From: a virus
Direction: 5' to 3' (one strand)
Length of the DNA stretch: 49,436 bases
IMG/VR virus record: IMGVR_UViG_3300043419_001188
Span: 1-49,436 of that record
The notes below the pieces were generated by a model, which ran no database searches, had not been told where the DNA came from, and saw only the letters and a list, made by a program, of their open reading frames with translations. Made by a program: the position numbers and the translations under genes. Positions within the stretch are counted from its first letter, which is position 1. Each line of letters starts with the position of its first letter. Positions 1 to 49,436 of this stretch are shown one piece after another.

Positions 1-31
1 TCGCTACACATATATATTTCTGAAATTTTAA

Positions 32-54
32 TGCCCCGTGGTTCATGCGGGGCA
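32..54 (-). terminator. Hairpin terminator after thioredoxin gene
   Basis: Seven base pairs (TGCCCCG/CGGGGCA) around a nine-base loop, followed on the minus strand by an AT-rich stretch (TTAAAATTT). It lies about 80 bases past the thioredoxin stop, and nothing is annotated beyond it in this window. Confidence 0.65.
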
Positions 55-108
55 ATATCACGATTGTGAAAATCTATTTGTTTTTGATCAGTTAGTTGTA
101 GTAGCTCC

Positions 109-137
109 TTTTTACAGACTCTACAGAAAATTGTCAA
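109..137 (-). promoter_or_regulatory. Possible sigma70-like promoter leading out of the window
   Basis: TTGACA, 17 bases, TAAAAA on the minus strand. The -35 box overlaps the thioredoxin stop codon. The -10 is weak (4 of 6 matches), but the spacing and placement match four better promoters in the window. An AAGGAG follows with no start codon at a usable distance. The hairpin at 32-54 lies about 50 bases downstream, so a short leader or small RNA is possible. Confidence 0.35.
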
Positions 138-433
138 GCAAGAATCCACTCTTCAAGTTGTGCCATCGTCTGCTTTGCACCTTCCATGCGGCCAGTTTCT
201 TCTGTGTTCTGGATCTTGATGAATGTTGGTAACGCTTTTACGCTGTGTTCCTGCCTAAATTCTGGTTCGTCATCGCTATCAACGATTTCCATATGGATAT
301 GTGGATACTTTTCCTTAAGCGCAAGGAAGGTTGGCTTCTTTAGCTTACATGGATTGCACCATGCGCAAGCTGCAACCATTACAACTACTTTTTTTGTTTT
401 GCTAATTTGATCAATTTCTTCAATTTTACTCAT
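134..433 (-). CDS. Thioredoxin-like protein
   Basis: Small thioredoxin-fold protein of 99 residues with the redox motif WCNPC near residue 25 and a cis-Pro (LPTF) near residue 68. In T4-type phages thioredoxin or glutaredoxin supplies electrons to ribonucleotide reductase, and this gene directly follows the reductase beta gene, so that role is inferred. The ATG at 433 is chosen because AAGGAG sits six bases upstream; an in-frame TTG 15 bases further up lacks this support. The start overlaps the nrdB stop by eight bases, which suggests translational coupling. The residue between the Cys pair is Asn-Pro rather than Gly-Pro, which would alter the redox potential. No signal peptide, so it is cytosolic. 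Confidence 0.9.
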   Translation of the reverse strand: MSKIEEIDQISKTKKVVVMVAACAWCNPCKLKKPTFLALKEKYPHIHMEIVDSDDEPEFRQEHSVKALPTFIKIQNTEETGRMEGAKQTMAQLEEWILA

Positions 434-1388
434 TCCAGACTCCTTCAAAATCGGCTAAACCTTTGGAGTAAGCTGTTGCCTTTTGGGCAAAGAAATCCTG
501 CAGTTCAACGCCACTAGATAGTACACTAAACCATTCCATCCTTTCAAGGCTTTCTTTATCTAAGTTTTTCCAATTACTCTTCAGCCCAAGGTCTTGGAGT
601 TTAGTGTTTGCGCGATGACGAATATAGTTCTTTAGATCGTGCGCTGATAGGTTTGGTAGATCACCCTTCTGGAAAGCTTTATCAATGAATTCGTCTTCTA
701 ATTTTACAGTTAGACGGGCGGCTTCATAAATCGCCTCTTTTAGATCATCATCCAGTAGCTCTGGAAATTCCTCTGTAACCTGTCGGAATAACCAGCAGCC
801 CGCTTCACTATGTAAGCTTTCATCCTTGATAGACCAAGATACAATTTGTCCAAGTCCCTTAAGCATGTTGCGCTGTGGGAAGCTCATTAATACTGCGAAA
901 GAAGAAAATAGATTAACTCCCTCGTTAAACGCCGAAAAAATAGCGAGTGAAAGAGCGATGTCTCTACGTGATTTGCCCTTTGTTTCCATAAGGCGATCAA
1001 TTTTGGCTTTTGCAGTTGGTTCATGCAGGAACGCTTCATAGTTCTGAATTCCTAAACTTTCTTCTAGATAGCTATATCCTGCCGCGTGGATACTCTCAAA
1101 TCCAGCAAAGCTGTTTGCCATCATCTGGATTTCTGGTTTCTTAAACCAGTTTGCAACCTTATTTGACCAATAATCTTGGATAAAGATTTCAGTCTGCGTG
1201 AAACCTTTAAGGATTGAGCCAATAACATGGCGATCATTATCGTTTAATGATAGCTTCCAGTCATTTATATCGCTACCCATTTGTACTTCAAATGGTACCC
1301 AATGCGCCATTTGCTGTTTTTGGAAATATTCATACGATTTTGGGTATTCGTGCGGCCCATAGGTTGGGCGTGGAGTAAAAATTGACAT
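426..1388 (-). CDS. nrdB: Ribonucleoside-diphosphate reductase beta subunit
   Basis: Class Ia-type R2 subunit of 320 residues. It houses the di-iron/tyrosyl radical that drives reduction of ribonucleotides to deoxyribonucleotides. The metal ligands can be placed: E67, E98, H101, E156, E190 and H193. Y105 sits four residues after H101, the spacing of the radical Tyr122 in the E. coli enzyme, so this looks like a tyrosyl-radical enzyme rather than an Mn/Fe or metal-free variant. The C-terminus (FEGVWNE) would dock on the alpha subunit, which is not in this window. The ATG has AAAGG six bases upstream. It lies between the helicase and thioredoxin genes and makes precursors for the replication proteins encoded alongside. 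Confidence 0.95.
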   Translation of the reverse strand: MSIFTPRPTYGPHEYPKSYEYFQKQQMAHWVPFEVQMGSDINDWKLSLNDNDRHVIGSILKGFTQTEIFIQDYWSNKVANWFKKPEIQMMANSFAGFESIHAAGYSYLEESLGIQNYEAFLHEPTAKAKIDRLMETKGKSRRDIALSLAIFSAFNEGVNLFSSFAVLMSFPQRNMLKGLGQIVSWSIKDESLHSEAGCWLFRQVTEEFPELLDDDLKEAIYEAARLTVKLEDEFIDKAFQKGDLPNLSAHDLKNYIRHRANTKLQDLGLKSNWKNLDKESLERMEWFSVLSSGVELQDFFAQKATAYSKGLADFEGVWNE

Positions 1389-1412
1389 AACAGACCTTTC
1401 TATAATGGTTTA

Positions 1413-2786
1413 CTAAGTAGTCTTCTTTTCCTTCTTGAACGCCTTATATTTCTCTTTCAAGGAAGCCTCTTGTTCCTTAGCACTTTTTGCAATAATATCA
1501 CTGGCGGATTCCCCGCTTTCCTGTAAAACCTTGATACAGACGTTACGTGTATCCATAAATAGTGGGAAAACCATACCGTCTGGTCCGTTTCGGTTCTTTG
1601 CAATATACATACGACCTTCGTTTGCAGCTTTATCCTTGATTGTACGGCTGATTGTGCAAATAAAGTCGGCTACGAAGCACTTATTGAACGCCTCGCTGAT
1701 GCTTTCCATAGTAATAACTTCTGCATTTAGGCCGGTACGGTTGGTCTGTGACGCCGTCCACAGAGTGCAGTTATGAAGTTGGGCAATACCACGCATTTCC
1801 TCATAAATGCTCTCAAGTTCGGCACGCTTCTCCTTTTCCTTGCTTGTTGGCTTTAGGAGATCGCCGTAATCCACGATTACAAAGTCTACACGGTGTCCAT
1901 GAGCCTTTAATTTATCAAGATGGGCCTTGATTGTGTTTGTACTGGCGCTCTTCGTAGGATATTCCTTGACAATAAGGTGGCCCTTTAGGTTTTTGACCAT
2001 ATCAAGGACTTGCTCCTTATGGTTAAAGACATCAGTTAGGCCAAGCCCCGTAAGGCAGCTGTCATAACGGGTACCGATTACCTTGTCAGAGAGTTCCAGA
2101 GTGTAGTGAACAACATTGTATCCAAGGCGTAGAGCATTCGCACCCAAATGGACAAGTGCCATACTCTTGCCAGCCCCTGTAGGAGCAATGACGACGCCAA
2201 GTTCACCACGGCCCAGACCACCCCGAGTAATATTGTCAATGAGATCCCAACCCATAGATACTGGATTACGTGCTTTAACCTCAAATCGTTTCTCAAAGTC
2301 CACAACATAATCGTAACCATGATTATTATCTGTGCCAAGCTTGAGTGCGTCATTGATAGTTTTGCTAACCTCGTCATAGGATGAACTTTTAATAAGTTCA
2401 ACGCTCTTGATCATGGCCTCCTTTAGTTTCTGCTTCTTACAGAAATCAAGTGAGGTTTCCTTAATATATTCATGACCATCCGTAATCATGCCATCGCTGA
2501 TAATACGGGCAAAGAACTCACGAGTTTGCTTTTGTACAACCTCGTTTTCATTGCTAAGTTCCGCCTTAATGACGGTCATCATTGTGTCGCGTGATGGATG
2601 AACACCATAACGCTTACGGTAATCATATACCTTTTGGGTAAAGGTACGTAGGTATTTTAGTTCTAGGAATGTAAAGTCTAGAACTTCACCAATTTGCGCA
2701 GCAAATTGGCTATCATCTAGGATTAGGGTACACAGGTTTTCTTGAAATTTTGTTCCGTAGACTGAAAAGTCTTGACGCTCGCTCAT
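1413..2786 (-). CDS. Replicative DNA helicase, DnaB/gp41 family
   Basis: RecA-fold hexameric helicase of 457 residues. The N-terminal region is helical. The C-terminal ATPase domain carries Walker A APTGAGKS (201-208), Walker B VDFVIVD (301-307) and a Q-containing motif in ASQTNRTG. By family it unwinds DNA 5'-3' at the fork and works with primase; the phage primase is at 43979-44917. GGAGG lies four bases before the ATG. It is followed at 24 bases by nrdB and preceded by the 5'-3' exonuclease, forming a replication block. It is closer in layout to DnaB-type helicases of T4-like phages than to T7 helicase-primase fusions, because no zinc or TOPRIM domain is present. Confidence 0.93.
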   Translation of the reverse strand: MSERQDFSVYGTKFQENLCTLILDDSQFAAQIGEVLDFTFLELKYLRTFTQKVYDYRKRYGVHPSRDTMMTVIKAELSNENEVVQKQTREFFARIISDGMITDGHEYIKETSLDFCKKQKLKEAMIKSVELIKSSSYDEVSKTINDALKLGTDNNHGYDYVVDFEKRFEVKARNPVSMGWDLIDNITRGGLGRGELGVVIAPTGAGKSMALVHLGANALRLGYNVVHYTLELSDKVIGTRYDSCLTGLGLTDVFNHKEQVLDMVKNLKGHLIVKEYPTKSASTNTIKAHLDKLKAHGHRVDFVIVDYGDLLKPTSKEKEKRAELESIYEEMRGIAQLHNCTLWTASQTNRTGLNAEVITMESISEAFNKCFVADFICTISRTIKDKAANEGRMYIAKNRNGPDGMVFPLFMDTRNVCIKVLQESGESASDIIAKSAKEQEASLKEKYKAFKKEKKTT

Positions 2787-2807
2787 GCTTCCTCCGTTGA
2801 AGACATA

Positions 2808-3776
2808 CTACCGCTTGTCCGTACAGTTTTCAAGTTGAATCTTTTCCATCTGGTTGAATAGTTCGCTGAAATTTATATCCATAAAACCGTCTTCTGTGCA
2901 GTATTTAATATACTTATCTTTATCGTAAATACACTCTGCGTTCTTGATATCGCGAAAGATCTGCTTTTTTGTTTCGGTTGGTACAAGACGGTATTGGAGT
3001 TGCATCATGCGATGGTTCAGCTTTATTTGTTTTTGTTCTGATAATATTCCCTTATAAATCTTGACTTCCCCCGTATGCTCGCGACAGTGTAGGTATATGT
3101 CGTCAAGACTGTATTCTTTTTCTTCTGCAAGAAAAGGGAAACGTTTTGCAATAGTAGCAAGGCCAGCGCCTTTGACACCGGGTAAATTATCACTGGTGTC
3201 ACCCACGATAGCCCTAGCGATAGCAAAATTATAGGGATGTATGCCATATTCTTCAACTACAGATTTTATATTTAAAATCTGCTCCTTTACTGGCCGATAT
3301 AGGACCGTATCTTTACCGCATAACTGAATAAAATCCTTGTCGTTGCTTACAATTACTTTTTGGTAATCGCTAAACTTATCATCCTTACAAACAAGTGCGA
3401 TAAGATCGTCGGCTTCTACGCCATCTGTAATAATTTGTACGATGGGTAAGCAATTTAGATATTCTACAAGACGAGTCTCCTGCCAGATACGGTTTTTTAG
3501 TTCGTCCTCTGCACTTGCCTTGATATTGCTATTGATTGTAAGAGGATTACGACCAGCCTTATAGCCCTCAAACATATTCTTACGTTTCTTACTGCCGCCT
3601 TCGCCATCCCAACAGATAATAATTTTATCGGGATTCGTAACGCGAACCATCTTTTGTAGGATTTTTAGATAGCCGCGAACGCCGCCAACCGGCACCCCTT
3701 TTGGAGTAACGGTTGGATCGGCGCTATAGGCTCGGACGAATGCGTTTAGGCTATCGATTACTAATATTCTTTTCAT
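2808..3776 (-). CDS. rnh: 5'-3' exonuclease / RNase H (FEN family)
   Basis: 322 residues of the PIN-like 5' nuclease family, which removes RNA primers and 5' flaps during lagging-strand synthesis. Metal-binding acids are visible at D8, D57, E121/D123/D124, D146/D148 and D193/D196. The helix-three-turn-helix (GVKGAG, about 200-206) binds duplex DNA. T4 rnh is of similar length (305). The polymerase in this window has no 5' nuclease domain, so this gene would supply that activity in trans. The start overlaps the preceding small gene by 26 bases; the nearest SD (AAGG) is rather distant, so coupling may be needed. Confidence 0.9.
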   Translation of the reverse strand: MKRILVIDSLNAFVRAYSADPTVTPKGVPVGGVRGYLKILQKMVRVTNPDKIIICWDGEGGSKKRKNMFEGYKAGRNPLTINSNIKASAEDELKNRIWQETRLVEYLNCLPIVQIITDGVEADDLIALVCKDDKFSDYQKVIVSNDKDFIQLCGKDTVLYRPVKEQILNIKSVVEEYGIHPYNFAIARAIVGDTSDNLPGVKGAGLATIAKRFPFLAEEKEYSLDDIYLHCREHTGEVKIYKGILSEQKQIKLNHRMMQLQYRLVPTETKKQIFRDIKNAECIYDKDKYIKYCTEDGFMDINFSELFNQMEKIQLENCTDKR

Positions 3777-4065
3777 CTTGTTTTATCGCCTTTTCCATTA
3801 GGAATAGCAGCAATTCTCCAATATGGGAATTGCCTTCTTTTACTTGACCATATCGTTTATTATCAATACAGTCTTGGCATGGAACATAAGCCCAATTTTT
3901 GGTAATCTCCACTTTTTCTTTTTGAGTTTTTATCGTGTTAATCATTGATTGCCAAGTTCTTCCATTATTGAACTCAATAATGCAACAATCCGGTATACCC
4001 GAAAATTGACCTTCTGCAATATTATAGGCTTTATATAGAGCTTCATATAACAGTTTATTACGCAT
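3751..4065 (-). CDS. Conserved-looking small protein, function unknown
   Basis: 104 residues, not recognised. It has Cys pairs in IPDCC and a CxxC (YVPCQDC), so metal binding is possible. Two Met codons are available. The second, at 4065, is chosen because AAAGG lies six bases upstream, whereas the first abuts the SD. With that start the gene overlaps the upstream stop by eight bases, the same overlap seen for thioredoxin and for the 28-residue gene. Its 3' end overlaps the exonuclease start by 26 bases. The position in a replication/nucleotide block says little about function. Confidence 0.75.
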   Translation of the reverse strand: MRNKLLYEALYKAYNIAEGQFSGIPDCCIIEFNNGRTWQSMINTIKTQKEKVEITKNWAYVPCQDCIDNKRYGQVKEGNSHIGELLLFLMEKAIKQDEKNISNR

Positions 4066-4507
4066 TTTCATCCTTTGGGACTACTCCGTTTTTATAAAGT
4101 TCGCCAACCTTATAGCGTAGCTTCTTTGGCTCGCTTAATGCAGCTGCCTTTACAGTGTCCCGATATAGTGATACGCGTAAAAATGCATAGCTATCCTTGG
4201 AAAAGAAATAATCTCTTACGCTATTATACATAATATACAGCCACTTGAGTGGGTATCGGCCAAACAGATGTGGCCCAAAGGATGAAACTGAGCTGATATC
4301 TGTTCCATTTTCGCTCATACGCACAACCGCTACCTCTTTCATTGGACGTACGCGATTTTTCACACTTGTATAGTTTTTCTTTTTTGGTTTTGGCATATTC
4401 TTGATTAGATCCTCTAGTAAAGTGCTTTTAAGCTTTTTGTTATCGCTTTCAGCCTTTACTTTATCGCCATCTACGGTCACTTTAACTTCTTCAAAATTCT
4501 CAGCCAT
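4058..4507 (-). CDS. Hypothetical protein, 149 residues
   Basis: Not recognised. The N-terminal 60 residues are Lys/Glu-rich and probably disordered (KPKKKNY, KNRVRP). The C-terminal half is Tyr/Phe/Leu-rich and looks folded (WLYIMYNSVRDYFF). No signal peptide or clear membrane helix. The ATG at 4507 is used because GGGAG lies six bases upstream; longer readings run back into the deaminase gene and lack an SD. It follows the deaminase by 10 bases. Confidence 0.75.
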   Translation of the reverse strand: MAENFEEVKVTVDGDKVKAESDNKKLKSTLLEDLIKNMPKPKKKNYTSVKNRVRPMKEVAVVRMSENGTDISSVSSFGPHLFGRYPLKWLYIMYNSVRDYFFSKDSYAFLRVSLYRDTVKAAALSEPKKLRYKVGELYKNGVVPKDENA

Positions 4508-4517
4508 TTTAGTCTCC

Positions 4518-4883
4518 CTAGAACTTATAAGTTCCAATATGGTCATCATCAACGCTATAATAAACGGCCTTAATCCCACGCTCCTCCATAACGGCATGGC
4601 ACATGGGACAAGGCCGACTCATACGATCTTCGTGACTGCCCTTGCTTGCACGGGCAACATACATAACTGCACCCTTGGTAGCAGTGCGAGGCAGATTCAA
4701 CAGGGCTGCGATCTCGGCATGGTAGGTGCTAACGCCCTTGTTGGGATGACGATGCTTTGCGCCTACAGAACAATATTTCTCATTATTTACGCCAATACCA
4801 AGAATAGCATTACCGCCTCCAACAAGTACAGCGCCATGACGAAAGTTGCCGTACTGGGAGGTGGTTGCCATCTTCTTAGCCAA
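4518..4883 (-). CDS. Cytidine/dCMP deaminase family protein
   Basis: 121-residue zinc-dependent deaminase. The zinc and catalytic motif is HAE (55-57) and the second zinc site is PCPMC (91-95). The family includes dCMP deaminase (dCMP to dUMP, feeding dTMP synthesis), cytidine deaminase and tRNA adenosine deaminase. Neighbouring nucleotide-metabolism genes make a deoxycytidylate role the best guess, but it is shorter than T4 Cd (193) and lacks its extra zinc site, so the substrate is open. The start is probably TTG at 4883, with GGAGG ten bases upstream. The ATG at 4871 has only a weak AAGAAG in front and would cut into the first helix. Confidence 0.85.
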   Translation of the reverse strand: MAKKMATTSQYGNFRHGAVLVGGGNAILGIGVNNEKYCSVGAKHRHPNKGVSTYHAEIAALLNLPRTATKGAVMYVARASKGSHEDRMSRPCPMCHAVMEERGIKAVYYSVDDDHIGTYKF

Positions 4884-4962
4884 CTTGGAGTAACCTCCGA
4901 TTCTTCTTGCTAATCTCGGTCTTCTTCATAATGATCTCGTTCTGCGGGCCATCGTTATCCAT
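4876..4962 (-). CDS. Possible 28-residue microprotein
   Basis: A short reading frame that exactly fills the 71-base space between its neighbours, overlapping each by eight bases. GGAG lies seven bases before its ATG. The product is hydrophilic and Lys/Arg/Asn-rich with no recognisable domain. The overlap geometry matches that of other gene pairs in this operon. It could equally be just a coupling spacer for translation of the deaminase from its TTG start. Confidence 0.45.
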   Translation of the reverse strand: MDNDGPQNEIIMKKTEISKKNRRLLQVG

Positions 4963-5491
4963 TTGTCTGCTCCTTGGCGGCTCGTTCCGCCCTGTATTGC
5001 GCTGCTCGCGCTTCCATTTCGGCGTTATACTCTTCCCTGCGGCGCTTGTCAAGCTCATTGCACGGATCACAATAAACCTTAACCCAGCCTTCGCTGTTGG
5101 GCTTGCCAGGGTTGCCGCAGTTTTCGCAGATACGGTAACTCATGCTTTCTGCTGCATGGATAGCGCCGTGGACACGATCATTGCCGCCATCAATATAAAA
5201 ACGGAGACCGCCAAATTTTTCTTTTATCTGGACAGGGATAACCTGTCGTGGCTTGTCGTCTTCGGTGGCCTCGCCGCGCTTTACGCGGTAACCGTGCTGG
5301 ATAATCTCGTTGTCCACTTCGTTCTGGATAACGCCGCAGAGTGAGTCAACAAGATCGTACCAGCCGTCGCCAACAGCGATTTCCCAGCAGGCATTACGCT
5401 CAAAAGTAGTACCATCCCGCTTTGTGACGGTTTCCTTGATAAACATTTTAGGATACTTTTGACGAATCTGATTTTCCAGTTCTTCCTTCAT
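4955..5491 (-). CDS. Zinc-motif protein of unknown function
   Basis: 178 residues with a CENCG...YCDPC arrangement (two CxxC pairs) near residues 125-150, suggesting one structural zinc. Ahead of it is the segment KEKFGGLRFY, which recurs in uncharacterised phage proteins from memory; no function is known to me. The C-terminus is a charged helix rich in Arg, Glu and Ala. The ATG at 5491 is chosen because GGAGG lies five bases upstream. It is followed by the possible 28-residue gene and the deaminase, and preceded at 18 bases by the UV endonuclease. Confidence 0.8.
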   Translation of the reverse strand: MKEELENQIRQKYPKMFIKETVTKRDGTTFERNACWEIAVGDGWYDLVDSLCGVIQNEVDNEIIQHGYRVKRGEATEDDKPRQVIPVQIKEKFGGLRFYIDGGNDRVHGAIHAAESMSYRICENCGNPGKPNSEGWVKVYCDPCNELDKRRREEYNAEMEARAAQYRAERAAKEQTNG

Positions 5492-5509
5492 GTTTGCCTC
5501 CAAAGCAAT

Positions 5510-6439
5510 TTAAACAAAGATACCATACTCTTCTCGGAACTTCAAGAGAGAAATATTTTTCATCTTAGCTTCAAGATCTACATCAATTGTGTCATTGCGT
5601 AGAGCATTAAGCTGATGCTGATTAATATAGTGAATAAAATTTGAATGCGAACGTCGTTCATTAAAACTTCCGTTCTCCATTCCAGGCTCTGTGTTACTTA
5701 GGTGCTGGAGTGGTTTGATTTTTCCCCAAGTCCCCATAGTGGCGATATGAGCATCGTCATAAACAAGATCGCTGGAATTAAAATTATAGTGATGGGAATC
5801 AAGAACAATAGGAACACCGCACTTTTCATGAATCTGGATAAGCTGTTTAACATTGTAGCATTTCTCGTCGTTCTCAAGCGTCAAACGATTTTTCACATTT
5901 GCCGGTAGCGTCTTGATAACCTCAATAAGCCGTTCGCTCCTGTCGGCTTTGCCACCATGAATATTGATGGCGTTGTATGCTGTCTCGCTAAGTCCCATCA
6001 TGTCAAACATCCATGCATGGTACTCAAGTTCTTTAATACTGTTTTTTACAACCTCATCACGATCACTGCTAAGCACTGTAAATTGGCCAGGATGTGTTGT
6101 TACACGAATGTCATTTTCTCGGAATAGGCTTCCAAGTATTCCAAGCTTGCTGATAAGCACCTGATCTGTACGAGCAATGCTTCCAGCAAATTCAAAAAGT
6201 GGGAGCAGCGAACTGCTAATTCGGAAACTTCGGATGTTGTCTTTAACGAGCGTAGGAATGATTTTAATATGTTCATCAACATTGTGACGATACGTGTCAC
6301 GGATGCGCTCTTCACTGTATTTTCCTGCTTTATATTGGCCTAATTGAAGAGATTTTTCATCAATTATATTTTCATAAATAGTCGTGCCGTCACGCTTCTT
6401 ACGAGGAATTAAATATTGACAACAAAGAGATACGGCCAC
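5510..6439 (-). CDS. uvsE: UV-damage endonuclease, UVDE/UvsE family
   Basis: TIM-barrel endonuclease of 309 residues that nicks DNA 5' to UV photoproducts. Metal- and DNA-binding motifs in order are HPGQF (116-120), NIHGGK (159-164), LENDEK (188-193) and LDSHHY (214-219), matching UVDE enzymes. T4 uses the unrelated DenV glycosylase for this job. The start is GTG at 6439 with GGAGG five bases upstream; a TTG further up overlaps the SD itself. A sigma70-like promoter (6476-6504) and a terminator hairpin (6459-6490) precede it, so it probably has its own transcript start and leads the operon down to thioredoxin. Confidence 0.92.
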   Translation of the reverse strand: MAVSLCCQYLIPRKKRDGTTIYENIIDEKSLQLGQYKAGKYSEERIRDTYRHNVDEHIKIIPTLVKDNIRSFRISSSLLPLFEFAGSIARTDQVLISKLGILGSLFRENDIRVTTHPGQFTVLSSDRDEVVKNSIKELEYHAWMFDMMGLSETAYNAINIHGGKADRSERLIEVIKTLPANVKNRLTLENDEKCYNVKQLIQIHEKCGVPIVLDSHHYNFNSSDLVYDDAHIATMGTWGKIKPLQHLSNTEPGMENGSFNERRSHSNFIHYINQHQLNALRNDTIDVDLEAKMKNISLLKFREEYGIFV

Positions 6440-6458
6440 GGTAACCTCCAAAAGAAAA

Positions 6459-6490
6459 CCGCCAATGCAGAGGCTACTCTACACTGGCGG
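6459..6490 (-). terminator. Strong hairpin terminator after uvsX
   Basis: A 14-base-pair stem including two G-U pairs around a TAGC loop, followed on the minus strand by TTTTCTTTT. It ends the uvsX transcript. The -10 box of the uvsE promoter (TAGAGT, 6476-6481) lies inside the stem-loop, so terminator and promoter overlap physically. Confidence 0.85.
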
Positions 6491-6504
6491 CTGATTCTTG
6501 TCAA
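6476..6504 (-). promoter_or_regulatory. Sigma70-like promoter for uvsE
   Basis: TTGACA (6504-6499), 17-base spacer, TAGAGT (6481-6476) on the minus strand. It begins eight bases past the uvsX stop. The -35 is perfect and the -10 matches 4 of 6. The expected start is near 6469, about 30 bases before the GTG of uvsE. Confidence 0.6.
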
Positions 6505-6511
6505 GGGCAGG

Positions 6512-7453
6512 TTAGTCGTCTAAAACTTCACCTGTTTCGGCTGACATAATAGTTGCTTCTCCCCATTGTTCACGATGGCTATCTTTATATTTCTTGATAC
6601 TACCGGCTTCATTGGGTAGGAAGGCATCTGGCGTTACAACAAATTCGCCTTCCATTGCGAGGTCGCTGATATGGTTCTTTTCAACACTGATCTTGCTGAT
6701 AAGCCCAAAGTCAAAGCTCTTACCGTCTTTAGTGGCACTTAATTTGCCCTTACCAACCATCTTCCAGACTGCGCTGGCTGCGTACCAGATGGCGTCACCG
6801 CCATATGGCACCATCTTGCTATGGCCACCAACAAAAGAAGGTGGTTGGGTATATGCTTGGTTAAGGATCATAAGACCAACATACTTTGGATAACTGTAGT
6901 TACGGGTAGCGTTGATCTTGCGTTGAACGATGCGCATGTTTTCGCGAATAGCCTTTGCTGCACGCATCATGCTGGCTTTCTTTTCAGTTGTGCCGTCGTC
7001 GCTTTCCTTGACTTCATCCTTGCTTGGTAGTGACCCTACTGAATCCCATAGGATAAGTACATCTTGTGGTAGCTCGCCCATTGAAACATCACTGACAATT
7101 TTATCAATAAAAGTAAATGCTTCTTCAAGATACATACATTCTTCATTTTTAATACATTGATCGATATTTACACCCATCTTGGCAGCACGGTTCCAGTCAA
7201 CCTTACCTTCGGTCATAATAAATACTGGTAGTACGCCCTGTTCCTGTGCCTTTGCAGCTGCATGGAACAGTAATGAGGTCTTGCCTGTATCGCTCTTACC
7301 ATAAACCTGGGTAATGTGGCCCAGCGGAATACCAGGAATACCAATAACTTCCTGTAGGCATTCATCTACAACTACATATTTATCTTTCTTTTTTTCTACA
7401 TTGTTTACTTCAATAGTTTTTTTGTAACTTGCTAAGTCAAACGCTTTTGCCAT
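6512..7453 (-). CDS. uvsX: UvsX/RecA-like recombinase
   Basis: 313-residue strand-exchange ATPase. Walker A is GKSDTGKTS (52-60) and Walker B is DVLILWD (131-137), followed by SVGSLPS. It would form filaments on single-stranded DNA and promote recombination-dependent replication and repair, working with gp32 encoded just upstream and the Mre11-Rad50 fusion. It is shorter than T4 UvsX (391), lacking part of the C-terminus. The ATG at 7453 has AGGAG ten bases upstream; an upstream in-frame extension runs through a terminator hairpin and is not used. Confidence 0.93.
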   Translation of the reverse strand: MAKAFDLASYKKTIEVNNVEKKKDKYVVVDECLQEVIGIPGIPLGHITQVYGKSDTGKTSLLFHAAAKAQEQGVLPVFIMTEGKVDWNRAAKMGVNIDQCIKNEECMYLEEAFTFIDKIVSDVSMGELPQDVLILWDSVGSLPSKDEVKESDDGTTEKKASMMRAAKAIRENMRIVQRKINATRNYSYPKYVGLMILNQAYTQPPSFVGGHSKMVPYGGDAIWYAASAVWKMVGKGKLSATKDGKSFDFGLISKISVEKNHISDLAMEGEFVVTPDAFLPNEAGSIKKYKDSHREQWGEATIMSAETGEVLDD

Positions 7454-7483
7454 TGTGTGTTTTCTCCTGTGTAATAAACAAGA

Positions 7484-7513
7484 ACGGCGAGGGCAGTATA
7501 GCACCCTCGCCGT
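7484..7513 (-). terminator. Hairpin terminator after gene 32
   Basis: A perfect 10-base-pair stem (ACGGCGAGGG/CCCTCGCCGT) with a 10-base loop, followed by TCTTGTTTATT on the minus strand. The loop holds TATACT, a good -10 hexamer (see the next entry). Confidence 0.75.
7495..7503 (-). promoter_or_regulatory. Possible extended -10 promoter for uvsX
   Basis: TGCTATACT, an extended -10 (TGnTATAMT type), lies in the loop of the terminator hairpin. The -35 at 17 bases is poor (TAAAAA). The expected start near 7488 is about 35 bases before the uvsX ATG. Confidence 0.45.
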
Positions 7514-7534
7514 CCTATTTTTAGCCTAACAATA

Positions 7535-8287
7535 TTAGGCCATTAGATCAGCGAAAGCTGCATCAACCGCGCTAGTTGGCTTGGCACCATACTTTACGGT
7601 TTCAGTTGAAGCAGATTCGGCGTCCGCATCGGTAGATGAAGCGTTTAGGTATTCATCTAGCGCAGCGGCAACTTCGGCACTTGTCTTACGCTCATGAATC
7701 TCATTAAAGTTTGGTACACTTTCCATGAGGTCACGGCACTCGTCATCGGTGCCTTGGCACAGGCGGCTGGTATTACGGGCTGGTGTTAGCTTGGTGGTTG
7801 GGAACTGCGCACCAGGAGCCTTACCAGTTTGTAGACTTAGATCGGTACCGCTATCTGGATCACAGATATCACCGTAGTCTGGGTTGAGAACTAGGTTGAT
7901 AAGGTCTTGATAAACGTTCTTACCGTAACCCCAAATCTTGACCCCATCCTTCTCCTCCCCGCGTACTACAATTGGGGAGAAGAAACGCTGACGGGCTAGG
8001 AACTTCTTAGCCATCTTGGCGCTGTCTTCGGTGTTCTCCTTATAGAGCTTGCTCGCAAAGTTACAGATTGCACACTCTTCTTGGAAGTTCTTCTTTGGAC
8101 AAAGAATTGAATTCTTACCAATTTCGTAGTGGAACCAGTACTCCTTGAAAGGATCACCATCCGCCGTACCTACTACACGAATACCATACTTCTTGCCTTC
8201 TTCGGGCTTGAAGAAGTTGGTCTTACCGCCACCCTTGTTTTGTAGTGCCGCTAGCTTCGCCTTCATCTTCTTGATATCAATCGCCAT
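7535..8287 (-). CDS. 32: Single-stranded DNA-binding protein, gp32 family
   Basis: 250-residue T4 gp32-type SSB. Zinc ligands can be aligned as H53, C63, C72 and C75, close to the H-C-C-C spacing of T4 gp32 (H64, C77, C87, C90). The Lys-rich N-terminal segment corresponds to the cooperativity (B) domain, and the acidic C-terminal tail ending in AFADLMA corresponds to the A domain that contacts replication partners. It would coat single-stranded DNA at forks and during recombination. AGGAG lies seven bases before the ATG. Its own sigma70-like promoter (8341-8369) and a terminator behind it make it a single-gene transcription unit, suiting the high amounts needed. Confidence 0.92.
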   Translation of the reverse strand: MAIDIKKMKAKLAALQNKGGGKTNFFKPEEGKKYGIRVVGTADGDPFKEYWFHYEIGKNSILCPKKNFQEECAICNFASKLYKENTEDSAKMAKKFLARQRFFSPIVVRGEEKDGVKIWGYGKNVYQDLINLVLNPDYGDICDPDSGTDLSLQTGKAPGAQFPTTKLTPARNTSRLCQGTDDECRDLMESVPNFNEIHERKTSAEVAAALDEYLNASSTDADAESASTETVKYGAKPTSAVDAAFADLMA

Positions 8288-8331
8288 GGTCTTGCTCCTT
8301 GTGTGTTGGTCGGTGAATCTCCCGCCAACTG

Positions 8332-8568
8332 TTAAGAGAGAGTATACTCAAACTCTCTGGGTGTGTCAACTACTGTGTTGTTGTTGAAAACTCGGAAATC
8401 CTGCTCGTCAATATCCCATACAAGCTCGCTGCCCGCAGGGAGACTATGCTTTTCGGTGCCCTTGATCTTACCAGAAAAAAAACTCTGTGGGAGATCAGAT
8501 AGCTTTACGAAACGCATCGTGCGTCGTTCACCGGTCTTCTTAACAAACGTACCTTGATAAGCCTTCAT
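8332..8568 (-). CDS. Hypothetical protein, 78 residues
   Basis: Not recognised. Basic N-terminal half, then an acidic segment (VWDIDEQDF) near residues 50-58 and a short C-terminus. No membrane helix or Cys motif. AAGGAGG lies a few bases before the ATG. A sigma70-like promoter precedes it (8589-8617), and its 3' end contains the gene 32 promoter. Early expression is inferred from the promoter. Confidence 0.75.
   Translation of the reverse strand: MKAYQGTFVKKTGERRTMRFVKLSDLPQSFFSGKIKGTEKHSLPAGSELVWDIDEQDFRVFNNNTVVDTPREFEYTLS
8341..8369 (-). promoter_or_regulatory. Sigma70-like promoter for gene 32
   Basis: TTGACA (8369-8364), exactly 17 bases, TATACT (8346-8341): the best promoter in the window (11 of 12 matches). 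It sits inside the 3' end of the 78-residue gene. The -10 lies in an imperfect inverted repeat of GAGAG/CTCTC. The expected start is near 8334, about 47 bases before the gene 32 ATG. Confidence 0.8.
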
Positions 8569-8588
8569 GTTGCCTCCTTATGAACCGT

Positions 8589-8617
8589 ACTGTAACCCAA
8601 GTTTTAGTTGCTGTCAA
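8589..8617 (-). promoter_or_regulatory. Sigma70-like promoter for the 78-residue gene
   Basis: TTGACA (8617-8612), 17 bases, TACAGT (8594-8589) on the minus strand. The -35 lies in the last codons of the FtsZ-like gene. The expected start is about 14 bases before the ATG at 8568, leaving room for the SD. Confidence 0.6.
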
Positions 8618-9434
8618 GTGCTTGATTTTGGTTTGTGTAACCTTCTATGTAGCAGAAACTTTGCGGATGCTGGGTTGTTAATATTTGGTATGAGGAACGG
8701 ATTTCTTGGCGGCTTATAGTCTCCTTTATATTCTTATATAGTTTCGCATCCGTCTTCAGGACATCGTTATTTACGAAAAAATGATACCTTTTTTCATCTA
8801 TATTCTGCATGTCAAAAAACACGGATTCGCTATTATTTTCGCTACTATAGAGTCCAAAGGTGCATAATCTATTATTGTCTTTAAGCTTCCCGAGGGTACT
8901 CATTACCGGCCTTACGTTATTGTAAATATTGTGGTAATGGACTGAGTCTACAATTAGGCTATTTATGCGATCATTATACTCAAAAATAGGTACATCGCCA
9001 ATTATATTGGCTAAGTTTTTATTGTGGACAAGGAAAAGTTTACGGAATAGACCAGAAAAAGCATATTCTTGAAAGACATTAAATGCAAGCCTATGCTGCA
9101 AAAATGCCACTTGGCCTATCTGATCGCTTTCTGGACAAATATACAGGACGTTTATATTTTTATGTTTTATCTGTTCTAGAATCCGTAACGAGGCACCGCT
9201 AACTTGTCCACCGCCGCCTACAATAAAAAGTATATCATCGTCGGTATCTGATAGATACTGACGTAGGTCTGGGCAGTTTTTTTCGTATTCCTCTGGAGAG
9301 TTCTGCTGTTGTAGCGCAAACCCATCCTCGCAGTCAACATCAATCTTATATATCTTATACGTGTTGCTGTATTTTTGCTTGAAGAGTTCTGCAATCGTAC
9401 AGCCAGCATTTCCTAATCCAATAACTGTATCCAT
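8604..9434 (-). CDS. FtsZ/tubulin-like GTPase-fold protein (candidate)
   Basis: 276 residues. The N-terminus VIGLGNAGCTIAE (4-16) resembles the Gly-rich nucleotide loop of FtsZ. ILFIVGGGGQVSGAS (68-82), followed by a helix and a VLYICPE strand, resembles the tubulin signature loop (GGGTGTG) and the next strand. The Thr usual in that loop is replaced (GGQVSG), so GTP binding may be altered. I recall similar uncharacterised proteins in marine T4-like phages. The length covers a GTP-binding domain with little of the second tubulin domain, so filament formation is uncertain. AAAGG lies six bases before the ATG; the polymerase stop is one base upstream. An alternative is a Rossmann-type NAD-binding protein. 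Confidence 0.6.
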   Translation of the reverse strand: MDTVIGLGNAGCTIAELFKQKYSNTYKIYKIDVDCEDGFALQQQNSPEEYEKNCPDLRQYLSDTDDDILFIVGGGGQVSGASLRILEQIKHKNINVLYICPESDQIGQVAFLQHRLAFNVFQEYAFSGLFRKLFLVHNKNLANIIGDVPIFEYNDRINSLIVDSVHYHNIYNNVRPVMSTLGKLKDNNRLCTFGLYSSENNSESVFFDMQNIDEKRYHFFVNNDVLKTDAKLYKNIKETISRQEIRSSYQILTTQHPQSFCYIEGYTNQNQALDSN

Positions 9435-9435
9435 T

Positions 9436-10644
9436 TTAAACCTTTATTTTAATCTTTTTCATTTCGCCGTAATTACGGCCAATTTTAACATTTACAGGGA
9501 AGATGCCCCATTTTGTGTCAGAGAGAGTCCGAATAAAATCTGGTAGTAGGCTTTTTTCTTTTTCCGAAAGATCAAGCACAAGGCTATCATGCACAAGGAA
9601 CGAAATAAAGCTTTTTTTGTTATCAAGAATACTGTTTGCTTTTAGGATTTGACGATGGAATAGATCAATAAGCGTGCTTTGATTTAGATATGAAATAGCG
9701 TGATAGGTATCGCACTCAATCTCTCGTCCAAATGGCGTATGCACCTTGCCGTCAAGGTGGTACATCGCAAGTAGTGCAGGTTTATTATAGAACGCATTTA
9801 GTTCGCTGTCGTATTTTAGGGCGTTCTTGCTTGTGCTATTATAAAGCCAACTGGTGGCCGTTTCCTTGGCTTCTGTGCGGTTTAGCTCGCCACGGAAAAT
9901 ATGTTCTGCACTCCACTCATGGAGATCGCCAGCGGGCTGCGTTTTGCCCAATAGGGCCATTGCTGTTCGGAGTTCTGCTGCGTTGAGATCAAACTCAACA
10001 AACCAATCATTTTGTGGAACAATAACCTCGCGCAGTTTCTTATTTAGATTAAGAATAGGGAAGCTATCTTCGGTTACGACAAGACGGCCAGTAACGCTAC
10101 CAAATTGGTCATATTTGATATGCGGCTGTATGCTGTTTATTTTTTCCCAGAGTTTTTGGGCTTGAATATCATAAAGCTTGCCCGAAAGCCATGACCGATT
10201 AAGTTTAATGTCCCTTGCGCTAATGTCGCCAATAAATTCACCGAAACTTTTAAAATATTCGTATTCTTTTGGTTTTGGGTAAGTTTGAAAGACATGCTCG
10301 CAGATCCTATTCTTAAGCTCACAAAACTCCTTTAGAGTCTTATGAGGAATAAGGTCATAGATGCAGTTTTCTTTTGGATTTAGTTTAGCTGTCTTGAACG
10401 CTGCAACATGAGCCTTGATACGCAGAGAAACTCTCTCGTATTCGCGCTTTAGTTCTGGCGGACAGACCTCCTCTAGCTTCTTACCGCCTGCATAGATGCT
10501 TGCGTATTGAATATCTAGATCTTTTAGCGCCGATGAATAGCTCCATGTTTTTTCCATGCCTTCGGGCGCGTCACTAAAATACAGTTCGCCATCTTGATAA
10601 ATACCGATGCACTCACCTTTATCATCAAGAACTTGAAAAATCAT
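9436..10644 (-). CDS. polA: Family-A DNA polymerase, polymerase domain only
   Basis: 402 residues. TGRL (185-188) precedes motif A FDLNAAELR (catalytic D219), then motif B R256-x3-K260-x3-T264-x3-Y268 and motif C VHDS (catalytic D353). Both catalytic Asp residues are kept. Two departures from Pol I are visible: the Phe/Tyr four residues after the motif B Lys is Thr, and the Glu of HDE is Ser. The N-terminal 150 residues show no DEDD 3'-5' exonuclease motif and no 5' nuclease, so proofreading would have to come from another protein. T4 itself uses family B gp43. The ATG at 10644 has AGAGG about five bases upstream. Confidence 0.85.
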   Translation of the reverse strand: MIFQVLDDKGECIGIYQDGELYFSDAPEGMEKTWSYSSALKDLDIQYASIYAGGKKLEEVCPPELKREYERVSLRIKAHVAAFKTAKLNPKENCIYDLIPHKTLKEFCELKNRICEHVFQTYPKPKEYEYFKSFGEFIGDISARDIKLNRSWLSGKLYDIQAQKLWEKINSIQPHIKYDQFGSVTGRLVVTEDSFPILNLNKKLREVIVPQNDWFVEFDLNAAELRTAMALLGKTQPAGDLHEWSAEHIFRGELNRTEAKETATSWLYNSTSKNALKYDSELNAFYNKPALLAMYHLDGKVHTPFGREIECDTYHAISYLNQSTLIDLFHRQILKANSILDNKKSFISFLVHDSLVLDLSEKEKSLLPDFIRTLSDTKWGIFPVNVKIGRNYGEMKKIKIKV

Positions 10645-10654
10645 ACGTACCTCT

Positions 10655-11896
10655 TTAAAAAGATATTTTTGGTCTTTTAAACGTACCTGTTGGTCTTTGC
10701 TGCAATACCTTACCAAGTTCCTCAAGCTTTGTCAACTTGACAGTTCCGCTATCTTTATTTATGCGATTTGCAATATATTCATTACTAGCTGTTTCGCCGT
10801 TATATTTTGCTAGCATAAGTGCTTGATTAACAAATGACTCAAAATTTGTTTGGGTAATCTCTATATTTGATTCCAAGACCCTTAAATAGATAAACAATCT
10901 TATAAACCAAGGATCACCATAATATCTATCAAATAGGCTTTCCTCAACTCCTAGAGGTCTAGATATTGTATAATGATGTTTATCACAATTATTAATTGAG
11001 TCAACTTCAACAACAGTTTCTGCTTTTTCCACATATGTATTCCAGAAAGAAATTATAATTGCTCTTAGAGCTTTTTTGTCACTTTCATACGGATGAAAAT
11101 ATAATTTTTTAAAAATATCTTCTTTGTCTATTAATCCATAAGGTTCATAGTATTTTTTCATCGCAGGAGAATCAAGATCAGCTACTATACGCCAAGGAGC
11201 GTGTTTGTCAACCATGAAACCAAATCTCTTTGCTGTTTCTAAAAATATATTAAAATTTTGATCGTTTAAGTAACGATTAATGTTTTCTGTCATTGTTGAA
11301 TCTTTATTAGTAGAATCAACACTTATTATTAATCCATTTAATAATGTATCACAATATTGGCTTTCTATAAATCCGCTTCTTGTTATAGGCCCAATTGCGA
11401 TAACTTCTGTTAAAAAATTAACTAGATGATTTGAGAAATCTTTAAAATTTCTTATTTTTATCTGCATAGAATCATCAAGGTAGGTCTTAAAGCTTCTATA
11501 AATATAGTTTATGTAATTTATATAAAGATCATCTAGTGTTTTTGCACCGCCTGAGTGTTCTATGGATGTATAAACATTCATATTTTTCTGGAGTTTGTTG
11601 ATCTCAAAGTATTTGTCATAATATTTCTTAAATTCATCAAAGGCATCAATTACAAAAAATAAATTCTTATAATATATTCCACTAGATGATTCATATGGCT
11701 TTAAGTATTCTTCTTTTGGATAAACCAATAAACCATTTGTATTTTTTAATCCATAATAACGAGCAGTTGATGCATCAAAAATATATGGATAGAAGCGCTC
11801 ATCAAATAAAATATCATTATAATATTCGGCAAGATGATATCTTTGTAGAGATGAATTGCCAATAAAATAATCTGGTGGATTTAAATTTTTTTTCAT
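10655..11896 (-). CDS. Probable baseplate/tail structural protein, 413 residues
   Basis: Not assigned to a T4 gene. Tyr/Phe/Asn-rich, largely alpha/beta in appearance, with no signal peptide or membrane helix. The segment PWRIVADLDSPAMKKYYE (about 233-250) recalls structural proteins of T4-like cyanophages from memory. It is last in the tail cluster, following the 1052-residue protein by six bases, so a baseplate role is inferred from position. The SD is weak (AGG). The polymerase gene starts 10 bases after its stop, so late and replication genes abut here with no clear terminator. Confidence 0.55.
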   Translation of the reverse strand: MKKNLNPPDYFIGNSSLQRYHLAEYYNDILFDERFYPYIFDASTARYYGLKNTNGLLVYPKEEYLKPYESSSGIYYKNLFFVIDAFDEFKKYYDKYFEINKLQKNMNVYTSIEHSGGAKTLDDLYINYINYIYRSFKTYLDDSMQIKIRNFKDFSNHLVNFLTEVIAIGPITRSGFIESQYCDTLLNGLIISVDSTNKDSTMTENINRYLNDQNFNIFLETAKRFGFMVDKHAPWRIVADLDSPAMKKYYEPYGLIDKEDIFKKLYFHPYESDKKALRAIIISFWNTYVEKAETVVEVDSINNCDKHHYTISRPLGVEESLFDRYYGDPWFIRLFIYLRVLESNIEITQTNFESFVNQALMLAKYNGETASNEYIANRINKDSGTVKLTKLEELGKVLQQRPTGTFKRPKISF

Positions 11897-11902
11897 AAAT
11901 TA

Positions 11903-14900
11903 TTACCTAGCGCTGCTTCCTTTGAAGCTGGCTTCAAAGGCTGCTGCGAAATCCTTTTCACGTATTCTGCGAAGTCTTTCTGCCTCTGCTGGGTCTATTG
12001 CTGCTGAACCAGCGCCAGTAGCAACTCCCGCACCAGTTGGTATCTCCGAACCGGGTATGCGTGGAACCAAATCTTTGCATTTATCTATTAATTTATTTGA
12101 CTCTTGAGGTCTTTTCATTAAAGAGTCGCCCCAACTTAACATATATCCACCAAGAGATAATTTTGATTCTTCGTTTGGTAGCGTTATATTATTATCTTCA
12201 AGTCTTTGGAAATGATATTCCAGTTTTGAAGAATTTACAACATACAGACCTCCAAAGCCAAATGTATTAGAAACATTCTCTGCTGCGACTACGCGTCCAA
12301 GATCATCAAATATCATTGTGTCTGGTGGTGCCACGAAAAATATACTTCCTATATCTAGGAAAAAAGATAGATAAATTTTAAAATTTGCCTTCACCGAATA
12401 CGGCAATCTAAATATCGGTAATCCACCTTGTATGTTTCCCATGGTAATATTAGGATTGTCTATCTTTGAAAAAGATAAATATTTTGATTTGATAATAGAA
12501 TCAGTTCTACTGGTTGTCTGCACTGGTATGCATGGTATCCAGTTTTCTCTAATGATATAATCTTGAAAAGAATCAGGACCAGTTTGGCTGTATCTCCTTA
12601 GCATGCTATCATAATAAGCTTTCTTGTCTGGATCTGCTGTTGTTGCTTTTAAGCCTGCTATTTTTCTATCATACGACTGATAGAAGTCAAAATATTTAAT
12701 CTCTTCCTCGCTGCCGATCATAAATATTTTTTGTAAAGTATCGGATGTTCCACTTTTTCTTAAAATATTTTGTGATTTTCTTAAATATTTTGCAAATTCT
12801 TTAAATTGAGTATTGTTTGCGGTATTAAGTCCAAAGCGCGTATATGCTATCACTTTATTAAAGTCATCACCTTCTTTATGTATCGTATGTACCATTCTTA
12901 TATTTGAATGGAAAAAATTTTCATACTCTTTAAATCCGTTAGCTGCAGAAAGAGCGTTTTTTAATAGAGACTCATAACATTCCTTTATAAAAAGATCTGT
13001 AGAGTAGAACATCTCTCTATTTGTATCAAGTATTCTTTCTTTTAAAAATTTAGTAAGATTAGATAATAGGATAGGCGTATTCATTATATTTACATATGAT
13101 GCCGTACCTAATAGCGGATCATCAATTATGAATTTTCCTCCTGTTACAATGGTTGAGTTATTTGAAGCTTCTAACATTATATTTAATAAATCGCCAAATA
13201 GAATAAACTGTATTTTTTGAATATCCCCAGAGCCTTCTTCTGGAAGCTCTAGCTTAAAGTCATTATCTAGATATTTTTTCAATATTCCAATCTTTGCGGA
13301 TGTTTCATCGTCACCTCCAACGCTTGTACCTAATAACTGTTGATTTGCCACTCCTTCAAGATTGTGTCCTGCTGCATCTGCGAGAGCTTCATTTTTTGAT
13401 ATTCTATTTGATGCTCGTTCGGCCCATTGTATGCCTAGAGCGCCGGCAGTACTTGCCACACCCTTGACACCCATGCCAAGCAAGCCGGTTGTAAAAAAAC
13501 CTAATTCTCCACTTCTACGTTTTGTTCTATTGAAAAAAGTCTCTGCCAGTTTGACATTGACCCCAGACTCTGCAACGCTTCTTATTGCTGTAATATTTTG
13601 TGGATGTCTTACTATTGTTTTTGCAACTATTATTTCATATAAATCCGAAGCCAATGCTATACCGGAAATTCCTGCTTGCACTATATTTCCCATATATGCG
13701 CTGGCAACGAACGCAGCTGTGTTTCCAAGCACACTCAAAAGATTATCTTCAAACTTTTTTAATTTATTACTAGCTTCAAAGGCATTAATTAAATTAGAAT
13801 CTATTTCTGTTTCATAAACTACACATCTAGCTAAAATATAAGTAATTAATGTTCTATCAATTCTAAAAAAAATATCAGACATTTTCCCTCTTATTACGCT
13901 TAATCTTCCTCTAATTTGCTTTATATTTTCTGGTGTGCTGCTTGCAGACCAAGCCGAAAGCGCTGCCTTGTTTGGATCATCGTCTTTTAATGATTTATAC
14001 ACTAATGCACAGCTTAAATCTTCATTTGCAAGATCCAAAACTGTTTTCCACTCAGAGTATTCCTGACTGGCTCTCTGTATATCCCATATATCTAACTCTA
14101 GATTTGTTGCTCCTGCGGCACCAGCTATTGTATTTCTTATACTTGCTGCGTCTTTTAACAAGGCATAGAGATTGTCTGATGTTCTTGGAGTCTCTGACGA
14201 TGGAGCTAGTTTACGCTCTAGATCACTTTCATAGGCAATATATGTTATAGTTAAAGTATTTTCTAAAAAATTATTAATAGGCTCAGATGATTTAAACACA
14301 TCAAATTCATGCTTTGCATATGTTAAATGATAGCTTTTATAAATCTTTGATAATCCAAGCGATATAGACTCCGAAAATCTAGCTGGGTCAATGAGATTTA
14401 ATTCTTGATTTAAGAAAATCCCGTCTGAGTCTCTTAGGCTTTTATCTTCTGACGGCAGTCCGATTGTATCAAAATATTTATAAATTAATTTAATCGGAGC
14501 ATAGTTTATTATATCAGATGGATCATTTATATTTGTTAAAACAAGACATTCTTCTAATAAGTTACCAAAATATGTAAAACCCACTTCAAGTACAACTGTA
14601 TAATTTGTTTTTAACGTATAGATGCTTTTACTATCATTTGTAATTTCTACTTTTCTAAAAAATACACGACCAGAAAGATATTTATTTGCTTCATCAATAT
14701 TAAAATAATATGTTTTATCTTTCTCGCCTGAGCCTTTCTTCCCTTGGACCACAACAGTTACGTAATGAGATAAAACATAACTAAATTCTATTGGTTCTTC
14801 TCTGTTTGAAAATAATTCAGCCGCCATTTGCTCAGATGGTGCCGGCAATCCAGAAAGCAAATGTCTTTCTTTTACTAGTAGATCCTTGCTTTCTGTCTCG

Positions 14901-15061
14901 GATAGATCAGTTTTTTTAGATGGATCAATTTTAATAACTTTTGGAGAATTATTATACGGAAGTCCATTTGCGATGGCCTCTGATATAATTTTATTCTGTA
15001 ATTTATCAGACATTGCAATTAATATTTTTTGCAATTCATTGTTTTCGTAATAATTTGGCAT
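11903..15061 (-). CDS. Large baseplate/tail structural protein, 1052 residues
   Basis: Not recognised by family. The N-terminal 400 residues look like mixed globular domains. Two small-residue-rich hydrophobic regions follow (about 425-480 and 515-550, for example FFTTGLLGMGVKGVASTAGA), unusual for a soluble baseplate protein and reminiscent of membrane-active or ejected proteins. A long helical stretch leads to a beta-rich C-terminal domain (about 860-1000) and a Gly/Ala-rich tail. It shares one base with the gp53-like gene upstream (TAATG), which indicates translational coupling. The context suggests a baseplate or hub component. Confidence 0.6.
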   Translation of the reverse strand: MPNYYENNELQKILIAMSDKLQNKIISEAIANGLPYNNSPKVIKIDPSKKTDLSETESKDLLVKERHLLSGLPAPSEQMAAELFSNREEPIEFSYVLSHYVTVVVQGKKGSGEKDKTYYFNIDEANKYLSGRVFFRKVEITNDSKSIYTLKTNYTVVLEVGFTYFGNLLEECLVLTNINDPSDIINYAPIKLIYKYFDTIGLPSEDKSLRDSDGIFLNQELNLIDPARFSESISLGLSKIYKSYHLTYAKHEFDVFKSSEPINNFLENTLTITYIAYESDLERKLAPSSETPRTSDNLYALLKDAASIRNTIAGAAGATNLELDIWDIQRASQEYSEWKTVLDLANEDLSCALVYKSLKDDDPNKAALSAWSASSTPENIKQIRGRLSVIRGKMSDIFFRIDRTLITYILARCVVYETEIDSNLINAFEASNKLKKFEDNLLSVLGNTAAFVASAYMGNIVQAGISGIALASDLYEIIVAKTIVRHPQNITAIRSVAESGVNVKLAETFFNRTKRRSGELGFFTTGLLGMGVKGVASTAGALGIQWAERASNRISKNEALADAAGHNLEGVANQQLLGTSVGGDDETSAKIGILKKYLDNDFKLELPEEGSGDIQKIQFILFGDLLNIMLEASNNSTIVTGGKFIIDDPLLGTASYVNIMNTPILLSNLTKFLKERILDTNREMFYSTDLFIKECYESLLKNALSAANGFKEYENFFHSNIRMVHTIHKEGDDFNKVIAYTRFGLNTANNTQFKEFAKYLRKSQNILRKSGTSDTLQKIFMIGSEEEIKYFDFYQSYDRKIAGLKATTADPDKKAYYDSMLRRYSQTGPDSFQDYIIRENWIPCIPVQTTSRTDSIIKSKYLSFSKIDNPNITMGNIQGGLPIFRLPYSVKANFKIYLSFFLDIGSIFFVAPPDTMIFDDLGRVVAAENVSNTFGFGGLYVVNSSKLEYHFQRLEDNNITLPNEESKLSLGGYMLSWGDSLMKRPQESNKLIDKCKDLVPRIPGSEIPTGAGVATGAGSAAIDPAEAERLRRIREKDFAAAFEASFKGSSAR

Positions 15062-15393
15062 TATAATAATCCTAACACAGAAAGAAGAGGAATATAAATT
15101 TTTAGAACAGTATCTTCTTTTAGATCAAACTCGCTCCCAATTTGATTAGTATAGCATATAAGCCAGCCATATTCTGGCGCTCCATAATATTTTTGTGAAA
15201 TCTGATCCATTCTTTCAAATGGTTTAACCGTATGTTCTACATATGCAATACCGGCTTCTTCTATGTTTTTTAAATTTTTAAAATCAAAAGTCTCATATTG
15301 ATTTATAAGTTTTAAATTTTTATCTTTAAGAATATTTTTATAAAGAGGATTATTGTTTACAATTGCTTTTGTGCTGGCGTATCTATTAAACAT
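15061..15393 (-). CDS. 53: Baseplate wedge protein, gp53/LysM-like
   Basis: 110 residues. From about residue 50 it has a LysM-like segment: YVEHTVKPFERMDQISQKYY, then a Trp-Leu-Ile with a following YTN. This pattern is shared by T4 gp53-type wedge proteins and the small LysM proteins (gpX type) of other contractile tails. It would bind within the baseplate wedge. It is shorter than T4 gp53 (196). AGAGG lies before the ATG. The start overlaps the preceding gene by eight bases, and its stop overlaps the next start (TAATG). Confidence 0.65.
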   Translation of the reverse strand: MFNRYASTKAIVNNNPLYKNILKDKNLKLINQYETFDFKNLKNIEEAGIAYVEHTVKPFERMDQISQKYYGAPEYGWLICYTNQIGSEFDLKEDTVLKIYIPLLSVLGLL

Positions 15394-15916
15394 TATAGAT
15401 ACCTCTTACATTTTCTTTGAATTCTTGTAGGATTCTTCCACCAATTGATAGTGAGAACCCAATTGGCATTAATTTTTGGTCAGTTGTTGTTATGAATCCC
15501 ATATCTTTAATTATACGATATTCAAACTGTTCAAGATATATAAACTTTGAATCTTCTAGTGGTTTAAGACCGCGGAACATTAAAGATATTAATCCAAATG
15601 AGTTTTTTAGATCAGGTAAATATTGCTGGTTTATAACTGTATATTGAGGTTTTATTGCCTCCAATAAAAAATCTAAATTTTGGTAATTAGATATCGCCTC
15701 TGCGTGGCTTTCAGCTAATATATCAAAGCTTAATTTTGTAGATATAGTTGTACGTGTATGTATTTTATTATTTCTGAAGCTAAGCGGCGCATATGCCATT
15801 GTTTGATCCATTAGCTTAAAATCAACGTTTGAATCCGTTAGATATGCTTTAAAATTTACCGGTTTACTTTGAATATTATCAACAATTTTAATTTTTAAAT
15901 GTTCTGCAAATTCCAT
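15386..15916 (-). CDS. Baseplate/tail-tube junction protein candidate
   Basis: 176 residues, beta-rich, no membrane segment. It directly follows the tape measure gene, where contractile phages encode tube-baseplate junction proteins (T4 gp48/gp54). The C-terminal segment (MPIGFSLSIGG) is compatible with the strand pattern of tube-like folds, but I cannot assign it by motif. TATAAATA, the classical T4 late promoter octamer, occurs two bases before the ATG and probably cannot serve this gene because a transcript would start past the ATG. Confidence 0.45.
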   Translation of the reverse strand: MEFAEHLKIKIVDNIQSKPVNFKAYLTDSNVDFKLMDQTMAYAPLSFRNNKIHTRTTISTKLSFDILAESHAEAISNYQNLDFLLEAIKPQYTVINQQYLPDLKNSFGLISLMFRGLKPLEDSKFIYLEQFEYRIIKDMGFITTTDQKLMPIGFSLSIGGRILQEFKENVRGIYNV

Positions 15917-15926
15917 TATTTATACC

Positions 15927-18900
15927 CTATACGTTAACTTTTGAACCAATTGCTCTTGCTGCTATCTCTGGGACTTCTCTTAGCGCTTCTTTCTTAACTA
16001 GGTCTGCAACAGTATCTAGTTCCTTATCGCCTATTCTAATCTTAAAGAAGTTATTTGACGCAGGACTTTGAGCGTTAAATGACAACATCTCTTTAAATTC
16101 CTGCATAAAGCTCTTTTTATTTTCTGTCTTGGAATTTGTTAATTCTGTTGTTGTCATTTTATTTGTCGCAGTAAGTGTTTCTACGCTTGCCTGCATTCTT
16201 GTAGCTGTGCCGTTTGGTGAAAAATAATTAGAAATTGTTGTAATTGGCGAAGAAATAGCGCCTCCAAAAGAAGAAAGCGCTGTTTGCATCGCAGAAGAGA
16301 TACCTGTACCAATATTTCCAAGCATACCACCTAGATTTAGATTAGATAATGCGTTTAATCCGTTTGCAATAGCGCCACCGCTTTTTGCTAATATTACTTT
16401 ATCGTTTGGATCGCCACTAATTTTTTGTGTTGCGCCATTTGGCGCAGTAACGCTTACATTTGTACGACCGTTGTCTGCCAAGTTTTTAATATTATAATTT
16501 GTAGATAGTTTTGTTATTGAACTTGGAACAACCTCGGCATCATCTGCCTTTATTGTTTCATCTTGCATTACGGACTGTTCTGCTTCTGAGGCTTTTTTAC
16601 CAAGTGAACCAAGGACTGATGTTGCAAGCATTGCGCCCATCATCCAACCACCAGCAGATCCCATCATGGATTTAAAACTACTTGGCTTTGCAAGTCCTGG
16701 GCCTATCACTCCTCTCGCGTCAACTGATATGTTTTTAGCTGCATTTGCTGTCATACCAAGAGTCACATTTAATTGTTGTAGCTGCGCTGTTATTGCTTTA
16801 AGTTCCGCGCTCATTACTCCAAAAGATGCTGTAACTCTATTTACGCTATTCACTGCCGATGTTGCAAATCTATTCCATGCATAAACTGCTAAAGTAACTA
16901 ATCCGCCCAATCCTAGTGCCAAAGTACCAGTTGGACTCATGTGCTTGTTTAGGTAATTAACAACAGACGCAAGGCCAGAGAAGATATCTAAAATAGGGGT
17001 TAAGGCTATTTTCATATTATCTAATGCCGCTGCTAGCTTCTCTTGAGCTGATACGCTCTCTGCTCGTTTTTTAGCTAATTCTTCTTCGCTAGCGGCAGCT
17101 TGTTCAAGTTTCGCTTGGACATCGCCTAGATTTTCTGAAAGTTTATAGAATGATGCAGCTTTTGTTAAATCACCACCAAAAGGCTCTGCAAGTAATTGTT
17201 TAAAACCGCGATTTAGGTTTGCAAATTCAACGCCAGATTCTTTTGCTGCGCGTAATACTGTCATAATCCGCTCAGTTGGACTTTCAGCCATTGCCATCTC
17301 TTGAAGATTAATTGACATACCTCCAAGGGCAGCATTTAGCTTAGATGTCATCTCTGCTGCGCCTTCAAGTGTATTAAATTTATCCGAGAAGGATGCAAAA
17401 TCAGTTGCAGACATAACATTATTTGTTAGTTGCGCTAAGCCGTTTAATTCTTTAAATACCGCAACTGCCTCTTTTGCATAACCGGTTATTAGATTTATAC
17501 TCTGTTTAAATTCAGACGCATATTTAGCAACATTAACTCCTAATCCAAGAGCGTCTTTTGATAGCTGTTCAAATTGTTCACGGGCTGCCTGTATGGACAT
17601 TTTTGTTGTACCCATGAATATCTTTGTAACTTCACCATATTGTTCTTCGGATACTCCCAGTGCCTTAAATGCTGCTGCGCTTGAAGCTAATGCCAGTCTT
17701 TGCTTGTCTGTTAGATTATTAAAGTTACCGATTGTATTTGATAGGGCGGCATATGAATTACCTAATTCTTTTAAGGTAACTCCATATGCTGCAAGCTGTG
17801 GCATAGAGTTTTCGCGGATACCAAATACATCACCTTTTATGACACCAGGATTTGTTACAGCCCTATTAAAAGCTTCTCCCTGCCCGCCGGTCATCTTGTT
17901 TACGTCTGCGCCTATTTTATTAAACAGGAATGTACTTTTAACAACGCGTTCATCTAAAAAGTTAAATACACGGTTAATTGCACCTTCCCAATCTATAAAA
18001 GAATCTTTAAGCGCACCAACTGCGCCCTTGAGCATACTAAACCCGTCATGCGCCTTGCTAAAATTTAAACTTGATAATAATACAGAAGAAAATAAATTAG
18101 ACTTTGAAGATGCCATCGCCAAAGAATCAGCATACGCCGACATTCCTGCCGCCATATGTTTCGTTGCTCTACCTGATACTTCTGCATTTTCTTCAACGCT
18201 TTTTTGCGCTTCATTAAGAATCTTTAATTCTTCATTTGTGCGATTAATTTGCGTTGTAAGATTACCATATGCAGCTGCACGTGCTGCTACCGAAGAAACA
18301 ATTAAGTCTTTATCGGCTATAACTGCTTCCTGCGTTAGCTTAAGTTCTTTTAGGACTTTATTAAGCTGCTCTGCGCTTAATTTTTCATCATCCTTTACGC
18401 CTGCAACTCTTGCTGCATCTTGTAAGAGGGCTTTAATTGGTCCATCTGAAAGATTCTTAATTGCCGATCCGTTGTCAATTATGTTCTTTTTGATAATTTC
18501 AAGATATTTTGCTTGATTTTCTGCAAAATTAGCCGTGATTTTATCGTCCGTCATTAACTGCTTTGAATAATCCGCCAGCGCCCGCTTTGCGGCATCTAGG
18601 GCTGGTCCTGTTGCTTCGGAAACTTGCTTTATTAGGGTAAAATATTGCTTTGCTTCAACTTCATTTAGTTTAAAAAAACCACTTAGTGATTGTGCAAGTT
18701 CTGCTTGTAATTTTTTTTGATTTTGAACTTGCCCTTCTAATCTTGCTTTTGTTTCATCGTGTATTTTTTTCATTGCAGCAGAAAGAGTTGGCAATTCCTC
18801 TTTCAGCGTATTTATCTCCATAATTAAATTAAATTTGGCAGCATTAAATTCTTCACGGATTTGGTCAATTGTCTTACCGGCAGTAGCAATGTTATTTGCC

Positions 18901-18962
18901 GATACCTGTTTTTCCATCGCAGTAATTCTTGCCATAACTTCACTTATATTTGGATCCGCCAT
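15927..18962 (-). CDS. Tail tape measure protein
   Basis: 1011 residues, longest gene of the tail cluster after the 1052-residue one. Long coiled-coil and helical repeats fill the first 300 residues (MEKQVSANN..., many Lys/Glu/Ala heptads). Ala-rich helices follow, then hydrophobic segments near residues 665-700 (TLALGLGGLVTLAVYAW) and 745-790. This architecture, and the position downstream of the tube and gp26/gp51-like genes, are typical of tape measure proteins, which set tail length and are ejected with the DNA. T4 gp29 is shorter (590), so this tail should be longer. GAGGG precedes the ATG, with a terminator and a CTAATTAT element upstream. Confidence 0.75.
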   Translation of the reverse strand: MADPNISEVMARITAMEKQVSANNIATAGKTIDQIREEFNAAKFNLIMEINTLKEELPTLSAAMKKIHDETKARLEGQVQNQKKLQAELAQSLSGFFKLNEVEAKQYFTLIKQVSEATGPALDAAKRALADYSKQLMTDDKITANFAENQAKYLEIIKKNIIDNGSAIKNLSDGPIKALLQDAARVAGVKDDEKLSAEQLNKVLKELKLTQEAVIADKDLIVSSVAARAAAYGNLTTQINRTNEELKILNEAQKSVEENAEVSGRATKHMAAGMSAYADSLAMASSKSNLFSSVLLSSLNFSKAHDGFSMLKGAVGALKDSFIDWEGAINRVFNFLDERVVKSTFLFNKIGADVNKMTGGQGEAFNRAVTNPGVIKGDVFGIRENSMPQLAAYGVTLKELGNSYAALSNTIGNFNNLTDKQRLALASSAAAFKALGVSEEQYGEVTKIFMGTTKMSIQAAREQFEQLSKDALGLGVNVAKYASEFKQSINLITGYAKEAVAVFKELNGLAQLTNNVMSATDFASFSDKFNTLEGAAEMTSKLNAALGGMSINLQEMAMAESPTERIMTVLRAAKESGVEFANLNRGFKQLLAEPFGGDLTKAASFYKLSENLGDVQAKLEQAAASEEELAKKRAESVSAQEKLAAALDNMKIALTPILDIFSGLASVVNYLNKHMSPTGTLALGLGGLVTLAVYAWNRFATSAVNSVNRVTASFGVMSAELKAITAQLQQLNVTLGMTANAAKNISVDARGVIGPGLAKPSSFKSMMGSAGGWMMGAMLATSVLGSLGKKASEAEQSVMQDETIKADDAEVVPSSITKLSTNYNIKNLADNGRTNVSVTAPNGATQKISGDPNDKVILAKSGGAIANGLNALSNLNLGGMLGNIGTGISSAMQTALSSFGGAISSPITTISNYFSPNGTATRMQASVETLTATNKMTTTELTNSKTENKKSFMQEFKEMLSFNAQSPASNNFFKIRIGDKELDTVADLVKKEALREVPEIAARAIGSKVNV

Positions 18963-18980
18963 GTATTTCCCTCAATATCT

Positions 18981-18988
18981 ATAATTAG
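18981..18988 (-). promoter_or_regulatory. CTAATTAT element before tape measure gene
   Basis: Variant of the recurrent CTAWTTAT octamer, 18 bases before the ATG and just after the terminator at 19001-19021. Possible late promoter core. Confidence 0.4.
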
Positions 18989-19000
18989 GAACCAAATAAA

Positions 19001-19021
19001 AAACGGGCGTTAAACCCGTTT
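19001..19021 (-). terminator. Hairpin terminator before tape measure gene
   Basis: AAACGGG/CCCGTTT stem (7 bp), seven-base loop, then TTTTTATTTGG on the minus strand. It follows the gp51-like stop by one base. The stem is symmetric, but only minus-strand genes are nearby. Confidence 0.75.
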
Positions 19022-19022
19022 T

Positions 19023-19226
19023 CTATTTCCTATTTGCTTCGTTTTCTTCTTTAATTTGTTTTGAGAGACGCTCTACAAACCATTTCCTTAAGCCTATTGG
19101 GAGATTGTATATTTCTATAAAAGACCACATTCCATGATACTTGAGGTCAAACATTTGATTATACACAGACTCCATATAATCATCACTTAGGCCAAAAAAA
19201 TTCCTGTGTAAAAGGAACCTCCACAT
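19023..19226 (-). CDS. 51: gp51-like tail assembly protein, probably frameshift-expressed
   Basis: 67 codons from the first ATG. The conserved-looking part (WSFIEIYNLPIGLRKWFVER) resembles T4 gp51-type baseplate hub assembly proteins. It overlaps the 3' end of the gp26-like gene in the +1 frame. Neither the ATG at 19226 nor internal Met codons has an SD, unlike almost every other gene here. A run of seven T lies in the overlap, in codons EFF of the upstream frame. A +1 or -2 shift there would give a fusion of about 348 residues containing the last 56 of this frame. The tape measure gene follows, the position of lambda G/GT-type chaperones. Confidence 0.6.
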   Translation of the reverse strand: MWRFLLHRNFFGLSDDYMESVYNQMFDLKYHGMWSFIEIYNLPIGLRKWFVERLSKQIKEENEANRK

Positions 19227-20070
19227 CTTGAACCGTTAAGCACAGTTCACAAGCAAATTTATGTTTAATTTTGATATCTGGTATTAACTCTTGGTATTTC
19301 TTTCTTAGATGCTTTGCGTCGGCTGCTGGCATTGCGCCGATACCTTTTTCTACTATGTCTTTATCTGCAACGCCGTTTATTGATTTAACTATAATCTGTA
19401 ATTGCTGCGTGCCTGTTATGTCTTCAATTGTAGAGTTTCTTTTTTTCTCTTCTGCCATTTTAAGCAATGCAATTTCATCTTCGCCATTTAGAATCTTGCA
19501 CTCAACAATCCATGCAGTCTTTGGCAGTTTTAGCAGGATATTGCCATTTGGTAATATTGCTGAGTCTTCTGAGCCTTCTAATGCAGTTATACCTTTATTT
19601 ACTACCGCATCATTTAAATCTACGCGTCTATTGTTTTTAGTGCCGCATTCGCTACAAAGAACTGAGACATCATAACTTTGGCCGTAACCAGTTATTCTTG
19701 CTGCGATAACAATTGCATTTTTATCGCCAACAAGCAGGGTATGAACAGGTATACTTTTATTTACAATTATTGACTCAATGAATTTATCAATAACAATGCC
19801 TTTTTTTATAAACGAACGATTGGTTAAAATATCTTCGTCTTTTGCAGTCATCTGCCTAATTTCAATTGTTTTTTGATTATGCAGAGGGTGATTTTCTGGG
19901 TAGAATCTACCTTCTGATGGCAGATCAACTACTTCAATCGGAGTAACGAAATTTAACTTATCGTAGTTTTGTGCAACGGCTGCTATGCTATTTTGCGCTA
20001 CTACCGCTGCTGTTTCTTGACCTGCTCCACTCTTTAATTGCTCTAATTTTTCCTCTAATGCGCTTTTCAT
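19183..20070 (-). CDS. 26: gp26-like baseplate hub/assembly protein
   Basis: 295 residues of the T4_baseplate (gp26-like) family. The diagnostic stretch is DLPSEGRFYPENHPL (49-63), then IEIRQMTAKDEDIL (69-82). Cys pairs C139/C142 and C274/C277 could form one zinc site. T4 gp26 is needed for hub assembly, but it is not seen in the finished baseplate as far as I recall, which would fit a chaperone. The N-terminal 35 residues are Ala/Gln-rich. The 3' end overlaps the gp51-like frame at a run of seven T. The next gene upstream is the second tube protein, 12 bases away. Confidence 0.75.
   Translation of the reverse strand: MKSALEEKLEQLKSGAGQETAAVVAQNSIAAVAQNYDKLNFVTPIEVVDLPSEGRFYPENHPLHNQKTIEIRQMTAKDEDILTNRSFIKKGIVIDKFIESIIVNKSIPVHTLLVGDKNAIVIAARITGYGQSYDVSVLCSECGTKNNRRVDLNDAVVNKGITALEGSEDSAILPNGNILLKLPKTAWIVECKILNGEDEIALLKMAEEKKRNSTIEDITGTQQLQIIVKSINGVADKDIVEKGIGAMPAADAKHLRKKYQELIPDIKIKHKFACELCLTVQDVEVPFTQEFFWPK
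19194..19200 (-). other. Candidate programmed frameshift site (T7 run)
   Basis: Minus strand reads GGAATTTTTTTGGCC. The zero frame is GAA TTT TTT TGG CCT AAG TGA. A +1 shift (or -2) on the run enters the gp51-like frame (TTT TTT GGC CTA). A -1 shift meets TAA within three codons. Confidence 0.5.
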
Positions 20071-20081
20071 TTATATTCTTT

Positions 20082-20624
20082 CTATTGGGTTAGTGTTGCC
20101 CAATCATATGCTATTGTCATTTCAATTACTACAGGTGCATCGGACGAGTAATCTAGTGTATCATACTTTATATCCGTTATTAGTGCATTTTTCAAAGACC
20201 AAATTTCTTGCTTTGGCTCGGTTTTATCGCCACTACCAGACCCAAGCTGAATTATATTTAAACCTGTCAATTTATATCTATCTTTGAAGTGATAAGTGGA
20301 AACTATTTCATTTCCTGTGTCTTCGCTATATGGTGGCTTGTATCCAAAGCCAGTTAACATAGAATGTACATTTGTTGCCACACCTTTTTCTATAACATCA
20401 TATAGCGATAAGCGGATAGGATTCCAGCTTATACGCGTTGGAAATTTAAATTCATGGCTATAAAGATACTTATAGCTTGTTGTTTTAACTGTGTATGATG
20501 GCTTATCTACGGACTTAGCGAAAAATACTTTATTATCGCCTTGGCCCTTTAAAAGCTCACCCTTAAATTCAACTTTCCATTTATGTTTTTGAGAAATGTC
20601 TGGACTGCTTGACCAAAATGACAA
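20082..20624 (-). CDS. Second tail tube-like protein (tube paralogue)
   Basis: 180 residues. It begins MSFWSS and ends with a DWA-type strand, as does the adjacent 173-residue tube protein. The two also align across KVEFKG/KVKFKG and the SLKNALIT/TLNNAFIT region, so they are paralogues. One is likely the main tube and the other a minor tube-like part such as an initiator. This copy is the better candidate for the minor role: it starts with TTG at 20624, and its start codon and part of its SD (AGGAG) lie in the 3' arm of a long hairpin (20623-20668). It is followed by the gp26-like gene. Confidence 0.75.
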   Translation of the reverse strand: MSFWSSSPDISQKHKWKVEFKGELLKGQGDNKVFFAKSVDKPSYTVKTTSYKYLYSHEFKFPTRISWNPIRLSLYDVIEKGVATNVHSMLTGFGYKPPYSEDTGNEIVSTYHFKDRYKLTGLNIIQLGSGSGDKTEPKQEIWSLKNALITDIKYDTLDYSSDAPVVIEMTIAYDWATLTQ

Positions 20625-20668
20625 AGCCGCGACTCCTATAGTTTTATACTATAAATAGTCGCGGCTTT
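20623..20668 (-). promoter_or_regulatory. Hairpin covering the start of the second tube gene
   Basis: A perfect 11-base-pair stem (AAAGCCGCGAC/GTCGCGGCTTT) with a 24-base loop, in which TATAG/CTATA can pair further. The 3' arm includes the first two bases of the TTG start and the last G of the SD. The loop contains CTATTTAT. It could attenuate transcription, hide the ribosome site, or both. Confidence 0.65.
20651..20658 (-). promoter_or_regulatory. CTATTTAT element before second tube gene
   Basis: Sense-strand CTATTTAT, 26 bases before the TTG start, within the hairpin region at 20623-20668. Member of the recurrent CTAWTTAT set. Confidence 0.4.
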
Positions 20669-20687
20669 ATTTATTTAAAGGCTTTTA

Positions 20688-21209
20688 TTATTCGTATGAA
20701 GCCCAGTCGTACTTTAATGTAAATTCTGCTGTCGCAAAACCTTCCTGTCCGTAGTCAAATCCAGTTAAACCTGCAGTTGTAATAAAAGCATTGTTTAATG
20801 TATATGTTTCTGCTGTAGTGCCATCTGTTTTTAGTGGTTCAACTTTAACGGTTGTTATAATTGCTCCATTTTTAGAGATAGTACTAAAACCTGTTCCGGC
20901 TGCTGCATTTACGTTATTTGGAAGGATAAATCCGGCTGCTGTAAGGTATTTATATGCTTGTGAGGCCATATTTTCATTTTTGTCAACACCATCAATAAAT
21001 TTAATCTTGATGTCGTTCCATGTGACTTTACCTGGATAGTTAAAACTCTTATCAAGAAAGTCAATTTTTGTATTTCCACTAACTGTATAAATTGGACGCT
21101 CTGCTGATTGTGCAAGATAAACAGGTGCTTCTGCGCCGGCTCCTTTAAATTTTACCTTGAATCTAAATTGGCGCTTTGGGTCTAGGCTTGGGCTACTCCA
21201 AAAACTCAT
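20688..21209 (-). CDS. 19: Tail tube protein, gp19-like
   Basis: 173 residues, mostly beta, N-terminus MSFWSSPSLDPKRQFRFKV and C-terminus ending in YDWASYE. Length and position right after the sheath gene match T4 gp19 (163), which polymerises into the hexameric-ring tube inside the sheath. AGGAG lies before an ATG, unlike the TTG-started paralogue next to it, so this is likely the abundant tube subunit. It follows the sheath gene by 18 bases. Confidence 0.8.
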   Translation of the reverse strand: MSFWSSPSLDPKRQFRFKVKFKGAGAEAPVYLAQSAERPIYTVSGNTKIDFLDKSFNYPGKVTWNDIKIKFIDGVDKNENMASQAYKYLTAAGFILPNNVNAAAGTGFSTISKNGAIITTVKVEPLKTDGTTAETYTLNNAFITTAGLTGFDYGQEGFATAEFTLKYDWASYE

Positions 21210-21227
21210 TTTTTATTCTCCTATGAA

Positions 21228-23750
21228 TTATTCTGTAAATACTGCGCCAGAGTTTGTAACAATTAAGTCAATTGCGATAAATTCAATTGCGCGGGTTGGC
21301 TTTAAGTAAATCTTGCAATACATTGTGTTACGATCAACTAAGTCAGCAGTTGTTGTTTTTTCATCTAATACAACCTTTGCTTCTTCTAGGCCGTAGTTAA
21401 CTTTAATGTTTGCTAGGAATGGATTTACGGCATCCTTGAAGTTATCCCATGTATCTTTTACGTTTGGCTCAAAGATAACATTTACGGCTGCTCTTGAAAC
21501 TTCTTTCTTTACGTGGTTAACTAGACGACGAACATTTACGCGATCAAGTGCGCTTGGTGTACGTTGTAATGTTTTTTGACCGAAGATAACAACTCCGCCT
21601 GCACCTGGGAATGTTGCAATTGGATTAATGTTGTTTTCATATAGTCTGTCGCGTTGTGCGCTTGTTAATGCAATTGACGCCTTTGAGACAGCTAAACCCG
21701 ATGTGCCGTCGCTTAATCCACCGCGGCTAAATCCTGCTGGTGCAAACCAAACTGCGCTGCGTGCATCGTTACCGCCAAAGGCACCTAGTGCAGCAATTGA
21801 TGCTGGCATATAGATACCGGCTGATGGTACGAATACAGCTGGGAAGTATGCTGCGCCGTAGCTGTTGTTATAATTTTCAATTGATGAAATCGCTTGCTCA
21901 ACACTTGGAACAGCAGGAGAACCACCGTTTTCATAATCAAACTTATAATCGTTTGCAAGATCAATTACTGCTAATGCATCACCGCGAGCTTTGCAGATTT
22001 GTAGCATCTTTGCTTGTAGAGTTGCATTTTTAACGTTTGGTACGCAAAGTGTATTAAAATCAACAACTTCTGCTGGGGCGATGATATCAAGTGCGCGATT
22101 TACGATTTCTGTTGCAAAAGTATTATCGGTTCCCAGATGAGCGCTATCATTATTGATGATTGGTTCTCTTTGTGTAACATCTAAACCATCAAATCCACCC
22201 ATAAGCGGAACGTCAAATCCTTTGATTAGGCCATATTTGGTATAGTCATTTGCTGCTAATGTTGTTTCGTATGTAAATTTAGTAATCTTTGAGTAGTCTG
22301 CCTGAGAAGTAACGTCTGTATTATCTGACTTCTTTGCTTTATAATAGCCAAGACTAAAGTTTGCAGTAGAGGCATCTTGTGCTAGAGCCAATGATCTGCG
22401 GGCAGTAAAATCAACTAGATCTGCATTTGTTGATGGATCCGATAATAAACCTACATTTTTTGTCTTTGCAGAATTTATAGTTACTTCGCCTTTTAATGGA
22501 AGCGCTGGAATTTGGGTTGTTGTATTTACTATTCCAACTACTGTTTTGAATTTTGGAATCTGGAAGCCGTATGGGTATGCAGAAGGTTGTGCAGAGTTTG
22601 CTGCCATTTCTACTCTTACAAACTTAGAAACGTTTGCATATTCTCCTTCCTCTGTATAAACGCCATTTACTACATCCCATTTTCTATGCATTGTTCCAAT
22701 TCTTTTTGCAACATAATTTGAAGAATTGACGTTTAGACTGCAGTTTTCAAATTTTTCATAAACAACTTCGTCTGTTCCTTCAAATAATGCACGAACAACT
22801 ACGCTAAATGTTGCATATGGATCAACTTGCGGGAAGCTGGCTGGCTTGATGTCTTCAATTGAGATTTTTAGATCTCGTGAATCGTTTGCACCGCCTTCTA
22901 GACCAACAAGCTTAAATAGTGGTACTGGTGAGGTTCCATCTGAGATGATGTATGGTGTTTCTGCGTTTTTAACTTCAAATTCATAGTTTGAAGCATCTGC
23001 TTCTAGTTCAACTAGTGAAACATATTTGTCTGTTACGTCAACAATTGACTTTTCAAAGGTTTCACCAAGGAAATAGTGTTCTGTGCCTAGAGCAGTTGGG
23101 TTTGTATTTAGTACGCTTCTTAGTGTCTCTACACTTACAGGATATTCTTTTGCTTCTCCTGTTCCTACTTTTATACTAATCTTAAAGGTCTTATCGCCTG
23201 TGGTAAGCTGGCGAGAACTTTTACCGTTGGACGCATTAGCTAATTTAACTAATGCGCCGCTAGCGTAGATAACACCTACTAGTGTTCCAACTCCACCGGC
23301 TTCCGTTGAGTTGTTGGTTGCTTCTTTATCGTGGATGATGATGCCAATAGCACCTGCTTCTGAGCCATCGGTTGTGTCTGCTGCTTTTGCTTGAGTAATT
23401 TTCCAACCTGGCTTCAGTGAACCAACAGCTGGAATACCACCAACGCGAACAACTGTTACTGGATCATTATTTTTTAGGTATGCTTGTGCTGCATATGTTG
23501 CAAAGGTAGGCGCAGTTGGAACGCCAGTACGCCAAACATCGGCTAGACCAACAATACCATTTGATGCAGGTCCGAATACAGTTTCAAGTTGTGGAATACT
23601 TGTAACAGTAAATGGTTGCATTAGTGGTCCACGACGAGTGCGACCAATTACGAGTGGACCTAATTTTGGTGGCACAACCGGTAATACGCTATTATCTATT
23701 TCGTTAACTTGTACTCCGGGCGATACAAATCTAAAGTTTTCAACTGCCAT
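21228..23750 (-). CDS. 18: Contractile tail sheath protein, gp18-like
   Basis: 840 residues. The N-terminus (FVSPGVQVNEIDNS) is typical of sheath proteins, as is the C-terminal region (about 660-830) with INPIATFPGAGGVVIFGQKT and VRRLVNHVKKEVSRA. These two ends form the conserved core that wraps the tube; the middle 400 residues are variable insertion domains facing outward. It is longer than T4 gp18 (659). CAAGGAG precedes the ATG. A CTAATTAT element and a TATAAATT stretch lie in the 84-base space upstream, where transcription could start. Confidence 0.92.
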   Translation of the reverse strand: MAVENFRFVSPGVQVNEIDNSVLPVVPPKLGPLVIGRTRRGPLMQPFTVTSIPQLETVFGPASNGIVGLADVWRTGVPTAPTFATYAAQAYLKNNDPVTVVRVGGIPAVGSLKPGWKITQAKAADTTDGSEAGAIGIIIHDKEATNNSTEAGGVGTLVGVIYASGALVKLANASNGKSSRQLTTGDKTFKISIKVGTGEAKEYPVSVETLRSVLNTNPTALGTEHYFLGETFEKSIVDVTDKYVSLVELEADASNYEFEVKNAETPYIISDGTSPVPLFKLVGLEGGANDSRDLKISIEDIKPASFPQVDPYATFSVVVRALFEGTDEVVYEKFENCSLNVNSSNYVAKRIGTMHRKWDVVNGVYTEEGEYANVSKFVRVEMAANSAQPSAYPYGFQIPKFKTVVGIVNTTTQIPALPLKGEVTINSAKTKNVGLLSDPSTNADLVDFTARRSLALAQDASTANFSLGYYKAKKSDNTDVTSQADYSKITKFTYETTLAANDYTKYGLIKGFDVPLMGGFDGLDVTQREPIINNDSAHLGTDNTFATEIVNRALDIIAPAEVVDFNTLCVPNVKNATLQAKMLQICKARGDALAVIDLANDYKFDYENGGSPAVPSVEQAISSIENYNNSYGAAYFPAVFVPSAGIYMPASIAALGAFGGNDARSAVWFAPAGFSRGGLSDGTSGLAVSKASIALTSAQRDRLYENNINPIATFPGAGGVVIFGQKTLQRTPSALDRVNVRRLVNHVKKEVSRAAVNVIFEPNVKDTWDNFKDAVNPFLANIKVNYGLEEAKVVLDEKTTTADLVDRNTMYCKIYLKPTRAIEFIAIDLIVTNSGAVFTE

Positions 23751-23802
23751 TTAGTGATTTCTCCTTGGTCTATTATTCTGCCTATAACAGCACAAATTTA
23801 TA

Positions 23803-23810
23803 ATAATTAG
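23803..23810 (-). promoter_or_regulatory. CTAATTAT element before sheath gene
   Basis: Variant of the recurrent octamer, 52 bases before the ATG. TATAAATT (7 of 8 to the T4 late promoter) follows on the sense strand. Confidence 0.35.
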
Positions 23811-23834
23811 TGTATATATTACTGAAAATCTATT

Positions 23835-24329
23835 TTATTTTGCATTAAACAGACCATCACGTGCCTTTATGCATTTTGCGGCTATTTCCATGCGTTGTGT
23901 GTTACTTCCAAATAGCTGCTTTGGCTCGTTTAATGTTATAATTTCAAAATAATTCTCTCCATAAAATAGAAAATCTCCAACTCGTACATATAGATCCTGA
24001 TCTTCTACTAATCTGCGTTTATGGAAATGTACTGTTATACTTGGACGACGATCAATACCAAAGTTATTTGTTACAGTTGTAAAACCCTCCCAATCAACAA
24101 GAGCATTTACCTTAATTGGTGGTAAAAATGTCTTATTTATAGCTTCACCATAAAGTGGATGAAAGTTTGTATGTTCAAGTGAAATTGCATAATATAGAAC
24201 AGTTTGACCAATAACACGCTCTATTACTTCATCGTTTATCTGCTTTACAAGATCGCGCTCTTTTTGACCAGTAAATAGCTGTGGAGGTGGTGCCTCTGGC
24301 TGTTCCCATTTATTTTTCTTTTTAGCCAT
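23835..24329 (-). CDS. Neck/head-tail connector protein, gp14-like candidate
   Basis: 164 residues. The N-terminus is Lys/Pro-rich and flexible; the remainder looks beta-rich. The segment DLYVRVGDFLFYGENYFEI (about 117-135) resembles strand patterns of neck proteins such as T4 gp14, from memory. It lies between the 427-residue neck candidate and the sheath, where T4 has 13-14-15. A tail terminator (gp15/gp3) is an alternative. Five bases separate it from the upstream gene. Confidence 0.5.
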   Translation of the reverse strand: MAKKKNKWEQPEAPPPQLFTGQKERDLVKQINDEVIERVIGQTVLYYAISLEHTNFHPLYGEAINKTFLPPIKVNALVDWEGFTTVTNNFGIDRRPSITVHFHKRRLVEDQDLYVRVGDFLFYGENYFEIITLNEPKQLFGSNTQRMEIAAKCIKARDGLFNAK

Positions 24330-24334
24330 TTATT

Positions 24335-25618
24335 TTAACCTGTATAAATTAGATTTGGTGCAAATGCTTGCATTTTTTGTGCATTTTCTGCAATTTGGGC
24401 ATCACGCTCAGCTAGCTTATCGTATGTTGTATCGTCAAGTATCTTATTTAATTCATCTTTAAGCGATGCTAATTCTGCCTTGCCCTCGGCAACAAGCGCA
24501 GTGCCATTTAATTGAACATTTTCGCCTGGAATTGGGATACTTCCAAACTTACTGCGGATATAGCCAAGCATCTCTTTGCATAGGGCAAGTGCATAGCGGC
24601 GTATCCAATGCTTACCGATAGAACTTATTTTATTAAATGGCAAATTCTGGAATGGGATCGTGTTTATGTTATTAATCCCGTCAGAACCAGGAGAATCTGC
24701 CCCTTCTGTTAGGCCATCTTCATCAATTGTAAATTCAAACCAGAATCTTACTTGTGTAGTTGTTGTTGGTACTGGAAATATACGTATTTTGTTGTTTTTT
24801 AGCTGATAGCTATAATCACTGATGCGGGTTTTGATCGCATCTTTATACGCCATTGCCTGTAACTTATTTTGCCAAACAGGAATAACTTCAAATGTACTAT
24901 CGTCGGCATATTGACCATATGTGCTAAGGTTGCCAACAACGTTTAAGCCGCCAAAGTATCCAAAGAAATACCAACCAGCACCTAGAGTTTTATAGTAGAC
25001 TTTTTTAATGTTTATACGGCGCGATCCAACTTTACCACTATAATCCTGACCGCTCTGTAGGCTTGCACTTTGAATAATTGATTGTAGATCATAATCTTGT
25101 ACCGATGGTATTGTTGCAAAAGATCCACTATAAACAGGTAGATCGCCGTTAACATTTACCATTGAGCTATAGCCACGTGATACCTTATTTGCATATCCAA
25201 GATTAAACTTTGGATACTTAAGTTCTGCGTGTATACTTGGATCTATATCACTACCTGTTAGCTGGCCGTCGCTGTTAAAGCTTCCTGTTTGCCCACCTAG
25301 AACACGCGAAAGTATATTCTTGCCTTGGTGTAGGTTTAGTAGATAGCTATATTCAAGCGTTGCTTCTTCATATGCGGCATATACTTGACTTTCTACTAAT
25401 TCAATATCAAGCACGTCTCCACCAAGCTTTTTATAAACAAAGCTAACCTGCTCAGCGGCAGCCTGTTTAAACATATCAATTTGCTCACCTGTCCAGTATT
25501 CATCATTTACATAAACACCAAACGGTAATGCTCCACTTACAACATTGGCAGTTGTGCCAGTTGGCGGGAGTATACTTTTGCTCATTTTAGAAACAGGCTG
25601 TAGATCCGGATATGCCAT
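24335..25618 (-). CDS. Neck/head completion protein, gp13-like candidate
   Basis: 427 residues. The first 50 are flexible. Then a helical segment FVYKKLGGDVLDIELVESQV (from about residue 60) leads to helices and a beta domain (RIFPVPTTTTQVRFWFEFT). This layout and the place right after the major capsid gene fit head-tail connector proteins of T4-like phages (gp13 type), which close the portal. A strong terminator and a CTATTTAT element precede it, so transcription probably restarts here for the neck and tail genes. AGAGG precedes the ATG. Confidence 0.5.
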   Translation of the reverse strand: MAYPDLQPVSKMSKSILPPTGTTANVVSGALPFGVYVNDEYWTGEQIDMFKQAAAEQVSFVYKKLGGDVLDIELVESQVYAAYEEATLEYSYLLNLHQGKNILSRVLGGQTGSFNSDGQLTGSDIDPSIHAELKYPKFNLGYANKVSRGYSSMVNVNGDLPVYSGSFATIPSVQDYDLQSIIQSASLQSGQDYSGKVGSRRINIKKVYYKTLGAGWYFFGYFGGLNVVGNLSTYGQYADDSTFEVIPVWQNKLQAMAYKDAIKTRISDYSYQLKNNKIRIFPVPTTTTQVRFWFEFTIDEDGLTEGADSPGSDGINNINTIPFQNLPFNKISSIGKHWIRRYALALCKEMLGYIRSKFGSIPIPGENVQLNGTALVAEGKAELASLKDELNKILDDTTYDKLAERDAQIAENAQKMQAFAPNLIYTG

Positions 25619-25636
25619 TTATTTTTCCTCTGTTTA

Positions 25637-25644
25637 ATAAATAG
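25637..25644 (-). promoter_or_regulatory. CTATTTAT element before neck gene
   Basis: Sense CTATTTAT, 18 bases before the ATG at 25618 and after the terminator at 25663-25686. Possible late promoter core. Confidence 0.45.
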
Positions 25645-25662
25645 TTTTTATACAATAAAAAA

Positions 25663-25686
25663 CCCCGCTATCTTGCGATAGCGGGG
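25663..25686 (-). terminator. Strong terminator after major capsid gene
   Basis: A 10-base-pair GC-rich stem (CCCCGCTATC/GATAGCGGGG) with a four-base loop, followed by TTTTTTATTG on the minus strand. It separates the head transcript from the neck and tail transcript. Confidence 0.9.
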
Positions 25687-25711
25687 CAGTCTTAGAGACT
25701 TTTAATTTTTA

Positions 25712-27613
25712 TTAACCTTCTAGATCGGTTACGATGACTAGGCCGTACATGTCTGGACGAACCATTGTCTTACCGTAGCGAGTCATAACTGACTTGCGTG
25801 GGGTGAAATCGTTTGGATCAAAGATGGTTGGTGATGTTTGTAGTGGAACGTATGGAGCATAAACATAACCACTTTCTAGGAATGATGCACCCTTACGTCC
25901 AACGAGGATTACGTTACGTGGGAAGTATGGATCAACGATAACGTCAAACTTGCTGTTTAGAGCGCCAACCTTAACTGCACCGGTTGAACCCTTGTCTGCA
26001 TCGTGGGTAACGGTTGCACGGAACCCTGCGGTGAATTCAAGGATATTTGCAACTTCTGGTGAAACGATGATGAAGTTTGCTGCGCCACGTAGAGTCTTGC
26101 GGTGGATGTCAGCTGAAACGTCGTTAACGGTTTCTAGAAGTGTTTCGTACCACATTGAAACGTTACCAGTGAAGTCTGGTGGAGCCGCATAGCCATCTAG
26201 GCCACTTGCACCTGGTAGGTTATAACCAATGTCTAGACCGGTACGGCGGTTTAGGAACTTACCTGGGCGGCGTGACCAATACTTGGTTGCTGCTGTTGCA
26301 CCCTTGATAAGGTCGTTTAGAATTTCTTGGTCAATTTCTAAACCAATTTGTTCTGATAGAAGTGAGGTTAATTCAACTTCTGCATCAAGGTTGTGGTAAG
26401 CGTTTAGATCTTGGCCAAGTTCTGGTGTCCAAGCTGCCTTTAGCTTACGGCTACGAGCAGTGATGGAGAAGCTGTCTACCTTTAATTGGATCTCTGGTAG
26501 TTCAGTTGCCTTTTCTAGCGCCCATGGTTGTTGCGATAGTAGGATTCCAAGGCCAGCGTCGGTCTTGTCTGCTGGTGCGCCAACGATTTGATCCTTGATT
26601 GGAACTTGTAGAACGATCTTTTGTGAAGATCCAGTGAATGGGGTTGCGCCCTTGCTTAGAACAACAATGCGTAGGCACTTGTCGCCTGCTGAGTCTTTTA
26701 CAACACTGCTAAGGCGATGTACAACTTTTGCATCTGCGCAAACTGCTGCGGTTGAACCTGATAGGAGGTAACCAAGCTTCTCCCATGCTTGCCAGGTTTC
26801 GGCTGTAACAGGGGCGGTTGCAACGTTATCCTTTAATGCACCAGAAACAACGCTGACTGAATAGACATCTTGTTCTGCGATTAGATCGCCAAACTTAACG
26901 CTTCCGCTTGTTAGCTCTGATAGCTTAATTTGGTAAACTGATGCGCTGTGATCGGTTTGTGCTAGTAGATCTGCATCCCAACGGATAAGAGCCTTGAACT
27001 CTTCTGCAAGACCTTCACCAAGCGCCTTAACGGTGAAAGCTGTGCCGGTTTGTGAACCAACGACTGCAGTGAACTTATCACCTGTTGTTGGAACAAGAAC
27101 GCGGGCAGTTCCGAAACCGTTGCCTAGGTTGTAGTAACCCTTGGCTGCGTTATCACGACCTTCTTCGTCGTAACCGGTTAGACGAACGCCTTCACGAACT
27201 GCTTGACCTACGCGATCTCCGTAGATTGATTCAGTCTTGGTGCGGATCTTGTCACCTTCTAGACCAAGTTCTGTTCCATACTTGAAATCAAGGAAGAATA
27301 CTAGACCGTTTGGTAGGCTCATTGGTTGAACTGAGACTAGATCGTTGGCGATTAGGCCAGCGAATACGCGACGGACGATTGGGAACGCAACGCTTGCGAA
27401 ACCTTGAACATCGCCAGCTGACATTGCGTTGGCTTCGCGGAGTAGTTCCTTTGCTTGGTTCTCAAGTAGGGTTGCCATAACGCCACGGTTATGGTCGTCC
27501 TTGATGCCTTCTAGTAGGCCACTCTTTTCCCACTTTGCTAGTAGTGCTGCACTTTCTTTTGACTTATTGTGGAAGGTCGTGCCTTCTGTAAGTCTTTCTA
27601 ATACGTTAGCCAT
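25712..27613 (-). CDS. 23: Major capsid protein, gp23-like
   Basis: 633 residues of the gp23 HK97-fold family. The segment LLENQAKELLREAN (49-62), then VAFPIVRRVFAGLIANDLVS and QPMSLPNGLVFFLDF, is diagnostic. Later LKAAWTPELGQDL and the LSEQIGLEIDQEIL region match the T4 A-domain. It is longer than T4 gp23 (521); the extra lies in the middle, probably an insertion domain. Two protease-type sites are near the N-terminus, LTE10|G11 and LLE35|G36, and either could release a propeptide when the prohead matures. It follows the scaffold gene and ends at a strong terminator, as expected for the most abundant product. Confidence 0.95.
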   Translation of the reverse strand: MANVLERLTEGTTFHNKSKESAALLAKWEKSGLLEGIKDDHNRGVMATLLENQAKELLREANAMSAGDVQGFASVAFPIVRRVFAGLIANDLVSVQPMSLPNGLVFFLDFKYGTELGLEGDKIRTKTESIYGDRVGQAVREGVRLTGYDEEGRDNAAKGYYNLGNGFGTARVLVPTTGDKFTAVVGSQTGTAFTVKALGEGLAEEFKALIRWDADLLAQTDHSASVYQIKLSELTSGSVKFGDLIAEQDVYSVSVVSGALKDNVATAPVTAETWQAWEKLGYLLSGSTAAVCADAKVVHRLSSVVKDSAGDKCLRIVVLSKGATPFTGSSQKIVLQVPIKDQIVGAPADKTDAGLGILLSQQPWALEKATELPEIQLKVDSFSITARSRKLKAAWTPELGQDLNAYHNLDAEVELTSLLSEQIGLEIDQEILNDLIKGATAATKYWSRRPGKFLNRRTGLDIGYNLPGASGLDGYAAPPDFTGNVSMWYETLLETVNDVSADIHRKTLRGAANFIIVSPEVANILEFTAGFRATVTHDADKGSTGAVKVGALNSKFDVIVDPYFPRNVILVGRKGASFLESGYVYAPYVPLQTSPTIFDPNDFTPRKSVMTRYGKTMVRPDMYGLVIVTDLEG

Positions 27614-27646
27614 AATAAATTTTCTCCAAATTTTTGGTTATACTGG

Positions 27647-28918
27647 TTATTTTATAATTCCAGCGATTTTCTTCCAACGAACGCTCTCGGCGTCCTCTTG
27701 GGTTTGATTGCTACTTCTTGGTACAAATGGGCTTGGCGCTCTGTTAATAGCTTCGGTTAGCGATTGTGGCCCAGCTTTACGTTCTGCTGTAGCTCCCGCT
27801 GTCCTTTGAAGAGTATTATAGATTGTTTTTGCCTCTTCTACCGTACTTGCTCTGGAAATGGTTTCGACAATTTGATTCTTCTGTCGCTCATTAAGGGAGA
27901 CACTTCCTAAAACTTTATTTGAGTAAAGTAAACGTGCGTTTAGCAGATTTACCTTATTTAAGTTTTCTGTTAATGCTTGTGCTACATCTTTTAATTCTAC
28001 ATTAAGTTCAACACTCTTTTTAAACTTATTTTTTGTTTCTTGAAGCTTACCAACAAGACCATGTAGCTTCTCGTGTAATTCTTCTAGTTCTGCTTCACGA
28101 GCAGAGAGTGTTTCTTTTAATTCTGTATTTTCTTTTTCAAGACCCTTTTGTGTTCTAAGCATAAGACGGATTGAGTCTTCTTTTGCATAGCGGCCCTTGT
28201 TCCAGTTAATGCCACCTGGAGTTTCTTCTGGTTCAATATCAATAACCATGCTCTCTTCTTCTAATTCTTCAGAGATATCTTTCATGGTTGGTTTTTGACC
28301 AGTTTGGGCTTCTTGATCTTTTGTTGAACGGAGATCATTTGTTGTTGCTACTTCGTCCTGCTTTGCTGCATCTGTACGTAATTTTGCAGCTTTTTGGCGT
28401 GCTTGATCGCCTTCTAGAGAACCATCTTCCATTAAGCTTTCTTCATCAAGTTCAACTTCTTCTGCGATCCAATCTTTTGAAATACGTTCTGGGTTTCCTT
28501 GTTGTACAACCTCTGGACCCATATATTGAGGAAGAACTGGTGCTGAAACTCCAAGCTCTTGTTGCATACTCTCAACTTTTTCAACAAGCGTATCAAGATT
28601 GATTTCAATTTCTTGCATATTATCTTCACCAAGATATGCTGGTGGAATGCGATCAAATAATCTTTCTTGCTCTTTTGTTTTTGGTTGGACTGGTGCCGCA
28701 GGCATTGCTGGCATCGGTGCTGGCGTTGCTTCTGCTCCGCCTAAATCCCCAAGTCCTGCGTCTACTCCACCAAGAGCATCATCGCCCTCAAGTAATGCAT
28801 CCATATTACTTTTTATTGTATCCGAAAAGTGTTCAAGGAGAGCGGCTTCTGCATTTTTGCGTGCCGTCTCTTTGAGCAGTTTTGCGTCAATTATTGCTTG
28901 TTCTAATAGTGAAGACAT
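27647..28918 (-). CDS. 22: Prohead scaffold/core protein, gp22-like
   Basis: 423 residues, very rich in Glu, Ala and Leu. The N-terminal helix resembles T4-type core proteins (LLEQAIIDAKLLKETARKNAE). An acidic Ala/Pro/Met linker follows (about 45-85). A long coiled coil (about 255-330) leads to a helical C-terminal part with SLNERQKNQIVETI. It would form the internal core on which capsid protein assembles, then be degraded by the prohead protease; LLE44|G45 fits a cleavage site. The ATG at 28918 is used (AGAGG seven bases upstream); the preceding in-frame TTG is unlikely. It lies directly upstream of the capsid gene. Confidence 0.75.
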   Translation of the reverse strand: MSSLLEQAIIDAKLLKETARKNAEAALLEHFSDTIKSNMDALLEGDDALGGVDAGLGDLGGAEATPAPMPAMPAAPVQPKTKEQERLFDRIPPAYLGEDNMQEIEINLDTLVEKVESMQQELGVSAPVLPQYMGPEVVQQGNPERISKDWIAEEVELDEESLMEDGSLEGDQARQKAAKLRTDAAKQDEVATTNDLRSTKDQEAQTGQKPTMKDISEELEEESMVIDIEPEETPGGINWNKGRYAKEDSIRLMLRTQKGLEKENTELKETLSAREAELEELHEKLHGLVGKLQETKNKFKKSVELNVELKDVAQALTENLNKVNLLNARLLYSNKVLGSVSLNERQKNQIVETISRASTVEEAKTIYNTLQRTAGATAERKAGPQSLTEAINRAPSPFVPRSSNQTQEDAESVRWKKIAGIIK

Positions 28919-28941
28919 CAAAATTCCTCTTGTAATTTGTA

Positions 28942-28949
28942 ATAAATAG
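28942..28949 (-). promoter_or_regulatory. CTATTTAT element before scaffold gene
   Basis: Sense CTATTTAT, 23 bases before the ATG at 28918, in the only gap of note between the beta-helix protein and the scaffold gene. A start here would give a scaffold-capsid transcript. Confidence 0.45.
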
Positions 28950-28978
28950 TAGCGCGAAAGCCAAAAGTATATATTTTG

Positions 28979-30364
28979 TTATTGATTTACGATTAAATAA
29001 CCAACGATACTACTGTCTGTATTGTTATGCCCAGACTGTATGATAAAACTTCCATTATTTTTTGATTTTACAAAAACATTTCCGCCGTTACCATTGCTTG
29101 CTGACTGTACTGTCAGAAAAATAAGGCTGTTTGTTGTCACAAGGTTATTTGTGACAGAGGCAGTTGCAGGATTTGCGCCATTTAGTTGTACTGTACCAGC
29201 CGGTTTATTTGATCCGCTTACTATTCTTAAATTTGTTGTAACTTTTACATCGCTACCTGTTATCTGTGTTGCGTTCAAGTGACCAAAACCGGTATATACA
29301 GGTACTCCAATAGAGCTAGAGAGTACAGGGTAACTTCCAATTGGAGAACTAAGGTCGGTATAGTATACTGAACTTGGGATTGTGCCGGAAATAACAGGTA
29401 TGCCGCCATTTGCCGCTGTTGCAAGTATAATATCGTTTAGGTATGTACCGTTGTTTGTGTTGATACTTACGGTTCCATAGGAAGTAATTGAGGTATTAGA
29501 TAACGTTAGAGAATATAAACTTGTTGAGTATAGTGTGCTATTGTTGTTTACGCCATATCCGGTGGAAGATATATTTGTTAATAATCTATCGGCAAGAACA
29601 AGCGAATCTCCTGCAATGTTAAGTCCAACTGCAGTTGAGCCAGGTGAAGTTGTATATATCTCTACGGTATCAATCTTTAGATCTCCTCCGCGCACATCTA
29701 GTATATTGCCTGCATATCCTGCAGTGGAGGTTGTATTAAAGTGTGAATCCTTTAATATAATTTTCTTACCGTCCGCTGATCCGCTTATGCTACCAGAAGT
29801 TCTTAGCGCACTTACCCCAGTTTTAGTAGTGTAAAGATAACAGTTCTTAAAATAAGTTGTATAACTGCCTGGGCTTAAAATATTTACCGAAGCCGTCACC
29901 GTTGAAGCATCCGAAGAAAGGAAGAGACCTTCAAATCCAACAACATGATTATACTTTCCGTTGGATGGTGTTGCAGAGCAACTGATATTTGTTGTACCAA
30001 GTATCTTTGCGCCACGCTGCTCGGAACGATCTAAATCAGAGCGTAAATAGATATTATGACGACGAACAGTTATATTTTCACTATAAGTACCGGGGGCAAT
30101 ATTAATCATGACGCTTTCATTAAAGTTTGTATAACTTGATGAAGCATGGTCAAGGGCTGCTTGAACAGTCGTAAATGGCTTTGAAATAGTACCATCCGCT
30201 GGTGTTTGTGCACTACCGCCGTTTACATGGATAATATAACTTGAAGATATAGATCCAACAGCGCCACCCGATACGCCTTGAGCAATTGCGGTTACATCCT
30301 GGGTGAAATTTAGTATCGATGATCCGCTTAACGGCGATATCGAAAATCCGCCTCCAAATGACAT
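28979..30364 (-). CDS. Parallel beta-helix structural protein
   Basis: 461 residues, rich in Ser, Thr, Asn and Gly. The motif DGTISKPFTTVQAALDHAS (77-95) and INIAPGTYSENITV resemble the start of pectate-lyase-like (DUF1565-type) right-handed beta-helices. Repeating short strands (ILKDSHF, NISSTGYGVNNNS, LTLSNTSITSYG) continue to about residue 330, then a beta-sandwich-like C-terminal part. No catalytic residues can be named. The site between protease and scaffold genes suggests a head fibre or decoration protein rather than a tail spike; this is inference. It follows the 130-residue protein by one base. Confidence 0.6.
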   Translation of the reverse strand: MSFGGGFSISPLSGSSILNFTQDVTAIAQGVSGGAVGSISSSYIIHVNGGSAQTPADGTISKPFTTVQAALDHASSSYTNFNESVMINIAPGTYSENITVRRHNIYLRSDLDRSEQRGAKILGTTNISCSATPSNGKYNHVVGFEGLFLSSDASTVTASVNILSPGSYTTYFKNCYLYTTKTGVSALRTSGSISGSADGKKIILKDSHFNTTSTAGYAGNILDVRGGDLKIDTVEIYTTSPGSTAVGLNIAGDSLVLADRLLTNISSTGYGVNNNSTLYSTSLYSLTLSNTSITSYGTVSINTNNGTYLNDIILATAANGGIPVISGTIPSSVYYTDLSSPIGSYPVLSSSIGVPVYTGFGHLNATQITGSDVKVTTNLRIVSGSNKPAGTVQLNGANPATASVTNNLVTTNSLIFLTVQSASNGNGGNVFVKSKNNGSFIIQSGHNNTDSSIVGYLIVNQ

Positions 30365-30365
30365 A

Positions 30366-30758
30366 TTAACCTACTCCTGCAGAGCCAGACCAGTTAGTCT
30401 GTAAGTTGCTTATATTTATCCCTGTAAGGCCAGCGATAATGCTTACGGTCGTAGCTGCTCCTACACTTTTAACATATAAATTTGTGACTCGTAAATCTGC
30501 TGCGAATGATTCAGAGGGAGCAAGAAGGAAATAATTTGTTCCATTTACGCCATTCTCACTGAATCCTATCTTAACGGAAGGACCATTTGCGGCACCGGTA
30601 TTTTTAACTATAATAGATTTAGTAACAAAAGGAAATTCAATATTGGTTGGTGTTCCAGATCCAGTTGGAGCAGAAATAGAACTTGAAACCCAAGGAATGC
30701 CACTAATTTGGTAACTTCCTACATTACTTAATCCTGCTTGATATCTAAATTCGCTCAT
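30366..30758 (-). CDS. Small beta-rich structural protein, 130 residues
   Basis: Not recognised. Ser/Gly/Asn/Val-rich with alternating strands (SIIVKNTGAANGPSVKIGFS, TNLYVKSVG, TVSIIAGLTGI), the look of a beta-sandwich decoration domain. Its start overlaps the bS21-like gene by 14 bases and has GGAGG upstream. It is followed immediately by the beta-helix gene, with which it may form a head-surface structure. Confidence 0.65.
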   Translation of the reverse strand: MSEFRYQAGLSNVGSYQISGIPWVSSSISAPTGSGTPTNIEFPFVTKSIIVKNTGAANGPSVKIGFSENGVNGTNYFLLAPSESFAADLRVTNLYVKSVGAATTVSIIAGLTGINISNLQTNWSGSAGVG

Positions 30759-31062
30759 TCTTCTTCACCTCCTCCCGTTTATCTTTACGCTTCTTTGGAG
30801 CTTTATCGTTGGCCTTTGGATCGTTGTGCTTTTCGTATTCCCGAATTGCCCGTTCTTTCGCTGCGCGCTTCCGTAGGCGCTCTACGTTAGCTGGGCGATC
30901 AAAACGGCGAACCATCGCGCTCTTATCTAATACATTCTTTTGTAGATCTTCTTTCTTGCAAGCCTTTAGAAACTTACGAATCAGAACTTCGCTCATTTCA
31001 TCGCTTGGTCTAACTCCTGGTGGTAACGCTACTGTAACATGTGCTGGGGACTTAACTGGCAT
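30745..31062 (-). CDS. Ribosomal protein bS21-like
   Basis: 105 residues. After a 20-residue N-terminal extension, EVLIRKFLKACKKEDL (25-40), RRFDRPANVERLRKRAAKER (52-71) and a Lys/Arg-rich tail reproduce the pattern of bacterial S21: ALRRFKRAC, then F/Y-E/D-K/R-P-S/T, then basic helix. Phage-encoded bS21 is known from marine phages, and such copies are thought to enter the host 30S subunit and bias initiation. Here it sits between protease and scaffold genes, an odd place. The alternative is a small basic core protein of the prohead, since T4 encodes gp67/gp68 nearby; but those are not S21-like. AAAGG lies six bases before the ATG. Confidence 0.5.
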   Translation of the reverse strand: MPVKSPAHVTVALPPGVRPSDEMSEVLIRKFLKACKKEDLQKNVLDKSAMVRRFDRPANVERLRKRAAKERAIREYEKHNDPKANDKAPKKRKDKREEVKKNERI

Positions 31063-31064
31063 AA

Positions 31065-31436
31065 CTAACCTTTCTTGCCATCTATGGCATTTAAAATATT
31101 TACACTATTTCCAATAAGACTGCTTATATCAATTCCCGGATTTTGCGCCCTTACTTCACTTTCTTCTAATATAATCGGCGTACTGCCTGCAAATGGATCA
31201 AACTTCTTTGGTAGAAAATTTGAATTTCGTACTTCTTCTTCTATTTTTTTGCGGGCTTCCGTTAATGGGACTTTTTTATTATCTGCATAAGCGGGCTTTA
31301 GAACTTGTTCTTGAAATTTCTTTACTGCTTGTTTTTCTGCCGGTTGCGCTCTTACTAAGCCTTCCTCAAGAAGAACCTCGCGCATACACTCTTTTATGAT
31401 TGGTTTCATAAGAGTTTTTAGATCATTTTTATCCAT
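31065..31436 (-). CDS. Small head-cluster protein, possible prohead core component
   Basis: 123 residues, not recognised. The N-terminus is an amphipathic helix (LKTLMKPIIKECMREVLLEE) ending in LEE25|G26, which fits a prohead protease site. The middle is charged and the C-terminus more hydrophobic. Its start overlaps the protease stop by eight bases, so both are probably translated together. An internal head protein targeted by its N-terminal helix is plausible but inferred. Confidence 0.65.
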   Translation of the reverse strand: MDKNDLKTLMKPIIKECMREVLLEEGLVRAQPAEKQAVKKFQEQVLKPAYADNKKVPLTEARKKIEEEVRNSNFLPKKFDPFAGSTPIILEESEVRAQNPGIDISSLIGNSVNILNAIDGKKG

Positions 31437-32037
31437 TTAAACCGCCGTTTATTTTATTTAGCATCTCATTTAGTCTATCAACTTTTTGTGTTTTAAGCTG
31501 ACGCTCTCTTGCTTCGCGCATCATAAATGCACCTGGTGTGCTTGGCTCACTAACCATATCAAAGCAGATAAGTTGAAAATCTTCATCAACTATTGTTGAT
31601 CCGCCTTCCTGGTGTGTGCTTCCTAGACCTCTACTGCTAATGCCTAATTTTACACCGCTTTGAACTAAACTTTTAAGGATTTGTCCACTTGGCGTATCTA
31701 AAACTTTAATTTTTGCCATAACAACTGGCCCGTCCCACCATGTTTTTGTAACAAGGTGTGAGACGTTTTTTAAGTTGATAACAGAACTTTCGGGATGGTC
31801 AAGCTCTCCAAGCGCACGATTTTCTACAATCATTTGCTGATAGCGTTCAATCTCGCGACGGAGGATACGCTCTGGGTATTTGCGACCGTTTCCGTTTTTT
31901 GTGTCTGCTTGTTGAATTTTTCCACTAAGGATTAGTCCGCCTTCTTTAACAAACATTTTTTCTGCTTCTGTTAATAGATCTTGGCAAACTCCACCTTCGC
32001 ATAGTTCAAAAAATTCACGTAATAGTTCTTGTTTCAT
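31429..32037 (-). CDS. 21: Prohead maturation protease, gp21-like
   Basis: 202-residue serine protease of the T4 gp21/herpes assemblin-like fold. The His is H81 in GELDHP and the nucleophile is one of the Ser pair in GISSRG (S134/S135). It cleaves scaffold and capsid proteins during head maturation and then itself; N-terminal sites LCE14|G15 and LTE24|A25 fit self-processing. Length matches T4 gp21 (212). AGGA lies seven bases before the ATG. A possible 32-residue frame with a hairpin lies just upstream. Confidence 0.9.
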   Translation of the reverse strand: MKQELLREFFELCEGGVCQDLLTEAEKMFVKEGGLILSGKIQQADTKNGNGRKYPERILRREIERYQQMIVENRALGELDHPESSVINLKNVSHLVTKTWWDGPVVMAKIKVLDTPSGQILKSLVQSGVKLGISSRGLGSTHQEGGSTIVDEDFQLICFDMVSEPSTPGAFMMREARERQLKTQKVDRLNEMLNKINGGLNG

Positions 32038-32051
32038 ACTGTTTTCCTAAA

Positions 32052-32150
32052 TTAGAGTGCGGCCTCAAGCCGCACGGTACATGAGCCGCTGCAGCAGCGA
32101 CGTACAGGCTGTAACATATAGCGACGTACAAAGGTTACCTCTGAGCGCAT
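32052..32150 (-). CDS. Possible 32-residue Arg/Cys-rich peptide
   Basis: A short frame with AGAGG seven bases before its ATG, starting two bases past the preceding stop and ending 14 bases before the protease ATG, so it fills an otherwise empty gap. The peptide has two RR pairs and three Cys (CC, SGSC). Its DNA contains an 11-base direct repeat (32096-32106, 32120-32130), a GCTGCAGC palindrome and a terminal hairpin (32057-32075), so a structured leader for the protease is an equally good reading. Confidence 0.35.
   Translation of the reverse strand: MRSEVTFVRRYMLQPVRRCCSGSCTVRLEAAL
32057..32075 (-). promoter_or_regulatory. Hairpin before the protease gene
   Basis: GTGCGGC/GCCGCAC stem (7 bp) with a five-base loop, about 20 bases before the protease ATG. 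No T tract follows (TCTAATTTAGG), so it is a poor terminator; a leader or RNA-processing structure is more likely. Confidence 0.45.
32096..32130. repeat. Two 11-base direct repeats
   Basis: AGCGACGTACA on the plus strand at 32096-32106 and 32120-32130, 24 bases apart (period 24, a multiple of three). They lie within the possible 32-residue frame, where each copy encodes part of a VRR motif. Confidence 0.7.
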
Positions 32151-32152
32151 AA

Positions 32153-32590
32153 TTATTCCTCTCTACCGCTAAAATCAACAATTTGTTTTTCTAGATCGGT
32201 GTCAAAACGTACATTTGCAGGTACATCATCAAGCCAATTTATAACTTTTGTGTTTGCATCAATCATAAACTTAAATTCGCCAACTGGCATGACACGACCT
32301 GTTGTTAGGTCTTCGTTATCAAACACAAGGCGGTATACGTTCTTGCCTTGCGTAACATACACTTCACCTTCTTCTGTTGGATTGTCAACAGGGCCGGTTT
32401 CATATGGAGGACGGGTTGTCATAGGCTCCTTGTTATTATTATCGGGAGCCATGCCTTTTGGGAAATTTCTTATATAACCAGCTCCAGGATATACGTTTGC
32501 AAGTGATGCACCTGTATTTCCGATTCCGGCTATGCCATTACCAACTGATTCAAGGATTATGTTTTTTAACGCTTCTCTTGTTAGTTTCAT
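32153..32590 (-). CDS. Head-cluster protein of unknown function, 145 residues
   Basis: Not recognised. It begins with an amphipathic helix (MKLTREALKNIILESVG) of the type seen in internal head proteins, with ILE14|S15 as an imperfect protease site. A Gly/Asn/Pro-rich linker (15-75) leads to a folded C-terminal domain (EGEVYVTQGKNVYRLVF to the end) likely made of strands. Position between portal and protease suggests a prohead component. Confidence 0.6.
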   Translation of the reverse strand: MKLTREALKNIILESVGNGIAGIGNTGASLANVYPGAGYIRNFPKGMAPDNNNKEPMTTRPPYETGPVDNPTEEGEVYVTQGKNVYRLVFDNEDLTTGRVMPVGEFKFMIDANTKVINWLDDVPANVRFDTDLEKQIVDFSGREE

Positions 32591-32602
32591 GTTATTAAAT
32601 AG

Positions 32603-32896
32603 TTAGTTTTTCTTAAAATTGACTACTATTCCTTCATCGTTTACTATCTTGCTTAGCAAATAACTTGTGCCAGCACTTATACAACCACCTACCAATAACC
32701 CAAACTCTGTGTCCATGCAGGCGGACCAAAAACAACCTACCCAGAACCCTGTACACATAGTACATTTGATCATGTAGGTTAACATTGGCATTTCTAATTT
32801 TTCTATCTTGGTTCTTATGGATTCGAATACCTTCCCATAGACCAAAATCATTGTCATTCCGTAGCATGCGAGTGTAAAGATTAATAATTCTAGCAT
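32603..32896 (-). CDS. Small membrane protein, DUF1360-like
   Basis: 97 residues with two or three hydrophobic segments (about 1-22, 40-60, 66-86) and the motif KCTMCTGFWVG (44-54), resembling the CxxCxGFW signature of DUF1360 inner-membrane proteins. Function is unknown; the Cys pair could bind metal. It is unusual inside a head gene cluster, because none of the neighbours is membrane-associated. It may tether head assembly to the inner membrane or be an unrelated insertion. It ends 12 bases before the next gene. Confidence 0.65.
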   Translation of the reverse strand: MLELLIFTLACYGMTMILVYGKVFESIRTKIEKLEMPMLTYMIKCTMCTGFWVGCFWSACMDTEFGLLVGGCISAGTSYLLSKIVNDEGIVVNFKKN

Positions 32897-32898
32897 TT

Positions 32899-33456
32899 TT
32901 AATAATTGTAACGGTAAATACCGCGAGTTGGGAAGCCGTGCATTGGGATAGATCCCTTGAACTTCTCTTGTGGAACTTCGCCTAGTTCGGTTGTTGATTC
33001 TTCGTCTGGATTGAGTAATTCGCGCTCCAGAGCATCAATAAATTGTCTACGAACTGAGTATTCACCCTTATCTTTCTTTATAAAGTTTGCAATATTTAAA
33101 ATAACAACTTCTAATGGCTCTTCGTCTGCAATTTTTTGGGTATTAAACTTGCCTTCTATAGAACCAAAGATATTACCACCAATTATGCTTTCTGGTTGTA
33201 CAACGCCCGCATCAACTAGGAATTTAAACATCTGGTCCTGATCGGCATATGTATCTTCATTAAATTCACCTTTTGGCATTGCTAAAATTTTGCCTTTGTC
33301 TGGCATAATAACAACATCAATTGTTTGGTGATCCTTAACTAGAAAATTTCCATCTAATGTTTTACGAATTGCTAACTTTACTTTTTTAACGTGTTTGTCT
33401 TTTAAAACAAGCTTTAGATCAGATGGATCTTCTTCAACTTTTAATTGTACGGACAT
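32899..33456 (-). CDS. Conserved-looking head-cluster protein, 185 residues
   Basis: Not recognised. Acidic/basic alternation, mostly soluble, with a beta-rich first half (KKVKLAIRKTLDGNFLV) and a helical second half (YSVRRQFIDALERELL). The C-terminus is HGFPTRGIYRYNY. It shares one base with the upstream gene, indicating coupling. Its place between portal and protease suggests a role in prohead assembly. Confidence 0.65.
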   Translation of the reverse strand: MSVQLKVEEDPSDLKLVLKDKHVKKVKLAIRKTLDGNFLVKDHQTIDVVIMPDKGKILAMPKGEFNEDTYADQDQMFKFLVDAGVVQPESIIGGNIFGSIEGKFNTQKIADEEPLEVVILNIANFIKKDKGEYSVRRQFIDALERELLNPDEESTTELGEVPQEKFKGSIPMHGFPTRGIYRYNY

Positions 33457-34298
33457 TAATTTTTAACCTCATGGATAAACTCTTGAATAAGCATTATCTT
33501 CTTAATTAGTGTCTCGTCAACTGTTCCGATTTTTAAAGAATTAATATTTTCAAATAACTTGCCTGCTTGTTCTGCAAATTGTTCATTTGATTTTGCATAC
33601 TCGCTGGTGCTTATATTTTTTAATTCACCCTTAATTCTGCCAATTTCTTCGCTTAGGAAAATTTTAAGATCCAGATCATCACCATTTGAAGCAATATATC
33701 TGTTTAATAGGTTTTTTTGCTCAGTTATTAGCGAATTTCCGTATGTTTTGTTGAATTTATCTAAAAAAGTATTAAATGTAAGGTTGTCTATCTGCTTTGG
33801 TGCATCTGCTTTGTTTTTTTCTTTTTTGCTTGTAACTTCCGCGATTAGCTCTTGTTCTAGAAGAACTTTAGAGCGTGGTTCTACCTTTTTATTGAAGATT
33901 TGTGATAGCGTTGCAAGTGTTTTGTATTTTGGTACAAAATTATTATAAACTTCAAACCCAAGGGTTTTGTTTATCTTTGCAATAAGCTTACTTTGCTCGC
34001 TATATATCTCATTTTCGTCTAATTTATCGTATTCTTCCTTGACGCGATTTATTAGCTTTTCTGCCGAATCTTTTGGAAATTCATTTGTTTCATAGATTTG
34101 TTTATAGAGTGTTAATTCTTTATCAAGAAGGCTATTTTTCTTAAAATGCTCCTTTAAAAGACCAGAAGTAACCTTCTGCTTTTGCTTATCACTGTAAACA
34201 ACTGACTTTGTTAGTTCTTTTACTAAAGCTTCAAATAAAAACGCGGTATTGCGCTTTTTATTATGCTTTAATTTTGGTTTTTCTTCTCTATTTTGCAT
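33456..34298 (-). CDS. Helical head-cluster protein, 280 residues
   Basis: Not assigned. Basic N-terminus (KPKLKHNKKRNTAFLFEALVKEL, written here as one run of motif KHNKKRNTAFLFEALV), then Lys/Glu-rich helices throughout. Similar KRNTAFL(F/Y)EAL proteins occur next to portal genes of T4-like phages as far as I recall, without known function. It overlaps the portal stop by 11 bases and shares one base with the next gene. The high helix and charge content would suit a scaffold or core accessory. Confidence 0.65.
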   Translation of the reverse strand: MQNREEKPKLKHNKKRNTAFLFEALVKELTKSVVYSDKQKQKVTSGLLKEHFKKNSLLDKELTLYKQIYETNEFPKDSAEKLINRVKEEYDKLDENEIYSEQSKLIAKINKTLGFEVYNNFVPKYKTLATLSQIFNKKVEPRSKVLLEQELIAEVTSKKEKNKADAPKQIDNLTFNTFLDKFNKTYGNSLITEQKNLLNRYIASNGDDLDLKIFLSEEIGRIKGELKNISTSEYAKSNEQFAEQAGKLFENINSLKIGTVDETLIKKIMLIQEFIHEVKN

Positions 34299-36195
34299 CC
34301 TTTTTCTCCAAGTTGATTAATAGATTTTTTAGATCGCTATTAATTTCATGCAACTTTCTTTCGTTGTCATCTCTGTTAACTGACTCATTTAACGAAGTCA
34401 TATCGTTAATGCTACCGATTCCAACAAGACCGGTCATTGTTGTTCTAGGCGTTGATTTTGTTGGTGCTGGTCTAGCTGCTGCACCCATCATGCTAGAATT
34501 TTTCTTACCTAGGCTACTTCTTAAATCTGCCTTGCTCTTGCCCTCTTTCTTTATGTCATCGCGGCGCTTGGCTGGTGCTGCGCCTGGTAAAACTGGTTCC
34601 GTTACTTCTGCTGAAGGCTCTTCTGTTGTTTCTTCTCCACCGCCTTCTGCGCCTAATTCTGGGCCTAGTCCGCCCATATCGGCGCTTATGTCGCCTAGAG
34701 CATCACCGGCATCGCCTTGTGGAGCCATGCCAGTTGTCGCACTTGCTTCAAGTGAAGCTTCAAATTGTTTATCAAAGTACATTTCACGTTGAATCTTCTT
34801 GAAATCTTGTTCTGATAGGTTAAAGATTTTTTCTGCAATCCATTGTTTGGAGAAGAAACCTTCAGTCGCAGCTGCTGCGACTGCAAACTTTGTCTTCCAG
34901 TGTTCAAGTTCCTGTAATTCGCTAATCTTTGAAGGATTGTTAAGTGATAGCGAGAAGTTTAATAAATCTTCGTTACGATATCCGAGAGTAAATAGGTGGA
35001 TAATACCAATCTTTTCTAACTCAGATACAACAACGCGCTGTAGGCGTTGAATTGTTCTAGCGAAACGTATATCTTTTTGCGCTAGTGTTGCTTTATCCTC
35101 GTCACCCCCCTTCGCTCTTGATAGGTATGATGATGGAACTTTAATTGCTGAGAATAGCTTATCACGTAGGTATTCAACGTCTTCAATGTCGCCTACGAAG
35201 TTACCACCTTGAAGTGTGTCAATCTTTGTATTGTTTTGTCCACGAACAGGGATATAATAATCTTCATCAATACTCATTGGGTTATAGCGAAGATCTACGC
35301 GACCAGTTTGTGGATCAACAATCATATTACGCTTCATTTGGTTCTGGATGCGTAACATGAATTGCTCAACGTCATCAGGATTAATATTACCAACATCAAT
35401 ATAGAATACACGACGGTCTGGCGCACGAACAATACGGTAAGCCATCATCGCGTCTTCTAATAGCGTTAATTGACGCCAAATACGGCGTGCTGGCTCAAGA
35501 ATACTTGTTCCATATGGACTGTACTTATCTTGTCCAAGAATACGGAAATGTGCGATCTGCCAGTTTTCAAATGTTAAACCGCCGCTGTTCCATTGATATT
35601 GAACATAGCTTGGATTTGTCTTATCAAGACCTTCAAGGCGTTCAATTTCTGGTGTTGGTAAGCATAAGCAGCTTTTGACGCCAGTTTCTGGGTCTATATC
35701 AAGGTACAGGAACATATCCCCAAATTTAACCATTGTGCGACACCAGCCGAATAGGTTAAATTCTACGTTAAGTACATCATAATATAGGGTTTCAAGAATA
35801 CCACGAATTTCTTGATTTGGACTCTTAACAGTTAACATTTTTGTGATGCTACTGTGGGTTGTCATTTCATCTGCATAGATATCAAGTGCAGACGCAATCT
35901 CAGGCGTGAACTCCATTTGATCAAAGTCGCTATAGCGCTCTGCACGCGTTTGGTTTGCTAAAATGTTTGCTTGAATTGCATCAAATGGATTATAACTTGT
36001 TTTTTGAAATTGCTTACCGCTTGCGCTTGTAAATTTAAATTTATTTAAATCGCGACGACGAAAGCGAATTTGTGCCTGTTGACGGAAATTTACAAGTGGA
36101 CCAGAGAAAAGCTTTGTTAAGCTCTTGAATAGTTGCGATTCTTCATTTTTTATATTTCTACGATGGTCAACTACCCTACGATTACGATCTGCCAT
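34288..36195 (-). CDS. 20: Portal protein, gp20-like
   Basis: 635-residue portal, forming the dodecameric ring at the DNA-entry vertex, where it initiates head assembly and holds the terminase. Recognisable T4-type stretches are PEIASALDIYADEMTT (about 98-113), LEPARRIWRQLTLLEDAM and FARTIQRLQRVVVSELEKIG. It is longer than T4 gp20 (524) because of an Ala/Gly/Glu-rich, probably disordered C-terminal tail (from about 490) holding PAPTKSTPRTT. It lies two bases after TerL, as in many T4-like genomes. Confidence 0.92.
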   Translation of the reverse strand: MADRNRRVVDHRRNIKNEESQLFKSLTKLFSGPLVNFRQQAQIRFRRRDLNKFKFTSASGKQFQKTSYNPFDAIQANILANQTRAERYSDFDQMEFTPEIASALDIYADEMTTHSSITKMLTVKSPNQEIRGILETLYYDVLNVEFNLFGWCRTMVKFGDMFLYLDIDPETGVKSCLCLPTPEIERLEGLDKTNPSYVQYQWNSGGLTFENWQIAHFRILGQDKYSPYGTSILEPARRIWRQLTLLEDAMMAYRIVRAPDRRVFYIDVGNINPDDVEQFMLRIQNQMKRNMIVDPQTGRVDLRYNPMSIDEDYYIPVRGQNNTKIDTLQGGNFVGDIEDVEYLRDKLFSAIKVPSSYLSRAKGGDEDKATLAQKDIRFARTIQRLQRVVVSELEKIGIIHLFTLGYRNEDLLNFSLSLNNPSKISELQELEHWKTKFAVAAAATEGFFSKQWIAEKIFNLSEQDFKKIQREMYFDKQFEASLEASATTGMAPQGDAGDALGDISADMGGLGPELGAEGGGEETTEEPSAEVTEPVLPGAAPAKRRDDIKKEGKSKADLRSSLGKKNSSMMGAAARPAPTKSTPRTTMTGLVGIGSINDMTSLNESVNRDDNERKLHEINSDLKNLLINLEKKDAK

Positions 36196-36197
36196 TT

Positions 36198-37772
36198 TTA
36201 TCCCTTAATTAACCACATATATTCACGATACATGTTTTGGTTATCTGCTGTTTCTATTTGCTTATATGAGTTCATCCCTCTTATTGAGGTGTTGAGTGTT
36301 GCGTTGCTTTTTGTTATTGCTCCAAGTAAAGCTTTACTGTATTCTACGTCTTTTTGATTAGTAATTAAAGTTGTTTCGCGTATCCAGCAGGCGATTGCAA
36401 GAGATAATACAAGGTCATCATTATAACCCTTCTGCGCCTCTGGCTTACCATTGTGCCAAATAAAACGCTCAAGTTCGCGTAATGTGCGAACCGAGTTTAT
36501 CTTAACTGCGTTATTGCGAATCATCTCTTCCAATTTAGCAATAATAAGCGGACGAGTCTTGACTGATGTTACGAATCCAGGCATGGCACTGCTGTTACCA
36601 ATTGCCATGTTTGGATCAATATAATCATGCGTACTTTTTTGTGAATAATAAATATTTGGATAGTTCATTTCTACAAGTTTATTTGCAACTGAATATCCAA
36701 TGTTATTTGTTTCAACAACAAGCATTGCGTTACCATATTCGCGACCTACATCGTATAGGAGACGACAATATTGATCTGGTTCAACCTTGCCTTGATATTC
36801 TGCAACTTGCTCCATTGTGCTAACATTTATGACATGGAAAACAGAATAATCAAGACCGTCGCCGCGTGCAACGTCTGCGCTTAATAGATATTTACCTTGA
36901 TGATTATATGGCTTCCAGATATGGTATCCGCGATCAACCCATGCTTTGCTTTTAGGCTCAGATGTTTCTTTACGGATACGTTCCAGATACTCTGGGTCAA
37001 TAACTGTTTCGCCTGACGCATTGAAGGAAACAAGATATTCTTGCGCTATCTCGCGTCGGCTTAAGTTTTTAGTTTCGTTTTCAAACCATTCCTGATCGTG
37101 GTCAGGGTGGACATCCCAAGGTAGGCTTGTTGGTACGAAAAGATTGCGCCCTGCTTCTGCATCGTCAAATGTTTTATGAAACCAGTTACCGATACCGTTT
37201 GGCGAACTTAGTGCAATACAGCCACCGCCTGTTGACAGGGTAGGATATAGACCGGCCCAGATACTATCCATATGCTCAATGTGGGCAGCTTCGTCAAGTA
37301 CAAGTAATGATACGGCTTCTGAACGACCGGCATCTTCGCTTGTTGGAATTGCCTTGACCATTGAGCCGTTGCTTAATTCAAAGCTGTTTTTATTATCTAC
37401 TGTAACAGTTGCTATTTTTAGCCAATCTGGTATGTTTTTTACCATGAACTTGACTTTTTTTACCATGTTGCTGGCGGTGCTATACTTTGTTGCCATAACA
37501 AGGACGTTCTTGTCGCGATAAAACAATAATAACCACGCAATATAGCCCGCGCAGATGGTAGAAATACCAAGCTGGCGGGCTTTTGCTATAACATTAAAAC
37601 GGTGATCACGGAACTTATCCAACATATCATCTTGGAAATCATATGTTCGGAATGGTATTGTACCTTTCTCGGGATGGGTGATGCGTGCATAATTCTTTAA
37701 GAAATAAGAAGGATCTTTGCCACATCTTATTATTTCGCGCTTTATTTCCTCCAGAGTAAGTTGTTGAGCCAT
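36198..37772 (-). CDS. terL: Terminase large subunit, gp17-like
   Basis: 524-residue packaging motor and nuclease. Walker A variant KARQLGIST (64-72), Walker B LLVLDE (155-160) with the coupling region after it, and a C-terminal RNase H-fold nuclease with the first Asp in LSADVARGDGLDYS (about 283-296). It drives DNA into the prohead and cuts concatemers. T4 gp17 is 610 residues. The portal gene follows directly; the gene upstream (37785-38327) may include the small subunit but is not recognisable as such. Confidence 0.95.
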   Translation of the reverse strand: MAQQLTLEEIKREIIRCGKDPSYFLKNYARITHPEKGTIPFRTYDFQDDMLDKFRDHRFNVIAKARQLGISTICAGYIAWLLLFYRDKNVLVMATKYSTASNMVKKVKFMVKNIPDWLKIATVTVDNKNSFELSNGSMVKAIPTSEDAGRSEAVSLLVLDEAAHIEHMDSIWAGLYPTLSTGGGCIALSSPNGIGNWFHKTFDDAEAGRNLFVPTSLPWDVHPDHDQEWFENETKNLSRREIAQEYLVSFNASGETVIDPEYLERIRKETSEPKSKAWVDRGYHIWKPYNHQGKYLLSADVARGDGLDYSVFHVINVSTMEQVAEYQGKVEPDQYCRLLYDVGREYGNAMLVVETNNIGYSVANKLVEMNYPNIYYSQKSTHDYIDPNMAIGNSSAMPGFVTSVKTRPLIIAKLEEMIRNNAVKINSVRTLRELERFIWHNGKPEAQKGYNDDLVLSLAIACWIRETTLITNQKDVEYSKALLGAITKSNATLNTSIRGMNSYKQIETADNQNMYREYMWLIKG

Positions 37773-37784
37773 ACTATCACCATT

Positions 37785-38327
37785 TTATTTTTTATCTTTG
37801 CGAGTTACGTTCTTTGGCTTTGCAGGCTTTTTCATCATTTGCTTGTTGCTATCTGCAATTTGTTCAAGCTTCTCACGTGAACTCTGGCTACCAACTGCAT
37901 CAACACGACCCTTTAGGTTAAGGATTTCAAATGCACGCTGGGCCTTAACAATAACTTTAACACGGTTAGCTGTTTCTACAAGAACTTTAACATCACCCAT
38001 TTCTTTTAGACGTAAGCTGTTGCCCGTAAGGCGATCAAATTCTTTTGTTATATAGCGCTTGATTTCATCAATGCGCATTTCAACTTGCTTTTCATATTTC
38101 TTTTGGTGTAATGATTGAATTGGTTCAACGCTGTGGTAACGGATAACCAGCGTGTTACCGTGCATTGATATGCCAAATCCATCCATTACTTGTTGATCGT
38201 TAATTGGTTGATCATCGCGCTTTAGGCCAATATCAACGGCTTTACCGTTTTCGTCGGTAGCGCCATGGTGTTTATTAGCAATTGCTTGAGATATACCTTT
38301 AACTACTTCATATACACTTAATGCCAT
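37785..38327 (-). CDS. Protein of unknown function upstream of TerL
   Basis: 180 residues. The first 80 residues look like a compact alpha/beta domain (VYEVVKGISQAIANKHHG, GNTLVIRYHSVEPI). A long charged helix follows (about 82-105) and the basic C-terminus (KKPAKPKNVTRKDKK) could bind DNA. Position 12 bases before terL makes a small-terminase function possible, but no helix-turn-helix or gp16-like coiled coil is evident. AAAGG precedes the ATG. Confidence 0.6.
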   Translation of the reverse strand: MALSVYEVVKGISQAIANKHHGATDENGKAVDIGLKRDDQPINDQQVMDGFGISMHGNTLVIRYHSVEPIQSLHQKKYEKQVEMRIDEIKRYITKEFDRLTGNSLRLKEMGDVKVLVETANRVKVIVKAQRAFEILNLKGRVDAVGSQSSREKLEQIADSNKQMMKKPAKPKNVTRKDKK

Positions 38328-38333
38328 ATTATA

Positions 38334-39335
38334 TTATCCTTTTAGTACGAAAATTCCACGGTCTGATTTACGGAAGATGATGGATTCATTTATGTTTTCA
38401 GCTGGCGTTGGCCTAAAATTACTTAATTCGTCCGCGCTAACATCTAGTATTTGTGTATTATTTTCGTTGGCTTCTGGCGTAGGCGCAATCACATATTTTT
38501 TATTTGTAGCTTGTCCACCTGTAGCTTCGCTACTAAAATTTAATAATTTTGCAGGTTTATTATTATAAACAACATCGCCCAAAACATCACCAGGCAATAA
38601 TTCATTATTGCTCTGTATTTTTTCCCTTGTTAGACTATCTAAAGCGGGAAGTCCACTTAGATCAGGTAATGGAATGGTGCTTGCAAGTTCCGAAGAGCCA
38701 TTATTGGCTGAGTTTGGCGCAGCCGTAGCTGGATTATCTGTTTTTGGTGCAGTTGGCGTTACATCAGCCGGATTAGCTGTTCTTGGTTCAGTTGGAACAA
38801 TTGGCGGGGTTGTATCTGTGGGTTCTGAATCTTTTTTAGATAGAACTTTTGCTGTTTCCTTTGCTTTATCTTCTGGGATTCCTGCTCCAACTAATGCACT
38901 AACCAGTATTGGTATATACTGAGGCGTGCCAGCATATTGCTCAGCTTTTGTTAATGTTCCTAATAGGGCGCGAGCAAGTTTTGGATTATCTGTATTGATT
39001 CTTTTATAGAAGCCAAAATTCCAAAGGCTTGCATATTTTTTCTTTATGCTTTCTTTTTTCTCTGGTGTTAGCGGAGCAGGAGCCTTTTTAGGCCCAGGTT
39101 CTGCTGGCTTACCTGGTGCTGGATTTGCCGCAGGGGGAGTACCGGGATTAGCTGATTCTGGTGGATTAATATTGGCCGGTGCTGGACTAGCCGCTGGTGG
39201 AACCGCAGGAGGAGTACCTGCATTAGCTGGTGGGGCTGGTGTATTCGGCGGGGTTTGTCCTTTACTGTTATTGCCTGTTCTTTTCCTGCTGCGGTTTTTT
39301 TCTTGTATTTTTCTTTCTTTAACAATTATTTTCAT
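38334..39335 (-). CDS. Pro/Ala-rich multidomain protein, 333 residues
   Basis: Not recognised. After MKIIVKERK and a basic stretch comes a Pro/Ala/Asn linker of about 75 residues (many PPA and NPG units), a helical domain (about 100-170, WNFGFYKRINTDNPKLARAL), a second Pro/Thr/Ala linker, and a C-terminal beta-like domain ending SDRGIFVLKG. Two flexible linkers between folded parts suggest a tethering protein. The ATG at 39335 is used, since an AAGGA lies upstream and it follows the preceding stop by four bases. MKIIVKER recurs in the 70-residue protein at 43765-43977. Confidence 0.6.
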   Translation of the reverse strand: MKIIVKERKIQEKNRSRKRTGNNSKGQTPPNTPAPPANAGTPPAVPPAASPAPANINPPESANPGTPPAANPAPGKPAEPGPKKAPAPLTPEKKESIKKKYASLWNFGFYKRINTDNPKLARALLGTLTKAEQYAGTPQYIPILVSALVGAGIPEDKAKETAKVLSKKDSEPTDTTPPIVPTEPRTANPADVTPTAPKTDNPATAAPNSANNGSSELASTIPLPDLSGLPALDSLTREKIQSNNELLPGDVLGDVVYNNKPAKLLNFSSEATGGQATNKKYVIAPTPEANENNTQILDVSADELSNFRPTPAENINESIIFRKSDRGIFVLKG

Positions 39336-39339
39336 TTGT

Positions 39340-39675
39340 CTATCTTCCTTCAACTTTGCAGAGATAACATTTATAGCAACACCCAAACTTTGTTAAATAT
39401 ACATCGTCTATTTTAACAAAAGAAAAAGAATTGCAAAGTTTACAAGTCCTATCAATAACTTTATTAATTAGTTTCTTGTCTACTAAAACACCATTTATTT
39501 CCTGGCTCTCAGTATCAGTCTTCTCTTTACTATAAGCCTTTTTGGTTTCCTCTATGTACTCTTTTTCTTTTTCTGGATTCCAAAGACTACGTGGATTTAG
39601 GATTGCCATCTCACCGTATTTGTCTTTTATAGCCTTTTCTAGTGCTGCAAGTTTATCAATATTTTCCCACTTCAT
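39340..39675 (-). CDS. Small zinc-ribbon-like protein
   Basis: 111 residues. The N-terminal half is helical and charged (ALEKAIKDKYGE). The C-terminal half has CKLC (about 78-81) and CCYKCYLC (about 99-106), enough Cys for a zinc ribbon. Function unknown. It lies four bases before the Pro-rich gene and five after the membrane-anchored coiled-coil gene. Confidence 0.65.
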   Translation of the reverse strand: MKWENIDKLAALEKAIKDKYGEMAILNPRSLWNPEKEKEYIEETKKAYSKEKTDTESQEINGVLVDKKLINKVIDRTCKLCNSFSFVKIDDVYLTKFGCCYKCYLCKVEGR

Positions 39676-39680
39676 AATGC

Positions 39681-40142
39681 CTACTTTGCTATCGTTAGTG
39701 TTAATTTAATTGTGCTGGCTATTACTAATCCGCCTACTACAACACCAGCTATAAAACTACCAGAAGTTAGCCAGCTATTATATTTAGCTTCCCTGCTTAA
39801 TCTATCTATCTCAGCTTTATTTAGTTTTAAAAGATCTTCGTATTTGGTAGTAGTTATCTGTATTTCTACTTCTTTTTTCTTTACTTCTGTTTCTAATTCT
39901 AATTTGAGTTTCTTTTGTTCAGTTTCAGCAAAAAGTCTCAATTCTTCTTTTTCTCTATCTTGTTTTGCTACTAAATCCGCAAGACTATCGCTATGGAAAA
40001 GGTAGCCATCAAAAGGTGCAACTTCTCCGCTATTTAGTTCAACAAAGTCTCCAGAATCATCTTCTTTTTCTTGGGCATAACCCGTCGTACCGGTCACATA
40101 AACCAGTAAAACAAGCAAAGAAGTAAATTTTTTAAAAGACAT
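39681..40142 (-). CDS. Exported coiled-coil protein with C-terminal membrane anchor
   Basis: 153 residues. A Sec-type signal peptide (1-23, cleavage after GYA likely, no lipobox Cys), an acidic stretch, a Glu/Lys coiled coil (about 60-115) and a single hydrophobic segment (about 128-150, SFIAGVVVGGLVIAST). The topology, a periplasmic coiled coil anchored at its C-terminus, is similar to the layout of unimolecular spanins but lacks their lipoprotein signal. It overlaps the upstream membrane gene by one base (TAATG). A lysis or envelope role is a guess. Confidence 0.6.
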   Translation of the reverse strand: MSFKKFTSLLVLLVYVTGTTGYAQEKEDDSGDFVELNSGEVAPFDGYLFHSDSLADLVAKQDREKEELRLFAETEQKKLKLELETEVKKKEVEIQITTTKYEDLLKLNKAEIDRLSREAKYNSWLTSGSFIAGVVVGGLVIASTIKLTLTIAK

Positions 40143-40525
40143 TACTTACGGCGTCCTTTTGGCTTTTCTTTTACGCCAAGCTTCTTTTCAATTTTTTTCT
40201 TGAACTCAGCCTTGTCTTCTTTTGCTAGTTTCTTTAACTTCTTGGATTCTTCGCTAGCTTTTGCTGCTGTTGCCTTTAGGAGACTTGCTTTCTCTGCCTC
40301 TAGCTTTTCTAGCTCTGCTTGCTTTGCAGCCTCTATGGCTGCTGTCTCGGCGGCAAGCTTCTCATCGGCTGCCTTGCGGACTAACTCTTCTTGACGGGCA
40401 AGTTCTTCCTTTTCTGCTTCACCGTTTAGGCTCTTACGGAATGTCACAAGTGCCCCAATTATTGCACTTACGATGAGTAGAACGGTTAATTTTGTTTTCA
40501 TGATTAAATCCTTTAGTGCTTCCAT
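40142..40525 (-). CDS. N-terminally anchored coiled-coil membrane protein
   Basis: 127 residues. One membrane helix (about 12-29, KLTVLLIVSAIIGALVTF), then an Ala/Glu/Lys coiled coil (40-105) and a basic end (KEKPKGRRK). The i-spanin-like topology and coupling to the exported coiled-coil gene suggest a pair spanning the envelope; this is inference. Two starts are equally good: ATG at 40525 and ATG at 40501, each with an AGGA-type SD seven bases upstream, giving products with different charge before the membrane helix. Confidence 0.6.
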   Translation of the reverse strand: MEALKDLIMKTKLTVLLIVSAIIGALVTFRKSLNGEAEKEELARQEELVRKAADEKLAAETAAIEAAKQAELEKLEAEKASLLKATAAKASEESKKLKKLAKEDKAEFKKKIEKKLGVKEKPKGRRK

Positions 40526-40567
40526 TTTATTTTCCTATCTGCCAACCATGTGGCGCTTGTTAGAGAA

Positions 40568-43500
40568 CTATACATCAATGTGGGCGAAGTTTTCATGCTT
40601 CTGAATATTGATCTGCATGTCTACTGCGTCTTTTAATATATCTAGATGCGAGATTAAAAAAACAACCTTAAAATATCCCTTGATAATATCAAGAATGCGG
40701 ATAAAGCCTGCAAGATTATCTGCATCAAGCGAAGTGCCAGGTTCATCCATAATGAAAATATCTGAACGTGGCAGGCTGGAGACTGTTAGTAGTGCAAGAC
40801 GGATGGCAATAGAGGCAAGGCTCTTCTCGCTGCCGCTGCCCATCTCAAGTGGGCGTGGATCGTACTTTGGATGCTTGATCATAATATCAAGTTTATCGTC
40901 GTCATTGACTAAGAATACTTGAAAATCAACGATATTTGTTAGAATTTTATTGATTTCGCTATTGATAACAGGAAGTTTGTTCTTGATAACCTGATACGAG
41001 ATCCCGTTTGGATGCATTGCCTTTAAATATAGGTCATATGCGGCAAATTGACGGCGCTTTTCAAGCAGTTCAAGCTTCTGCTCCTCAAGAGTTTCAAGAC
41101 GGCTGGTTTGGTAGCCGCTGTCCCGATAGAGAGTTGTAATTTCTTGATTTAGCGAATTGAGTTTCATCTCAAGATTGTGGATTTTGACCTTGTAACCGGC
41201 TTCCTTGACTATTAAACCTTCAAGTTCAGCACTTTCTTCCTTACGCTTGTTCATTTCATCAATTTGGGCTTGGTATTTTGCAATTTCTTGCTTGTTATTT
41301 GCAAGTTTTACATTATGTTTTTCAATCGTAAGTTGAATATTTTTTTCTTCAAGATCAATCTTCTGTAGAAGGGCCTGGGCAGTATTATATTTGTTGATGC
41401 GGTCATCTAGGTTTAGTGCGCGTAATGGCGTTATTTCGGCCTCTAGACCCTCTACCTTGATTCCTAGCTTCGCCCACTTGATCTCGTGTTCTGGACGTTC
41501 TGCAGTCGCCTCATGGGCATCTTTGATAAACTTACAGCTGGTGTACTGATTACCGCAGGGTACTCCTTCAAGAAGGCCAATGCGCTTTTCAATAGCGGCA
41601 GACTTCTGGCTATCTAGCCGATATTGCGCTTCAAGTTCCGCTAGACTCTTTGTAAGAGAGTCAAATTTATTTTTTTGTTCAAGTAGAGTAGAGATATCTT
41701 CGGTTACATCAATATTTCTACGCTTTTCATCTAAATGCTTTAGTTTTACTTCGCAGTCACGAATCCACTGTTCAAGCGTAGACTTGGATCCCTGTAAAGA
41801 AGAAAGACGAATTACGGAATCCGACATATCCGGTAATTTTTCTTGAATAGAATACATTTTTGATTGCGTTTGTAGTAGGTCTGCGCGGGTAGCCTGTAGT
41901 TCACTGTTCAGCTCTGTTGTTTGCTCTTTTGATTGACGGATGGCAATCTCGGCAGTCTTGATCGTTTCATTTGTTTTTTGAATTTCGGCATCAAAATCAG
42001 TTCCGTCGTGCTTTTTTAGATATGTCTTTACTTCGGCGGCATCGCTTTTCGCAAGCTTAAACTTGCTCTCAAAGATATCAAGATCAAGGAACTTTGCAAG
42101 AATGGTCTTACGATTCGTGCTGCCCTCATTGATGAACGCAAGGCTGTCAAGCTGACTGGCCATGCTTGTTAGAAGAAAGTCATCAACAGTACCGACATAT
42201 CTGCGAATAATTTTATCAGTATCGCTACGGTCCAGACCAGTAAGAAGCTCTTCGTTTTCGGTGGTGAATTCAACATCCGTCTTTGCCTCAATAGACTCTA
42301 CGCCCTTGCTTTTTTTGGTATACTTTGTAGAACTTCTTTCAACTACATATTCGTTACCATCAATATCAATAGTTAGTTTGCCGTGACCCTTATCACGGTT
42401 TTGATTGATGATATTTAGGTTCTTACGATTATTTTTTGAGGTTGTGTTGAAGACAGTGTAGAGCAACGAATCAAGGAAACTGGTCTTGCCTTCGCCGTTC
42501 TTGCCAAGAATACCTACAACGCCACGAAGTTTAGAAAAGTCTACACGGTTTCCTTCGCCATAATTGAAAAGATTATCCCACTCAAAGTTCTTCATTGACC
42601 ACGTGACATTACGGGCAACATCTTCACTTTGCTCAACTTCCGTTGAGTATTTTTTATTCATGTTATAGATTTTTTCAAGAGTTTCACTATCGGGATTATA
42701 ATCCTTTAGATACTCACGAATCATTTCTTCTTGGACATCCGTCATACGAAGATTTAGTGTCTTTGATAAATTAGACACTTCTTCTAATGTCTCTTTGTTT
42801 TGAATACTCTTGTTTACATAGGTGACGCTTTCTGGCTTATAACGCGCCTTTACTGCGTCAATAGCAAGTTTTACTTTGTCAATCTGTAGGCTGAAGTCTG
42901 AAATAAGACGAATTCTTGCGCCTTTTGGTAGGACCGGCTCGCTCGCAAGAGATCCATCAATCCATAGTGGAATACTAGCAAATGGTTTTGGATTTGGAAT
43001 CTTAATTGATTCTACGCTAAATACGTCCTTACCCTGGATATTCCAAATTAGGAATCCCTTGTCGTCTGTTTCTCCAAAGTTTTGCTGGACTGTGCTGCCC
43101 GCATAGCGCATACGACCTTCATCGTCTACCTTTTGATCGGTAAGATGGATGTCGCCAAGTAGAGCATAATCGTGTCCCTCAAAAATATCAATTGTGTCGT
43201 CGCCGTGTTCAATAACATAGCCGGTGTCGGTCATTACGCCACGAATAGAACCGTGGTAAAGAGCAATATTAATACGGCTTGGATCGCTTGGGGCTTTCCA
43301 ATTTTCTTTATCAAAGATGCTTAATACGTTTAAGGCAATATTTTGCCCAATTTCGTATTCGCCACTCTTGTATAGATAGTGAATTTTATCACTTCCAATC
43401 GCATCAACAATTGGACTGATTGAGTCCAAACGACGGTTATTGCGGAGATTTGTATCGTGATTACCGGCAATAATATAGGTTGGAGCAATGTCTCCAAGGT

Positions 43501-43699
43501 TTTTTAGGAACTCAACCGCAAGAGAAACAGCCTCGGGAGTTAGTTGGAGCTTGCTATGAAATAGATCGCCTGTATGGACAATGTAATCTACCTTTTCTTG
43601 ACGGCAGCTTTCGTATATTTTTTGAAATACCTCGCGGTATTCATCGTGACGCTTTGTTAATAGGATGTGTGTATCGGAAATATGCGCAATCTTGGGCAT
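40568..43699 (-). CDS. Fused Mre11-Rad50 (gp47-gp46, SbcD-SbcC) nuclease-ATPase
   Basis: 1043 residues. Residues 1-270 form a calcineurin-like nuclease (D9, H11 in HISDTH; D45; GNHD at 79-82; H149; GDIH 182-185). Residues 370-1043 form a Rad50/SMC ATPase: Walker A GILGKNGEGKT (396-406), two coiled-coil arms, signature SGSEKS (955-960) and Walker B IFIMDEPG (981-988). In T4 these are two proteins, gp47 and gp46, that resect DNA ends for recombination-dependent replication. At the hinge the Cys pair is C715-x6-C722 instead of the CxxC zinc hook. GGAGGG precedes the ATG, with its own sigma70-like promoter. Confidence 0.93.
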   Translation of the reverse strand: MPKIAHISDTHILLTKRHDEYREVFQKIYESCRQEKVDYIVHTGDLFHSKLQLTPEAVSLAVEFLKNLGDIAPTYIIAGNHDTNLRNNRRLDSISPIVDAIGSDKIHYLYKSGEYEIGQNIALNVLSIFDKENWKAPSDPSRINIALYHGSIRGVMTDTGYVIEHGDDTIDIFEGHDYALLGDIHLTDQKVDDEGRMRYAGSTVQQNFGETDDKGFLIWNIQGKDVFSVESIKIPNPKPFASIPLWIDGSLASEPVLPKGARIRLISDFSLQIDKVKLAIDAVKARYKPESVTYVNKSIQNKETLEEVSNLSKTLNLRMTDVQEEMIREYLKDYNPDSETLEKIYNMNKKYSTEVEQSEDVARNVTWSMKNFEWDNLFNYGEGNRVDFSKLRGVVGILGKNGEGKTSFLDSLLYTVFNTTSKNNRKNLNIINQNRDKGHGKLTIDIDGNEYVVERSSTKYTKKSKGVESIEAKTDVEFTTENEELLTGLDRSDTDKIIRRYVGTVDDFLLTSMASQLDSLAFINEGSTNRKTILAKFLDLDIFESKFKLAKSDAAEVKTYLKKHDGTDFDAEIQKTNETIKTAEIAIRQSKEQTTELNSELQATRADLLQTQSKMYSIQEKLPDMSDSVIRLSSLQGSKSTLEQWIRDCEVKLKHLDEKRRNIDVTEDISTLLEQKNKFDSLTKSLAELEAQYRLDSQKSAAIEKRIGLLEGVPCGNQYTSCKFIKDAHEATAERPEHEIKWAKLGIKVEGLEAEITPLRALNLDDRINKYNTAQALLQKIDLEEKNIQLTIEKHNVKLANNKQEIAKYQAQIDEMNKRKEESAELEGLIVKEAGYKVKIHNLEMKLNSLNQEITTLYRDSGYQTSRLETLEEQKLELLEKRRQFAAYDLYLKAMHPNGISYQVIKNKLPVINSEINKILTNIVDFQVFLVNDDDKLDIMIKHPKYDPRPLEMGSGSEKSLASIAIRLALLTVSSLPRSDIFIMDEPGTSLDADNLAGFIRILDIIKGYFKVVFLISHLDILKDAVDMQINIQKHENFAHIDV

Positions 43700-43718
43700 T
43701 TGCCCTCCAAATGAAAAT

Positions 43719-43738
43719 GGCCCTGCGAGAACAGGGCC
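43719..43738 (-). terminator. Hairpin terminator after the 70-residue gene
   Basis: GGCCCTG/CAGGGCC stem (7 bp), six-base loop, then ATTTTCATTT on the minus strand. It begins two bases downstream of the -10 box of the Mre11-Rad50 promoter, so a transcript from that promoter would start inside the hairpin. Confidence 0.7.
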
Positions 43739-43739
43739 A

Positions 43740-43768
43740 AGTATACATCATGAGTTTGTTAGATTCAA
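43740..43768 (-). promoter_or_regulatory. Sigma70-like promoter for the Mre11-Rad50 fusion
   Basis: TTGAAT (43768-43763), 17 bases, TATACT (43745-43740). The -35 overlaps the TGA of the 70-residue gene. The expected start is near 43733, about 34 bases before the ATG at 43699. Confidence 0.65.
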
Positions 43769-43977
43769 GCGTTTTTTCGCTCTTTTACAACAAGTTTGAG
43801 GTGATTTTTTGGCTTATCTTGGATTGTGTCAAGAGAAGGATTTGCTTCAAAGCCAGCTGGCGTTTCCTCGTCCCATGCACCTGGGTCTATTTGTGGTTCT
43901 GCTTCTGGCTCTTCAGTTTTGCCGCCTGGTACAAGAGTTAGACTGCCTTTACTTACTTCTTTTACGATTAGTTTCAT
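43765..43977 (-). CDS. Hypothetical 70-residue acidic protein
   Basis: Not recognised. It opens with MKLIVKE and closes with LKLVVKERKNA; the same motif opens the 333-residue Pro-rich protein (MKIIVKER). The middle is acidic and Pro-rich (EEPEAEPQIDPG), probably disordered. It starts one base after the primase stop with only a weak GAG in front, so translation is likely coupled. Confidence 0.55.
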   Translation of the reverse strand: MKLIVKEVSKGSLTLVPGGKTEEPEAEPQIDPGAWDEETPAGFEANPSLDTIQDKPKNHLKLVVKERKNA

Positions 43978-43978
43978 G

Positions 43979-44917
43979 TTAAATACTCATTATTTTGTTA
44001 ATTAACAGGTGATCTGTATTTTTAATTAGTGTCGCGGCTGCTTTTCTTCTACTAAATTCTTCTTTGCTCATTTCACCTACATCTTTGTAGGGTTTGATTT
44101 CAACTTTATAGATTTGAATACCGTATTTTAACAATGACTCAATGAGTATATTTGCTTTCTTTTCGGCGTCTGGGTCAAGAGCTAGATAAATTGCTGGATC
44201 GTTCTTAATTATCTGCTTAAATAGCTTGCTGTCTTCCCGCAGCGTTGAACCAAGCAGCGGGATACCATTTTCTACCTTGACAGCATCAAAAACACCTTCA
44301 ACAAGTACAATATCACTTTCCCAGTCAATCATTAACTCATTGAAAACGATATCTTTACTCTCTGGTGGGTTGGTGTATTTTTTCCAATTATTAGTAAAGG
44401 TCCGGGCAACGAAATAATTACACTGACCATTGACATTAAATGACGGAGCAATAATGCGCCCCTCATATTCGCCGCTGTTAGCATAACCAAGCTTCCAGCG
44501 AAGGATGTCAGACCGGTCAATACCCCGTTTTGATAGGTAATTAAGTGCAGAGTTGGCAGTTAGGCTAAATTCACGATTGCAAAGAGAAACAAATTCTTCT
44601 GGCAGTTCTACTGTTTGCGCTGGTTCTTCTGGAGTTTCGTTATTTGAAAGTAGAATTTTTTCAAAATCACTTACTTCAACTTGACCGGTAAGTTCCTTCC
44701 AAGTGTGCTGCTGGAGGAATGTCCCAAATCGTTTTACAAGTCGGGAAACAGGACCGGCAGCATCACAGATCCAGCACTTATACTTGTCCTTAAGTAGATT
44801 TACGCTGAGCTTTTTTTTGTGGTGGCTGCACCATTTACAAAAAAACAAGTATTCATTTCCACTGCGTTGACAACTTCCTAAAATTTCTGTTACGATATCA
44901 AGCTTTGATTTTGACAC
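43979..44917 (-). CDS. DnaG-type primase
   Basis: 312 residues. A CHC2-type zinc ribbon (C27, C30, C48, C51) is followed by a TOPRIM domain with E207 in VLVEGVFDA and the DPD pair (D248, D250). It lays RNA primers for the lagging strand, working with the DnaB-type helicase at 1413-2786. It is shorter than bacterial DnaG and lacks a separate helicase-binding domain, similar in size to T4 gp61 (342). The start is GTG at 44917 with AGGG eight bases upstream, overlapping the RuvC-like gene by 28 bases. Confidence 0.9.
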   Translation of the reverse strand: MSKSKLDIVTEILGSCQRSGNEYLFFCKWCSHHKKKLSVNLLKDKYKCWICDAAGPVSRLVKRFGTFLQQHTWKELTGQVEVSDFEKILLSNNETPEEPAQTVELPEEFVSLCNREFSLTANSALNYLSKRGIDRSDILRWKLGYANSGEYEGRIIAPSFNVNGQCNYFVARTFTNNWKKYTNPPESKDIVFNELMIDWESDIVLVEGVFDAVKVENGIPLLGSTLREDSKLFKQIIKNDPAIYLALDPDAEKKANILIESLLKYGIQIYKVEIKPYKDVGEMSKEEFSRRKAAATLIKNTDHLLINKIMSI

Positions 44918-45423
44918 AGTAGGTACCCTGCTTTCGCAATAGTTAGGCTATCGGCACGGTCGTAAGATCCTTGTACTGGATTTCCGAACTTGGTGTACTC
45001 TACCTTGAATTGCGGCTCGTTGTCAAGCCAGTGTTTTAGGGTTATTTCTTTTGCATCCCCGCCTTTTGGCACGTTTATTCCGTTCATTTTTCGTGCTTGA
45101 CGGCAGGCTATATACTGTGGTCTAATAGAGAAGATTTCGTAGCACATCCAAGAAAGTATACCGTTAAACCTATTAAGGGTCATTATTGTATGCGCACTAC
45201 TCTTGCCTTTGCTCATAACATTCAGGGTTTCTTCTATGAATATTTTACTGATATTGTATTTATTCTTTATAGTACTTAGTAGTTCTTTGGCTGCTACACT
45301 CTTATCAAGGAAGTCTGTATACTTATCTTTGCGAAGATCAAGCATTCCGCAGTCTATTATAGTTGTACCATCTAGTACTGTATACCCAGTTATACTTGTA
45401 CTGATATCAAGACCTAGTATCAT
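44890..45423 (-). CDS. RuvC-like Holliday junction resolvase
   Basis: 177 residues of the RNase H-fold RuvC family. Acidic residues D6 (GLDIS), E64/E65, D155 and D158 (DRADS) form the metal site. It would resolve junctions and branched replication DNA before packaging, the role of endonuclease VII (gp49) in T4; no gp49 is seen here. The length matches RuvC (173). It follows the 246-residue fibre-like gene by 15 bases and overlaps the primase start. The SD is weak (GAAAGAAAAG). Confidence 0.85.
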   Translation of the reverse strand: MILGLDISTSITGYTVLDGTTIIDCGMLDLRKDKYTDFLDKSVAAKELLSTIKNKYNISKIFIEETLNVMSKGKSSAHTIMTLNRFNGILSWMCYEIFSIRPQYIACRQARKMNGINVPKGGDAKEITLKHWLDNEPQFKVEYTKFGNPVQGSYDRADSLTIAKAGYLLCQNQSLIS

Positions 45424-45438
45424 TGACTTTTCTTTCTA

Positions 45439-46179
45439 TTAACCAATGTTAATTGTTTTAAATGGAATTGTTGGCATTGTTGCCGTTGTCAGATTTATGC
45501 CTTTGAAGCTGTTATATTTTGTTGTATCAATAAAAGCAGTTGATACAAGATTGTCTTTTAAGTTTGTTAATAGACCATTTGCTGAGTCTATTGATGCTTT
45601 TAGTGAATCTGTTGTTGCTTTAACTGCACTTGCCATATTTGTTACAGCAGTATCAGTAGTTATACCAGCTTTATCTAACATATCTGTAAACGATAATGTT
45701 TCAGAGTAATTTGGAATTGTGTTTAGTCCTAATGCCGCTGCAACCTTTCCTTTAGTTAAATCAGCCGGCTTCATAAACGCAGCTCCAAGTGTTGCTTGAA
45801 GAGCGGCAGATGATATATTTTCAAATTTAGGATACCTGCCGTCTAGTTTTGGACCTAGATTAGCTGCATTTAGATCACCTAGATCTATAAAACCAAGAGC
45901 CTGTTTAGAGACATCAGTAGATTTGGCAACTAATCCATCTAATTTTGGCATAAAGTCACTACCATTCAGACCATGCCAATGTTCAATTATGTCAGCAGCA
46001 GATGCAATTTGTCCAAGAGCTTTTTTTTGAGCTATCTTATCTTCTACTTTTGTTTCTACAGTTGCAGTAACCTGTGCGGCTGTTGGAAGATTACTTAATG
46101 CAGCCTGTAACTGTGTTACAAGTGCCTCTAAGTTTTTAACTTTTGTTTTTAAAATTTCTACTTCTAAGCGTTTTGGCAT
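45439..46179 (-). CDS. Coiled-coil, fibre-like structural protein, 246 residues
   Basis: An N-terminal coiled coil (about 5-33, LEVEILKTKVKNLEALVTQL) and Asn/Ala/Thr-rich repeats with LDGRYPK near residue 120, a motif common in trimeric tail fibres. The C-terminus is Thr/Ile-rich. AGGAG precedes the ATG. It follows the 225-residue fibre-like gene by 12 bases. Probably part of the tail fibre set; binding specificity cannot be read. Confidence 0.55.
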   Translation of the reverse strand: MPKRLEVEILKTKVKNLEALVTQLQAALSNLPTAAQVTATVETKVEDKIAQKKALGQIASAADIIEHWHGLNGSDFMPKLDGLVAKSTDVSKQALGFIDLGDLNAANLGPKLDGRYPKFENISSAALQATLGAAFMKPADLTKGKVAAALGLNTIPNYSETLSFTDMLDKAGITTDTAVTNMASAVKATTDSLKASIDSANGLLTNLKDNLVSTAFIDTTKYNSFKGINLTTATMPTIPFKTINIG

Positions 46180-46191
46180 TAGTATCTCCTA

Positions 46192-46869
46192 CTATATCAC
46201 ATAATCTGCAGAATTTGTATTAATGGCTAATAATTTATATTCATTAGTTTGGTTTAAAGCTGTTGCCTCTATTACTATATGTAATCTATTATCAACAATA
46301 GATAATTGCGAATAAAATATATGTTTAACCCATTCGCCACCATCACGAACAGAGACATCATAGAGAATATATTCAATTGACTCTGGCGGAAATGCCTTAC
46401 CTCCAAATTGTGTTTCTGGAAGGATAATTTCTGCATATCCATTTGCGTCAAAATAATCTATTTTTTGATATTTTAATCTATCGTTTGCGCGCTTTACAGC
46501 GTCCAGCGCGCCCTGTAGGTCAAGCGGTTTAGGAACCCAGAAATTACCATCATATCCAAGATACTCGCCAGCTGTTGCATTTGAAGCTGAAACGTCCAAA
46601 AGTGCATTAATTGACGCACTAATTGATGTATCGTATATAACGCTTGTGTTAACTTCCGTTATATTTAATTTTTTAGCACTAACCGTACCAGAAACTTCTA
46701 GATCTCCGCCGATATATGTATTACTTGCACTCAATGGAACGTTAATAGTTACAAGTCCATCGTTAAGGGTGCCACTAACTTCAAATATTTTATTGTTTTG
46801 AGCGTCTTCTTTTAGAATATTTTTCTTAAAAAGAGCATCGCTTAGAAATTTAACTGGTTTATTTGCCAT
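46192..46869 (-). CDS. Fibre-like structural protein with shared C-terminal domain
   Basis: 225 residues. The N-terminal part has short beta repeats (YIGGDLEVSGTV). The last 85 residues (from about YQKIDYF) align with the C-terminal domain of the 497-residue protein at 47415-48908: the order I/ALxDVxVxDxxGEW, then a strand, then ATxxxxYxLLAxN is kept. It may cap a fibre or mediate trimerisation. A CTATTTAT element lies 19 bases before the ATG and AAGGA precedes it. Confidence 0.6.
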   Translation of the reverse strand: MANKPVKFLSDALFKKNILKEDAQNNKIFEVSGTLNDGLVTINVPLSASNTYIGGDLEVSGTVSAKKLNITEVNTSVIYDTSISASINALLDVSASNATAGEYLGYDGNFWVPKPLDLQGALDAVKRANDRLKYQKIDYFDANGYAEIILPETQFGGKAFPPESIEYILYDVSVRDGGEWVKHIFYSQLSIVDNRLHIVIEATALNQTNEYKLLAINTNSADYVI

Positions 46870-46888
46870 ATATCGTCCTTCTTATAGC

Positions 46889-46896
46889 ATAAATAG
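46889..46896 (-). promoter_or_regulatory. CTATTTAT element before 225-residue fibre gene
   Basis: Sense CTATTTAT, 19 bases before the ATG at 46869. Member of the recurrent set. Confidence 0.45.
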
Positions 46897-46903
46897 TTAT
46901 TTG

Positions 46904-47188
46904 TTACTTAAACCACTCTAAAACATTTAAGTATCCAAGCCAACCTTTTTGATCTTTGTTTTCGTTTGTCTTTATTTCTCTTGCTTCTGCGACAAAATCT
47001 CTTGATATGCCCTTTAGTTTAACTTTCATATCAATTGCGCCTATTGCAACAGTAGTTAAGCGTATAAGATTTTTTAAATTTTGTATTTTTTGTTCTTTTG
47101 GCCAGCTTTCATCATATTTTTTTGTTTGTTTGGATAAAATGTGAAATATGTTAGCAAGACGATTTAGGCTTAATGCATTTTTTAACAT
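46904..47188 (-). CDS. Small helical protein of unknown function, 94 residues
   Basis: Not recognised. Basic and helical (MLKNALSLNRLANIFHILSK), with a middle hydrophobic helix (LIRLTTVAIGAIDMKV) and a Trp-containing C-terminus. No signal peptide. Its ATG overlaps the preceding stop by one base (TAATG). A fibre-assembly chaperone is possible from context, but nothing in the sequence proves it. Confidence 0.55.
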   Translation of the reverse strand: MLKNALSLNRLANIFHILSKQTKKYDESWPKEQKIQNLKNLIRLTTVAIGAIDMKVKLKGISRDFVAEAREIKTNENKDQKGWLGYLNVLEWFK

Positions 47189-47352
47189 TAATTTTCAATT
47201 TCCTTTAATTTTTGCTCAAGAAAGCTTTTAAATTCTAAAAGTTTTTCTCTTGTTTCTCTTCTTGCTTTTAAAATATTAATCTTTTCTTCATTTGTTGTTA
47301 AAAAAACGTGCTGCTTTACTAAAAGATCTAACATTTCTATATATTTTTCCAT
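47188..47352 (-). CDS. Small coiled-coil protein, 54 residues
   Basis: Charged helical protein (KINILKARRETREKLLEFK), likely a coiled coil. The ATG at 47352 is the first after a strong terminator; there is no SD, and CTATTTAT sits only three bases upstream, so the message may be leaderless or the true start further in. It is coupled to the 94-residue gene by TAATG. Function unknown. Confidence 0.5.
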   Translation of the reverse strand: MEKYIEMLDLLVKQHVFLTTNEEKINILKARRETREKLLEFKSFLEQKLKEIEN

Positions 47353-47355
47353 AAT

Positions 47356-47363
47356 ATAAATAG
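47356..47363 (-). promoter_or_regulatory. CTATTTAT element before 54-residue gene
   Basis: Sense CTATTTAT directly after the terminator at 47367-47392 and three bases before the ATG. Confidence 0.35.
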
Positions 47364-47366
47364 AAA

Positions 47367-47392
47367 GGGCCGGGGGATTTCGCCCCCGGCCC
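47367..47392 (-). terminator. Strong terminator after repeat fibre gene
   Basis: A perfect 10-base-pair GC stem (GGGCCGGGGG/CCCCCGGCCC) with a six-base loop, followed by TTTCTATTTAT on the minus strand. It ends the message of the 497-residue protein. Confidence 0.9.
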
Positions 47393-47414
47393 AATCTACT
47401 AAGTTAAACTTAAA

Positions 47415-48908
47415 TTACCAAGAGAACTTGCCGTCTTTCTCGTTTACTGCGAGTAGGCGGTAGTGGGTTGCCTCGGTTAGTGCGTCAATTTGAACCTTGA
47501 CATCTGTTCCATCAACGAACATGTGGACTGCAACTAGATCGTTCATCCATTCGCCATTTGCATCTTTGACCATAACATCTAGAGCGATGTAGTCAATTGA
47601 GCCTGCATCAAACATTCCTGCTGCAGCTGCTGCATCTTGGGTTAGGTTGACGATTGCTTGACCGCTTTGGAAACCTGCGCTCTTTTGGAAGCGTAGATTT
47701 TCGTATGCTGCGATAACTGATGTTTTGTTGTCGCCAACGTTGGTGTCAAGAAGCTTGATTGCCTTGGCAACGTTGTAATATCCTGCTTCTTCTGCGCCAG
47801 TGATAACAGCTAGTGAACCTGATGCAAGAACTTTAAGTTGTGCGTCAGCTTGAACGTTTGCTGCAAATGTTGCAGCGCCAGCGACAGCTAGTGTGCTGTC
47901 TAGAGCAACTGCGCCAACAACATCTAGTGTGCTGCCAAGTGAAGCTGCACCGGCAACATCTAGTGTTGAAGAAGCGGTAACTGCTGCATCAAATGTTGCA
48001 ATTCCTGTAACATCTAATGTTCCGCCGACTTGTGCATAGCCAACTGCTGATAGGTTTCCGCCTGCGCTGATATCGGATGTAGCTGAAACGATGCCAGTGA
48101 TACTTGCTCCACCACCTTGGATGGTAAGACCTGTATCAACAAGTGTTAGGCCACCTGTGATTGATGCACCGTTTGAAGCTGTAAGAGCTGCACCGTCAAC
48201 ACTTAATCCACCGTGTAAGGCTGCAGCGCCTTGGATTTCAATTTCGTCTGCACCAGAGATCTTTGCTGCGACATCTAGTGTACTAGCTAGTGAAACTGCA
48301 CCAGCTGCACTTAGTTCACCTGCAACACTCATGTCACCGGCAACCGAGCCACTTCCTGCAACTGCTAGGTCTGAAGCAAGCTTTAATTTCTTGTTCATGT
48401 TCCAGCTGTCGTCTAGAGCAGCATAGGTTATTTCTGCATTTGAACCTTCAAGTTTGAAACCACCACCGTCAGCAGCTGCTGCATTTGCTGCGCCTTTTGC
48501 TGCAACGATAAGAACGTCGGTAACTTGGAGATCTGTGCGGCTGATTGCGTCAAGTTGACCTAGAACTTCTAGGTTGCCTTGAACTGTTAGCTTGCCACCG
48601 AAGTAGCCATCGCCACCAACTGATAGTGCGCTTGCTGAAACTGCAACTGCCGATGCATCAAGTGGGGAGCCGGTTACAACCACACCAGCTTCTGCTGCAA
48701 CGCCAGCAGCAAATGTTGCTTGGCCTGCAACGTCTAGTGTGCTTTGTAGATCAGCTGCACCAACAAGTGTTGAAGCGCCAGCGATATTTGCTGTACCACC
48801 AACTGCTAAGTCATGCTCTACTGCAAGTCCTTCTCCGGCTGAGCCTGAGATGATTGCACCTTTCTTTGCTTGAAGTTCAACTAGAACTTTTAATGGGTTA
48901 ACTGCCAT
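47415..48908 (-). CDS. Repeat-rich tail fibre-like protein, 497 residues
   Basis: A low-complexity Ala/Gly/Ser/Val protein built from short beta units such as STLDVAGAA and GGNLSAVG repeated through residues 25-370, typical of long trimeric beta fibres. The C-terminal 110 residues (from about AYENLRFQKSAG) form a distinct domain shared with the 225-residue protein. AGGAG precedes the ATG; a short CCTCGCGAGG palindrome lies 17 bases before it, and a strong terminator ends it. The partial gene upstream has the same type of repeat, so the window edge cuts a fibre cluster. Confidence 0.7.
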   Translation of the reverse strand: MAVNPLKVLVELQAKKGAIISGSAGEGLAVEHDLAVGGTANIAGASTLVGAADLQSTLDVAGQATFAAGVAAEAGVVVTGSPLDASAVAVSASALSVGGDGYFGGKLTVQGNLEVLGQLDAISRTDLQVTDVLIVAAKGAANAAAADGGGFKLEGSNAEITYAALDDSWNMNKKLKLASDLAVAGSGSVAGDMSVAGELSAAGAVSLASTLDVAAKISGADEIEIQGAAALHGGLSVDGAALTASNGASITGGLTLVDTGLTIQGGGASITGIVSATSDISAGGNLSAVGYAQVGGTLDVTGIATFDAAVTASSTLDVAGAASLGSTLDVVGAVALDSTLAVAGAATFAANVQADAQLKVLASGSLAVITGAEEAGYYNVAKAIKLLDTNVGDNKTSVIAAYENLRFQKSAGFQSGQAIVNLTQDAAAAAGMFDAGSIDYIALDVMVKDANGEWMNDLVAVHMFVDGTDVKVQIDALTEATHYRLLAVNEKDGKFSW

Positions 48909-48954
48909 TATTTCTTTCTCCTTGCCCTCGCGAGGCGTGTGTTATATTTTACTA

Positions 48955-49436
48955 CTAAAATTCAATTACTTCGCGTAATCTGATAAGATAATCATCTACG
49001 CTATTTAAACTTTTTGCAACGTCTATTGCCATAGTACCTGACATAATACTTGGATCAATAGTATTCATATCAACTACTGAACTTGAAACAAATGCTACCA
49101 CTGAACCGCTTACAAGCTCTGGCGTAATAAATAGTTTTGGGTTAGCGTAAACGTATGAAGAACTTGAAGCAGTTTGTTTTTTTGCAATAAATACATTTGT
49201 ACCAACTGCAAGTCTTTGTTGAATTGTACCGCTATCAATTAATAGTTCATCTGAACTAAGGCGACCATCAACGTTTAAGTTACCAACTACTTCAACTGCA
49301 CCACTTAGATAAGAATTACCGGCGACATCAAGGATGCCATCAACCTGTAGAGCACCAGCCTGAGCGTAGCCTGCATTTTCTACTGTTCCGCTTACAATAA
49401 GATCGCCGCCAACAACAACATCTTTTTTAACATAAA
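48955..49436 (-). CDS. Fibre-like protein, 5'-truncated by window edge
   Basis: About 160 residues are visible; the frame is open to the right edge, so the start is missing. The first part has the same short units as the neighbour (VVGGDLIVSGTV, LQVDGILDVAGN, VEVVGNLNVDG). A different C-terminal domain follows (SYVYANPKLFITPELVSG to LREVIEF), lacking the shared domain of the other two. It stops at TAG 46 bases before the 497-residue gene. Probably another fibre or adhesin subunit. Confidence 0.65.
   Translation of the reverse strand, partial: YVKKDVVVGGDLIVSGTVENAGYAQAGALQVDGILDVAGNSYLSGAVEVVGNLNVDGRLSSDELLIDSGTIQQRLAVGTNVFIAKKQTASSSSYVYANPKLFITPELVSGSVVAFVSSSVVDMNTIDPSIMSGTMAIDVAKSLNSVDDYLIRLREVIEF

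Follow-up and report, generated by a model that had tools for sequence, protein, structure and literature searches.

A probable +1 ribosomal frameshift in a candidate tail assembly chaperone gene related to T4 gp26 and gp51

Chaperone genes of T4-like phages were reportedly identified as separate short and long genes by Vladimirov, Gautam and Davidson in 2022 (Virology 566:9-15). A passage summarizing the 2022 work states that some T4-like phages have one short and one longer chaperone gene (PMC10885494), so that the concept of gp26 and gp51 as a short and a long chaperone is already known and published. Further, conservation of G–T frameshifting is wide, T4 being the exception, and its direction is −1, −2 or +1 depending on the phage (Atkins et al. 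2016, PMC5009743); poly-T −1 sites are described in the TAC-N genes of T4-like phages (PMC12846349). Here we analyse a 49,436-nt stretch of viral DNA (IMG/VR record IMGVR_UViG_3300043419_001188, positions 1 to 49,436; hereafter the window). Comparison of its sequence with those of related phages makes it highly likely that it carries a single-gene tail assembly chaperone locus, encoding a 295-aa short form and, through a +1 shift, a 348-aa long form. The 2022 T4-like paper aside, a +1 class in the PF12322 family and the element upstream of its slip site look new, as the literature that we searched does not describe them.

Layout of the locus and identity of its products

The locus follows a sheath gene and two tail-tube-like genes and precedes a 1011-aa ORF (Table 1). 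An initial annotation had claimed that a gp51-like frame overlaps the end of the gp26-like gene, with a run of seven T (T7) just before the zero-frame stop, and this is confirmed, with the run at 19200-19194 and the stop at 19185-19183. In the zero frame, the 3′ end of the gene reads CAG GAA TTT TTT TGG CCT AAG TGA TGA. The −1 frame closes at once (TAA within GCC TAA), whereas skipping one base at T7 gives a computed translation of 348 residues, the size that had been foreseen for the fusion. Joining the two frames is possible only within 23 nt, from −8 to +15 around T7, bounded by the last +1-frame stop upstream and by the first zero-frame stop.

Table 1. Features of the locus in window coordinates
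Feature	Position	Strand	Basis
gp26-like gene, short form (TAC-N / G-like), 295 aa	19183..20070	minus	PF12322, phrog_150, AF2 model
+1-frame extension (T-like, gp51 C-terminus homologue), GGC to stop	19023..19193	minus	pN/pS and profile match
Second ORF, 67 codons from ATG 19226, +1 frame relative to gp26-like gene	19023-19226	minus	
Probable frameshift site TTT TTT TGG: P-site TTT 19197-19195, A-site TGG 19194-19192	19192..19200	minus	Unchanged across 44 distinct sites
TGGCCT, coding in two frames: Trp-Pro (zero) and Gly-Leu (+1)	19189..19194	minus	Both readings kept, window and immuto-like families
TTCCT-TTTACAC-AGGAA directly 5′ of T7, candidate hairpin and/or SD-like AGGA	19201..19217	minus	Covariation in relatives
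GGAGG with conserved silent G	19218..19222	minus	Glu codon GAG in 42/43, synonymous-difference ratio 0.13
1011-aa ORF in tape-measure position, 60 nt past +1-frame stop	15927..18962	minus	Position and length only
Tail tube protein, upstream of gp26-like gene	20082..20624	minus	phrog_4542 tail tube, E=2e-21

With two overlapping frames and a conserved slip site placed between the tail tube gene and the tape-measure position, the proposed arrangement of the G/GT type stands. The tape measure gene that was said to follow stands in part: an ORF of 1011 aa occupies that position, but PHROG and Pfam give it no significant match and BLASTP none to the tape measure of immuto, and it is a candidate by position and length only. 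The two tail-tube-like genes adjoin each other (20082-21209, 180 and 173 aa), share the start MSFWSS and are probably a duplication. In the baseplate region, two ORFs, 11903-15061 (1052 aa) and 10655-11896 (413 aa), are without any PHROG match.

The gp26-like protein matches PF12322 (T4_baseplate) with 43.3 bits against a curated cut-off of 24.5 (E=4.5e-11) and phrog_150 with E=5e-14, both of them the T4 gp26 family. Taken alone, the second frame matches phrog_634, the baseplate hub assembly catalyst T4 gp51, at only E=0.1; its gp51-like identity, weak by itself, comes from the profile alignments of relatives given below. Folded with AF2 (pLDDT 89), the short form resembles predicted models of viral gp26 or baseplate hub proteins, for example with E=5e-16 for that of SP-15 and E=2e-6 for Aeromonas phage 25 gp26; the fused protein, modelled by AF2 from its single sequence, reached a pLDDT of 33. 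The gp26-like model has no PDB match at E<0.001, nor is there a PDB relative by sequence. Because the fold matches no solved structure, the case for a putative chaperone is built on homology and gene position, which make this role of the locus probable.

Conservation of the slip site, the +1 frame and the upstream element

Relatives of the gp26-like gene are encoded at 72 IMG/VR loci, and 70 of these, together with Microcystis phage Mel-JY01, provide 44 distinct site sequences. All 44 keep TTTTTTTGGCCT (T7GGCCT) along with the +1 offset, and in all 44 the zero-frame stop lies one or two codons past CCT; that related phages should keep both run and offset, as the initial annotation had asked of an alignment, is thus what we find. 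The 12-mer occurs once in the window against 0.06 expected. T7 alone is not rare there (38 occurrences, overlapping ones counted, both strands), and therefore the weight of the slip-site evidence lies in conservation. Among 43 relatives, neither Phe codon of the T run has a single synonymous difference in 903 pairs, compared with 318 expected for each from the two-fold codons of the gene, while two other nearby Phe columns differ synonymously in 20-22% of pairs. The Pro codon of CCT is also invariant, because CCT encodes Leu in the +1 frame as well. Since TGGCCT is conserved in both of its readings, the shift is placed at or before TGG. At this point the +1 codon is open to re-pairing by the P-site tRNA, which would move from TTT to TTT in the window family and from CTT to TTT in most others. 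Two further candidate signals were rejected: the invariance of GGCCT, for which the dual coding already accounts, and TGG as a very rare codon, since at 6.7 per 1000 (rank 25) it is uncommon without being one of the rarest. Downstream of the slip, pN/pS is 0.26 in the +1 frame compared with 0.88 and 1.75 in the other frames, which indicates that the extension is under purifying selection in the +1 reading only.

A second family comprises 80 loci related to Flavobacterium phage immuto; the +1 offset is present in all 57 of their distinct sites and TGG CCT in nearly all. Its sites read TTT TTT TGG CCT, TTT CTT TGG CCT, TTT CTA TGG CCT (three) and TTT CTT TAC CCT (one). Although re-pairing of the P-site tRNA with TAT fails at the three CTA TGG sites (loci L190, L201 and L212), the +1 frame is kept there; LR756508 (L075 4740-4777), with TTT CTA TTC, likewise keeps the +1 frame with a P-site tRNA for which re-pairing with the +1 codon is impossible. 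The offset is also +1 in Bacillus SP-15, Listeria LIS04 and Streptococcus GXN1 (L080, L079 and L078), whose gp26 stop is preceded by NCC CGA TTY, perhaps another kind of +1 site where CGA is the waiting codon. In current annotations, the +1 extension of immuto phages is merely a 36-aa hypothetical protein (L076 4833-4943), and nothing is annotated at that of GXN1 or LIS04.

The pairing TTCCN...NGGA that adjoins T7 has a covariation score of 0.242 in relatives, compared with 0.127 for shuffled alignments (0/500) and at most 0.113 when slid. Its pair 18-26 is GC in 29, UA in 8 and AU in 1, and its pair 19-25 is CG in 17, UA in 11 and UG in 2. This covariation is suggestive of structure and short of proof, as kinship alone can beat shuffles. 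The hairpin is stronger in relatives than in the window, where it is weak (minimum free energy −2.5 kcal/mol, z 0.43, no better than shuffles). The AGGA of the window, 4 nt before the P-site TTT, could act as a Shine–Dalgarno sequence (SD); most relatives share only GGA. In the immuto-like family, a separate hairpin, CCC-AATT-GGG, lies 6 nt upstream and covaries at silent positions (0.195 versus 0.099, 1/500), and strong hairpins unrelated to these lie 6 nt upstream in Mel-JY01 (z −4.1) and 3 nt upstream in LR756508 (z −2.1). When a hairpin upstream refolds next to the E site of 70S ribosomes, it stimulates +1 and hinders −1 shifting (PMC6321510); this stimulator was studied in engineered constructs, and its +1 stimulation at CUUUGA was seen only without RF2 (PMC6321510). 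That the upstream element stimulates the +1 shift is a good hypothesis on these comparisons.

Farther upstream, GGAGG lies 20 nt from the P-site codon, a spacing too long for an ordinary SD unless the hairpin folds out. As a start signal for a separate gp51-like gene it was rejected, there being no start at a fitting distance. Genes of the window do use SD sequences (22 of 37, background 8%).

Alternative explanations and a proposed mechanism

The same frame, with one extra Phe, would be reached by a −2 ribosomal frameshift on the T run, a direction used by phage Mu (PMC5009743), and T7 would permit re-pairing after such a slip. The immuto-like TTT CTT TGG sites speak against it: without a T run, they keep the +1 frame, and their CTT TGG allows the +1 slip of CTT to TTT, known from prfB, yet blocks re-pairing at −2. 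Hairpins of the type found upstream, moreover, favour forward and hinder backward slips (PMC6321510). We therefore consider a −2 shift improbable; where the initial annotation had offered a +1 (or −2) programmed shift, comparison strongly supports the +1 and disfavours the −2.

A separate short gp51-like gene, expressed by internal initiation or termination-reinitiation, would dispense with frameshifting altogether. Within the window family, 22 of the 44 relatives have an ATG at +25 and 16 have a +1-frame start with a 4-nt SD core before it, and cyanophages have an ATG a few nucleotides from the gp26 stop and a separately annotated gp51. No start is conserved, however, with ATG missing from 8/44 and ATG, GTG and TTG all missing from 1/44. 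Such a gene would also leave the invariant silent TTT TTT unexplained, and the homologous C-terminus in T4 is fused in frame to a gp26-like domain, all of which makes this reading very improbable. The invariant length of the homopolymer would suit transcriptional slippage, by which some mRNAs would be one T short, but a run of seven is short for such slippage in bacteria, and homologous immuto-like sites keep the frame with no more than three T in a row; we give it scarcely any credence. Nothing beyond the shortness of the ORF suggests that the overlap is a decaying or misassembled gene without function, a reading of negligible probability that comparison refutes, as about 100 distinct contigs conserve the overlap under purifying selection.

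A ribosomal shift into the +1 frame at the T7 site is, by contrast with these alternatives, very probable. In what would be a contractile-tailed phage with a T4-type baseplate, the majority of ribosomes would terminate at TGA and release a short form of 295 aa. The remaining minority, while TTT occupies their P site and TGG their A site, would slip one base forward, read GGC and produce a long form of 348 aa that would bear a homologue of the gp51 C-terminus of T4. Slipping would be aided by the T run, by TGG as a waiting codon and by the upstream element touching the E site, acting as a hairpin that refolds behind the ribosome and/or as an SD-like AGGA. Conservation, frame, selection, homology and copy number are what the comparison shows, and from it we infer the occurrence and efficiency of the shift, the role of each signal and the chaperone function. 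By analogy with lambda G/GT, coating of the tape measure protein may fall to the short form, and recruitment of tail tube subunits to the long form. More tentatively, and with some doubt on our part, these sites may represent a natural phage class of +1 shifting on a sense A-site codon (TTT/CTT TGG), in which hairpin refolding at the E site replaces the SD, across environmental, Flavobacterium and Microcystis phages and in some (CTA TGG) without re-pairing.

Relatives with a −1 shift or two genes, and comparison with known systems

In a cyanophage group (80 loci, L090-L169, 52 distinct sites), the second frame is instead −1, at T TTT TTC in 52/52. The same −1 heptamer is present in phiAS5, Rhizobium IC12, Agrobacterium Atu_ph07, Pseudomonas Paride, LR756511 and the locus L072, and RL38J1 has T TTT TTG. 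The cyanophage-like gp26 ends read NNT TTT TTC in all 52, and in most GGAGG (TTG GAG GGN) lies about 10 nt upstream, a dnaX-like arrangement for −1 stimulation. In the cyanophage-like Sf-FS3, gp51 is annotated as a separate gene.

Profiles of the +1 fusion and the cyanophage −1 fusion align end to end (probability 99.8, E=3.5e-30), with FF on FF at the junctions; the two extensions alone align with probability 93 (E=3e-7), a reversed control scoring 0.3. The match between the cyanophage −1 fusion and T4 gp51 likewise spans the two from end to end (98.95, E=1e-17). Compared directly by profile, the window fusion and T4 gp51 give no significant match (probability 7.8), so the link between them runs through the cyanophages. 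T4 gp26 and gp51 align as paralogues (99.2, E=3e-19), and each matches PF12322 over its full length. The initial annotation had explained the two T4 proteins as the halves of such a chaperone, a view that these matches overturn: because the +1 fusion aligns with the −1 fusion and the −1 fusion with gp51, gp51 is, as read from the alignments, the complete long form and gp26 a short-form paralogue.

Copy number also speaks for the frameshift: among complete phage genomes where the PF12322 profile finds the family, which leaves out Mel-JY01 and immuto, all nine frameshifting phages have one PF12322 gene, and T4 and RB43 have two. In RB43, the long (gp51) and then the short (gp26) paralogue lie in tandem with an 8-nt overlap (L089 3001-4294), unlike the divergent gp26 and gp51 genes of T4. 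Unlike both, phiAS5 (Straboviridae, Chrysonvirus; L085 2935-3884) has a single PF12322 gene with a T TTT TTC −1 site. In a tree of the shared domain, the +1 rows cluster (one or two origins) and the duplicated rows form one clade (SH-aLRT 85) beside phiAS5, with long branches that leave deep joins unsure. One homologous gene family has three apparent routes to the same protein pair, −1 shifting, +1 shifting and gene duplication, so that the evolution of recoding can be tested within one system. The +1 extension would also account for a gene that annotations of these phages usually miss or get wrong, and the family provides compact +1 sites together with a candidate stimulator, the upstream hairpin.

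The window locus and T4-like gp26/gp51 belong to the same homologous family, with short and long forms that have a common N-terminal domain; T4 and RB43 encode them as two paralogous genes, and here one gene and a +1 shift would suffice. The cyanophage fusion product is homologous too, yet its shift has the opposite direction (−1) and a different slip heptamer. With lambda G/GT and P2 E/E′, the likeness is one of arrangement, short and frameshift-extended forms encoded before the tape measure gene, and those systems shift by −1 rather than +1. The tail assembly chaperones of Vandenendeviridae and Andersonviridae, also myoviruses, likewise have a short and a long form and a poly-T slip site, GTTTTT, but shift by −1 (PMC12846349). 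Listeria phage PSA and the archaeal virus HSTV-2 use +1 shifts in structural or tail genes of tailed viruses (PMC5009743), a likeness of direction and class of gene. At the level of the site itself, prfB (CTT TGA with an SD) likewise has a T right after its slip codon, which lets the P-site tRNA advance one base, and an SD-like or duplex element just upstream; the immuto-like CTT TGG is nearly identical to CTT TGA. The prfB SD lies about 3 nt from the P-site codon and the window AGGA, a candidate SD, at 4 nt, and whereas prfB is autoregulated and has a stop codon in the A site, the window has the sense codon TGG there, without autoregulation.
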